From: Arenicola marina
Taxonomy: Eukaryota; Annelida; Polychaeta; Arenicolidae
DNA length: 64,000 bases
Assembly: GCA_964019135.1 (NCBI GenBank)
Contig: OZ025260.1
Location: forward strand, 23,182,254 to 23,246,253
Direction: 5' to 3'
Shown here: in pieces, positions 1 through 64,000 of the stretch
Numbering within the stretch: position 1 is the stretch's first letter
Layout of the letters: each line of letters begins with the position of its first letter
Notes under the pieces: model-generated
What the model was told of the DNA's origin: nothing
The model's input: only the letters and a program-made list of their open reading frames with translations
The model's database searches: none
Position numbers and translations under genes: made by a program

Positions 1-620
1 GTTGGCCCTAACATGGAAAAAAACGACCGTCCTAACGCACCCGTATTCAGTGTGACCCCTGGCTGATTGTCGTGACCTCTGTGTTGTTCGAGCAGACGAC
101 ATTTCGCACCCTGCGCGCGGGCTTCACCTGCAGGAGTCAGGCCGGGACTCGCCGCCCCCCGTCTGGGATGTGCCTCTTTCCCGCCATTCTGGTCAGCTCT
201 CATGCTTTATAGTCTCATCATTAACAGTGGTTTCAGGTGACGAATGATACGTGAACTTAGTGTGTTTGTTCAGTAACATGATCGATTATTAACTGAACAG
301 CGGGTGTAAGCGTTGATTGGTTTTTCGATTGTTACTTACTTGTTAATGTTATTATATGATAGCTTATGTGACATTTATCCTACAATCCTAAGAAGAAAAA
401 TACTATCATATAGCCAGTCTTGTTCTTGACCTTGATGTCTAGTTCCAGAGTGGAAAATATGTTTGCAGTAGCTGTGTTACTTGTACAAGTTCAATTCTTG
501 ATGCCCTATTTCATTTTATGAAGGGTTTCTACGGCCTTTATGTCATCGTAACCAAGGATACCTGCGTAAATGTAAGTGTTTTGACTGCGCCCTGAATCAT
601 GCTCATCTTGCCCTTTGTAG
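1..620. other. Probable intron upstream of the first visible exon
   Basis: No coding signature is seen here. The stretch ends in a pyrimidine-containing acceptor (ccctttgtag) that opens the first recognised exon at 621, so it is most likely intron of the same gene, whose 5' part lies outside the window. It is A/T-rich after about 220, and no repeat was recognised. Confidence 0.5.
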
Positions 621-907
621 GTGAGCTAAGCGACCTCGCGCTGCAGACGGAACAGTTCTCTCGACTACAACAGCCGCCGCCTGGAGCGCCACTGTCCTCC
701 GGCGGCCTTACCAGCATCGGCAGCGGTAGCAGCGGCAGCGGCGCCAAGCCTGCGTACGGCCCGAACGAGCAGCTAGCCAGCAGCTCTCGCTCTTCCTCCT
801 ACAGCAGTGTGGTCAGCAGCGGCAGCGGCCCGGTCCCCGTCCCAACCCCGGGGCCGCCAACCGTCTCTGTCCCGGACTCGAACCCCCGACCCGGCCGCTC
901 CGGGATG

Positions 908-939
<32 letters not shown>

Positions 940-3900
940 ACCTGCCACCACCTCCTCCTCCTCCCCTCCGCCACTCCCCACCACCACCACTAGCGTCCCG
1001 GTCTCCGCCCCCGCCTCCGCTGCCCCGGTCGCCACTCTCGCGAACGCCAAGTCGCTAGGGGGCGCCAGCTCCGGTGACGGGAAGAAGGCTGCGTACGGCG
1101 GACATGGAGACACGAGACACGCAGGTAACGCTCTGCTCCCCTCACCACGTCATTGTTAGTGTTCTAATTATTATTAATATTATTAGTATTAATGTTAATA
1201 TTGTTAGTATTAATGTCAATATAATTAGTATTAATGTTAATATTGTTAGTATTAATGTTAATATTATTAATATTATTAGTATTAATGTTAATATTATTAA
1301 TATTATTAGTATTAATGTTAATACTATTAGTATTATTAGTATTAATGTTAATATTATTAATATTATTAGTATTAATGTTAATATTATTAATATTAGTAGT
1401 ATTAATGTTAATATTGTTAGTATTAATGTTAATATTATTAATATTATTAGTATTAATGTTAATACTATTAGTATTATTAGTATTAATGTTAATATTATTA
1501 ATAATATTAGTATTAATGTTAATATTATTAATATTATTAGTATTAATGTTAATACTATTAGTATTATTAGTATTAATGTTAATATTATTAATATTAGTAG
1601 TATTAATGTTAATATTATTAGTATTATTTGCAGGAGTATTTTCAAATGACACAAACGTAAAATTGGTTAATAAAAAAAGTACAATTTCCATCAGACACTG
1701 AAGCAGTGTTCTGTGCACACTAGGTTATATTATTATCAGTAGTACTAATATTATTGTTAATATCTGTAGTAGGTTTAGTCAGATGGTTGTATTTCCGTAT
1801 GACACAAAACGTTGCATGTACGCCAAAGCATTTTGGCAGGCGCAGTTTTCAGTCACGTCCTAAAGTTGCAAATATGATAACAACAGTAAAATTATATACA
1901 AAATATAATATCATCATACGTATTTGGTATTCGATTTGTCGGCGACTGCGGCGTCACGCATTCTCTGCGAAGAGCCAGGGCATGGTTTCACTAAGACTAT
2001 CGTCTGCATGTGAATTTAACGACAGATCGTAATTTTACGAGCGACTGAATGGAGCGTTATGCTGCGATTATGGCGGTGTAGCCATCATCGTGCAATGTAT
2101 TTTCCACCAATATTATTCAAAATCACGTTTGCGATATATTTATGATGAATTAATATATTTCATTTCTCTTCGGGCCGGCAATCCATTTATTAAATATTTT
2201 ACGAGCAATAGTTACGAGATCTTAGTGGAATGATCTCCAGGTTCACAATTGCATAATGTATAACGACGACTCCTACCATAACCACTATGCCAAGGCCTCG
2301 TGCCCTGTCTGCCTGGCGTGGCACTCACCTCACCCTGCCGTCTCTCTGTGTTACCCAGGTGCGATCGGCAGCAAGTCTGTGAGCGGGGGTGGCCGGAAGA
2401 ACCCCTGGGTGCCCCCCCCGGCCGGGTCCAGCCCCACCACCCCGGAGTCCCTGCAGTAAGTACTCCCGTCACTGTGCCTCTCGGTGGAAGCCGGGGACCG
2501 CCCGCCACAATCTCGTCATATTCGATGGCGACCTGCATTCGGCGTATTTTATGGCACGGCGACATTTATTATTATGCCGTGCGTCTAACTTGTCAACTGT
2601 AATTTGTCAGTACCCTGATCTATAATAGGTCTTAATCACGTAAGTACAGTAGCATGGATCTTATACTTACGGACTGACTTAGATCTGATGGATGGATAAT
2701 ATGCAGCTGGTGCAATGCAAATACATAATGTAATTTGAACATTAGAGGTACATTATTAGTGCCCTAGCTGGTACATTTTTAGTGCCATAGCTGGTACATT
2801 ATTAGTGCCAAAGCGGTTACATTATTTGTGCCAAAGCTGATACATTATTATTGCCATTGCTGGTACATTTTAGTGTCATAATTGGTACATTGTAAGTGCC
2901 ATTGTTGGTACATTGTAAGTGCCATTGTTGGTACATTGTAAATGCCATTTTTGGTACATTGTAAATGCAATAGCTGGTACATTGTAAGTGCCATAGTTGG
3001 TACACTGTAAATAACATAGCTGGTACATTGTGAGTGACATAGCTGGTACATCTGTTACATTATAAGTGACATCCCTCTCCCTTCCGCCCACAGCGCCAAC
3101 AGCTTCGGACTACACCCGATCCAGGAGAACGCCTCGGTCCCCGGACCCATGAGGCTGAGCGAACAGGACTCCATGGCCGGTTACCCCGGCAACCCGCCCA
3201 TCTTTGCCGGGATGCAGGACGGTAAGCGCCCGATTACTCGTGAGAAATCCCTGAGGAATGTGGCCCTGGATCAATGATATGGGTGTGAGATTATCTGTTG
3301 CCGTGTGGCTTTACACTTTGGCTTTATTCTGCTAGGAATGGTAGTGTAGTTCGCAGGCCATGATAGGTCCACTGTTATCATGGCTAGAGGTCGAACAGGA
3401 AGACCGGATATGCAGAACATACATAGTATGAGTAAGACACCCATTGTACAGGTAGATCAAATCCCGGCGAACCGGTCTTGCCGATACGGCATCTAAACAG
3501 TGTCCAAACAGGTGGCATAGTTTATGGCAAGGAATTTAATATTTTTGTATATTTATAACTATAACTGTTAACTGTTTAACGATAAAAATATTACAAGTAT
3601 AGATATTTTCATATACATATATGTATCACAATAGATCAATAAATATATATTACAATGTATCTTACATAATGTTTACTGTAGGTTAATATATGATAACATA
3701 ACGATCGATCTATGCAATATATATTACAATATATATATTTATATTTGCCAAGAAATTGTCCATAAGGTTTACATCCTGTTTTGTCCGTGTCTTTGTGTGC
3801 AGGTCTTGGACAGCTGGGTCTGGGAGGTGGCGGTGGGGGTGGCTTCGACCAGCAGATGCCCGTCACCATGATGCAACGTCTACAGGCTGAGCGCAGACAA

Positions 3901-6157
3901 CGCCTGATGCAGTACCAGCAGAAGGTCCTCACAGGTCAGTGGAAACACGTGGTCAGGTCTAACACGTGATTAGTTAGTGGGGGAGAACACATGGTCAGTG
4001 GCCTATTTCAAGTACATAGTTTAGCTACGGTGCCTAATCGGCTAAAATCGCCCATCATTTACATGGTAACTTTAGCCGACTAAGCAAAACTGCGTTCGTG
4101 AAATCCACAGCGCCACATCCACCCTTCCTTGATTGGTTAGTGGCGGTGAACACGTGGTCAGATCGATCTCCTGATTGGTTGATATGTCACGGTCATAACA
4201 CATAAATGGTCATGGGGTTTATTTTACAGGAACCCCTAACTGTGGAGCACATTCTGTTGGGGTGTGTTGACTTTCAACAAACAAGGGGTCAATATTACCG
4301 AGCAGAAACTATGAAAGAACTATTCAATAATATACCACAGCAAAAGATTTTAGATTATTTGTCTGCAATAAATCTAGTCAAATGCATATGATATCTAGTC
4401 AACGTTTACGGCCAAACAGTGCAAACGATTTTAGATTATTTAACTACAATAAATCTAGTCAAATGCATATGATATATTCAACGTTTACTGCCAAACAGTG
4501 CATTTTGCTGTAATTATTAATCTCAAAAGCTTTGTTTTAAAAACCAACTCATGGTTTTTTATTCTGACAATTTTTGACTACCGTTTCGCCATTCTTTACT
4601 TTCATGGTTTTATGACAATCTACTCAATCATATTACTTGATATCTTCAGGGTTTTATTAATCGATTAATCGATTCCACAAAGAGTGCCTTCATGATTTTA
4701 TTCATATCACGTGTATTGATTTTCAGGGTTTTAATTTTAACTAATATTGACCAATATGGCACGATATAGCCTTCCAGGCTGAAAGTGCCGTTAAGCCCCA
4801 ATCAAATCAAATCAAATCATTCGTTTACGTGTTAAAACATCGACTACTCGACTACTTTTTATCATGTATTTTTATTTATGTATTTATATCACGTATTATG
4901 AGTATTATGTCATTAATTCTCTCACAATAGTTTTTGAGCGGTCTCTAAAATCGACTACATGTACTATGTACTTAATTATACCCCAAATATTCACGCATTA
5001 CAAGAAAAACCGACTGAGTTCTCCATGAACGATGGCACACAGTGTTAGAGGGTCGTGGTCGTCTTGCAGGTGACGACTGGCCGGGCTTTGACCGCCCTCT
5101 ACAGCACGAGAGTCTCTGGTCTAGCCCCGCCCCCCAGCCTGATGCCTGGCCCGGCTCTACCATGGCCGACCCCGCGCCCAGGTCCCAGGTAAGGTCGCTA
5201 TGCCAGGAAACCGGAAGTCCGTGCCGCTATGGCTGTCTGTATATTTGTGCGGGGTACGCCGGGTAAGACATACGAACCGGGGCGTGGTTGTGCGGTTATT
5301 GTATTCTAGCACTGGCACAAGTGTTAGTATTTTAGTTCAGCTGCATTTAAATCCTGCTGATTACATGAAATGTTCTATGGCTCTATGTCTTATTCAGTCG
5401 TGCCTCAGTCAGACGATGGAATACGATTGGACAATTCCGTCCTCAGGCTTATGTGTATTTTGTAAAGGACACCTTCAAGCGGTTTTTTTTTTTTTTTTTT
5501 TTTTGGGTGGTGCTTACTGACTTTCTGATTATGATTACCCCATGTCTGGTCTTTACTCGTCTAAAGGTAGTCAGAGATAATATAAGTACATTATCTAATT
5601 TATTTTTCGTTCTTTTAAATCTAAAAAAAAAAAAATCGGTAAATAGTTTCTCCATATGTATGCCGGATGTGATTATGTAATATTCAATGAAGATTATTAT
5701 AATTTTATTAAATTATGTTACTCACCCCCGCCCTCTCTCCCCCTCTCTCCCCCTCCCACCCCCGTCCCCCTCGCAGCCGGCCGTCAGTAGCAGCAGCCTG
5801 TGGGAGCCGCCGCTGAGCAGCGCGGGCCCGGCCCCATGGCAGCCCGTCTCCGCCATCTGGCCCGGCGCCGGGGTCGCCCCCATCGACATGACGTCACAGG
5901 CCGTCGGCAACCAGCCCTCTCTGCTGGATATGCCGCAAGGGGGGCCCACCATCGCCCCCGGCGGCGTGGTCGGCCTGGGCGACGGCGGCGGCCCCATCGC
6001 CAACGGCATCCATGGCAACCACCACCCTGCCGTGAGCGGCTCTGGGCCGGCCGTCGGGAGCTTCGACCCCTTCAACACCCTGGGGAATATCTGGAACCCC
6101 GGCAGCGCCGCTGGCGCCACCTGGGGATTCCAAATGCCGCCCAACGACCAGAACTGA
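621..6157 (+). CDS. 3' part of an unrecognised Gly/Pro/Ser/Trp-rich protein gene (six coding exons)
   Basis: Exons 621-1124, 2359-2455, 3094-3221, 3803-3934, 5070-5188 and 5777-6157 join in consistent phases (1-1, 1-2, 2-1, 1-1, 1-0, 0-stop) with GT/AG borders, giving about 453 residues to a TGA at 6155. The N-terminal end is missing. The protein looks mostly disordered: a Ser/Gly/Pro stretch with an 11-Gly run in the first exon, a second Gly run in exon 4, then a short charged helix-like segment (MMQRLQAERRQRLMQYQQKV). The tail is rich in Trp motifs (SLWSS, SLWEPP, SAIWPG, NIWNPG, ATWGF) and carries DPF (SFDPFNTLGNIW). Trp/DPF tails of this kind often carry linear binding motifs, for adaptor or mRNA-decay partners for example, but I cannot name the family. 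Exons are much more GC-rich than introns. The exon chain is well supported; the function is unknown. Confidence 0.8.
1153..1628. repeat. A/T-rich tandem repeat in intron after exon 1
   Basis: About 475 bp built from blocks such as attaatgttaatattatta and tattattagtattaatgtta, repeating every 24-36 bp with small variants. Stop-free frames arise on both strands only because the unit lacks stops. It begins 28 bp after the exon donor at 1125. It is intronic and not coding. Confidence 0.85.
2730..3065. repeat. Degenerate ~23-bp tandem repeat with GTAAGT cores (intron)
   Basis: Units centre on ttggtacattgtaagtgcca. Early units (2745-2880) read tggtacattattagtgcc; the middle units contain exact GTAAGT (about 2892, 2916 and 2984) or GTAAAT, and the last ones GTGAGT. 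The array lies in the intron between donor 2456 and acceptor 3093 and ends about 25 bp before that acceptor. Confidence 0.8.
4227..4819 (+). mobile_element. 5'-truncated non-LTR retrotransposon 3' end (intronic)
   Basis: The segment is nearly identical to 27147-27738, the 3' end of the longer copy in this window. It contains the last ~55 codons of the ORF (zinc-knuckle-like tail PLTVEHILLGCVDFQQTR and stop near 4391), a 3' UTR and a tail of repeated aatca. The UTR contains an internal ~80-bp tandem duplication (ttttagattattt... twice, near 4350 and 4430), shared with the other copy and therefore ancestral to the family. It is inserted in the intron between exons 3803-3934 and 5070-5188. No clear target duplication was found. 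Confidence 0.85.
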
Positions 6158-6494
6158 GCCGTGATTATGACGTCACAATGGCGTGACGTCAGCGCGACGA
6201 CGATGATTACGATGACGACCACCTTTCGACAACCAACGGCGAAATGTCTTCGAAGGAAAGCTTAGAAGCCACCGAGCGAGATAGATGTAAAAGGCCGACA
6301 ATGCTTCTCTCGTTTTTTTTTTTACATAAAGTTTAAAGGCGAAATGTAATGTAAACCCCATTAGAACAGGGTTGTAAAATGCATGATGGTAGTATAAATT
6401 ATATTAAAAAAATACTTCGATCGATCGCAATTAGAAACCGGAAATCTTATCGAATGGTGCGCATTTTAAGTTTTTATCAACACACATTATTAAC

Positions 6495-6500
6495 AATAAA
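6495..6500 (+). promoter_or_regulatory. Probable polyadenylation signal AATAAA
   Basis: Canonical AATAAA 338 nt after the TGA at 6155-6157, in an A/T-rich stretch. It would give a 3' UTR of about 360 nt. Two TGACGTCA-type motifs at 6168-6190 lie in that UTR. Confidence 0.55.
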
Positions 6501-6876
6501 TTCTTGATTTAATTGCGGACGGTCTGTTTTAATGAATGGCCGGAAACGGAAGAAGCATTGTCTGGCGACAGTTTTGATGACGTCTCTGTAGGCAGTTTAT
6601 TGTGCGTGGAGTGTCTTGTTCATTTCTATATTGCATTGTGTACGTTTTGTCGATCGTTCTGTATACATAGTACCCATCTAGTTTTACAAGTGCGACATTT
6701 ACGGCTAGAAAGTCCCTTAAAGTAATATGAAGCTATGGTTTAATTATTGTATGCTTACTAGATCCGCTTTTAGTGGCCTATTATAGCGTGATTTTCTTTT
6801 AACCGTACAGCTAGCGCTCTAGCTCTAACGTTCAACTTCGTGTACCATATAGACTTAATTTAACTATATTAGTACT

Positions 6877-7050
6877 ATAGGCTGAACTGGTTTGATTGTG
6901 CTGGTACCATGTGCTGAACGAGTTTCACTCTATTAGTACTATGTGCTGAAATTGTTTCACTGTACTAGCTCTATGTACTGAACTGGTTTCACTGTTATGT
7001 GCTGAACTAGTTTCACTGTTATGTGCTGAACTAGTTTCACTGTACCAGTG
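6877..7050. repeat. Degenerate ~27-bp tandem repeat downstream of the first gene
   Basis: Six or so units resembling tatgtgctgaactagtttca followed by ctgt, increasingly diverged at both ends. The surrounding 6501-7970 holds no recognisable gene. Confidence 0.6.
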
Positions 7051-7371
7051 TACACTCACTACATACTGCAGTGGTCTACTGCATAGTTTCACCGAAATTA
7101 GTATAGTATTCTCAAATAGTTGCACTGTACAATGCCTTGAAATAGTCTTTCGTTGCACTGTACTTTAATATTTGAAGTAGTCGCAACAAGTAAAAGGTAA
7201 ATTCTAAATTTTTCTAACCGTTCAGCTATACTGATACTATTCTTGAACGAACAAATTCGCCATCGAACGGTTATAGTTTTCAACCGCTATCAGATGCCAG
7301 TGAGCCAGTTTTTTTGTCGTGAAACTGCCAACGGTGTGTTAACATGTATGTGACTATGATGCCGGCTTGTC

Positions 7372-7401
7372 GTGTGTGTATATATATATATATATATATC
7401 G
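7372..7401. repeat. (TG)(TA) microsatellite
   Basis: A gtgtgt run leading into about ten TA dinucleotides. A simple repeat only. Confidence 0.85.
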
Positions 7402-7971
7402 ATGTACGCGTATGTTGCTTGGCTTGTTATAATTATTGGTGTCACAATGCGTACTGTACAAGAGACAAGAAATGGTGACGGGAGGAGAGGTCCCAAGGTA
7501 ATAGCGTGATCAGCGCTCAGGTAGCCGGTCGACGCGGCCTTATGTTAAGGAGAAGCGTGAAGCTTGATATGTTGTTTGTTCCTGGGTTGTGAGGGCCGTT
7601 GGGCCAGAGAGCCCCAGTCACAGATGGGGGTGGGTGACTGGCGGACCCGACCCAGACAGGATACTGATATGACATCGCCTAGCAACGCGTTGCGTCGCGA
7701 CCTTGACCCTGACCCTCGTGTATCCGCCATGGTGGTTGGTTGGTTGGTTCGCTGGGAGGGTCCGGTGGGGAGCGGCTAGAGACGTGGAGGGCACATACTG
7801 GGCGTGGGTAGGCCCTCGCATGGACGTTTTAACTACTCGGAAGTGACGTGGTGAATGGAGGGGTGTGTACGTTATTAGGGACTCCCTCTGTCGGGAGGTC
7901 CCGGAAAATACCGAACTGACTCATCTGGGGGAAAGTCCCCTCCCCATATATCTGACAATAACTTAAGGTAT

Positions 7972-8492
7972 TGCTGTGACCCGACACGTGGACACGGCAG
8001 CCATTGATAAGACCCGACACGTGGACACGACAGCCATTGCTATGACCCGACACGTGGACACGGCAGCCATTCCTATGACCCGACACGTGGACACGGCAGC
8101 CATTGATAAGACCCGACACGTGGACACGGCAGCCATTGCTATGACCCGACACGTGGACACGGCAGCCATTGCTATGACCCGACACGTGGACACGGCAGCC
8201 ATTGTTGTGACCCGACACGTGGACACGGCAGCCATTGATAAGACCCGACACGTGGACACGGCAGCCATTGCTATGACCCGACACGTGGACACGGCAGCCA
8301 TTGCTGTGACCCGACACGTGGACACGGCAGCCATTGCTATGACCCGACACGTGGACACGACAGCCATTGCTGTGACCCGACACGTGGACACGACAGCCAT
8401 TAATGTGACCAGACACGTGGACACGGCAGCCATTGATAAGACCCGACACGTGGACACGACAGCCATTGCTGTGACCTGGCACTTGGATACAG
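7972..8492. repeat. 33-bp minisatellite with one CACGTG E-box per unit
   Basis: Fifteen near-perfect 33-bp units plus one decayed unit at the right end. Each intact unit contains gacccgacacgtggacac followed by ggcagccatt and a variable 5-7 nt linker (tgataa, tgctat, tgctgt and so on). Every intact unit has the palindrome CACGTG; the last, decayed unit reads CACTTG. Because 33 is divisible by 3, all frames stay open, which creates 167-217 codon frames with no codon evidence of coding. It lies 1.5 kb downstream of the first gene's poly-A signal. Confidence 0.92.
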
Positions 8493-9900
8493 ACGGTGTG
8501 GTGTATCTTTCACTGGGACGGTTTCTTTAGAAACCGTTCGGCCTCTGTACTTTCTCTAAGTGGTACGATGGAAAGAAAAAACGCTAGAGATAATCTGAAA
8601 TTTCCTTTTGGTTAATTTACACATATACATAAAATTCAATATATCATGATCATAAGATTGGTGGTGATTCCAGTGGTTTTTTTCCGGTTTTTACAAAAAC
8701 AGCGTATGGAAGAAGGAATGATTTGACAAGGTGCTGAATTTTATTAACTAAGTGAGAAACTAAACCGCCAGGTGGATGCCTTTCTTTGTAATGTCGTTCT
8801 TTATGCAACCAACTGCGTATTACTTTAGAGTACTCCACCGACTTCGGCCAGTCTTCTGCTTCTTAGGTTGTCTGTATGATCAACAAGTGTCTTGATTTTA
8901 TGAAAGATTCTTAAAACGCTGTTTATTTTATGAACAGTATCGTTATATAATTTTTTATAGGAGGAAAAAAAATTGCATCGGATTTACGCATTTATTATTA
9001 TTATCGCTCGTCATGAGTATTCGGCGTTCCATACTTTAAAGGAAGTGCTATGTTGTTAAGGGATGACTTGTTACTGATTATTATTTCCTGTTCCTTTAAC
9101 GGGGGTGATCGTTACAGATTGTGGATTATTCCAGTTTCGCTGCACCTGACGGACATCAATTATAGTTTACGGGATCTCGCCTATTACAACAACGCTTATT
9201 TAGAATTATGAGTATTAGCAAATAGCTAAGTGGTCCATTGGAGTTTGCATCTAATGGCGAAAAACGCGTACGTATGGTCGAGAAGAACAAATACTTATAT
9301 GCTAGTCAGTTTAGGTTCATGTTGTGGACTAAACGGTTACAGAGATGTAGCACGTGTGGCCGAAAAGAAACTGGTGTACTCTATTTATTAACAGAAATAT
9401 GTCTACATTTTATTGAAGAAAGCTTAATTGAGCTCCCAGAGTTGGTGCTACGGGCCTGTGACGTTGGTGATATTTAAAGGGCACTTGTCAAGCACGGGGA
9501 AGGTTATTTCTGGTTAAATGATGATCCCAATTGTCTTTGCCTCTTGTGATATTAATCACATCATATATCTGGAGGCAGTTGACACAGAAGGGTTATTAAA
9601 TTTACATATTCTATTATCTTACCGTTATCTCTGCGCGTTACCTTAGTTACCACTGAAGAATTGTGACCGTGCGTCTTCGTGACTTAGCGAAGAGAAAACA
9701 ACAACAAACATCTCAGGTTACACCCCACGTGAAAGGTAATCTTATCTGTAAGTGTAAAGGGAGACAGTCTGGTTGGTTGCTAAAGACTGAAGTCTGATAT
9801 CGCTGTAAGACGTATCTCGGCAGGTGGTGTGGAGCAGACAGAGGCGTGGTGGGGTGGAGATACCATCTCGCTGTCTGTCTGGTACACGGGTGTCACTGCT
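8493..9900. other. Spacer without recognised features
   Basis: A/T-rich spacer. Only short open frames without splice context or recognisable motifs were seen, for example 9238-9477. Confidence 0.5.
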
Positions 9901-9904
9901 GTGA

Positions 9905-10130
9905 TAAATCGACGTGTTTCTCAAAGTGAAATCGATGTGTTTCTCGAGGTGAAATCGACGTGTGTCTCAAAGTGAAATCGACGTGTGTTTCGAGGTGAAA
10001 TCGACGTGTTTCTCAAAGTGAAATCGACGTGTTTATCGAGGTGAAATCGATGTGTTTGTCGAGGTGAAATCGACGTGTTTCTCAAGAAAGTGAAATCGAC
10101 ATGTTTCTCAAAAGTGAAATCGACGTGAAT
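9905..10130. repeat. ~25-bp tandem repeat (gaaatcgacgtgt units)
   Basis: About nine units of gtgaaatcgacgtgtttctc with alternating linkers (aaa or gag), degenerating at the right end near 10170. Confidence 0.85.
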
Positions 10131-10929
10131 TGTTGGTTGACATTGGTATTATATATACCTGTGAAATCGACATAAATATTCCCTGGACGGACTTTGATGA
10201 CGTAATGGTGGGGAGGCTGTCTCTCGGCGGGGCTGGCGGTGAGTGGAGACGCCGTCACACCCCGCTGGGGGACGAGTCATTTATTCTAACACACTGGAGG
10301 GAGGTCTGTGTTCGGAGCTGTTGTTATTCCAGCTCTCCGACACTTTTTACTAACCGCGAGTACCACAATCCTGGAGGAGGGCTATAAACAAAAAAAATCC
10401 CACTCCGTCGCAACTTTTGTTGTTCCAACTGGAAGTGGGAGTACTTCTGGTTGGTATGCGAGCACTAGCTTGGATATTACTCTGGCTTCCTCGTCTATGG
10501 CTAGCGTCTGCCAACCACCCTCAATTTTCACCCTGTTATCGTCCACGGTGTCCCGCCCTAGATCTTGGGGTGGGGCGTTGGTGGGGGGGTACGGGGCTGC
10601 GGGTGGGGTAACAAAGTGCTAATCTACATGGTCCTGTGGGGGCAGCGGCTGCTGACGTCGGGCTGTAGCGACAGTTTCTGATGATCGGTTCGCCGTCTCA
10701 CCCTAAGGGCGCCATATTGTTTTTCTTTTCTGTTGTTTTTTTTGTAGCAGTGAACGCAAATAAAAATTGCCCGTATAACGTATCGACATGCTGTTTATTT
10801 ATTTGTTACGTTGAACGCATTGTTGTGCTTCTAGTTGACGTGTCAGATGCTGGAAGTGGGCTCCTGTCTCCGCTAAAGAGGTGTGGGGTGGGAGGGGGGG
10901 GGGGGGTGGCAAGAGGTATTTCCGTTCCT

Positions 10930-11216
10930 CATTTCACCGTAAACTGGGAATGAGCAAAATACTTCTACGTGAACTGGGAATGAGGTAAATAATTCTTCGT
11001 GAACTGGGAATGAGATATTAGTCCCGATCAAGGATTTTCATTAATTGTGAACTGAGTATTTTAACACTAAATAACCGTGAATTGGGAAATCATCCATTTA
11101 TATCATGTATACCATTGTATACGGGGTGGGGGAGGGGGGAGTTCTCCATTTATTTCGTCCTGACCTGGGAATAAAGAAATTTATTCTTCGTGATTTGGGA
11201 ACACGACCCTTGCCCC
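10930..11216. repeat. Dispersed repeat, copy 1 (gaactgggaatgag family)
   Basis: Similar in order and sequence to 14095-14345: repeated gtgaactgggaatgag, then gattttcattaattgtgaac, then ttcttcgtgatttgggaac and a poly-C run. Probably two copies of one interspersed element. Internal units near the start are tandem-like. Confidence 0.7.
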
Positions 11217-11367
11217 CCCCCCCCCCCCTTCCTAAAATAGGATCATTTTCTTTGGCCGTATAAATATATAAGCTAACCAGTTATTTGTAGGTAAATAACG
11301 AGATATTGTTAATTCTTTCTATTGGTAAATCTGGCAAGAATCCTAGTAATTAACCCACCGTTCCTGG

Positions 11368-11647
11368 CGTCCTATATACTGGCCGGCCCGATAGCTCAGT
11401 GGGCTAGAGCGCTCGCAATGAGTGCACTGGTCACATGTATTGAGAGCCTAACGGCGCGTGCATCGATGGTTCGAGCCCCGCTGTGGCCATGTCTGTGTGG
11501 TCACAGGATAAAGATCCCGTGTCCTTCTTCGCAAAGAGTAGGGGGTTACCCCCGGAAACGTGGCTCCACTCTCCCTTCATTCTCCCATTGGCGCGATATG
11601 ACCAGAAGTGGTTAAAGCGTCCTGAATATACAACCAAACTAAACCTA
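11368..11647 (+). mobile_element. tRNA-derived SINE, full length, with target duplication
   Basis: The head resembles a tRNA: an A-box-like segment (tagctcagtgggctagagc) and a B-box (ggttcgagcccc) about 75 nt later. A unique body follows (gtggccatgtctgtgtggtc ... gtggttaaagcgtcct) with a short caaccaa-type end. A perfect 10-bp direct repeat, gcgtcctata, flanks it at 11367-11376 and 11648-11657. Two further copies are at 49641-49905 and 63316-63414. The insertion interrupts a DNA-transposon terminus (gcgtcctataaggctgtaca). Confidence 0.88.
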
Positions 11648-11654
11648 GCGTCCT

Positions 11655-11990
11655 ATAAGGCTGTACAGTTCTCGCGGGTTCTATTTCCGGTTTTGGTCCT
11701 TTGGGGACCAACAAAAATCACGCATCACGCTGGTGCCTTGCTGCAGCTGGGTGACGCGCACTCATTGTAGTCAACGTTTTAGTGTTGGCAACCGGTCGGC
11801 CGCGCGGTTTGTGCGTGGAGAATCGAGTGGGTGTGAAACTACTTTTTGTTTGCTTTGGTCCAGGCAATGCTAACTATAAAATCATAATATAGTTAAAGAT
11901 AAGACATTTATCTCTCCATAATGCATGTGGTTCGTTCGATGAGACTGTTGGAAGCGTTGTATTTTGAGGCAAATCATCAATGTTTATATT
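11655..11990 (+). repeat. Inverted repeat arm A (DNA-transposon-like)
   Basis: Matches the reverse complement of 14785-15140 over about 350 bp, with scattered substitutions and small indels. It starts with aaggctgtacagttctcgcg and contains tttggggaccaacaaa, a subterminal motif shared with the neighbouring element at 12037-13000. Confidence 0.8.
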
Positions 11991-12036
11991 TCTGTGACAA
12001 ACTGAGCACCATGGTCCTAGTCATCCATATAGGGCT

Positions 12037-13000
12037 ATAGAGTTCTCGCGATCGGGCCGCGAGACTTCAATTTTGGGGACAAACAAACACACGTGCTCCA
12101 TGTTGAACTATAGGCAGCTATAAGTCAATTTCTTTCCAGGTTTATTCTAAAGACTATGAGTACCATTTCACTAAACATGGCTATGGGAGATAGACGTTAA
12201 AATATTTGGAGGCGATGGAGCGCAGAACTTACAAGGGAATATACAAGGAAAAATCCGTCTTCACAACACTCGATAACTAAAAATAGCGTTCTAAATTTAG
12301 CCCTGCACCCGGGCTTTCGCGAGTTTTACAGACCGCGAGTGACGTCACAGAGTTTCACGTGCCTCCGCGGTGACAAAAATGGCGAGAGCAAGTGATCGAC
12401 TCAACCATTCCGCTGTCAAAATGTGCAGTGCATGAAGTAACAACACACGGACGCGTCATTAAACCACATGGTAAAGATAAATTAAGACCAGTAGGATGTT
12501 TTCGTATCACTTTTGGATCACGAAAAGACAAAGTTCTTCATTATTTGTAAGTTTTCTGTTTGAAGCGCCAATGTTGTCACTTGGGGAGAATCCATGTGAC
12601 GTCATAATGTCTCGTTTTCATAGGAAATGCACAAAAACGTTAGTTTCTCAGCCGTGTTGTCCCGTCGTAACAAATATTAGTCATTGTGGTGACGCAAATG
12701 AATGAAAAATATGTCGTCTATCCGTATTGGGCAGCTATATTTCTTAAATATTCTTAATTATATCGCCAGGCCTTCCGCAATGGACCCACCCCTCGGCGCC
12801 TGGCTCTTGCGCAGGTAGTCTGGTTCCCAGTCTCACTCGTTGCGTAACATACACGTCACGCCTACGTCACAGATAGTCAGGATACCAGTGTGCGCAGAGA
12901 TTCTAAACTCGTTCCGAACACGTGCTTCGTTTGTTTGTCCCCAAAATGAGTAAACCGGAAGTCTAGACGAACGAGACTTTATAGCGCTATAGGGCTGTAC
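12037..13000. mobile_element. Non-autonomous TIR DNA element
   Basis: The ends are imperfect inverted repeats of about 65 bp. The left end reads agggctatagagttctcgcg ... ttttggggacaaacaaac then cacgtg. The reverse complement of the right end reads agcgctataaagtctcgttc ... ttttggggacaaacaaac then cacgtg. There is no transposase frame. The right 420 bp (about 12590-13000) recurs at 36806-37200, immediately in front of the second GM2A-like gene. Confidence 0.7.
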
Positions 13001-13004
13001 AGTC

Positions 13005-13393
13005 ACTTCGGGATCTTATCGAGACCCCACGAGACAGGGATACCTATGCTCTGCGTCAATGCCTAGCATCAACGGCCTGTACGTGTTGCCTACCTTCCGG
13101 TTGTTTGCCTTCACTCGCCTCACACACAAGATCAGCTAAAGCTGTCCTTGGAAGCACAACTAACCACTGAAGTTCTGTGCATATCCGAATTATAACCATC
13201 CGAGTAAATGTATGTAATGTATGAGCGGTTAGGCAGTTGATAAACCAGAATGCGGTTGTCTCAAGAGTGACTGTCAGCGTCAGGCGATATGATGTGCTGC
13301 GCGGGGTTTTCCATGTTGCATGACGTAATAATCATCATGACGCGCGTGTCTGCGCGCGGTATCTATGGTTACGTAACAACGCTCCTTATATGG
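13005..13393 (+). repeat. Inverted repeat arm B
   Basis: Matches the reverse complement of 15128-15530: ggctgtacagtcacttcggg at the left and acgtaacaacgctccttata at the right. It is separated from its partner arm by the element at 13394-14742 and by arm A'. Confidence 0.8.
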
Positions 13394-14742
13394 GGTGCGT
13401 TCGATTGACTCGGTTCTAGAACCAGAATTGCAGGGTGCGCAGTGGGTTCTGGTTCTGGAATATGCGGTACGAATCGAACGATACTAAAACTGGTACGAGG
13501 GTCAAGGTCAACATGTATGTTGTAGTTTTGGCGGGTTTACATTAGACTGTGTGAAGCTTTGTACTCATGCTGTTAAGTTACAGATGCTTTGAGCGTCAGA
13601 TAAAACTGGTATTGAAGATGGACACCAGTAGCTGTTTCATTCTGGAAATAAAAACCTTGTAGCTCCATTTTCATATCTGCATCCGGGGGGGGGGGTACTT
13701 AATACATTGCTGGGTTTTGGGTGGGGGTTCCGCAGTAACGCCCCCACCCCTTTTTCATCGCCCAAATCCGCTTGCTCAGGGCGTTTTACCGCCCAAATCC
13801 GCACACGAAATGAATGAACGCACACTTTCAGAGCACCCACCCCCCCCCCCCCCACCCGGGTCGCAAGTTTTTAAATATCCGCTCTATAGGAGTATATTTT
13901 TCATCGCACATATGCGCTCTCTCAGGCATCAAGGCACCGCGGATCCCCTCCACCAGATTTGTATAATAACTCTTTCTTGCAGTTGAAAACTCTTTTTGGG
14001 CCTACTTTTCTTGTTGTGGGACCCTTCCAAGGGGGGTTGGCGGGGGGGGGGGGGCGGAGGGGGTATTGCCGTTAGTCGGGAACAAGCTTTCTATTTCACC
14101 GTGTGTTGGGAATGAGCAAACTAATTCTTCGTGAGCTGGGAATGAGATATTAGCCGACCGTCGTGATCAATGATTTTCATTAATAGTGAACTGAGAATTT
14201 TAATACTAAACAACCGTTAATTGGGAAAGCGCAAATTTGTATGATGCATCCGCCCTTCCTTTGTATGCGATGAGTTCTCCATTTAATTCGTCGTGACCTG
14301 AGAATAAAGAAATTTATTCTTCGTGATTTGGGAACGCGACCACTCCCCCCCCCCCCCCCCCGCCGCCTCCCCTTCCAATCTCCGACATCAAAGGCAACCA
14401 CTTTGTTCGTGGTTTTGATGTCGGAACTAAGTGTTCACGCGACTCCGCCGGTTTGTTTGTTTAGATTTTGTCTCAAATCGGTATTACGTAGCAAATATTA
14501 CACTTCACAATTACATTTGACCTGGTTTACGAACAACATGGGACTTTAAAATTGTCAAGCGTACAAGACCTAACTTTCTGCCATCTTAATTTGGTCTTCG
14601 CGCATGCGCTTTGCGAACCATATCTGGCGAAAAATGAGAACCAGTTCCGAAGTTCTGGAACTGGTGCAGGTGTCAAATCGAACGCGCAGAACTGACTGTT
14701 CTAGTTCTAGAACCAGATATGGCGCTCAATCGAACGCACCTG
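13394..14742. mobile_element. Non-autonomous DNA element with gggtgcgttcgattga termini
   Basis: Inverted ends: ggtgcgttcgattga at the left (13395) and tcaatcgaacgcacc at the right (ending about 14740). Subterminal gttctagaaccag motifs lie near both ends. The interior carries poly-G and poly-C runs and two dispersed repeats also found elsewhere (13680-13950 resembles 18065-18375; 14095-14345 resembles 10930-11216). No transposase frame and no convincing target duplication were found, so the superfamily is left open. Confidence 0.6.
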
Positions 14743-14784
14743 AGCGGGTGAGGACAATGGTGGTCTTTTTGTCGTAGAACTGTA

Positions 14785-15530
14785 AACATCGATGATTTGG
14801 CTCAAAATACAGCGCTTCCAATGGTCTCATCGAACGGACCACATGCATTATGGAGAGATAAATGTCTTGTCTTTAACTATATTATGGTTTTATAGTTAAC
14901 AATGTCTGGACCAAAGCAAACAAAAAATAGTTTCACACCCACTCCATTCTTTAGGCACAAACCGCGCAGCTGGCCGGTTCCCAACACTAAAACGTTGACT
15001 ACAATGAGTGCGCGTCACGCAGTTGCAGCAAGGCACCAGCGTGCTGCGCACTCGTTCTAAGAGCACGTGTTTTTTTGTTGGTCCCCAAAAGACCTAAACC
15101 GGAAACAGAACCCGCGAGAACTGTACAGCCCTATAAGGAGCGTTGTTACGTAACCATAGATACCGCGCGCAGACATGCGAGTCATGATGATTATTCCGTC
15201 ATACGACATGGAAAACCCCGCGCAGCACATCAGATCGCCTGACACTGACAGTCACTCATGAAACAACCGCATTCTGGTCTATCAACTGTCTAACCGCTCA
15301 TATATTACATAAATCTACTCGGGTGGTTATAATTCTGATATGCACAAAACTTCAGTGGTTAGTTGTGCATCCAATGACAGCTTTAGCCGATCTTGTGTGT
15401 GAAGCGAGTGAAGGCGAACAACCGGAATGTACACTATGCTTGATGCTACGCATTGACGCATTGGCGTAGAGCATAAGTATGCCTGTCTCGTAGGGTCTTG
15501 ATAAAATCCCGTAGTGACTGTACAGCCCTA
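14785..15530 (-). repeat. Inverted repeat arms A' and B' (contiguous)
   Basis: Reverse-complement copies of arm A (14785-15140) and arm B (15128-15530), joined here at a shared ctgtacagccctata, which recurs at 15519. On the other side of the cluster the same two modules occur in separate places, so the cluster is a mosaic and not a simple palindrome. Confidence 0.75.
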
Positions 15531-15550
15531 TATATAGACATTCCCGAATT

Positions 15551-17341
15551 TATCGAGCTTGAATTTATTTTGGTTAGTTTAGAACCTAATATGTATGGCA
15601 TAACAGACATTGTAAAATAATTCCACCTGATAAATGGCTTTAGTAACCAATGGGAAATGTATATTTGGAAGTATATTTATATATAAATATAAATGTATAT
15701 TTGGAAGTGGTTTAGTAAGAAATATCAAATCCATCGTCTTTCGCAGACGGACGGATGCCAACCAACCAGTAAGAAATACCCCCCAAGAGATGGATTTTAA
15801 ATTATACATATCTTGAAGGTAACTGGGCCCAATCATGTTGATACTCTTGTAAACTTCTAATGCTATGCCGCGCAATCGTTCTACATTTAGCAATGGTCTA
15901 CCCGCTCTCTTCCTCAACTCTGCGTATTCTGATCTAAAGTATTCCTAAGTAAAAACATACCTCAATGCACTCTTCTGTATCTTTTTAATCTTGCGCATGT
16001 TTTTCATATCACACAAATGCCACACAACGGGACAATAATTAAAATGTGCAAGGATGAAGAAATGAAATAAAGTAAGTTTGCTATCAACGTTCATTAGTTT
16101 AGATACCGTAGCTAATACATGTACATTGAGACTTTTGCCGGCCTTTTTGCATCAACTAGATATGAGGTTGCCGAAATTAAATCCGGAATTGAATACTTAG
16201 TAATGTTACTTCCTGTTCCGCTGCCTGGTCTGTTCCAGAACCCGTAAATGATCTATCCTCACCTAGTTCTTTTCTCCTCTCAAACACGATTGCTTGGTAC
16301 TTACTTGGGTTGGCTTTCATGTAATTATCGATGAACCACGCACGTTGTTATTTCCGATAACGCCGTCTCTAGTGTTACTTTAACCTTGTTAAACTCCTTA
16401 CCTTGAGTCGCCACAGTGTTAATTATCATCAGCATAGTTATATTTATCGGTTTCCGGTGAGATGGATACTAGCAGGTCATTCGTAAATACATTATACAGA
16501 TGTGGGACGAAAACCGAACCCTGTGGTGCTCCTTTCTGGAGAGAAAACCACTCGCTCCGATTATGTCCTAGTTTTACCATCTGTTCGCGATCTCCCGGCA
16601 GAGGGCGTTACGCTTGCGCCATAATACCTCTGCCCCACGTTAAATTAACCATCAGAATTATCCTTCATACGCGAAAATTCAAATATATCTAATCGAAGAT
16701 AAATTTGCAGTTTGGCATCAAATACACCACTGTTTAGCATTTACATGTGCCATTGGTACCATAGCTGACGAATGCATTTGAGTTTGATTAATTTGAAGCC
16801 ATGTTACTTTCGAACTATATTTTCGAGTGCGGTCGAACTCAAAGGCGTGAAGCGTTTTAAAGTTACATGTGGAGCTGACCGTTGCAACGGCTGTACCAAA
16901 ATAAACATACACAGGAAATGCTACCTTTGACCACAAGCAGTGTCAACGGCAACCGCCAAAGAAAAGGTGGCGCTCCGGACGCTTCTATTGTCTCATATAA
17001 TTTAGCGCTTGGGCCCCCTGTCGGTGGCACCGGTAAACGACTTGTGTACACACGTTTATGACGTTTCAAATCAGCACAAGTTTTCATTTTTGTGGCGGAC
17101 AATTCATGAATTTGAAATGTGTTGCCCGTTGGCAGATAATCGGTGAGCGATATGGTAGGTGTTTATTGTCTGTTATGAAGCTTAAAGTCCATCTCTTGGG
17201 GGGGTATTTGTTACTAAACCACTTCCAAATATACATTTCCCAATGGTTACTAAAGCCATTTATCAAATGCAATTATTTTACAATGTCTCTTATGCCATAA
17301 ATATTAATATCTAAAGTCACCAAAATAAACTCAAGCAGCGA
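15551..17341. repeat. Inverted repeat pair bracketing a reverse-transcriptase remnant
   Basis: The left arm (about 15551-15710 and 15768-15805) and the right arm (about 17180-17341) are inverted copies. Both include ggaaatgtatatttggaagt / acttccaaatatacatttcc and tttattttggt near the outer edge. The left arm is interrupted by about 55 bp bounded by a direct repeat, agtaagaaat (15713 and 15768), which suggests a small insertion. The RT remnant lies between the arms. Confidence 0.65.
15820..16580 (-). pseudogene. Decayed non-LTR reverse transcriptase
   Basis: Reading the minus strand, 16570-16460 gives a GAPQGS-type motif followed by LYNVFTNDLLVSI, the RT segment usually written PQGSxLGPLLFxxFINDL. 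About 25 bp further, YADD (16425-16436) is the catalytic aspartate pair. Downstream, ALEVYKSINMIGPSYLQDMY (about 15875-15815) matches the C-terminal region typical of CR1/Jockey-like RTs. These pieces lie in different frames with stops between them, so the gene is dead. No endonuclease domain was seen. Motif recognition is strong; clade assignment is only tentative. Confidence 0.8.
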
Positions 17342-18060
17342 ACGATCCATTTCCAAACCCCCGCCCAGAGCAGAGATTTGTGACGTCACAAGATGAACCG
17401 GTTTGAGTGCGCCTCGCTCGCTTCGACTGCCCGCGGTGTTTGAATGAATGTACGTGCAGCAGGGAAGCTCTAACTTAGATGTTTATTTCGGTTAACATTA
17501 ACTCATGATGAACATTTGCCACATGTAGATCTAGATAGACCTAGATCTATGACATTAGAGGTGTGGTCTTGTTGGTTAGAGCAACATTCGTGACAATGAC
17601 TCACAGACTGTTACTGAAAACAAACAGCTGCAGCAGTGGCCAGTATGTTGCCAGCCTACGGGCTGCGTTTCTTCCCAAAAATGGGAAGAGTGGGCTAGGC
17701 TTAGCCCTGGTACATGCCTCTCTTACCACGCCCGTAAACGGAGCAAGGGTGAGAGCCATGCCGCTGACACGGCCGAAAACAAGAAATCGCGGACCGGTGG
17801 CTCAAGTTGAAGTTTATAACATAATAAATATGCAGTGCCTACCCGTCAAGTTGCTCCATTAGATTCCTGAAGCTTTCATGACTTTCGTCGGACAGTTATT
17901 TCTTTGGTCGGTAGTGTATTTTCTTGTAATCCGGGCGATTTGTGTCCTCTCTCGCTTCGTTTTGAATGCTCCGCCATTTGCCGGACGTCAACAAACGCCG
18001 CCTGGCAGCGAGTGCTCACGCTAAGTTTGTTTACTTCCGGCGAGCGGCCGTGACGGGCCG
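17342..18060. other. Spacer without recognised gene
   Basis: Contains a 61-100 codon open frame (17563-17862) with no recognisable motif or splice context. No repeat was identified. Confidence 0.4.
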
Positions 18061-18064
18061 GGCT

Positions 18065-18375
18065 CTGGGAGGGGGTGGGGAGGGTACTTAATTCATTGCT
18101 CGGTTCGGGGTGGGGGGGGGTGGTCCGCGGTAAAGCCCCCCCCCCCATCCGCTCGGTCGAGGTTTTACCATCGAAATTTGCTCGGTCGGGGCGTTTTAAT
18201 CTTTTGCGGCAACCTGTCTATGAACGCACATTTTCAGAGCTACCCCCCCCCCCTCCTCCCACCCCGGTCAGAAGTTTTTAAACATCGGCTCTATAGCTAT
18301 AGGGATATCTTTTTCATCACGAATATCCACTCTCTCAGGCATCAAGGCACTCCACGGAACCCTCCCACCAACTTT
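18065..18375. repeat. Dispersed repeat, second copy of 13680-13950
   Basis: Shares with 13680-13950 the order gggtacttaattcattgct, a G-rich/C-rich block, gaacgcacattttcagagc, a poly-C run and then aagtttttaaa plus ggctctatag. Same orientation in both. Element type unknown. Confidence 0.7.
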
Positions 18376-19857
18376 GTATACGAGGCCCTGAAGGTTTAAA
18401 ATATTCCGAGATCCACACCCCTCCCGCTGTCATTTGCTCGGTGAGATGGTCTTGAATGCAAATTAAACATCAATGGAACGCTGAAAGAACTTCCACTTAA
18501 GTTATGCTTTCAAAGATTTTATTGCAACGATGTCACTGATCTGATAAAGTCGGACCATTTGAACCAAACGACCGTTAAACTACCATGACATGCTGTTTGA
18601 TATGATGTAAAATCAGTACTTTACATTTCCCAACCAAAAATGTGCGCGCGCCCAACGATTATTTCTTCCGGTACGCGTGAACCCCAATCAAAACATGGCG
18701 CCCGCGGCAGCCAAAAAAGCTCAGAAATCACACAGCAGAGGGAAAAGTTATCAAAACACAAGCATCAAGCAACGTCATATCCCAGATTGGTAACAAATCA
18801 ACAGAGAATAAGTTACTTTATGTAAATATGTAGTTCATTGCTAAATATCGAGTTGAAAAGTAGTTTTATGACCGTGTAAAGGCCGACCAGATTTCGGGCG
18901 GGATTCTACTAATGGAAAGATATTGCTAGGAGATGTAGCGTAGTTCCGCGACTGGACCCATATCGGAGCGGACTACGTTACATCTATGGAACTAATTTGG
19001 GGAATGCACGACAGCGAGTTCTTTAACGTACTTATAAAATTGTTATAACAAGGCATGACATGGGATTCACGTTTGGACACAGGAATTGACTATTGTGTCA
19101 ATTGCACTGCCCGACGAATACATGAGGCACATTGTTGAAACAACGGTTCGTCATTGTGAAGCCCCAGGGGTGAGGGTAGGGGTGGGAAGGCGTGGATGAA
19201 GTAGACATTTTAGAAGTAATTGCTTCTTAGTTTCGTGAAAACATCGCCACCTGAAAAGCGATATGACGGATATAATGAGAAATGTATGCAATCGATAACT
19301 GTGGAATTTCCATATATTTTTAGATTTCTGATCTAACCCCAGCCCCTTTGGTGCTTAACATTGACTTACGCATTCCATTGTTTGTCTTGAAATTGGCAAG
19401 TTCTGTCAACACCAGCCAACACGGCTCCGCTCAGCTCAGCTCGACTGATTATACCGTAACACTTGACGAGTCAATATTAACAACTATTCTTTATCTAGAT
19501 AATACACAGTTTTTCCGTTCATTATTAAAATAAAGCACTGTTTTACGTTCTTTATTTGAATAACGCACACTTACGTTACTACAACACGGCTAGGTCTGTT
19601 TTTCGATCCATTCTTCAGGATAATGAACATTTAAGACAAAGGCGTGACGTCACACAATTGTTTAAATAGGACGCTAGGAGCGAGAGGCCACGTGCATTTT
19701 GTCCAATGGCTTGTCATAAGTTGAAATTTAGGCGAGTGCCAGGGCCTGTCGGAGACTGGTGGGCCCCTTATTTTGCTTACACGATATCTGTTTCACTAAT
19801 TTGTGCACAAGATTGTTCAGGGAGGGGATGGGTTGGTCTGCTTGAAGGGGGTTTGGT

Positions 19858-19952
19858 GGGGGGGCAGGGGTTATGGACGGAGGGGGGGGGGGCAGGGGTT
19901 ATGGACGGAGCGGGGGGGGGCAGGGGTTATGGACGGAGGGGGGGGGGGGCTT
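19858..19952. repeat. Three-unit G-rich tandem repeat
   Basis: Three ~32-34-bp units of caggggttatggacggag plus a run of 8-11 G. Strong G-quadruplex potential on the plus strand. Confidence 0.85.
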
Positions 19953-20504
19953 TATTGCCAACCGCGATTATCAGTCCACCAAATGATACCATATCCATAT
20001 TGAACTGGTTATCCAATAGCTGTGACACTTAAAGTTGCATGTCGAGTTCTTTCCCGCCAAAACTAAGCCCAGGCGAAATTTATATCAAAATTTGCAGAAA
20101 ACTCGATTGTTTCATTCTATAAATTCAGAAACCTGATAAACATCGCCGTTTCGGCTGTGGTGTGGCAAACGTGTCTATCCCGGGACACCACAGAACTCGG
20201 TCGCGGCACTGCTACTTATACCAAAGCATCGCGAAGCACACAAACTCAGGTACTGGGGCGCATGACGTGGTAAATCTATTTTTAGACTCACTCGATTAAT
20301 CACCGACAAAATACCAATTGTATATTACATATTCATTGATACAGACTAAGTCATCTGCAGCACGCTGCAGTTTTTATGTCTAACTCTACCAATTTTATTT
20401 AAGGGAGAAAGAACCGTTTGTGGGGGGCAATTGACGCCCTGCTTGGTGGTGGTGTGCTTGGTCAAAACCGCTTTGCTCGTTGCTGCTCGCTACCGGTGTG
20501 CTTG

Positions 20505-20780
20505 GTCAAAAACCGCTTTCTATGCAAGGCAGAAGGAACGGCACGTTATGCTGGGTGCATAACGTGTTAAACACTCCTACTTTTACTCCTCCTGCGACAA
20601 CAACAACCATAAGAGAAGGCCCATGAACCTGCTTCGGCGCCGTGTGGATGTGGATGCTGTGGCTCCGGATTACCGCTTTCTATGCAAAGCAAAAGGAACG
20701 GCACGTTATGCTGTGTGCATAACTTTTAAACACTTTTATTTTTACTCCTCCTGCGCTCTCATCAACCATAAGAGAAGAAA
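20505..20780. repeat. Imperfect direct duplication (~110 bp, two copies)
   Basis: ccgctttctatgcaaggcag ... cataagagaag at 20510-20620 recurs at about 20670-20780. Both blocks carry aaggaacggcacgttatgct and tttactcctcctgcg. The spacer between them is about 55 bp. A partial third start (aaaaccgctttgctcgttgc) lies at about 20465. Confidence 0.75.
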
Positions 20781-21654
20781 GCTAAAGCCACCGATCCCCC
20801 CTGGACGCGGCCGTGGGGCGCATAAGGAAACTCCCATCACCACTCACAAAATCGAGGGTCTGAAAAGGTCTGGGTCCTTGCGCCCCAGTACCTGATACTG
20901 ACTCACCCCTCTCCCCACCTTTCGAACTACAAGAAATGTTCCTAGAATAAACCGTACGATGCTTTATATCTGTAAATGGTACAGCTACCCAGCTGTTCCT
21001 ATCGTCCTATATAAGCAAAAGCTTTCAGATTGCAAAAAAAAATTTGTGGTTCCTAATGATAATAAACTGCAAAAAAAAAAAAAAACTTTGTCGAAGCGGT
21101 CTATGCCTGGGCAATAATGGGTTAAAGGATCTGTCTATCCGATATCTATATCCTGTTGAGTAGCGATTCTCTGTATATCCGGCGTGAAGGGCCGGCATCC
21201 ATGAACCATACTTAGCGCTGAGTAGTCAGTTTTTGATATGAGGTGATGCAGACAGTTATTTGCCCAAGTTACACACGTCCGTCTTTTTTTGTTTCCAGTA
21301 TAGCGCTATAGTGTCTCGCATAGCGGGGAGGGGTACGTGGGGGGTGGCCCCGGGCCAGGGTCTCGCAAAGATCCGCATAGTGGGGGGGGGGGGGGGGGGG
21401 CGAGTGGGGTGGCCCCGGTCGGGATCTCGCATAGACCCCCCCCCCTCTTCGCATAGGGGGGAGGGGTACGAGCAACGTGGCCGGGGCCTCACATCGTGGT
21501 GGGAGCCTCGGGGAATTGAAACACAGTGAGACAATAAATGTCAGTTGTAGAGATAATTATTTTTAAAAGTAGCAGTACATTATCTATAATTGCTGTAATT
21601 GTGGTATGAACTATATAGTTGTATTCAAACACTGCTCCAATGGATGACTTAATT

Positions 21655-21895
21655 TAATAGGGCCGGGAAGGGTGGGCCCAGTGTTCAAAATTCTCAGTGT
21701 CGAAAGTCGATTTTTCACGACGTTTCGTGTCGCTAGTTGGCTAAGTTTATTATTGTTTCTTTTTTCTGCAATGCCACTAGCTGTGTCGATGTCGCTTTTT
21801 CAAATCCTCAGTGTCTGAATTTTAGGGGTCATGTCGACTGTCGATTTTTCAAAGATCACTGTGTCGCATGTTGCCATTTAATTACCCCTGTAGAC
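21655..21895 (+). repeat. Dispersed repeat (ctcagtgtcg family), left copy
   Basis: Similar over about 235 bp and in the same orientation to 50545-50775. Both contain gggtgggyccagtgt, repeated ttctcagtgtc and cactagctgtgtcgatgt-like blocks. The two copies lie just outside the two ends of the GM2A-like duplication. Confidence 0.7.
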
Positions 21896-22440
21896 CCCTC
21901 TTAATGATAGTTGCACAAAGTTGTGTTTCATAAAAACAAATGTTTAAAAAACTTGGCTGGTTTGCATATGTTCATGGAAAGTAAAATGTCCATGAAGAGA
22001 TAAGATAAAAGCAAGATAAAAGGGCCCGCATGCAAGTATAGATATCCCTTTCGAACGGATTTTGGAGGTGAATGTATTAAGCGATGTATTTAGACGCCCC
22101 CCCCCCCGTCGCCCTCGGGATGTCCAATTTACAAAAGCTTTCGTAGACCTGTGCTTGCCCCAATTGGACATATTAATAAATACATATGTCCAACTTATTT
22201 AAATATATGTGTATATAACAACTTCACTTATTTGAAGCTATGTTAAAATACGGTACTATTAAATGCCGCTTTGGCTTGCCATATCATCTGTACGTGCTGG
22301 CGCTCCGCCAATCACTGACCTGCTGGCTGCACCAAAAAGCGGCGACAACAACTTCAGAGCGCACTCACTCCCAGGCAGTGGCGTACGCGAGAGCAGGTCT
22401 GGTAGTTAGGCCCTGGCAGTTGATCAAATAACTTTGGAAT

Positions 22441-25400
22441 ATGTCGCGTCTATTTTACTTGTGTGTGCTGTCTACAATATTGGCGCAGCTTGCTGCATCA
22501 ATGTCTTGGAAAGGGGATGATAAGACTGACATGGATATCCAGAATATATATCGTGGCTTGCTGGATTCTGAAGCAGAAGATCTCAGCAACAAACGGGTAG
22601 GTGTGAATTATGGCGCGCCGTATATGAAACAAATCATGTTAATTCATCGATGTAGTATATTATTATAACATAGACCATTCGGCCTCCAACCTTGTCAGTC
22701 CTTAGGCCTGGACGCCGGAAACCTTTCCTCACCACTCACATTGTTACTTGTCTTTTGATTACTATAAGTAAATTCTTTTTCTTTTTTTAATTTATGACCC
22801 AATTAAGAGCCTGCAATATTAAAACACATATATTTGTCTATCCCATTACTTAATGGGGGAGTATCGGAATTTCCGAGTTCCGTAGAAACCGCATGGAATC
22901 ACCCATGCGTAACAAGGACAAAAGTCTGCCCACCACGCGTGGGTGACTGGCTCAGCCAGTAGAGGGCAGCTCTGTACTATGTGGTATACGGAAATCGGCA
23001 ATGATTTGGAAATAAGCAAACCTGCCCCATTTTCCTACTTTTTCCTACTTTTTGGTATTTGCTTCACCAGGGGCAATTTCAAAACGTCGTGAATTGCTGT
23101 AAAAGTGTGCATATCGCTTCTATTATTGCAAAAGTCAGAGGTATTTTGTTTTTGCGTCCTGATATATCTTTAAATCAACACTAGTATCTGTCAAGTTCTA
23201 ATAATGAAAATACAGGTACAGCTGAGCAGCATATAAGAAATATTCTAAAAAGGCATTTTCTCAGTGATATAACTTTTTGGCATTTGTTTATCCGGAATAA
23301 TGGTGGTACATATGCTATTTGAGTCATACCTTTTGCTTCTAATTTCCTACTTTTGTCCTACTTTTTCTGTATTTCCATTCCTACTTTTGTCCTACTTTTT
23401 CAGGAGGGTGTGATGGACAGCCTGGCTTTCTTTACTAATAAGACGAAGCTGTCCGTCTGTCTGCGCCAGTAATGGGGTTCCATAAGTTAATGCGGTGTCC
23501 GCTTACCATAGCTGTTAGTGGCGCCTCGATGTCAATCTCTACCTATCGACCAGTTGCTTACATTGTAATGCACCCGCTGCATGCTCCAGCAGCGGCCTTG
23601 GATCTGTCAACAAGGTCACTGGGTGCTTATCGCTTTACCCGCATGGTTACCAAACCGTCGACTGCCACAAAGGGCGCATTTGTGGTATTTCTCCGCCGTA
23701 ACCCGATGGTTACGGGAACAGAGAAACACCTGTGTAATTAATTTGTACTTCTCACAGCCAGGTTCGTTTCTGCGGTTTAGGTGTTTACCAACGGGCGAAA
23801 CGCCGGGAGTAGAATTTCAGACCGATCCCTTTTATTCAGGTTATACTAAATTTCCCTTAATAAAATATAAATACAACTTGTCCCAAGCTCCTACCGGTGA
23901 GTCGGCGGTCACTCCTGTCTGGCAGTCCCCTTCCGATGTGGCCTAAAATCAGCGGAATCCGACAGTCTTTCTGACTGCCGGCCTTCCTTTCCAAAATCTA
24001 AAGTCGGAACTCCAGACGACAAGCGTCGTTGCTTTGGTAACGCGCGAGGTATCCAGGAGACATACGTCATCCACTGGGGATAGACTTCGCTAATCGTAGT
24101 TCCAATTTTGCCACCGTGAGGCGCCACTGCAACTGCATTCTGGGTATTCATAGAAATGGCCTGACGTCACAATTTTGGTGCGCATGCGTAGTAGGTGAAA
24201 ATACGGAGCCTCGTTATCGCGCAGGTGAAAACATTGCCACGTGGTTATAAATCTTCATACAAATCTCGTGTTTTGTGTCTTTTGTCCTGGTTTTGTTCCG
24301 TGGGTTTGCGTCTGTTTTTCTTTCGTTGTGCTATGTCCTAGAACTATTTGGAAACCCTACCTGGTGTAGTTAGTGCCAGGTACCCAGAAAACTAAAAGTA
24401 GCTGACCTAAAGCCCAACGAAGCAACAGAGAAGTAGGCGACCGTCTTCTTGGGATGAAGCCTGTTGTTATGAGTAGACCCATGCAAAAACTTAATGCAGA
24501 AACAACTTTATGTAGGTGAGAATTAATGCATATTGAAACATCATAATTTCCATTAATCCAGTGGATATCCCCATCTCTCAGTTGTTCATGCCAAGTTCTC
24601 ACCTCCTACTTGCTGACACATAATTGGAAACGTACCTAATTAAGTTGTCCTAATTAATAAGGCCCAAAGCAAATGCATACCCTGAATTTGGGGGAAAGAC
24701 GTTTTCTCTTGCCCTCAATTTGTGGATAAAAAATAGTCTTGTTGAACTCGACAGAAAATTCTCTCCTTAACAAAATGGTGGGTAGAACAGGGTGGCTCGG
24801 TTCTCTGATCTCTTTTTTTGGGGTTGGCATGTTCTCTAATCTCTGATTGTTTGGTTGGCATGTTCTCTGATCTTAGGCAGTATCTTTGATCTCAGATTTT
24901 TCTCTGATCTCTGATATTTGATATTTCCCAAGGTCTGATCTGAGATCTCTGATGTTTGTAGGCTCATCTTCTGTGATCTTAGATTATTTTCCACTGCGCC
25001 CCCCCCCCCAAAAAAACGCACCTTGCATTGAACTTGACAGAATTGCTTTCATTTTAATTTGTCCTTACATTTATTGAAGAAGTTGCCTTGAACTTGACGG
25101 AAAAAATTACTTCCCCTCAATCTTATAACCTTGTGGTGAAAAATAATTCATATTTTCTTTTTTTGGTTTGGTGGGGGGGGGGGGGGCTTTTATTTGCGTC
25201 ATGGTAATGGACTGACGTCACACTTTTTGTGCGCATGCAGACTAAGCGCACTGAGCCTCGTTATCGCGCCCTTGAAAACTTTCCCGCGGATACGTAAGCA
25301 TAGCGTCTTTCTCAGTGTTTTCTGTCGAATTTGTCCGTGGTTTCGCGCCCGTTTTTGTTTATTTAACGATGTCCTACGAATTGTTGGAATGCTTGCCTGG

Positions 25401-28400
25401 TGAGGCTAGGGCCAGGGGGGTGACTCAAAAAGGGTTGTATAATGCTCTATAGATCAACCGACTTTTACCCCTAGCTAACAATAATGCTTGCCATAAATTT
25501 GGCAAAAAAATAATTAAACCCTTGACCGGAGAGAAAAAAAATTCCCTTAAATTTTCATTTCTTGGGGTTAGGGTGGGGAGGGAGTTTGCTAAACAAAAAA
25601 AGGTTACATTAATCTTGCTCCCATATTAGATAAAGACAAATTTTATGCTCTCATATTACCCAATAAAAATAATATTGCTCCCATTGCAGCGCAAATATTT
25701 GTGGCCCAAGCTAGAAATGATAGCCAAGAAATAGTCCTCGCCCCCACCCCCAGCGTGGATACAGAAATTAGCAAAAATGGACGGCGGGAAGTCCAATAAA
25801 AGCTTGCGACCGAGGGGGAGGGGGGAGCACTACAAAAGGGCGGGGGTCCACACCTCAGATGGCCTAACATTTGCATTGAAAAACAGCATTCCTCCTCAAA
25901 AAGGGAGAGGAGGTCCGGCCCCCCCTGGTTCCGCCCATGCCCCCCCCCCCCCATCCTTGTTTCGTCTTGCATATTGTGGTTGGAGCAACCCTAGACTTTG
26001 CACTGCTTCAGCATGATTTTATTTGCATAGGCAGAGCTATATATATAGGGAAAGTACGGCGTCCGATTTGGGGAGAATCAGAGCGGAACGCATGCAAATG
26101 GCTGGGCCACGTGCGTTTGTTTTCACCTGCGCTCGGTGCGCCGCCTGGCGAGTATAATGCGCATGACCGGAAGTCCATTTCTATGAATTATTTTGGTCTT
26201 TGCGAGATGTCAAGATGGCGTCATCGCCTGACAACGTATTTTGTAGACACTTAAACATGAAATAGTGTCATCTATGTAAGGGAAAAGTTACGTAATCTGA
26301 ATGTAAGTTAGATATGCTCATTAATTTTATACATGCCTTGCCAATACGTGGAAATATGGTATTTATCTCTATAGAAAAAGTCCAGATAACACCAAAATAT
26401 TTCCCATAACTCTTTGCGCCAGTCTCGATTTTTCAAAGATGGCGTATAATTGCGAAGTCGTGTATTCCCTCTCGACGCGTTCCCAAAACACGGATTTACG
26501 TAACCAATAATGATTTACTACACATTTCTTTGGTAACCCGGGTGTATCCCTGCGGTGGACCGAATACGCACATTACGCATCGGTCCACCGCCCGACACTT
26601 CTTTCAGCCGGGCATGGTGCGCGCGCATCCATTTGGTATGCCGATGTGCCCCGTTCAAAACAGAAGCAATAGCTCTAATGATGGCACTTGAATATATAGA
26701 AAAATCACTACTGTATACAAGCCATCAATTATCAGAAATATGAAAATCCCTTAATACAAGATATACTCATAAAATTTCATGATTTAATATGCAATGGAAC
26801 GGCGGTAGTGTTCTGCTGGATCCCTAGCCATATAGGCATAGAGGGCAACAGTCTAGCAGACGCTACCGCCAAAGAAGCTCTAAATGACGACGTCCTTCCA
26901 GTCCAGTTTCCATACTCGGACTTAAAGCCGTACATCCAAAACGAAATTACTAAAAATTGGCAGTCGTCCTGGGACGAGCAATTCTCCAATAAACTGCAAC
27001 GGCTTCAGCCTACTGTGGATACCAATCGGCCAAGAATCCGCGGTAGGCGGAGGGACGGTGTCATTCAAAGACTCAGAATTGGGCATACGTACCTTACCCA
27101 TTGCTACCTCCTCAAAGGAGAACCGCCTCCCGAATGTGTTCCCTGTCAGGAACCCCTAACTGTGGAGCACATTTTGTTGGGGTGTGTTGACTTTCAACAA
27201 ACAAGGGATCAATATTACCGAGCAGAAATTATGAAAGAACTATTCAATAATATACCACAGCAAAAGATTTTAGATTATTTGTCTGCAATAAATCTAGTCA
27301 AATGCATATGATATCTAGTCAACGTTTACGGCCAAACAGTGCAAACGATTTTAGATTATTTAACTACAATAAATCTAGTCCAATGCATATGATATATTCA
27401 ACGTTTACTGCCAAACAGTGCATTTTGTTGTAATTATTAATCTCAAAAGCTTTGTTTTAAAAACCAACTCATGGTTTTATATTCTGACAATTTTTGACTT
27501 TACCGTTTCGCCATTCTTCACTTTCATGGTTTTATGACAATCTACTCAATCATATTACTTGATATCCTCAGGGTTTTATTAATCTATTAATCGATTCCAC
27601 AAGGACTGCATTCATGGTTTTATTCATATCACGTGTATTGATTTTCAGGGTTTTAATATTGACTAATATGGACCAATATGGCACGATATAGCCTTCCAGG
27701 CTGAAAGGGCCGTTAAGCCCCAATCAAATCAAATCAAACCGTTCAAAACAGCACGGGACATTCGGGAGAAGATGGCGGCTGATTGAAAGGTGATGAGAGT
27801 AGGTTGGTTCCGGTGCCCCCTACGTGCACCGGATGTGAACGGTGTGTGCATTTCATTGGAATAGGCATATCCATGTCGGCACACCCGGAAGTTCCCTGTC
27901 ACGTGTTGCGGGTCCCGGGCGGTATACCGAACCTGGCCCAAAGAAATGCGCCCAACCTGGCTGGGTGACAACACTATATATTGCATGTAAGTTATAATAA
28001 CATTAGTCCCAACGACTTACCGCCGAATTCAACACCATATCACATATCTGCATCAGTGACCACAGTATCCAACTTTACAGTTAAGCGGACTACATGCGAA
28101 AACTGCGCTAGGCACCAGTTACCACAGCATCCAAGAGTACAGTTAGGCGGACTACATGCGGAAACCGCGCTAGACACCAATTACCGTAGTATCCAAGATT
28201 ACAGTTAAGCGGACTACACGCGGAAGCCGCGCTAGACATCGGTTACCGCAGTATCCAACTTTACAGTTAAGCGTACTACATGCGGAAACAGCTCTAAACA
28301 TCGGTTACCGTAGTATCCAAGATTACAGTTAAACGGACTACACGCGAAAATCGCGCTAGACATCGGTTACCGCAGTATCCAACTTTACAGTTAAGCGTAC

Positions 28401-31400
28401 TACATGCGGAAACAGCTCTAAACATCGGTTACCGTAGTATCCAAGATTACAGTTAAGCGGACTACACGCGAAAACCGCGCTAGACATCGTTTACCGAAGT
28501 ATCCAACTTTGCAGTTAAGGGGACTACATGCGGAAACAGCGCTGGACATCAGTTACCGCAGTATCCAACTTTACACATATATAGAATTCTTTTTAAGATA
28601 TCTTAAAAGATGGGATATGATATTGTATCCTTACCGGTTTGCCTGGTTACAGCACCGAAGGCTATACCTCTTGTTGACCATCCACTTCCTTATCGACAAT
28701 ACATGTATTGGCTTGGTCGGGAGCCTGACAAAGGGCGAGGAGCTCATCAATGGCTCGATCCGGTCGCTTCCGTGTACGCGACTTCGTCGAAATGGTATTT
28801 CCTACTGAGGACAACATATTATAATCATTGTTCAAAGCGAGCTCAGCCTCAAGGAGCGATCGCGGCATTCGATCTGTTACGGAACTCGTGTTACGCGCCG
28901 CCATGATCAACACGTGAGGTGGAAGAGTCTCCTCGTGTTTCGGTATCTTCAAAAACCTACCGCAGCGCCCTCTTTCTAGATATCTTAAAATGAATTCCAG
29001 ATATCTTAAAATGAATTCCAGATATCTTAAAATGAATTCCAGATATCTTAAAATGAATTCAATAGTACTTAAATTCCATTCAAGAGAAGTAAAAAACACA
29101 TCTCAGTTCTCCCTAGTGGCATTTTAAATATCTTTAAATCATTTTAAGATATCTTGAATTCAAGCTAAATATCTGACATACAATTGAATTTCGGAGATGT
29201 AGTCAGTAATTTATGATATCGGAAGTTGAAATCAAGATGTGTTGAATAGCTGATTTTTTTCTCATTAAAACGGCTTACGATATAGGAAGAAAGCTGTTTT
29301 TCCATGTCTTTTCCATGTGTTGTCATGATGTAAGCTTGTGCTACTTGTCTCAGATACATCTGTTGAGAGTTTGTTCTGATTTCTTCAGATACATCTGCTG
29401 TAGGCTCATTCTGTTTGCCCCTGATACTTCTTCTGCAGGGTTATTTTACTTTCCTCAGATAGTCTGTTGTAGGCTTATCCTGTTTGCCCCAAATACTTCT
29501 GCAGGGTTATTTTACTTTCCTCAGATAGTCTGTTGTAGGCTTATCCTGTTTGCCCCAAATACTTCTGCAGGGTCATTTTGCTTTCCTCAGATAGTCTGTT
29601 GTAGGCTTATCCTGTTTGCCCCAAATACTTCTGCAGGGTTATTCTGCTTTCCCCAGATACATGTACAACTGCTGTAGGCGTATTCTGTTTGCCTCAGATA
29701 CATTTGCAATGGGATTGTTCTGCTTTCCTCAGATACATCTGTTGTAGGTTTTATAGTATAAGTCTATAAAATATGTGTACACGTACATAATTTTCATGGC
29801 ATACGCTTTATATTGTTAACATAGTCAAAACCTTGTATACATTTCAAATCTATAAACTGATTTTACTTTAAGATATAGACCTATAAGTTTCCTTTTGTGA
29901 TCGCCTTTATTCAGGTTTTGGAAGTAAACGGTTTCTCCTGGAGCAATTGTGGCAAGCCTGATGATGTTATTCAGCCGTCGATGCTAGACATCGGTCCTGA
30001 TCCCATTATGTTGCCGGGCGATATCAACATAACGGCCGCTGGAAACCTGTCCCAGACCCTGACGGGACCTATTGAGGTGATATATCAAATATATAGTCAT
30101 GGAAAAAAGAAATGCACTATTTTTATTTTTGTCATATATTGTTATTAAGATTTCAATCACTTCTAAAAGTGAAGAAGGTGGTTCAGATAAAATACTGGAC
30201 ATGTCCTTTGGTGACACAGGATCTTAATCTGTTAAAGGAAGCTACCAACCTGGCTTCTAACGCTGCTTTGCCGATCGATTTATATGATACCCAAGTGTCT
30301 AACCTCCAAATTACAAATTTTTCCGTCCTGTCTGTTGCTCACAAAAAAAATTAGAAGTGACCGCTAGCCGCGATTTCGCCGCTTAACCAGGCGGAAGCCC
30401 TTTTTCGAGGTGTGTCCGCGATTGACCAATCAGGAGGCGATATTCTAATTATATTCAAACCGGAAATGACGCCTACTGTGTTAGCAAAACAAGAGCGCGT
30501 GATCATCGTTAATATAAATAGCTGCGATTCTCCAATCATGGCTTTCTTGCGGAAACAATAGTCGCAGGACGTATATCAATTTCTTTGGATGCTAAAAAGA
30601 CCGTTTCATGTACAAGTGCTGATATTTAATTCTCAATCATCAATGAAACAGAGCTGAACTAAATGTGTTTTTGTATTTCTATCTCTCGCTGAATCTTGAA
30701 TGCAATTATCCGTGCTTTTACCGATCTATTTCGGCGGCAATGCCATCCATGCAATTGTTTTATATGTAAAGCTCACGTGTATATGTACTTTCAGAGTTTT
30801 AGTAGGACTAAACATAACCGGTATGGCACAATATAGCCATACAGGCTGAAAGTGCCGTTAACCCTAACCAAATTAAATCGAATGAAACCAGTAATAAACA
30901 TTTATACATGTATTTTTGTGATGTTTGGCTCTCGCTGAAGTTTGAAGACAACTATGAACATTTATACACCTTTTTTTTGTTATTCTTTCTCTCACTGAAG
31001 TTTGAAGACATTTATGGACAATTATTCATCTGTTTTTTACGTTTAGCTCTCGCTAAAGTTAGAGAAGAAAGAACTATTCTGGTTTCCGGTGCCGTGCATC
31101 GACGACGTCGGGTCATGTGACTACAGCGACATCTGTGATAAGCTGAAGCCTATCACATGTCCCCCAGTCTTCCAGCAGTACCACATACCCTGCCACTGTC
31201 CATTCGCAGCGGTAAGCGCCGTTTTTCTGATCATGAATTGTTGGTAGGTGATATAACTCTGGGGCAGTTATTATCACCTCCCATTTATAGAAAGGAATCG
31301 ATATCATACGGATTTAAACTCATTGTTATTTGCATCTAGGGGCAAAGCAGGTAAGCACTTATTAATCCCCTTGCCGGGCGATGTCAGGTTGAGAGTGCGA

Positions 31401-32402
31401 GGCGGTCTAAATGAAGCAATATTATATTGATTTAAAAGCATTGTTATTGCATCCAGGGGTAAAGCAGGTAAGCACTTATTAATCCCCTTGCCGGGCGATG
31501 TCAGGTTGAGAGTGCGAGGCGGTCTAAATGAAGCAATATCACATTGATTTAAAAGCATTGTTATTGCATCTAGGGGTAAAGCAGGTAAGCACTTATTAAT
31601 CCCCTTGCCGGGCGATGTCAGGTTGAGAGTGCGAGGCGGTCTAAATGAAGCAATATCATATTGATTTAAAAGCATTGTTATTGCATCTAGGGGTAAAGCA
31701 GGTAAGCACTTATTTATCCCCTTGCCGGGCGATGTCAGGTTGAGAGTGCGAGGCGGTCTAAATGAAGCAATATCATATTGATTTAAAAGCATTGTTATTG
31801 CATCTAGGGGTAAAGCAGGTAAGCACTTATTAATCCCCTTGCCGGGCGATGTCAGGTTGAGAGTGCGAGGCGGTCTAAATGAAGCAATATCATATTGATT
31901 TAAAAGCATTGTTATTGCATCCAGGGGTAAAGCAGGTAAGCATTTATTTATCCCCTTGCCGGGCGATGTCACGTTGAGAGTGCGAGGCGGTCTAAATGAA
32001 TCAATATCATCAGGATTTAAAAGCATTGTTATTTGCACTTGGGGGTAAAGCAGGTAAGCACTTATTAATCCCCTTGCAATGCGATGTCATGTTGAGAGTG
32101 GGAGGCGGTCTGTAACTCAGTGCAGCACGTGGCCATGTTTTGTTCTGGTCTGCTAATGCTGAACTGCAGCAAATGGTCGCCAGTAATTCCTCTCGCTGGC
32201 TGACTGCCTCGTCACGGCGCCATGCTCATCATGCACATCCTTTGTCGTTTTGTTTCAGGGGAATTACGCGCTTCCAATGAGCTCAGTGTTCGTCAACTTC
32301 AAGCCGAGTCACATCGAGAAGGGAAACTACCGTGTGACGGCTCACATCAAACAGTCAGGGCAGGAGTTGGGCTGCGTGCACCTCCAGTTCGCGCTCCAGT
32401 GA
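22441..32402 (+). CDS. GM2A: GM2 ganglioside activator-like secreted protein, copy 1
   Basis: Four exons, all phase 0: 22441-22596, 29915-30076, 31047-31211 and 32259-32402, giving 208 residues. Residues 1-19 form a signal peptide (LFYLCVLSTILAQLAAS). The ML/GM2-activator domain spans about 55-208: FSWSNCGKPDD (59-69), LDIGPDPI, VPC-GSC-DIC (123-136), YHIPCHCPF (151-159) and NYRV...ELGC (184-200). Eight cysteines after the signal (64, 123, 130, 136, 144, 155, 157, 200) fit the four disulphides of vertebrate GM2A. Sequons lie at N90 (NIT) and N96 (NLS). In vertebrates GM2A lifts glycolipids from membranes for lysosomal hexosaminidase A; this protein likely binds lipid in lysosome or secretion, but its ligand is unknown. 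The start was chosen because it opens the signal peptide and is conserved in copy 2. Residues 20-52 have no counterpart that I recognise in vertebrate GM2A. Confidence 0.93.
24160..24420 (+). repeat. CRE/NRF1-bearing repeat, copy a (intron 1)
   Basis: TGACGTCA at 24162-24169 and tgcgcatgcg at 24179-24188 are followed by gagcctcgttatcgcgc, gaaaac and ctatgtcctag. The order and much of the sequence recur at 25211-25430. Both end with a cctggtg(t)ag-ttagtgccagg-like block. It may be a promoter-like segment from a retroposed or transposed copy. Confidence 0.6.
24790..24990. repeat. Degenerate tctctgatct repeat
   Basis: Around a dozen ctctgatct / ctgatctctgat motifs with variable spacers, including a doubled ttggcatgttctct. 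Intron 1 of GM2A copy 1. Confidence 0.6.
25211..25430 (+). repeat. CRE/NRF1-bearing repeat, copy b (intron 1)
   Basis: TGACGTCA at 25213-25220 and gcgcatgc at 25231-25238, then gagcctcgttatcgcgcc and an ATG (25369) opening a short frame before tgcctggtgag. Partner of 24160-24420. Confidence 0.6.
26664..27738 (+). mobile_element. 5'-truncated non-LTR retrotransposon with perfect 13-bp target duplication
   Basis: Flanked by ccgttcaaaacag at 26651-26663 and 27739-27751. The element starts inside its RNase H region and ends in a repeated aatca tail. ALMMALEYIEK and, after a break near 26740, VVFCWIPSHIGIEGNSLADA and TAKEAL identify the RNase H fold. The segment around the second catalytic Asp (normally after the tyrosine-threonine strand) is lost, so it is inactive. 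A C-terminal Cys/His cluster follows (ECVPCQE...VEHILLGC). The frame stops at 27311. The 3' UTR holds an ~80-bp tandem duplication also present at 4227-4819. RNase H of this kind is typical of the I/Jockey-type superfamily; I do not name the clade. Confidence 0.92.
28055..28575. repeat. ~61-bp minisatellite in GM2A copy 1 intron 1
   Basis: Eight to nine units with conserved gcggactacatgcggaaac and ggttaccgcagtatccaac plus ttacagttaa. Alternating subtypes (ctagacatcg versus ctaaacatcg; catgcg versus cacgcg) suggest two-unit duplication steps. No counterpart was recognised in copy 2. Confidence 0.88.
28580..29165. mobile_element. Possible MITE with taagatatcttaaaa ends
   Basis: At the left, tagaattctttttaagatat; at the right, several 21-bp units of agatatcttaaaatgaattc (28976-29062), then ttttaagatatcttgaattc at about 29142. 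The motif taagatatctta is itself palindromic. The span may be a single element with subterminal tandem repeats. No transposase was seen. Confidence 0.5.
29350..29760. repeat. ~39-bp minisatellite in intron 1, copy 1 version
   Basis: Alternating cagatacatctgttgtaggc / ttattctgtttgccccagat / acttctgcagggttatttt segments, about 410 bp. The same family occupies the homologous place in copy 2 (39770-40490), where it is about 720 bp long. It ends about 150 bp before exon 2 in both genes. Confidence 0.88.
30815..30890 (+). mobile_element. Decayed retroposon tail fragment
   Basis: ggcacaatatagccatacag, then gctgaaagtgccgttaaccc and an aaattaaatcg tail, match the last ~60 bp of the non-LTR elements at 4227 and 26664. 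A related but older or different family member. Intron 2 of GM2A copy 1. Confidence 0.65.
31330..32115. repeat. 117-bp minisatellite in intron 3, seven units, each with CAGGTAAGC
   Basis: Donor-like CAG|GTAAGC recurs with GT at 31351, 31468, 31585, 31702, 31819, 31936 and 32054. Each unit also holds attaatccccttgccgggcg and gagagtgcgaggcggtctaa. Copy 2 carries only one such unit (about 43030-43125). The unit is 39 codons long and stop-free in one minus frame, so a 244-codon frame appears there; this is a repeat artefact. Confidence 0.93.
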
Positions 32403-32432
32403 CGCTCGAGTCGGCGACAGTTCAAACACAAG

Positions 32433-32560
32433 TGATGCAGCTTGATTTATGCATAGGTTAAAATGCATATACTGAAGTGATACAGCTTACAAGTTATGCA
32501 TAGGCCATAAAAATATATTTACAGAAGTCTGACTATCTGACTATGCATAGGCCAAAACTG
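32433..32560. repeat. 3' flank repeat, short version (copy 1)
   Basis: Two to three units containing gtgatacagcttacaagtta and tgcatagg, starting about 30 bp after the stop codon. Copy 2 has about fifteen units (43446-44215). Confidence 0.8.
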
Positions 32561-33359
32561 GTGCACAAACGTTACACACCATACAGTGTCACTACATTCA
32601 AAAACATATACCTACATACAAATCATACATGTACATCATCAATCAATTCAAAGACCAACATTCATGCACTGAAACAATAACACATCTTACAATTATAGCA
32701 CATACACAAATACGAACGTCAAAAGCGTTGCGCTTTAGAGCAGGCATTTTGGAGTAGATTAGAACGTGCGGAATCTACGTGGATATCGCCTTGGTTGTCA
32801 GACTCAAAATAGAAACTGTATCAACTCATTCCAATTTTGTCAGTTGGTCTATTGTTCTAAGAAGTTGCTTGTTTTTATACGTTTATGCGATGGTTTCTTT
32901 TCCAGATATTACTTTTCTTTAAAATATGGTAATGAACATATACATGGTGCTTCTGGTCCTTTGCCTACTTATGATCAGTCTGTATGTTTAGCCGTGTGTT
33001 ATAGTAAGTGTAATGCTGTAACGGCTTTCCATAACTCCTCGCCGTGCGGCACGTGCGTGCTGATCTCGATTCAGGGAGCTAATTAGTCACCCTTTCATTA
33101 TCGCTCTCTGAGGGTCTATTTAGATCGGTGGGACCTAGATATGTTTGTTATGTATGTATAGATAACGAGCTAATGAACCGGGGTATAATTAATTACGACG
33201 GTCGTAATTATACACCGGTTTATTTTACTCCTAATACAGATCGACGTTAAAGTCACTTATGCAGGTTATTCCAGCTTCTGAGGTGTCCCGATGCACAAGC
33301 CGCTTTAACCATACTGTAACACGCGCATCAATTGTATGTCTAAACATTTTCTTAGCTTG

Positions 33360-34605
33360 ACAGCTGATATGTGAGATGTGATGAGATGTGATGTGATGAG
33401 AGGATCTTCTTTTGTGAGAGGTGTTGAGAAGATCTTCTTGTTTGAGATGTGTTGAGAGGATCTTCTTGTGTGAGATGTGTTGAGAGGATCTCCTTGTGTG
33501 AGATGTGTTGAGAGGATCTTCTTGTGTGAGATGTGTTGAGAGGATCTTCTTTTGTGAAATGTGTTGAGAGGAACTTCTTTTGTGAAACGTGTTGAGGAGA
33601 TCTTCTTGTGTGAGATGTGTTGAGAGACTCTTCTTGTCTGAGATGTGTTGAGAGGATCTTCTTACTCATGTGTGAGATGTGATGAGAGGATCTTCTTGTG
33701 TGAAACGTGTTGAGGAGATCTTCTTGTGTGAGATGTGTTGAGAGACTCTTCTTGTCTGAGATGTGTTGAGAGGATCTTCTTACTCATGTGTGAGATGTGA
33801 TGAGAGGATCTTCTTGTGTGAAACGTGTTGAGAGGATCTTCTTGTGTGAGTTGTGTTGAGAGGATCTTCTTGTGTGAGATGTGTTGAGAGGATCTTTTTG
33901 TGTGAGATGTGATGAGAGGATCTTCTTGTGTGAGATCTGTTGAGAGGATCTTCTTGTGTGAGTTGTGTTGAGAGGATCTTCTTGTGTGAGATGTGTTGAG
34001 AGGATCTTCTTGTGTGAGATGTGATGAGAGGATCTTCTTGTGTGAGATGTGTTGAGAGGATCTTCTTGTGTGAGATGTGTTGAGAGGATCTTCTTGTGTG
34101 AGATGTGTTGGGAGAATCTTCTTGTGTGAGGTGTGTTGGGAGAATCTTCTTGTGTGAGGTGTGTTGAGAGGATCTTCTTGTGTGAGATGTGTTGAGAGGA
34201 TCTTCTTGTGTGAGATGTGTTGAGAGGATCTTCTTGTGTGAGATGTGTTGAGAGGATCTTCTTGTGTGAGATGTGTTGAGAGGATCTTCTTGTGTGAGAT
34301 GTGTTGGGAGAATCTTCTTGTGTGAGGTGTGTTGGGAGAATCTTCTTGTGTGAGGTGTGTTGAGAGGATCTTCTTGTGTGAGATGTGTTGAGAGGATCTT
34401 CTTGTGTGAGATGTGTTGAGAGGATCTTCTTGTGTGAGATGTGTTGAGAGGATCTTCTTGTGTGAGATGTGTTGAGAGGATCTTCTTGTGTGAGATGTGT
34501 TGGGAGGATCTTCTTGTGTGAGATGTGTTGAGAGGATCTTCTTGTGTGAGATGTGTTGAGAGGATCTTCTTGTGTGAGATGTGTTGAGAGGATCTTCTTA
34601 CTCTT
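33360..34605. repeat. 28-bp minisatellite (copy 1 downstream)
   Basis: About 44 units of gtgtgagatgtgttgagagg plus atcttctt. Blocks with agaatc and gaggtgtg variants recur in a pattern (around 34100 and 34300), which shows duplications of several units at a time. The homologous array in copy 2 is at 45965-46345. The 291-codon minus frame is a 3 x 28 = 84-bp artefact. Confidence 0.93.
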
Positions 34606-35234
34606 CATGTGATATTTCGCCACGTATTTCACGAGGACCTTATGTTGCATTGGGACCATACGTGATATAGACTGGTGTTTCCACCGTCAAACAAGGGACC
34701 GACTAGATACCCGGTTAAAGGTTACTTGATTTGTCTATAGTAGACTGGTTTATTGCATAGCTTCGCTATGCTAAGCATAGGCAGAGGCAAAAATAATGAT
34801 TAAAAAAATTATCAATAATTATCGCACTGATAATGCCATAAGACGTGCTGTAGAATCGTATGCCCTGATTTGGGCGGAATGCATCTGCTTGATTAACTCT
34901 TCTGACGACTAGTTGCAAGGAAGGTAATAAAACATATTTTGTATTTCTATTTTTTCATGCAATAAATATATACAAGACTACGCTGAGTTTGTCTGTGACT
35001 GTCTATGCTAAGCGCACACTCCCCAGATGTGGAGAGGTGTTTTAGTACATATGAAGATTAAACTGGGACAATTAAGAGACTTTCCAATCAGAAGGTTTCA
35101 AATGACCCTATTTATAATAAAAACAAATATGTGTTTGCATAATTTTTAATTCATTGACTTCATAATAAATGTAGTTATTTGCCCAGTCGTCGGCTATTAC
35201 GCTCCTGTAATAAGGACTGCTTCAAGGCCCCAAC

Positions 35235-35475
35235 ATGTCACTCCTGTCATCCTAGGTCTGTCACTCTTGTCACCCCGGTTTGTCACTCCTGTCACTCTTG
35301 TCACCGTGGCTTGTCACTCTTGTCACCCCGGTTTGTCACTCCTGTCACTCTTGTCACCGTGGCTTGTCACTCGTATCACCCCGACTTGTCACGCATGTCA
35401 CCCCGACTTGTCACGCATGTCACCACGACTTGTTACTCATGTTACCCCGGCTTGTCACTCGTATCACCCCAAATG
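35235..35475. repeat. 22-bp minisatellite, short version (copy 1 end)
   Basis: Units of cccgacttgtcactcatgtc plus ac; about ten units. The homologue in copy 2 (48418-49375) has about forty. Followed by C-rich sequence. Confidence 0.88.
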
Positions 35476-35859
35476 GCGTCGACGCTACCCCCCCCCCCCT
35501 CCCCCACCACCACCCCTGGATTGTGTAGACCCAGGTTACCTCAAAATTAGCCATGAAAGAAATGTAGAAAACAGGCAGTATCCAGACATGAACAACTGAA
35601 AACGCGATGCGGGTCATAGGGCACCCATGCCGAAAAAAACTACGTGTGTCACAGCCCTTCAAATATGGTAATTATTTGAAAGTACATCGGTTAATTATAT
35701 ACAACACTATATTGGTTGTGACTTACTTACAGCAATGTAAGGCACGAAAAGTGGAAGAAATAAATGAATGTGAATGTGATTGTGGGCGATAATTGCGCAA
35801 AGGCGGGCTAGGCTGAAAGAACATTACTGTTGTCTGATGGGATAAAACGCCCACTTCAT

Positions 35860-36130
35860 TTTGGGGCGAAACGCCTACCAGATCATTAGGTAGGCGTTTT
35901 ACCCCATTGGTAGGCGTTTTGCCCCATTATCAATCCTCTCATTAAAAATATATTTCTTGTTTAACACATAGATCGAAAATTCGTCTACTTTATTAATTTT
36001 CATCATAATAGTCCATAATGGAAATGAGCCATGCGTGATGAAGGTCTCTGACGTTATCTAGATTTGCTCGTATCATACTGAAAATAAATATAGCGCATCT
36101 TGCTTAAGGTAGGCGTTTTGCCCCACTCTA
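35860..36130. repeat. Dispersed taggcgttttgcccca motif
   Basis: Four copies of taggcgttttgccccatt or its variants (35890, 35910, 36110, and an inverted form near 35863). It lies in the spacer between the two duplicons. No gene was seen here. Confidence 0.55.
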
Positions 36131-36805
36131 CTCTACTCCGGCCACAAGGATTTGTAAATCAAACGACGCGGGTCTCGCTCCGAGCGGTGTGTCACATGAC
36201 TTGTTTCACCGCGTCGCGTACTCCCGGTCGAGGGCAGGGGCACAAGGATATCCAAGATGGCGGGATCTTGCGCAAAAAAAGTCGAAAGAAAACATGATGT
36301 GCCTATTATAACACTATTAATCACTATTTTGATGTTCTAGTGACAATATTGTATTATAAAGAAGAACCAATATTAGATTTAAGAAGTTTTTGTTGGATGT
36401 CAATATGTTGCTGTCAGTTAAAACAACTATTTGTGCGATCAAGTTTGTGGTTGTCGCACTGCTACTGGCACGGGCCACTGCCGATTGCGGCGTCTGCGGC
36501 TAGTGCAGATTCATTGCGGGGGGGGGGGGGGCGTCAAATTGCTGAGCGTTAGCGTGCTCAACTTCAGGACCCTGAGCGTATCGTCTTCATCGCCGACAGA
36601 ACTGTCTTCTCCCAATAATTCGCTTAAACAAAACCCAAGTGCCAAGTTATCCCCTGCCATGGCAGCCATGTTGTGGTCGGATAACTCGGATTTCCCGTTT
36701 GGTTTCAGTAAGTGCGGAAATGTAAATGCGCATGCGCAAAATATGCACTCGGGGCACGCGAACGGGATAATCGAAAGCACCCGTTGTCACTCGGGGATGA
36801 TCCAT

Positions 36806-37200
36806 GTGACGTCATAATATCTCGTTTTCGTAGGAAATGCAAAAAAAACGTTATTTTCTCAGCCGTTTTGTCCCGTCGTAACAAATATTAGTCATTGTAG
36901 TGGCGCAAATGAATGAAAAATATGTCGTCTATCCGTTTTGGACACCTATATTTCTTAAATATTCTTAATTATATCGCAAGGCCTTCCGCAATGGACCCAC
37001 CCCTCGGCGCCTGGCTCTTGCGCAGGTAGTCTGGTTCCTAGTCTCATTCTTTGCCTAACATACACGTCACGCCTACGTCACAGATAGTCAGGATACCTGT
37101 GTGCGCAGATATTCTAAATTCGTTCCGAACTCGTGCTTCGTTTGTTTGTGCCCAAAATGAGTAAACCGGAAGTCTAGGCGAACGAGACTTTATAGCCCTA
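36806..37200. mobile_element. Right half of the TIR DNA element, ending at the duplication edge
   Basis: About 395 bp closely match 12590-13000 (cgtcataatatctcgttttc ... ggaagtctaggcgaacgaga, then ctttatagccct). The terminus lies directly against tcactgacctgctg, the first base shared with the upstream flank of GM2A copy 1. The left half of the element is missing. Confidence 0.8.
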
Positions 37201-37326
37201 TCACTGACCTGCTGACTGCCCCAAAAAGCGACAACAACTTCACAGCGCACTCACTCCCAGGCAGTTGCGTACGCGAGAGCAGGTCTGGCAGTTAGGCCCT
37301 GGCAGTTGATCGAATAACTTTGGAAT

Positions 37327-40300
37327 ATGTCGCGTCTATTTTACTTGTGTGTGCTGTCTACAATGTTGGTGCAGCTTGCTGCATCCATGTTTTGGAATGG
37401 GGATGATAATGCTGACCTGGGTATTCAGAATATACTTCGTGGCTTGCTGGCATCTGAAGCAGAAGATCTCAGCAACAAACGGGTAGGTGTGAATTATGGC
37501 GCGCCGTATATGAAACAAATTATGTTCATTCATAGCTGTAGTATGTTTATTGTCAAATCGACTATTCGGCCTCTAACATTGTCACGAACGCCAGAAACCT
37601 TCCCCTCGCCACTCATTGACTTTGTTGTATCTCTTCCCCAAAGTACAGATGTAGAAAATTACGTTTCTTTTGATTACTATAAGTTTTTTTTGAAGTTTAT
37701 AACCCAAGTAAGAGCCTGCAATATTAAAACACATATATTTATCTTCCCCATCGCCATTACTTAATTAGGTCATTCAGCCATTATATAGTTGGATACAGGT
37801 CACCAATAAAATTCAAACATTTTGTAGCGCATACTGCTGTCTATACTAATAAAACGAAGCTGTCCGTCTGTCTGTCTGTCTGTCCCACCTGTGCACCAAT
37901 AGACAAAGAAAAAATGTTGTATGAGAAACTTTAGATATAATAGCTTTCCTTAAATGTTTCATATTGTTTTAGCTTTAATGGCTTTAATTTAACCTGGCAG
38001 AAAATAGTTATAAACTGTTTTAGCATGATTTGACATTCCTATTTTATTGCCACTTCCTCTGCCGCTTACAAATGTTCCCGTATCTTTGTATGCACATTTT
38101 GACCGAGGGACGTTTTGACCGCCAGTGTGGTTGGGGGGGTAACGTTTTTGTTGGGCACAGTATGGGGGGTTTGGTGGTTAATGTTTAAGGGGGTGGAGTC
38201 ATGCCCAGGTGAAGAGGGATTGAAATAGCGGGTTGTTATCATTAATCAGCTGAACATGGCAGCTGGGGCGAGCAACGGGAAAGGGGCGTCACTGGGCGGC
38301 GGCGTCAGCCGCATCAGTTCAGCGACATCAGTTCCATGTCTTGTAATCAAATAAAATATTAATTGGGCGACCAACAGACAAATTGGTGAAAGCTACTTAG
38401 TTATTTGTCCTAACCGGACACCATAACGTTCGGGTTTCCACAAGTATTACTATAAAAAGTACGTGATGAAACATATGACTAGATTAGTGCGCTGCGAGCT
38501 TTTTAGGCTAGGCCGATAAATGCCGCCCTTTTTTTAAAGTTTATAACCCAAGTAAGAGCCTGCAATATTAAAACACATATATTTGTCTTCCCCACCGCCA
38601 TTACTTAATTAGGTCATTCAGCCATTATATAGTTGGATACAGGTCACCAAAAAAATTCAAACATTTTGTAGCGCATACTGCTGTCTATACTAATAAAACG
38701 AAGCTGTCCGTCTATCTGTCTGTCTGTCTGTCCCACCTGTGCACCAATAGGCAAAGAAAAAATGTTGTATGACATTCCTATTTTATTGTCACTTCCTCTG
38801 CCGCTTACAAATGTTCCCGTATCTTTGTATGCACATTTTGACCGAGGGACGTTTTGACCGCCAGTGTGGTTGGGGGGGTAAAGTTTGTGTTGGGCATAGT
38901 ATGGGGGGTTTGGTGGTCAATGTTTAAGGGGGTGGAGTCATGCCCAGGTGAAGAGGGATTGAAATAGCGGGTTGTTATCATTCATCAGCTGAACATGGCA
39001 GCTGGGGCGAGCAGCGGGAAAGGGGCGTCACTGGGCGGCGGCGTCAGCCACATCAGTTCAGCGACATCAGCTCCAGCGGCGGAAATACAGGGTTGGGCAT
39101 CCCGGGGTCCTGATGAGCTGGCTGCCTTCCTGGAGTAGAGAGACCGTGTCCCATTCTCCAGCTACATATGGGGCCTATACACAGTCAAATCATCCAGCGG
39201 TCAAAATGGACCGCGGTCAAAATGGACCGCGGTCAAAGTGAGCATACACCTCTGAAGATAATTATGAAGCAGGCACAGACTTTTTTAAATTATTTATTTC
39301 TTAAGCGTGTTTTGACGGCTACAGTTAGAACAAAATGACCATTAATAGGTTAGCCGCAGTAATTTGACATCTGTATTATATATATATTCAGTTTTTAAAA
39401 AAATATCCTGTATACACATACTTTAGCATGTTATATTTGGTCTTTGTTTGGTTTGTAATACATATTATTAAGCCCTTTACTTTTGGGACAGCATTGAGGT
39501 ATCCAAAACCTTAACTTGTATATCTAGGCACATCTAGTTTCTTTATGGAGCTTATCCACAAAACATCTGCTAACTGAAAAGTCATCATATCTGGACCCAT
39601 GCCTTGACAAATGGCATAACATATTTAAGAAGCTTCCAAATGAAATAATATATCAATGACTTATATTTGACTACCCTGCTGTATCACAAGCTATTTTAAT
39701 AAAGCAAATCACCGATAATTTTTCCATGTCTTATCTGCAGTAGTCTCGTCTCATACATCGGATGTAAGCTTGTGTTACTTGTCTCAGATACATCTGTTGA
39801 GAGTTTAGTCTGATTTCATCAGATACATTAGCTATAGGTTTTTTCGGCTTTCCTCCGATACGTCGTATGTAGGCTTATTCTCTTTTTGCCCCAGATACTT
39901 CTGCAGCGTTATTTTGCTTTCCTCAGATGCATCTGTTGTAGGCTTATTCTGTTTGCCCCAGATACTTCTGCTGGGTTATTTTGCTTTCCTCAGATACATC
40001 TGCTGTAGGCTTATTCTGTTTGCCCCAGATATTTATGAAGGATTATTTTGCTTTCCTCAGATACATCTGCTGTAGGCTTATTCTGTTTGCCCCAGATATT
40101 TATGAAGGATTATTTTGCTTTCCTCAGATACATCTGCTGTAGGCTTATTCTGTTTGCCCTAAATACTTCTGCAGCGTTATTTTGCTTTCCTTAGATACAT
40201 CTGTTGTATGCTTATTCTGTTTGCCCCAGATATTTATGAAGGATTATTTTGCTTTCCTCAGATACATCTGTTGTAGGCTTATTCTGTTTTTGCCTCAGAT

Positions 40301-43300
40301 ATATCTGCAGGCTTATTTTGCTTCCCTCAGATACATCTGTTGTTGGCTTATTCTGTTTGCTCCAGATATTTTTGCATGGTTATTTTGCTTTCCTTAGATA
40401 CGTCTGCTTTAGGCTTATTCTGTTTGCCCCAGATGCTTCTGCAGGGTTATTTTGCTTTTTTCAGATACACCTGTTGTAGGTTTTATATTATAAGTCTATA
40501 AAACATGTGTACATGTACATAGTTTTCATGGCATACACTTTATATTGTTAACATAGTCATAACCTTGTATACATTTCATATCTATAAACTGATTTTACTT
40601 TAAGATATAGATCTATAAGTTTCCTTTTTTGATCGCCTTTATTCAGGTTTGGGAAGTAAACGGTTTCTCCTGGAGCAATTGTGGCAAGCCTGATGATGTT
40701 ATTCAGCCGTCGATGCTAGACATCGGTCCTGATCCCATTAGGTTGCCGGGCAGTGTCAACATAACGGCCGCTGGAAACCTGTCCCAGACCCTGACGGGAC
40801 CTATTGAGGTGATATATCAAATATATAGTCACAGCAAAAAGAAATGCACTACTTTATTTTTGTCATATATTGTTATTAAGATTTTTGTCATATTGTTATT
40901 AAGATTTCTATAACCTCATGAAGTGAAGAAGGTTGTGGCGATAAAATACTGGAATGTCCTTTGGTCACACAGGATCTTAATCTGTTAAAGGAAGCCGCCA
41001 GTCTGGCTTCTGACGCTGCCTTGCCGATCGATTCATATGATACCCAAGTGTTCATCCTCCAAATTACACAAGTTTCCGTCCTGTCCGAAGCTTACTATAA
41101 AAACATTTAAATGTTACCGCCAGACATGATTTCACCGCTTAACCAGGCGGCAGCCCTTTTTCGAGGTGTGTCCGCGATTGACCAATCAGAAGGCGATACC
41201 CTAATTATATTCAAAGCGGAAATTAAAAGATAACTTTTGTCATTTTAGTGGTGCATTTCTTTTTTCCATGAGTATCTATTACTTGTCCAATACCCTCTTA
41301 TACTCACGTATACTATTATGACGGGGTGAAAATACGTAGAAATTAGAAATACAGTGAATAAGTTTTCGTTTATAAGCTGCTTATCTGCAGCCGTGTATAT
41401 TGTACAAAGACGAGGGGGTGGTGCTGGCTTGTTTAAACATGTCTGCCACAACCCAGTGGGCAGTGAAATGCGTGCTTGGGGAGCGGGGCAACTCCCCCCC
41501 GGACAATTCCCACCTAGGACAACCCCCCCCGGATAATTCCCCCCCCCCCGGTCATTTCTCCCCCGGACAATCCCCCCCCCACCCGACAATTTCCCCCTTG
41601 GACAACTTCCCGCCCCCCTCCCGACAATTCCCCCCATGAAACTCGCCCTCCGCAACCCCCCCCCCCCGACAATTCCCCTTCGAAGCAATTGCCCCCCGGA
41701 CGAGATAACGTTTAGGTTTTATTTAGTTTTAACTCCGATTTTAATACAGATTCAAACTATTGCACCATTAATCTTCCAACAGTATTATAACAACAATAAT
41801 AATGTGTTGTATACCTGGTAGCGGATTAGTCTTTGGCATGGTTCATTTCTTATGGATTACTTTGTTTTACTTCTTTGATTTTCCTAAATGAAATAATGCG
41901 GTGTGAACGTGATATAGCCATGTGCAAAGTTAGATAATTCTATCGATGGCGATGGAATGCGATGTTTGGCAGAAAAAAAATCTTATTACACATATGCGTG
42001 CTTCTTGAAGCTATTTTAGTCCAACTTGTTAATGAGGTCTACCAAAAATGAATATAAAAACAAAAATGACAGTTAAAGTGTTGTGGATTTATTGGCAATG
42101 AGTTGTCCGGGGGGTAGTTATCCACGGGGTAACTTTCCGGGGGCAGTTGTCGGGGGGGGGGGGCGATTGTCCGTGGGGGAGTCGTCCGGGGGAGACTTGT
42201 CCGGGGGGGGGGAATTGTCCAGGGGGGAGCTGTCCGGGGGGGACTTGTCCAAGGGGGGAATTGTCCTAGGGAAGACTTGTCGGGGGGGGGGGGGGTGCTT
42301 TGTCCCGGCGTGAATTGTCGGGGGGAGTTGTCCGAGAGGGACTTGTCTGGGGGGCAGTTGTCCGGGGGGGGAAATGTCCGCGGGGGAGTTGTCCTAGAAC
42401 CGCGTGCTTGTAACTACGTATATATGTATTGTATGTATGATGGTTGGCCGGGTGAACTGGCCACCACGGTAACGGGTCTATGCGCGTCTAGCTCCGCTTG
42501 CTGGCTAAAGATACAGCTTGCGGACTGACCCATGCCACACCCGGGGTCTACTGGATCTACCGGGATAAGACTCACTCACCGAGCACGGCCACCACATCGC
42601 ATTCCCCATGTGTCGATGAAGGAATAAATAGAAACTTCTGACAAAAGCCCTGCGTTAGCTGTTATGTATAACCGGATTCTCCACCAGTATATAACCGGCC
42701 CTGTTTATACATGTGGTCTTTTGATGTTTATAGCTCTCGCTGAAGATGCAGAAGAAAATCCTGTTCTGGATTCATGTGCCATGCATGCACGGCGTCGGGT
42801 CATGTGACTACAGCGACATCTGTGATAAGCTGAAGCCTATCAAATGTCCCCACGTCTTCCAGCATTACCACATACCCTGCCACTGTCCATTCGAAGCGGT
42901 AAGCGCCTTGTTTCTGATCATGAATTGTTGGTACGTGATATAAGCAAGGATATTGTATAATACACTGTCCTTGATATAACTCACAGTCACTTTATATTAT
43001 CCCCCATATAAACCCGATACCGTATTCATTTAAGCGTATTGTTATTTGCATCTGGAGGTAAGGCAGGTAAGCACTTATTACTCCCCTTGCCAGTCATGTT
43101 GAGAGTGCGAGGCGGTCTTTCACGTGGCCATGTTTTGTTCTGGTTTGCTAATGTTGAATTGCAGCAAATGGTCGCCAGTAATTCCTCTCGCTGGCTGACT
43201 GCCTCGTCACGGCGCCATGCTCATCATGCACATCCTTTGTCGTTTTGTTTCAGGGGAATTACACGCTTCCAATGAGCTCAGTGTTCGTCAACTTCAAGCC

Positions 43301-43397
43301 GAGTCACATCGAGAAGGGAAACTACCGTGTGACGGCTCACATCAAACAGTCAGGGCAGGAGCTGGGCTGTGTGCACTTCCAGTTCGCGGTCAAGTGA
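37327..43397 (+). CDS. GM2A: GM2 ganglioside activator-like secreted protein, copy 2
   Basis: Four phase-0 exons, 37327-37482, 40647-40808, 42734-42898 and 43254-43397, have the same lengths as in copy 1 (156, 162, 165 and 144 bp) and give 208 residues. Signal peptide, eight mature cysteines and both sequons are kept. By eye 30 residues differ from copy 1: 10 in exon 1, 4 in exon 2, 12 in exon 3 and 4 in exon 4. In exon 3, MQKKILFWIHVPCMHGVGSC replaces LEKKELFWFPVPCIDDVGSC, so charged and aromatic residues change around the first two disulphide cysteines, a region near the lipid-cavity loops in the vertebrate protein. No stop, frameshift or splice defect was found, so both copies look functional. 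The shared promoter-proximal flank is 127 bp; beyond it copy 2 has a transposon end, so its regulation may differ. Confidence 0.93.
37695..39074. repeat. 844-bp local tandem duplication in intron 1 of copy 2
   Basis: 37695-38335 and 38539-39074 are nearly identical (gtttataacccaagtaagag ... gcgtcagcc-catcagttcag). The second lacks about 108 bp present in the first (37922-38030). Both contain actaataaaacgaagctgtc plus ccgtctgtctg, a terminal-looking motif also seen once in copy 1 (about 23440). Part of a larger mobile element is likely. Confidence 0.88.
38995..39138 (+). other. 47-codon open frame of uncertain status
   Basis: ATG at 38995, stop TAG at 39136. It begins MAAGASSGKGASLGGG and ends DELAAFLE. 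The GC-rich, Ala/Gly/Ser start resembles a first exon. The upstream duplicate (about 38256) has a similar start but diverges after 26 codons. It could be a fragment of a mobile-element gene; there is no supporting homology that I know. Confidence 0.25.
39770..40490. repeat. ~39-bp minisatellite in intron 1, copy 2 version
   Basis: Same family as 29350-29760, longer here (about 720 bp). Units alternate tcagatacatctgctgtagg, ttattctgtttgccccagat and atttatgaaggattattttg. It ends about 155 bp before exon 2. Confidence 0.88.
41479..42401. mobile_element. Foldback-type element with 9-bp target duplication
   Basis: The direct repeat gcgtgcttg lies at 41470-41478 and 42402-42410. Inside, the left arm (to about 41700) is a run of C-rich units (cccccggacaattccc) and the right arm (from about 42100) is the same unit inverted (gggaattgtccgggggg). 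The first and last 33 bp align as imperfect terminal inverted repeats with shared caactcccc and cggaca cores. The middle 400 bp is unique A/T-rich sequence without a transposase. Long inverted arms made of short repeats and a 9-bp duplication are characteristic of foldback/Mutator-like elements. It is present only in GM2A copy 2, intron 2. Confidence 0.85.
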
Positions 43398-43445
43398 CGC
43401 TCGAGTGGGCGACAGTAAAGGTCAAGGCCAAAGCCAAACACAAGT

Positions 43446-44215
43446 GATGCAGGTTACGATTGATGCATTGGCTAAAACGCATATACTCAAGTGATACAGC
43501 TTACAAGTTATGCATCGGCCGAAACACATATATACTGAAGTGATACAGCTTACAAGTTATGCATAGGCCGAAACACGTATATACTCAAGTGATACAGATT
43601 ACAAGTTATGCATAGGCCGAAACACGTATATACTCAAGTGATACAGCTTACAAGTTATGCACAGGCCGAAACACATATATACTCAAGTGGTACAGCTTAC
43701 AAGTTATGCATAGGCCGAAACACGTATACATAGGTTACACATGTTACAATTTATGAATGGGTCAAAGCACATATATACGGATGTGATGCATGTTACAATT
43801 TATGCATAGGCCAAAATATATAGACAGAAGTTATACACGTTACAGTTAATGCATAAACCATATTTTTTTTTATACAGAAGTGATAAATGTTACAGTTATT
43901 GCATAGGCCATAAAAGCCAATTTACAGAAGTGATATATGCTACAGTTAATGCATACGTCATAAAAACAAAGTTAGAGAAGTGATACATGTTACGGTTAAT
44001 GCATAGGCCATAAAAACAAGTTTACAGAAGTGATACATGTTACAGTTAATGCATAGGCCATAAAAACAAATTTACAGAAGTGATAAATGTTACTGTTAAT
44101 GCATAGGCCATAAAAACAAATTTACAGAAGTGATACATGTTACATTTAATGCACAGGCCATAAAACAAACTTACATAAGTCATACATATGACTATGCATA
44201 GGCCAAAACTGGTGC
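43446..44215. repeat. ~48-bp minisatellite in the 3' flank of GM2A copy 2
   Basis: About fifteen units. The first six read gtgatacagcttacaagtta, tgcataggccgaaacac and gtatatactcaa; later ones switch to gtgatacatgttacagttaa, tgcataggccataaaaac and aaatttacagaa. Each has a ttatgcatagg or ttaatgcatagg core. It begins about 50 bp after the stop, so it may lie in the 3' UTR. Copy 1 has only two to three units. Confidence 0.88.
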
Positions 44216-45380
44216 ACAGAAGTTACACACCAACACAGTATCTCTACATTCAAAAAAACCTACCTACATACAAATCATACATGTACGTCATCAATTAGTT
44301 TATCAATTAATTAACCCGACAGTCCTACACTGAAACAACAATCATCTTACAATTAAAGCACATACAAAAATACGAATGTCAAAAGTGTTGCGCTTTAGAG
44401 CAGGCATTTTGGAGTACATTAGAACGTGCGGAATCTACGTGGGTATCGCCTTCGTTGTCAGACTCAAAATAGAAATTATCAATTCATTCCAATTTTTTCA
44501 CTTTGTCTATTGTTCTTAGAAGTTGCTAGTTTTTATACGTTTATACGATTGCTTCTTTTCCAGATATTACTTTTATTTGAAATACGGTAATCAACATATA
44601 CACGATGATGCTGGTCCTTTGCCTACTTATGATTAGTCTGTATGTTTAGCCACTTATGCAGGTTATGCCAACTTCTGAAGTGTCCCGATGCACAAGCCGC
44701 TTTAACCATACTGTAACACGCGCATCAATTGTATGTCTAAACATGTGACGCATCAATTGTATGTCTAAACATTTTCTTAGCTTGACAGCTGATCGAAAGT
44801 TAGAAGTAGCGTGTACTACATCACCGATTTGTGTGTAGTCTGTGATAAGCTAACTACTAACGTTGAATTTCTGTGAAAGTTTAGTGAAATAATACGGTCA
44901 CAAAAGATCACCAATTGAGTACTTGACATTGTTTTCCCGGGCAAACGCAGCTTGAATAACTTGAAGGGTAAACAAATTCGGTTCGTGGATGATCTACAGC
45001 AAGACCCGCGGTCCTACCAGAGTCGTTCCTACCCGTTGGAGTGACAATGCAACTGGAATATATACATGTAATTTCAGCTAAAATGAAAGCGATTGTTTTT
45101 AGCCAGCAGGAAATCGGCTCAGCCATTTTCATTGTGTGAATGTCAATAGATTGGTCCAGTTTTTGGAGTTAACTTGCCAGGAAGTTAAACCCTGGACGTA
45201 ATGGGTAACATCCGCTTTCCTATCTACCGGCAAGAAGCTTGACATTATGACTCCTCTTGTGAGAGTCGTTCGTTGGGAACATGATCGTTTCTCTGTTTTA
45301 CTTGTCGATATAAATCTAGGTAAAACGCCGAGCTGTCTTATATAATATATAGAGCTCCTTTCTCTTTAGTGTGAGCTTCA

Positions 45381-45438
45381 ACATGTGCCCCTCGGTGCAT
45401 ATATATATATATATATATATGCACCGAGGGGCACATGT
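45381..45438. repeat. Perfect 58-bp palindrome with (AT)11 centre
   Basis: Arms acatgtgcccctcggtgc (45381-45398) and gcaccgaggggcacatgt (45421-45438) are exact reverse complements around 22 bp of alternating AT. Cruciform- or hairpin-prone. It lies in an insertion specific to duplicon copy 2. Confidence 0.95.
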
Positions 45439-45440
45439 CT

Positions 45441-45591
45441 ACGAGTGTCTACGTGCTCCAAGTGTTTGGAATTACCGTGGATAGATATAGATATATATAT
45501 ATATATATATATATGTAAAGTCAGTCGGTAATTCCTAAGGTGCCACCAGGATGTGGTGCTGTTCAAACACTTGGAGCACGTAGACACTCGT
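45441..45591. repeat. Second, adjacent inverted repeat with 28-bp perfect arms
   Basis: Left arm 45441-45468 (acgagtgtctacgtgctcca then agtgtttg), right arm 45564-45591, exact reverse complement. An inner pair, gaattaccg / cggtaattc, and an (AT)n run near 45490 extend the stem. It begins 2 bp after the 58-bp palindrome. Confidence 0.93.
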
Positions 45592-45964
45592 AAACGGGAA
45601 GTCACACTCATAGCGTGTTGATCCATATATTTCGCTTTTTTCCGCTATGTAATATAGGTATAAGACGTCTTATGCAGCATACTCCAGCGCTATCCAGTGA
45701 TTCTTGTTTGTGCACTTTATACTTCCTTCTCCCTGATTTGAGGGTGTGGAGTGCCACAGTGCAGCGTTTTCATGCAAGTTAAATATCGTGTATTTGCAAG
45801 TCATTGAGTGGAAGTAAAGTACCAAATATCTCGTGGTTTCTCGGCGGAAAATATCATTCACCAACAACGTGGAACACGCCGAAATGTCGGTATCGATAAA
45901 AACGATAAAAACGTTTTTGTGTGTAACTTTCGCCCTTTTCATGAATACGTCCCTTGTCTTCTTG

Positions 45965-46345
45965 TGAGATGCTTTGAGAGGATCGCCTTTCTCTCCTTGT
46001 GTGAGATGTGTTGAGAGGATCTTCTTGTGTGAGATGTGTTGAGAGGATCTTCTTGTGTGAGATGTGTTGAGAGGATCATCTTGTGTGAGATGTGTTGAGA
46101 GGATCTTCTTGTGTGAGATGTGTTGAGAGGATCTTCTTGTGTGAGATGTGTTGAGAGGATCTTCTTGTGTGAGATGTGTTGAGAGGATCATCTTGTGTGA
46201 GATGTGTTGAGAGGATCTTTTTACTCATGTGTGAGATGTGATGAGATGATCTTCTTGTGTGAGATGTGATGAGAGAATCTTTTTACTCATGTGTGAGATG
46301 GTTGAGAGGATCTTCTTACTCATGTGTGAGATGTGATGAGAGGAT
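45965..46345. repeat. 28-bp minisatellite (copy 2 downstream)
   Basis: About thirteen units of the gtgagatgtgttgagaggat plus cttcttgt family, homologous to 33360-34605 but much shorter. The downstream sequence (46370-46913) continues to match copy 1 (34660-35230). Confidence 0.92.
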
Positions 46346-46913
46346 CTTCTTGTGTGAGACGTACTATACTGGTGTTACCACCGTCAAACAAGGGACCAAG
46401 TAGACGTAGATACCCGGTTAAAGGTTATTTGATCTGTATATAGTAGCCTAGCTTTCGCAATGCTAAGCGTAGGCAGTGACAAGAATAATTATAATAAAAT
46501 TACCAATAATTATCGCGCTGATAAGGCCATAAGACCTGTTGTAGAATCATCTGCCCTGATTTGGGCTGGATTCATCTGATTGATAAGCTCTTCTGACGAC
46601 TAGTTGAAAGGAAAGTAATAAAACATATTTTGTATTTCTATTTGTTCATGCAATAATAAATATATACAAGACTGCACTGAGTTTGTGTGTGACTCTGTCA
46701 ATGCTAAGCGCACACTCCCCAGATGTGGAGACAAGTGTTTAGTAGATAAGTGTTTTAGTACATATGAAGATTAAACTGGGACAAGAAATCTCCCAATCAG
46801 AAGGCTTCAAATGACCGTCTTTATAAACTTTTATAAACTTCATAATAAAATGTATTTATTCGCGCAGTCGTAGGCTAGGACGTTCCTGTTGCATGTACAA
46901 CTTCAAGGCCTTA

Positions 46914-48415
46914 AAGGGAAATGCCGGGCCCATATTATATACATTTCCAGTTAAACTATAGGGAATTAACTAAACATTACACAGAATATATAATTTTTTA
47001 ATCATACATTAGTGAAGGCACCAGCCTCAGTGCACTGATGATGACGTCACCGGCGATGAAGCGACCAGTAGGTTTAGACGACTACTACCACCGGAAGCTA
47101 CAATAATTGCTGGCGAATCGGACGAAGAAGTTGAAGTAAACACCGAATTTACACCAACTGATGATTTGGGTTGACAATGGTGGATTAGGCATTGTTTATA
47201 CAGGTCTTTGACGACGCATTGCGTGGTCAGTGAAGCCGTGTTTCATTAGAAGGGAGGGGGGTGGGGGTGGGGGTGGGGGTGGGAGTGGAGTCATGGGTCC
47301 GTCGTCATTGTTGGCAAGGTGCCCAATTGTGACTCGTAGAGTGGCGGGCCATGGTTCAGGAAGGGTGGGGGGTGGGGGGAGGCACACCATTTCTACAGTG
47401 GTGGGGGTGTGCCGCCCATGCCGTAGAACGAATTTGGAGAGCGAGAGTAAAGGGCCCGATGGTGTGGTCACTGAGAGATCATTTTTTGGTTAAAAATGAC
47501 TGACATTCATGACAAAATGCCCGGAGGATACTTATTTAAACACTTCCGATATCAATTAGACAAGAGCTGCAACTGTGCATTTCTGCTTCGGGGATTGAGA
47601 GAAAAACGGGGTCATTTGGGTGGCACATATGTATATACCTAACTATATATAGTTCCCACCCCCCCCCCCCCCTCCCCCGAGGAGCGGCAGTGCGTAACTT
47701 GATACAGCTGCTGTCTTAGAAACTCACTGTCACTGAATAGTGTATGGACAGGACTGCCGTACTACAGAACGGCCGTATGGGTTAGGGTGGGTGGAATGGC
47801 GGTCCATAGGGGTGGTAGGGAGGGGTGGGGGAGGAGTGGTGCGTGAAGCTAGCAGCCGGATCGACTCAAAGCAATTCTTCTCCAAGTGGTCGGAACATGC
47901 TTATGGATGTTTGGTGGGTTAAAAACTCACACGAGCAATCTTGCCGCAAAAGCTGCTGGTCGCCTAGTGGACAGCGATAATAAGATTTTTTGCTGTCCTT
48001 TTTTGCGCTTGAATTGTTACTGCCAACAGCTGAGCAGTATGTCATTTTGTTCTAAATGCATCGAGGTTTCAAGTTTATGAGTCAAATTCGCTCGTCCCTA
48101 TTCATGAGAGGTGTTAGGCCGACAGCTTGTTCCAAAGACGCACCGTTCGCATGTAGACAAAGTGTTGGTTCAGCGGAAGGTAGTCGTCAGTGACGTCAAC
48201 GCCTTGCGTGTGATTGGCTAACTCGGGTCACGTGTTCAGAACATGTCGACACCCACCTGATGGGCGAAAATCTGTATTTTATACTGTTGATGTGCGATTT
48301 TCTCCATAATGCTTTCCTTTGAAACAGAACGATTAACGGCAAATAGATTTTATACCAACAGAGTTTTATTTTTATATCACCTTGCAGCCCCCCGGTATTT
48401 TCTTTTAAAATGATC
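46914..48415. other. Sequence present in copy 2 only
   Basis: Copy 1 runs directly from cttcaaggcc into the gtcactc minisatellite; here 1.5 kb intervenes. It contains a gggtgggggtgggggtgggg run (about 47255-47286), a poly-C run at 47660 and further G-rich tracts near 47820. No gene or clear transposon ends were found. Confidence 0.55.
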
Positions 48416-48417
48416 GC

Positions 48418-49375
48418 CCCGACATGTCACTCCTGTCATCCTAGGTCTGTCAATCTTGTCACCCCGACTTGTCACTCCTGCCATGCTAGGTCTGTCACTC
48501 TTGTCAGCCCATCTTGTCAATCGTGTCATCCGAGGTTTTGTCACTCCTGTCACCCCCATTTATTTCCATGGGTTGTCACTCATGTCATGCCGACTTGTCG
48601 CTCATGTCATTCTGACGTGTCACTTATTTCATCCCGACTTGTCATTCATGTCATCCCGACTTGTCACTCGTGTCACCCCGACTTGTCACTCATGCCATTT
48701 CTGTCCCCCTACCTTTGTCACTCCTGTCAGCCCGGCTTGTCGATCGGGTCATTCCAGGTTTTGTCACTCATTTCACCCCGACTTGTCATTCACGTCACCC
48801 CGACTTGTCACTCATGCCACCCCGATTTGTCACTCATGTCACCCCGAATTGTCACTCGTGTCACCCCGACTTGTCACTCGTGCCATCCCGTCTTGTCACT
48901 CGTGTCACCTCGGCTTGTCACTCTTGTCACCTCGGCTTGTCACGCATGTCATCCCGACCTGTCACTCATTTCATCCCGACTTGGCACTCATGTCACACGG
49001 ACGTGTCACTCATGTCATCCCGACTTGTCACTCATGTCATCCCGACTTGTCACTCATTTCATCCCGACGTGTCACTCGTGCCACCCGACTTGTCACTCAT
49101 GTCACCCCGACTTGTCACTTCTGTCATCCCGACTTGTTACTCATGTAACCAAAGGTTTTGCATTCTTGTCACCTCAGGTTTGTCACCCCGACTTGTCACT
49201 ATCTTTATCCCAGGTTGTCACTCGATCTTTACCCCATATTTTCACTCGATCTTTGCCCCAGGTTGTCATTCTTTTCACCCGAGGCTTTTCACTTTCGTCA
49301 TACCCAGGTTTGTCTCTCATGTCACCCCAGGCTTGTTGCTGCGACTTGTCACTCGCGTCAGTAGATCTGCTGTAC
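48418..49375. repeat. 22-bp minisatellite, long version (copy 2 end)
   Basis: About forty units of cccgacttgtcactcatgtc plus at, with frequent variants. Homologous to 35235-35475. The three plus frames of 230-326 codons come from the repeat (66 bp = 22 codons) and show no independent coding signal. Confidence 0.9.
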
Positions 49376-49640
49376 TGTATTCTACCATAAAGATAGCTGT
49401 TATTGGAAACTAATTTGGCAGGGAGGCACAGCTTATCGCGATACCTACCCTTTATAATGGCAATAATGTACGATTTGAAGATTATATGACAAAACTAATT
49501 ATTTAAAGCCTTAACCATCCTATATTTGATTAACTAAAGGCAGTTACGTTATTATGTACAGCCCCCTAAATAATCTACATTATATTAACTAAAGGCAGGT
49601 GTGGTCATGTGTATCCCCCTAAATAATCCACATTTTAGGA

Positions 49641-49905
49641 TAAGATTGGTTGGTTGGTCGTATATTTAGGACGCTTTAACCACTTTTGGCCACATCGCGT
49701 CAATGGGAGAAGGAAGGGAGAGTGGAGCCATGCCCCCGGGGGTAACCCCTGACCCTTTGCGAAGAAAGACATGGGATTTTTATCCTGCGACCCCACAGAC
49801 ATGGCCACAGCGAGGCTCGAACCACCGAGCCCCGTGCCGTTAGGCTTTCCGGTGGCCAGAGCACTCAATGCGAGCGCTCTAACACACTGAGCTCTCGAGA
49901 CAGCC
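49641..49905 (-). mobile_element. tRNA-derived SINE, second copy
   Basis: Reverse complement of the family at 11368-11647: head gagctcagtgtgttagagcg, B-box ggttcgagcc, body gtggccatgtctgtggggtc, end ttaaagcgtcctaaatatac. It ends near tggttggttggt (plus-strand view). Diverged from the first copy; target duplication not clear. Confidence 0.85.
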
Positions 49906-50544
49906 CATCCATGATAATAGCGCTCCAGCAAAACACCGCTTGGTACTATAATGCGCAGCATAGGCGCTGGCGGCGAGTGTTGGGGACGTTATGTCAGTCC
50001 CAGTCCCTGGTTGAGTTCTGGAGGTCCAGTATCACCAAAGACAAGAGCCGCTGACACAGCATATTTTCACCAATTTTCAATACCAATACTAATGTCACCG
50101 ATACTTCCATTAAAAAGATATTTGGGCGAAACTTTCTTCAGTGTCTAAATTTACATCTGGTAGGTCTACACACGAAATCTAACGTTACCTGAATTTTCTA
50201 GCAAATATAGGCCTATGTCTAAGTCAGAGCATGTTTGTAGCAACAATCCTTTCAGTTCTTTCACATCATATTAGTTCATTTATACGATAATTACATGTGA
50301 TATACACGATATTGCAATTCAAATATTGTTATTATTCTTTAATGCTAAACGAATGGCTAGCTGTCAGCAGGTAATTCGAATTCCCTGTGTTTGAGTCTTG
50401 TGAGACAGGATTATGTCACATGATCGTCTATCACCATATAGACCATACAGACATATATTTGCCTACGTCGTGTACACTCAGTTATGATTCAGGGTCGGTT
50501 GTATTTAATTTCTCTTTATTAAACATATCTATATATAACGCTCT

Positions 50545-50775
50545 GCAAGGGTGGGTCCAGTGTCAATTTTTTTCACAGAATTCTCAGTGTCCAATGTCAC
50601 TTTCACGATATTGGGTGTCGCTTTTTGGCTAGGTTGAGTAACGTTTTGTTTAAATGCCACTATCTGTGTCGATGTGGCCCTTTCAGATTCTCAGTGTCGG
50701 AATTTGGGGGTCAATCTCGAAGGTCGATTTTTGTCAGATATGCCTGTGTCGCGTGTCGCCATTTACCCATTCCAG
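50545..50775 (+). repeat. Dispersed repeat (ctcagtgtcg family), right copy
   Basis: Partner of 21655-21895 in the same orientation: gggtgggtccagtgtcaa, ttctcagtgtccaatgtcac, gccactatctgtgtcgatgt and cgcgtgtcgccattta. The rest of 49906-51110 holds no recognised feature. Confidence 0.7.
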
Positions 50776-51110
50776 ACATGGAAGACATCAGTCTTTAGCG
50801 TCCTTTAAATACCAGCTTCTGGGTAAGGAACGTAAATGCTCCATGTCTATATATGTCTAATATGTCTTATAGCAGCCGATTACTATCCGCACTGGAGCCT
50901 TGCTGAAGGGTATTAGAACAAGAGCGTGGTAGCCCGATACTTAGATACTGGGGCACGCGATTTTGTCCGAGACTAACTTTTTGAGCGCGTGTCTATGAGC
51001 CACGTGACTCAGACATAATACGTAGCATTCGTGACTGTAATAAAGGATTGTAACCCACGTAGTCTATACCTTCCTGGTTGTTCCGCGGACGTATCCTGTG
51101 CGCCAAACTG

Positions 51111-54100
51111 TCGCCTGGCCTGGGCAGGCAGCCAAGCCTGGGGAGACAGCCAAGCCTGGGCAGGCAGCCAAGCCTGGGGAGGCAGCCAAGCCTGGGGAGG
51201 CAGCCAAGCCTGGGCAGGCAGCCAAGCCAGGGGAGGCAGCCAAGCCTGGGGAGACAGCCAAGCCTGGGCAGACAGCCAAGCCTGGGGAGGCAGCCAAGCC
51301 TGGGGAGGCAGCCAAGCCTGGGGAGACAGCCAAGCCTGGGCAGGCAGCCAAGCCTGGGCAGACAGCCAAGCCTGGGGAGACAGCCAAGCCTGTGGAGACA
51401 GCCAAGCCTGGGGAGGCAGCCAAGCCTGGGGAGGCAACCAAGCCTGGGGAGACAGCCAAGCCAGGGGAGGCAGCCAAGCCTGGGGAGACAGCCAAGCCTG
51501 GGGAGGCAGCCAAGCCTGGGGAGACAGCCAAGCCTGGGGAGACAGCCAAGCCTGGGGAGACAACCAAGCCTGGGGAGGCAGCCAAGCCTGGGCAGACAGC
51601 CAAGCCTGGGGAGACAGCCAAGCCTGGGCAGGCAGCCAAGCCTGGGCAGACAGCCAAGCCTGGGGAGACAGCCAAGCCTGTGGAGACAGCCAAGCCTGGG
51701 GAGGCAGCCAAGCCTGGGGCGGCAGCCAAGCCTGGGGAGACAGCCAAGCCAGGGGAGGCAGCCAAGCCTGGGGAGACAGCCAAGCCTGGGGAGGCAGCCA
51801 AGCCTGGGGAGACAACCAAGCCTGGGGAGGCAGCCAAGCCTGGGGAGACATCCAAGCCTGGGGAGACAGCCAAGCCTGGGGAGACAACCAAGCCTGGGGA
51901 GGCAGCCAAGCCTGGGGCGGCAGCCAAGCCTGGGGAGACAGCTAAGCCAGGGGAGGCAGCCAAGCCTGGGGAGACAACCAAGCCTGGGGAGACAGCCAAG
52001 CCTGGGGAGACAGCCAAGCCTGGGGAGGCAGCCAAGCCTGGGGAGGCAACCAAGCCTGGGGAGACAGCCAAGCCTGGGGAGGCAGCCAAGCCTGGGGCGG
52101 CAGCCAAGCCTGGGGAGACAGCCAAGCCTGGGGAGGCAGCCAAGCCTGGGGAGACAGCCAAGCCTGGGGAGGCAGCCAAGCCTGGGGAGACAGCCAAGCC
52201 TGGGCAGGCAGCCAAGCCTGGGGCGGCAGCCAAGCCTGGGGAGACAGCCAAGCCTGGGCAGGCAGCCAAGCCTGTGGAGACAGCCAAGCCTGGAGAGACA
52301 GCCAAGCCTGTGGAGACAGCCAAGCCTGGGGAGACAGCCAAGCCTGGGGAGACAGCCAAGCCTGGGGAGACAGCCAAGCCTGGGGAGACAACCAAGCCTG
52401 GGGAGACAACCAAGCCTGGGGAGACAGCCAAGCCTGGGGAGACAGCCAAGCCTGGGGAGGCAGCCAAGCTTGAGGAGGCAGCCAAGCCTGGGGAGACATC
52501 CAAGCCTGGGGAGACAGCCAAGCCTGGGGAGACAACCAAGCCTGGGGAGACAGCCAAGCCTGGGGAGACAGCCAAGCCTGGGCAGGCAGCCAAGCCTGGG
52601 CAGGCAGCCAAGCCAGGGCAGGCAGCCAAGCCTGGGCAGGCAGCCAAGCCAGGGCAGGCAGTCAAGCCTGGGGAGACAGCCAAGCCTGGGGAGACAGCCA
52701 AGCCTGGGGAGACAACCAAGCCTTGGGAGACAGCCAAGCCTGGGAGACAGCCAAGCCTGGGGAGGCAGCCAAGCCTGGGGAGACACCCAAGCCTGGGGAG
52801 ACAGCCAAGCCTGGGGAGGCAGCCAAGCCTGGGGAGACAACCAAGCCTGGGGAGACAGCCAAGCCTGGGGAGACAGCCAAGCCTGGGGAGACAACCAAGC
52901 CTGGGGAGACAGCCAAGCCTGGGGAGACAGCCAAGCCTAGAGAGGCAGCCAAGCCTGGGGCGGCAGCCAAGCCTGGGGCGGCAGCCAAGCCTGGGGAGAC
53001 AACCAAGCCTGGGGAGACAGCCAAGCCTGGGGAGACAGCCAAGCCTGGGGAGACAACCAAGCCTGGGGAGACAGCCAAGCCTGGGGAGACAGCCAAGCCT
53101 AGAGAGGCAGCCAAGCCTGGGGCGGCAGCCAAGCCTGGGGCGGCAGCCAAGTCTGAGGAGGCAGCTAAGCCTGGGGAGACAGCCAAGCCTGGGGAGGCAG
53201 CCAAGCCTGGGGCGGCAGCCAAGCCTGAGGAGGCAGCCAAGCCTGGGGAGACAGCCAAGCCTGGGCAGGCAGCCAAGCCTGGGGAGACAACCAAGCCTGG
53301 GGAGACAGCCAAGCCTGGGGAGACAGCCAAGCCTGGGGAGGCAACCAAGCCTGGGGAGGCAGCCAAGCCTGGGGCGGCAGCCAAGCCTGGGGAGACAGCC
53401 AAGCCTGGGGCGGCAGCCAAGCCTGGGGAGACAGCCAAGCCTGGGGAGACAACCAAGCCTGGGGAGGCAGCCAAGCCTGGGGAGGCAACCAAGCCTGGGG
53501 AGGCAGCCAAGCCTGGGGCGGCAGCCAAGCCTGGGGAGACAGCCAAGCCTGGGGCGGCAGCCAAGCCTGGGGAGACAGCCAAGCCTGAGGAGACAGCCAA
53601 GCCTGGGGAGACAGCCAAGCCTGGGCAGGCAGCCAAGCCTGGGGCGGCAGCCAAGCCTGGGGCGGCAGCCAAGCCTGAGGAGGCAGCTAAGCCTGGGGAG
53701 ACAGCCAAGCCTGGGGAGGCAGCCAAGCCTGGGGCGGCAGCCAAGCCTGAGGAGGCAGCCAAACCTGGGGAGACAGCCAAGCCTGGGGAGACAGCCAAGC
53801 CTGGGGAGACAACCAAGCCTGGGGAGGCAGCCAAGCCTGGGGAGGCAACCAAGCCTGGGGAGGCAGCCAAGCCTGGGGCGGCAGCCAAGCCTGGGGAGAC
53901 AGCCAAGCCTGGGGCGGCAGCCAAGCCTGGGGAGACAGCCAAGCCTGGGGAGGCAGCCAAGCCTGGGGAGACAGCCAAGCCTGCGGAGGCAGCCAAGCCT
54001 GGGGAGACAACCAAGCCTGGGGAGGCAGCCAAGCCTGGGGAGACAGCCAAGCGTGGGGAGACAGCCAAGCCTGGGGAGACAACCAAGCCTGGGGAGGCAG

Positions 54101-54510
54101 CCAAGCCTGGGGAGGCAGCCAAGCCTGGGGAGACAGCCAAGCCTGGGGAGACAGCCAAGCCTGGGGAGGCAACCAAGCCTGGGGAAACAGCCAAGCCTGG
54201 GGAGACAGCCAAGCCTGGGGAGACAGCCAAGCCTGGGGAGGCAGCCAAGCCTGGGGAGACAACCAAGCCTGGGGAGACAGCCAAGCCTGGGGAGACAGCC
54301 AAGCCTGGAGAGACAGCCAAGCCTGGGGAGACAGCCAAGCCTGGGGAGGCAGCCAAGCCTGGGGAGACAGCCAAGCCTGGGGAAACAGCCAAGCCTGGGG
54401 AGGCAGCCAAGCCTGGGGATACAGCCAAGCCTGGGGAGGCAGCCAAGCCTGGGGAGACAGCCAAGCCTGGGGAGACAGCCAAGCCTAGAGAGGCAGCCAA
54501 GCCTGCATGG
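51111..54510. repeat. 3.4-kb array of an 18-bp unit (cctggggagacagccaag)
   Basis: About 189 units. Variants: gagaca, gaggca, gcaggca, gcggca, tggagaca. Nearly all units are exactly 18 bp; one 17-bp unit (cctgggagacagccaag near 52740) shifts the frames. Higher-order structure is visible: the ggaggcagctaag variant recurs 522 bp (29 units) apart (53161 and 53683) inside a matching block, and a nine-unit (162-bp) block with the cctagagaggca variant repeats near 52935 and 53097. Being stop-free, it opens up to 1151 codons in five or six frames at once (hexapeptides such as PGETAK, LGRQPS, CLPRLG). No codon bias favours any frame. Confidence 0.96.
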
Positions 54511-56913
54511 TGAAGCCATTGGTTTCCTTACGCAATGAGGAGAGTCTATAAACAGCCAGGTTTATCCACAATGATCCATATCCATGGAGACGTCGCCGCG
54601 CGCATGCCCATTACACGGTAAACCTACGTATTTCAGCTTGAAGCCTGTGAGACTGAGCACGTGTCTTAGTGGCTTCATGATGGGCACATGTCAATTCTCG
54701 CCGTGAGGGCGTACCCATTGCAACTGTTCTGTTTCGCGGCCGAGTCTGTTATTATGTCTGAATCACTACGGCGTTATCAGTAATGGGACGAAGACCTTTA
54801 CCCAATCCTATTGAGCGATCGTCATAAATAAATATTCCCTTTTTTGCGACATGTCCGCTGTGTATGTTTTATTCATTGGTGCAATTCTGCCACCGAGATA
54901 TATCAGTAAAATGTGACAGATATCACATTCGGGGTTATGTTGTTCCTTTTTGGGTTTAAAAAAAAACAAAACAAATTATGCAAATATTAGCTCAATGATC
55001 ATGATCAGTAACGGCCAAGTTTGTTAATAATATCATAGCGTACCGTGTTGCGATGGGTAAGCCCCCCGACACCAAAACTAGAGTTGATAATGACATATAA
55101 TAAAATATTTCCCACTTTCTGTTCAATCTCCCCTACAAGAGCCACCTTCTTTAACATGTCAATTTGGATTAAGCGTTCTTATCTTACCTGTGTGTGGGTC
55201 GTTTAAAACCCCCATAAGAGCTGAATCACACATTAATACAAAGACATACAATTTTTAAGATTGCTTAAAATGTTATCATTGACCTAATTATGTAGCGTTG
55301 TGTTTCTGCTAACGACTTAATTACAACATTATATTGCAATATGACCAGTGCTGATTCCGCATCATGCGCAAATGACGTTTTGTGCAAGATAAGAAAACGT
55401 AAAAAATGGCTGATTGTCCGATGTTCAAAGAGATTCTCAAGCTATTCCCTGTGCATCCCAATGCATTGCGCCATTAAAATGCCATATCCGTTAATTGTAT
55501 TCGGGAGGACGTATTATTACAAATATTTCCCATCCCCCTATATGACGCCTTAATTGTATCCAGGAATGTTTAGAGACGATTATTCGACGTCTCGTGACGT
55601 AAATGCAGGTTCCCCTTTGAAGAGCTGGTGCGCTGTACGCATGAGATGGGGCTGTCATAGTAATTCTTTCGATCCCAGGTTAAAACGCTATTCCAAATAT
55701 TATGAATGAAAGAACACATACTGGTTGCCTCATTTCTCAACAATACCAAGTCATCTGGATCTTTACAATAACCCTTCGTCTACCCATATTTAACAAATCA
55801 ACCGGAAGCTGCATCTACGCCATTGAGTGTTGATGCCAGAGTGTGTACAGATTTCGTGACTAAAACGTGTCACACTATGAGCCACATCGTTTGCTGAACC
55901 ACCCAAATTGCTTCAATATGTATTCTTTTGTTGGCATATTATGTTAATTTTACGAATTATTTTACCCAAAAGCTGGCCTTTAACACTTTCATGGCATTGT
56001 CCCAATCTTGCTTGTCCTGATCCAACCATACTGTGCCAATTTTAAAACACCCACCACCGACAACCCACCATCATGTGATTCTGGAGTATTGACCTTTTTA
56101 AAGTTCGGAACAACCAAGCTATTTGGAGAGGGGAGTACTCCTATTGACATATAGTCACATGAACACGTAGTGATCTATTTCACTATATTTCGTCGTTATC
56201 ATGGTGGGACAGCCAGACTTATTTCCACATGGATGTTTTGAGCAATATGTTTCAGATCCAAGTGTTTATCCATGTGGAGCAGTCACATTCATTTGGTCAT
56301 TTCGTAATCTTCTTCAGATCTATTTCCTCATGAATATGGCCAAAGCGCTCTCATCCAGTTTCTAGCACAGAGCACAGAGCATGCAATAAAGTTGTGCAAG
56401 TTTATTTCCATACAAACATGGCGTAATATAATTCACACCTATTTTTTCGTGGCGATCACCGGTGAAGTAGCCTCATCCAGTCACCCTATGAACAAGGCCC
56501 ACCCAATTTGTTCATTTTTTACTTCGAGGGGAGGGCCCCGGAATACCTGTTGCGATCTCCGCGATTGGCATCCAGGAATTCTTGGAGATTCGCGATCAGA
56601 TGAACTAGCTGAATTTTTGGGGGTCGTTATCCGTACAATGCCTGGTTCAACGCGAAGACCCTTTCCCTATTCACCGCGCTCCGCTATAGCAGTCCGAAAA
56701 TTCCTCGATATTCGCGATGTCACTTTTAATGTGTGTTTTTTTACACGCCCGTTCTTAACAGTCCGCATCTTGGAGATTTGATATTGCTCTCCCTAATACT
56801 TGGGGATTCGCGAGGCCGATGGGGGTATTCCCCTCCCCCTATTTATGCTGGTCACACATACCCAGTCTCACCATGGACAAGTCTCGCCACTCAAGACCTC
56901 TATATGCTCGTGC
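54511..56913. other. Spacer and presumed 3' UTR side of the minus-strand gene
   Basis: A/T-rich with no recognised repeats or genes. TTTATT at 56401-56406 reads AATAAA on the minus strand, about 510 nt after the stop of the membrane-protein gene, and is a candidate poly-A signal. A 129-codon plus frame at 56392-56781 has no supporting features. Confidence 0.4.
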
Positions 56914-59900
56914 TCACTTCCACATGGACATAGAGTAGCGGCGATTGGATTGCCCGGATGCCCCGAGGGCGGCCCCGGAGATGGTCGCCACTTGGGTCAC
57001 CGGCCGGAAACCCCCGGCCCCCAGCAGCTCCGGATTGTTGTAGGCCACCCGCACGTGGCTCCTGGAGACGGACCGTCGCATCAGCTTGCTGAGGGTCGGG
57101 GCGCCCACCTTGGAGGCCCTGTGGGACACGTCCCACAGCCCCGACGTCTGCAGCACGTACCCGACGTAGATAATGACCCCGCACGCGATGATGAACACAC
57201 ACACCAATATGGCGTGATACAAGTGCACCGTGGTCGCGGCGGAAGTGACGTCACACACCGGGGACAAGTCATGGAAGCACTGGGTGATGACGTCAGCGAA
57301 TTTGGCCGGTCGTCCGTAGCAGTCCCCGATCGCGATGGCGAACAGAACGCCTAAAGCAAAGGCAATGACTGGTTAAGGACAGAAAAAGAAGTTAAGACAT
57401 CATGAAAAATGGTGGTGAATCAACTGAAAAGTAAAATCAGTTCCCGTAAAGCGCAATTAATTATCTCGGTAGCCCATTCTATTTCTTTCTTCGTCCGCTC
57501 CCCATTGATCAATAATGGGTTCCGGGCACGTTTATAAATCACTTATAGCTCTTCCGCAGCTCTCTACGCGTGTAACATGTCATTAACATCAAAACGTGAG
57601 ACCCAAATACGATGGGAAAACAAAGAGAAAGAGAGACAGCCGAAGATAAATAGAGACTGACAGATAGAAGGAAAAAGCAGGAGACTGAGACGGAGAAAGA
57701 CAGCATAGGCGAAATCTAGAGGCGATAGAGATAAAGAAAAACAAGAACAGAGAGCGACAGAGAGGGGGGGGGGCGAGAGAGCGAGAGAGAAAAAATCGTG
57801 AGAGAGTGAGAGGCAACAGCGAGACCGTGAGAAGGCGCAGAGTTTAGTATGGAATACTACTATAGTTTGGGACAGTTAAATAATTAGGCGGAGACATGTC
57901 TCGTAAGGCAGAGCGGGATTGCACAGAGTTGCCTTGGTATTGCTTAACAGTGATTACCTGTACTAATGGTGGCCAGGCCAGTGATTACCTGAACTAAGGG
58001 TGGCCAGGTCAGTTATTACCTGAACTAATGGTGGCCAGGCCAGTGATTACCTGAACTAATGGTGACCAGGCCAGTGATTACCTGTACTAATGGTGGCCAG
58101 GCCAGTGATTACCTGAACTAATGGTGACCAGGCCAGTGATTACCTGTACTAATGGTGGCCAGGCCAGTGATTACCTGTACTATTGTTGGCCAGGCCAGTG
58201 ATTACCTGTACTAATGGTGGCCAGGTCAGTGATTACCTGTACTAATGGTGGCCAGGCCAGTGATTACCTGTACTATTGGTGGCCAGGTCAGTGATTACCT
58301 GTACTAATGGTGGCCAGGCCAGTGATTACCTGTACTAATGGTGGCCAGGCCAGTGATTACCTGTACTAATGGTGGCCAGGCCAGTGATTACCTGTACTAT
58401 TGTTGGCCAGGCCAGTGATTACCTGTACTAATGGTGGCCAGGTCAGTGATTACCTGTACTAATGGTGGCCAGGCCAGTGATTACCTGTACTAATGGTGAC
58501 CAGGCCAGTGATTACCTGTACTAATGGTGGCCAGGCCAGTGATTACCTGTACTATTGTTGGCCAGGCCAGTGATTACCTGTACTAATGGTGGCCAGGTCA
58601 GTGATTACCTGTACTAATGGTGGCCAGGCCAGTGATTACCTGTACTATTGGTGGCCAGGTCAGTGATTACCTGTACTATTGGTGGCCAGGCCAGTGATTA
58701 CCTGTACTAATGGTGGCCAGGTCAGTGATTACCTGTACTAATGGTGGCCAGGTCAGTGATTACCTGTACTAATGGTGGCCAGGCCAGTGATTACCTGTAC
58801 TATTGGTGGCCAGGTCAGTGATTACCTGTACTATTGGTGGCCAGGTCAGTGATTACCTGTACTAATGGTGGCCAGGCCAGTGATTACCTGCACTAATGGT
58901 GGCCAGGTCAGTGATTACCTGCACTAATGGTGGCCAGGTCAGTTATTACCTGAACTAATGGTGGCCAGGTCAGTGATTACCTGAACTAATGGTGGCCAGG
59001 CCAGTGATTACCTGAACTAAGGGTGGCCAGGCCAGTCATTACCTGTACTAATGGTGGCCAGGTCAGTGATTACCTGAACTAATGGTGACCAGGCCAGTGA
59101 TTACCTGCACTAATGGTGGCCAGGTCAGTGATTACCTGAACTAATGGTGACCAGGCCAGTGATTACCTGCACTAATGGTGGCCAGGTCAGTGATTACCTG
59201 AACTAATGGTGGCCAGGTCAGTGATTACCTGAACTAATAGTGGCCAGGCCAGTGATTACCTGTACTATTGGTGACCAGGTCAATTATTACCTGAACTAAT
59301 GGTGACCAGGCCAGTGATTACCTGCACTAATGGTGGCCAGGTCAGTGATTACCTGAACTAATGGTGGCCAGGCCAGTTATTACCTGAACTAATGGTGACC
59401 AGGCCAGTGATTACCTGCACTAATGGTGGCCAGGCCAGTTATTACCTGAACTAATGGTGACCAGGCCATTTATTACATGTACTAATGGTGGCCAGGCCAG
59501 TGATTACCTGTACTAATGGTGGCCAGGCCAGTTATTACCTGAACTAATGGTGACCAGGTCATTTATTACCTGTACTAATGGTGGCCAGGTCAGTGATTAC
59601 CTGCACTAATGGTGGCCAGGTCAGTGATTACCTGAACTAATAGTGGCCAGGCCAGTTATTACCTGAACTAATGGTGGCCAGGTCAGTTATTATCTGAACT
59701 AATGGTGGCCAGGTCAGTGATTACCTGTACTATTGGTGACCAGGTCAATTATTACCTGAACTAATGGTGACCAGGCCAGTGATTACCTGCACTAATGGTG
59801 GCCAGGTCAGTGATTACCTGAACTAATAGTGGCCAGGTCAGTTATTACCTGAACTAATGGTGGCCAGGCCAGTTATTACCTGAACTTATGGTGACCAGGC

Positions 59901-60371
59901 CATTTATTACCTGTACTAATGGTCGCCAGGGCCAGTTATTACCTGAACTAATGGTGGCCAGGTCAGTGATTACCTGTACTATTGGTGACCAGGTCAATTA
60001 TTACCTGAACTAATGGTGACCAGGCCAGTGATTACCTGCACTAATGGTGGCAGAGCAGTGATTACCTGAACTAATAGTGGCCAGGTCAGTTATTACCTGA
60101 ACTAATGGTGGCCAGGCCAGTTATTACCTGAACTAATGGTGACCAGGCCATTTATTACCTGTACTAATGGTCGCCAGGGCCAGTTATTACCTGAACTAAT
60201 GGCGGCCAGGCCAGATATTACCTGAACTAATGGTGGCCAGGGCCAGGCCAATAGACATGTTGTCCGCTGTCTTGGCCTGGGGTACGAACAGGTAGAGGGT
60301 CTGCAATAGGCACATGATCAGGGAGGAGACGATGCCGCTAATACCCAGGACCTGACTCGTCCTGAAGCCGC
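56914..60371 (-). CDS. 3' part of an unrecognised multi-pass membrane protein gene
   Basis: Two coding exons on the minus strand: 60371-60222 (150 bp, acceptor tttcag, donor CAG|GTAATA) and 57350-56914 (437 bp, acceptor ctttag, stop TGA at 56916-56914). Both junctions are phase 1 and join SIGLALATISS to GVLFAIAIGDCYG. About 195 residues are visible. TM helices: VLGISGIVSSLIMCLLQTLY; a second spanning the exon junction (MSIGLALATISSGVLFAIAI); and HAILVCVFIIACGVIIYVGY. Between helices 2 and 3 is a ~35-residue loop with three Cys (DCYG, QCFHD, VCDV). A ~80-residue basic, Ser-rich C-tail ends RRYSMSMWK. The layout suggests a four-helix protein with its first helix upstream of the window's exons. 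Family not recognised. The separating intron (57351-60221) is mostly minisatellite. Confidence 0.8.
57600..57835. repeat. Polypurine (GA-rich) tract in the membrane-protein intron
   Basis: About 235 bp almost entirely A and G on the plus strand (gagagacagagagg-type), including a G9 run near 57768. On the transcribed strand this is a long polypyrimidine tract 250-485 bp downstream of the true acceptor in transcript order, not upstream of it. Triplex-prone. Confidence 0.7.
57943..60240. repeat. 31-bp minisatellite copying an exon end and its 5' splice site
   Basis: About 74 units. On the minus strand each unit reads tggccaccattagtacag then gtaatcactggcc. The true exon end at 60222 reads ggccaccattagttcag|gtaatatctggcctggcc. 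The array thus starts at the genuine exon/intron junction and repeats it, CAG|GT included, through most of the intron. Unit variants (ttagtt/ttagta/ttagtg; aatcac/aataac; ggtggcc/ggtgacc) are arranged in multi-unit blocks. A few units have mutated the GT context. Confidence 0.95.
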
Positions 60372-60847
60372 CTGAAACACACAACGAGGCATCTATTAAA
60401 AAAACATGTCCAACCGTAGCGCACCCAGGGAGTGAACAGGGGTCACGTGCCGCCGCCCCCTCCTTTCACGGAGTAAAAAGGCCAATTTAGACGCTAAAAT
60501 GACGCCTGCACATCCTTTTCAGACTTCAGCAAAATCCTCTATCCTCCACTGCCCAATACATTTATAGCGGAATGGAATGGAATGTTGGTGTTTTAGGCCA
60601 CTTTTGTGCACATACAGGCTAAATTGGGCCAAGGAACCTCCCGAGCATTTATAGCGATGAGGACATTTCACTATATTGATTGTCATTACTCAGTATCTCC
60701 CCATCATGTCCCCAGCCTCAATTTTTAATGTTGAAAGTGAAATCGGCACAAATGAGATAGTGGCTATATTGAAAGTGACATAAACACAGGTGACATGGGA
60801 CCCATATTCAATTGATGGTAAGGGCGCTGTCGTTAAATTATATATGG

Positions 60848-60859
60848 TGCGCATGCGCA
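60848..60859. promoter_or_regulatory. Perfect NRF1-type palindrome tgcgcatgcgca
   Basis: An exact TGCGCATGCGCA, the consensus of NRF1-family factors. It lies in the intron or upstream region of the minus-strand gene, just before telomere-like repeats. There is no evidence of an adjacent transcript start. Confidence 0.35.
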
Positions 60860-60893
60860 GCAAATGGGATTGCTATGTAACTAGCGCATGTAT

Positions 60894-60955
60894 GTTAGGT
60901 TTAGGGTTGGGTTAGGATTAGGTTTGGGAGAATGATTAGGGTTAGGATACGGGTG
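60894..60955 (+). repeat. Degenerate telomere-like repeat (interstitial)
   Basis: ttaggtttagggttgggtta, ggattaggtttggg and gattagggttagg: about nine TTAGGG-related units with small changes. Next to the 18-bp array that starts about 30 bp later. Confidence 0.75.
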
Positions 60956-60983
60956 CTGAGTATGGTTAGTGGCATGAAAAAAG

Positions 60984-63052
60984 GGCGGCCGGACAGGTTA
61001 TCACGGCCGGACAGGTTATCACGGCCGGACAGGTTATCACGGCCGGACAGGTTATCACGGCCGGACAGGTTATCACGGCCGGACAGGTTATCACAGCCGG
61101 ACAGGTTATCACGGCCGGACAGGTTATCACGGCCGGACAGGTTATCACAGCCGGACAGGTTATCACGGCCGGACAGGTTATCACGGCCGGACAGGTTATC
61201 ACGGCCGGACAGGTTATCACGGCCGGACAGGTTATCACAGCCGGACAGGTTATCACAGCCGGACAGGTTATCACAGCCGGACAGGTTATCACGGCCGGAC
61301 AGGTTATCACAGCCGGACAGGTTATCACGGCCGGACAGGTTATCACGGCCGGACAGGTTATCACGGCCGGACAGGTTATCACAGCCGGACAGGTTATCAC
61401 GGCCGGACAGGTTATCACGGCCGGACAGGTTATCACGGCCGGACAGGTTATCACAGCCGGACAGGTTATCACGGCCGGACAGGTTATCACGGCCGGACAG
61501 GTTATCACAGCCGGACAGGTTATCACGGCCGGACAGGTTATCACGGCCGGACAGGTTATCACAGCCGGACAGGTTATCACGGCCGGACAAGTTATCACGG
61601 CCGGACAGGCTATCACGGCCGGACAGGTTATCACGGCCGGACAGGTTATCACGGCCGGACATGTTATCACGGCCGGACAGGTTATCACGGCCGGACAGGT
61701 TATCACAGCCGGACAGGTTATCACGGCCGGACAGGTTATCACGACCGGACAGGTTATCACGGCCGGACAGGTTATCACGGCCGGACAGGCTATCACAGCC
61801 GGACAGGTTATCACGGCCGGACAGGTTATCACAGCCGGACAGGTTATCACAGCCGGACAGGTTATCACGGCCGGACAGGTTATCACGGCCGGACAGGTTA
61901 TCACAGCCGGACAGGTTATCACGGCCGGACAGGTTATCACGGCCGGACAGGTTATCACAGCCGGACAGGTTATCACGGCCGGACAGGTTATCACGGCCGG
62001 ACAGGTTATCACGGCCGGACAGGTTATCACGGCCGGACAGGTTATCACAGCCGGACAGGTTATCACAGCCGGACAGGTTATCACGGCCGGACAGGTTATC
62101 ACGACCGGACAGGTTATCACGGCCGGACAGGTTATCACGGCCGGACAGGTTATCACGGCCGGACAGGTTATCACGGCCGGACAGGTTATCACGGCCGGAC
62201 AGGCTATCACAGCCGGACAGGTTATCACGGCCGGACAGGTTATCACGACCGGACAGGTTATCACAGCCGGACAGGTTATCACGGCCGGACAGGTTATCAC
62301 GGCCGGACAGGTTATCACGGCCGGACAGGTTATCACGGCCGGACAGGTTATCACGGCCGGACAGGCTATTACGGCCGGACAGGTTATCACGGCCGGACAG
62401 GTTATCACGGCCGGACAGGTTATCACGGCCGGACAGGTTATCACGGCCGGACAGGTTATCCCGGCCGGACAGGCTATTACGGCCGGACAGGTTATCACGG
62501 CCGGACAGGTTATCACGGCCGGACAGGTTATCACGGCCGGACAGGTTATCACGGCCGGACAGGTTATCACGGCCGGACAGGTTATCACGGCCGGACAGGC
62601 TATCACAGCCGGACAGGTTATCACGGCCGGACAGGTTATCACGACCGGACAGGTTATCACAGCCGGACAGGTTATCACGGCCGGACAGGTTATCACGGCC
62701 GGACAGGTTATCACGGCCGGACAGGTTATCACAGCCGGACAGGTTATCACGGCCGGACAGGTTATCACAGCCGGACAGGTTATCACGGCCGGACAGGTTA
62801 TCACGGCCGGACAGGTTATCACAGCCGGACAGGTTATCACGGCCGGACAAGTTATCACGGCCGGACAGGTTATCACGGCCGGACAGGTTATCACGGCCGG
62901 ACAGGTTATCACGGCCGGACAGGTTATCACGGCCGGACAGGTTATTACGGCCGGACAGGTTATCCCGGCCGGACAGGCTATTACGGCCGGACAGGTTATC
63001 ACGGCCGGACAGGTTATCACGGCCGGACAGGTTATCACGGCCGGACAGGTTA
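60984..63052. repeat. 2.1-kb array of an 18-bp unit (cggccggacaggttatca)
   Basis: About 115 units, very homogeneous. Variants: cagccgg for cggccgg, ggctat for ggttat, cgaccgg, ttaccgg-type. Each standard unit contains the palindrome cggccg. The C-to-T-type change cg>ca in cacggccgg/cacagccgg fits CpG decay. Blocks repeat in order; for example the run with ggctattacgg and ttatcccgg occurs near 62365-62470 and again near 62945-62990. Three frames of 649-707 codons are open for this reason only. Confidence 0.96.
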
Positions 63053-63315
63053 TAATGTTACACCGGGTTGGGTATTCCCGTGATTATGTAAACAAATTGC
63101 TTTGGTTTCGTGGAAGAAAATGTATATTACATGGCTTCTCATGGCAGATGGGTTTATCTCACCACACAATTCCTATCTTACAATCCCTCAAATGACTCTG
63201 ATATGATAGCCATAGGCTGAGAAAAACCCATCTCGCACTCGAACCAATGCCATATGCATATCCTCTAACACCGTACGTATTTCACCTAATGGGTTCCGCA
63301 CCGATGCCCGTGGCG
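63053..63315. other. Spacer, nothing recognised
   Basis: Unique sequence right of the array, without motifs or plausible exons. Confidence 0.4.
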
Positions 63316-63414
63316 TGATTGGTTGGTTGTATATTGAGGACGCTTTAACCACTTTTGGTCATATCGCGTCAATGGGAGAAGGAAGGGAGAGTGGAGCCAT
63401 GTCCCCGGGAGTAC
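63316..63414 (-). mobile_element. tRNA-derived SINE, 5'-truncated third copy
   Basis: Only the 3' ~100 bp of the family: on the minus strand, ggctccactctcccttcctt, tctcccattgacgcgatatg and ggttaaagcgtcctcaatat, ending ccaaccaatc. The remaining 63415-64000 has a poly-C run at 63889 and no recognised gene. Confidence 0.85.
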
Positions 63415-64000
63415 CTGTGGCGTGAACTATGAAGCTTTTAAAGGCATTGGAGGCGGTGTTTTGCCCGAGTCGGTAGCCTCGTCGAAGAGTCGATCGCCCC
63501 AAAAAAATATGTAAAAAGTAGTTTTTATTTTCGGTCTGTCGGGGCATGAGAAGCATACAATTTAATAACGACCCCCTATCACCTCGACACAGGTGGCAAC
63601 GGACCACAGCGACTGGTTGTCGAATGGATTTGTGTACATGAGCTAAACTGGGCGTGCGCCGTTAAACTGACGCAGGTGGTGCAGCACTGACAGCCGGGAA
63701 AAAGGGATAAAAAAATACCAAAGACACGCCAACCATTGAAAGGTATCCGGCCAGCACACCACGTGACACCAATACGTCTGGCGCCACCGGCAATGGCTTC
63801 TAGGCGGACCCCTCAAATATAGCACAGATATACGTGAAGAACATGTAACGGTGCCTGGAACAAGGTGAAAGTGGACCCCGCCCACCACCCACCCCCCCCC
63901 CACCCTTCGTTTTTTTCAATGGATCCGTACTTCAACTCACACCATATACTTTGTTTTAAAATTAGTTTTTTCCAATAAGTCTCCGCTATATTGTCATGAT

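Follow-up and report, generated by a model that had tools for sequence, protein, structure and literature searches.

Repetitive DNA tied to splice sites is known from introner elements, which are dispersed through many genes. Minisatellites spanning an exon–intron boundary have been described in amphioxus as 'mirages' (Adh3, troponin C, the globins BflGb6 and BflGb9, and PGBD5), and in the available text of the two papers many of their units retain AG/GT, their length is unstable, the BflGb6 mirage undergoes concerted evolution from which the edge units are exempt, and splicing is reported or suggested to be undisturbed (PMC3087553, PMC3902484). Copy numbers given there are 3 or 6 for BflGb6 and 2–7 for PGBD5, with unit lengths of 10–72 bp in Adh3, 150–160 bp in the globins, and 60 and 108 bp in PGBD5 (PMC3087553, PMC3902484); the lancelet PGBD5 gene model is described as mostly without transcript support, and troponin C is cited (PMC3902484, available text). 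In the Rogers model, introns are gained by tandem duplication of exon segments containing AGGT (as cited in the available text of PMC3087553), and potato RdRp is given as a case of such gain (PMC4974935, available text).

The array analysed here lies on the minus strand of a 64,000-base stretch of DNA (the window, that is, the whole stretch that was analysed):

57948–60246, minus strand: junction minisatellite of 74 head-to-tail units of about 31 bp, delimited by TRF, a unit walk, exon–array alignment and a genome-wide pattern search.

As in the amphioxus mirages, the unit is made of the end of an exon and the start of an intron of the predicted host gene, and AG/GT is kept, with the donor core CAGGTAAT present in 72 of 74 units. 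It differs from them in having 74 units (3 or 6 in BflGb6, 2–7 in PGBD5) of 31 bp each, and in copy number is larger than the mirages whose counts appear in the available text of those papers (BflGb6, PGBD5). With introns gained by AGGT duplication the array has in common that the AG/GT of an exon edge recurs in tandem, but its units carry donors, not acceptors, and it ends at 57948, with a predicted ordinary acceptor (57369/57368) about 580 nt beyond. With introners it shares repetitive DNA linked to splice sites, but 73 of 73 pattern matches fall in one array, at a single locus in the assembly. The view of the initial annotation that no described system resembles this one does not hold, since junction-spanning amphioxus mirages have been published (PMC3087553, PMC3902484); an array this long with so many intact donors was not found in the available text of these two papers, in a comparison that was not systematic and lacked counts for Adh3 and troponin C. 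The array is a large new example of a known structure.

The host gene was predicted on the same strand, with the following parts:

68721–68382 of the continued window, in neighbouring chromosome sequence (segment L009), minus strand: exon 1.

60222–60371, minus strand: exon A, 150 nt long, placed by its open frame and phase-1 joins; the predicted protein has four hydrophobic helices, and the final ~25 nt of the exon correspond to the repeat unit.

60221–60222, minus strand: the real 5' splice site, TTCAG/GTAATATCT, in phase 1, which fits exon B, with a U1 duplex of −8.1 kcal/mol.

57369–60221, minus strand: intron 2, 2853 nt, with the putative acceptor AACCAG/TC at 57369/57368, chosen from the sequence and a phase check.

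56914–57368, minus strand: exon B, the last coding exon, an open frame closed by a TGA stop at 56916–56914.

With both introns in phase 1, exons 1, A and B form a single reading frame of 314 aa that starts with ATG, ends with TGA and has no internal stop, and the frame across exons A and B was open in just 12 of 5000 base shuffles. GC at the three codon positions is 0.47/0.45/0.78 in exon A, where 6 of the 9 last codons end in G or C, and 0.55/0.49/0.84 in exon B; exon 1 is less distinct (0.72 at the third position versus 0.64 and 0.56). The 314-aa predicted protein has four hydrophobic helices by hydropathy, a topology that we take to resemble claudin/PMP22-type four-helix proteins, and the coding stretch of exon A that overlaps the repeat is in frame and partly within a predicted membrane helix. 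No Pfam family passed its cut-off for the protein, longer versions included (best NicO, E = 0.011), PDB gave 0 matches, protein databases gave no homologue with E ≤ 1 among 1023 candidates or with E ≤ 10 among 2981, a search of the assembly returned exon B in this one copy only, and Rfam gave 0 matches at gathering cut-offs. An alternative in-frame acceptor, TTTAG/GC at 57351/57350, lies 18 nt inside exon B, and the choice within this acceptor pair (57350–57369) would decide whether six residues of a predicted membrane helix are present. Two 18-bp arrays were also recorded by TRF, at 51118–54505 (188 copies) and at 60986–63053 (115 copies), the latter in intron 1 of the host gene with CAGGTTATC repeated on the plus strand.

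TRF analysis of the minus strand at 57948–60246 gave a period of 31, 74.1 copies and 91% matches, and a donor-centred walk resolved one real junction (exon end at 60222) followed by 73 copies, 74 units including the real donor, in agreement with the ~74 junction copies within the intron of the initial annotation. Of the 73 unit steps in this walk, 70 measure 31 bp, two 32 bp and one 30 bp. The unit is indeed the exon/intron junction itself, as had been proposed, but not with the proposed split of 17 exonic and 14 intronic bases, the exon end contributing about 20–25 nt and the intron start 9–10 nt. The near-universal CAG/GTAAT core was borne out by the unit walk, in which it is intact in all but two of the units:

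59477–59694, minus strand: stretch with both of the decoys whose core is broken, CAGATAAT (exon-side base, 59694) and CATGTAAT (59477), from the unit walk.

The majority decoy sequence is GGCCTGGCCACCATTAGTACAG/GTAATCACT, 30 distinct unit sequences occur among the 74, and the real 31-nt junction is 74–94% identical to the 73 decoy units. Unit 0, the real junction, carries GTAATATCT as a private intron part and has a mean identity of 0.87, with 0.80–0.93 for units other than unit 0 and 0.93 for the last unit. Units eight apart are the most alike (identity 0.929, versus 0.907–0.922 at other lags from 1 to 24), and units 10–17 are a near repeat of units 2–9, a pattern that multi-unit (block) duplication would produce.

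Exon A alone was aligned to the array with a local score of 43, whereas the best of 1000 exon shuffles reached 31; the aligned part is bases 126–150 of 150, so that the match stops at the final exon base. As a control, exon A was compared with the remaining arrays of the surrounding 284 kb (101 TRF rows of ≥300 bp, first 2300 bases each, both strands), producing a maximum score of 27, and exon A minus its last 22 nt was without repeat similarity (27% of 500 shuffles equally good). A search of the accessible stretches of the 867-Mb assembly with the unit pattern (≤3 mismatches) gave 73 matches, all within the array and none outside it, and 0 matches for a reversed-pattern control, both counts being lower bounds. 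A non-exonic progenitor elsewhere, which the initial annotation had named as a finding that would refute its reading, was thus looked for assembly-wide at ≤3 mismatches and rejected, as none was found.

The consequences of decoy use are set by a stop codon in the first repeat step:

60196–60198, minus strand: in-frame TAG before any decoy donor, from translation of the extended exon; the extended isoform ends in ATISSGNIWPGRH followed by the stop.

This TAG (60198–60196) is 24 nt into the intron and upstream of the first decoy, and all +31n isoforms are predicted to end in SGNIWPGRH followed by the stop, regardless of n; since every decoy lies beyond it, decoy use would truncate the protein. 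In-frame exon ladders were rejected on account of this stop, the earlier point that frame is kept every three steps becomes moot, and useful variable exon lengths, also suggested at the outset, are unsupported because the same in-frame stop is added with every decoy. By the 50-nt rule, a stop more than 50 nt before a junction leads to nonsense-mediated decay; this distance is exceeded from the third decoy (60128) onward, and messages spliced at least three steps in should therefore be open to decay. The real donor is followed, as annotated, by dozens of near-identical decoys, 71 of the 73 copies having the computed U1 duplex energy of the real donor (−8.1 kcal/mol). In a folding model, the 9-nt opening probability was 0.035 for the real donor and 0.069 on average for the decoys, and RNA structure hiding the decoys was rejected, as these are on average slightly more accessible than the real donor. 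With decoys equal in strength and slightly more accessible, nothing local to the donor would explain why the first one wins. The usual explanation of splice-site choice invokes site strength together with flanking enhancers; here, with core and U1 pairing shared by 71 decoys and units 74–94% identical, mainly position and the exon body would mark the real donor.

Arrays nearby were surveyed over 283,747 bases (the window plus segments L009–L030, with 600 N), in which TRF rows cover 77,639 bases and collapse to 85 arrays; within the window, TRF arrays cover 16,950 of the 64,000 bases. Array edges next to coding-like sequence were screened for splice sites with a crude scan (best 25 rows, false-positive rate uncalibrated), in which the 31-bp array ranked top and several of the best 25 rows proved to be proline-rich coding repeats. 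The scan also brought up formin (FH2) genes with a 59-bp donor array that spans a junction, present in 6 of the 6 paralogues examined, which are closely similar to one another and were drawn from 44 FH2 matches:

L018, L020, L022, L024 and L025–L026 (C13:23338–23417 kb), and L031:236–1534: formin arrays.

Five of the paralogues stand in tandem in the survey stretch and one more at L031, with 33.3, 27.3, 15.3, 25.2 and 22.3 array copies by TRF in the five counted. PF02181 (FH2) matched the array-adjoining exon (C13:23416900–23417052) at E = 2.7e-4, below the curated cut-off for that exon alone, and the neighbouring exon (23417195–23417470) above cut-off at E = 7.8e-13. The similarity of exon alone to array was equalled by 0, 0, 0, 3 and 0 of 1000 shuffles in five copies, and the exon–array match ends at the final exon base, though the similarity is weaker than in the host gene. 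GTTAAC is found at 20 of 26, 14 of 14, 27 of 28 and 30 of 32 CAGGT sites in the four arrays scored, with a U1 energy of −5.6 against −8.3 for the real formin donor. Since the paralogues are closely similar, they probably go back to one founding event followed by duplication, giving at most two independent junction arrays in the stretch. Three 31-bp arrays of four copies by another formin exon were rejected as mirages (47–88% of 300 shuffles equally good), and a Pfam search with four short exon pieces from the survey gave one match, below cut-off.

Acceptor-like AG was seen in the last units of arrays in L028–L029 (joined coordinates 259450–262316, 262379–262797 and 270414–270782), followed by an open, mildly coding-like stretch; these acceptor-edge arrays are possibly 3' mirages or mobile-element repeats, and Pfam gave no match for two short pieces from them. 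Two GM2-activator-like genes (ML domain) in the window are ~87% identical across their aligned exon-bearing parts, one with ~7 copies of a 117-bp intronic unit (31301–32111) and the other with one (about 43015–43120), and each consensus unit contains a strong donor-like CAG/GTAAGC (U1 −11.0). This array was rejected as a mirage, as it begins ~90 bp inside the intron; the seven-versus-one difference suggests that in this genome an intronic segment present once can become an array, or an array can shrink to one copy, and the pair is a before/after case for array gain or loss. A GM2-activator query gave 8 protein matches at 35–40% identity, the first four from fishes, none named as lancelet and one of unshown organism. 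The GFP family is numerous in lancelets; a search for it gave 0 matches, a result that does not show absence. Two segments of ~590 bp (4227–4816 and 27147–27738) are 97% identical, and the second overlaps the end of an RNase H-like frame (26700–27308, Pfam match below cut-off), so the segment is perhaps a retroelement end.

Several accounts of the array were weighed against one another. A functional array, with U1-binding decoys acting as a sink or brake, or with the fixed stop serving regulated unproductive splicing, is favoured by the U1 energy that 71 of 73 decoys share with the real donor, by the identical stop reached from any decoy, and by the conservation of CAGGTAAT: among the 31 rotations no 8-mer is better kept (70 of 72 units, against 54 for the runner-up), a result that selection could also yield. 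In column statistics on 70 decoys (3 with indels left out), however, polymorphic columns were 2 of 8 in the donor core versus 11 of 23 elsewhere (Fisher p = 0.41, a weak test), and private (singleton) mutations were not rarer in the core (2 in 8 core columns, 3 in 23 others), so that this weak test gives no sign of selection for decoys; the formin decoys are mostly the weaker GTTAAC, strength not being kept there, and published mirages reportedly leave splicing unaffected (PMC3087553, PMC3902484, available text). We consider a function for the array unlikely.

The order of events could also have been reversed, with an intronic minisatellite present beforehand and its edge made the end of the exon through adoption of a donor in its first unit. 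Under either order the array covers the final ~25 coding nt, and no homologue (none found among 1023 and 2981 candidates) fixes the ancestral exon end; set against this, the overlap is in frame and partly in a predicted membrane helix, exon A has a third-position GC of 0.78, and each formin array is placed where an FH2-matching exon ends, though that match stops ~20 nt before the donor. We regard a repeat that came first as distinctly improbable. An unreal junction or copy number, from a wrong exon model or assembly (a pseudogene, or a collapsed or inflated array), would be compatible with a gene model that is predicted from sequence and with the lack of protein homologues among the same candidates, but the phases of the three exons agree, the joined frame has both a start and a stop codon, the A+B frame survives so few shuffles (12 of 5000), and 30 distinct unit sequences among 74 are unlike simple assembly stutter. 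We hold such an error to be very improbable indeed.

The account that we prefer, and consider probable, is that the array is a mirage minisatellite seeded across the exon A/intron 2 junction, near-neutral, with the first donor normally used. It is carried by the anatomy, the exon match, the lack of any other match in the assembly, the block duplication and the similar formin array. A short stretch straddling the junction would have been duplicated in tandem, the exon preceding the array, and growth to 74 units would have proceeded by repeated unequal exchange, slippage or conversion; neutral slippage or gene conversion, with the splice site as its seed, was the first of the options offered by the initial annotation. 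The array would have spread into the intron only, since growth toward the coding side would break the protein. The first donor would normally be used, it alone being joined to the whole 150-nt exon and the upstream acceptor (exon definition), occasional decoy use would yield one truncated protein, and the array itself would be near neutral and have hardly any function, if one at all.

Put forward tentatively, as a possibility on the doubtful side, mirages may be no lancelet curiosity: a genome that is possibly non-lancelet would repeatedly amplify exon–intron junctions, so that junctions seed minisatellites, and the spliceosome, faced with dozens of equal donors, would routinely follow a rule of position and not of strength in taking the first. 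The array is a good test of site choice, in that the fixed in-frame stop makes each splicing error readable and transcript ends per step would give a direct measure of the position rule; to judge by the formin arrays, the seeding of junction arrays could be surveyed genome-wide.
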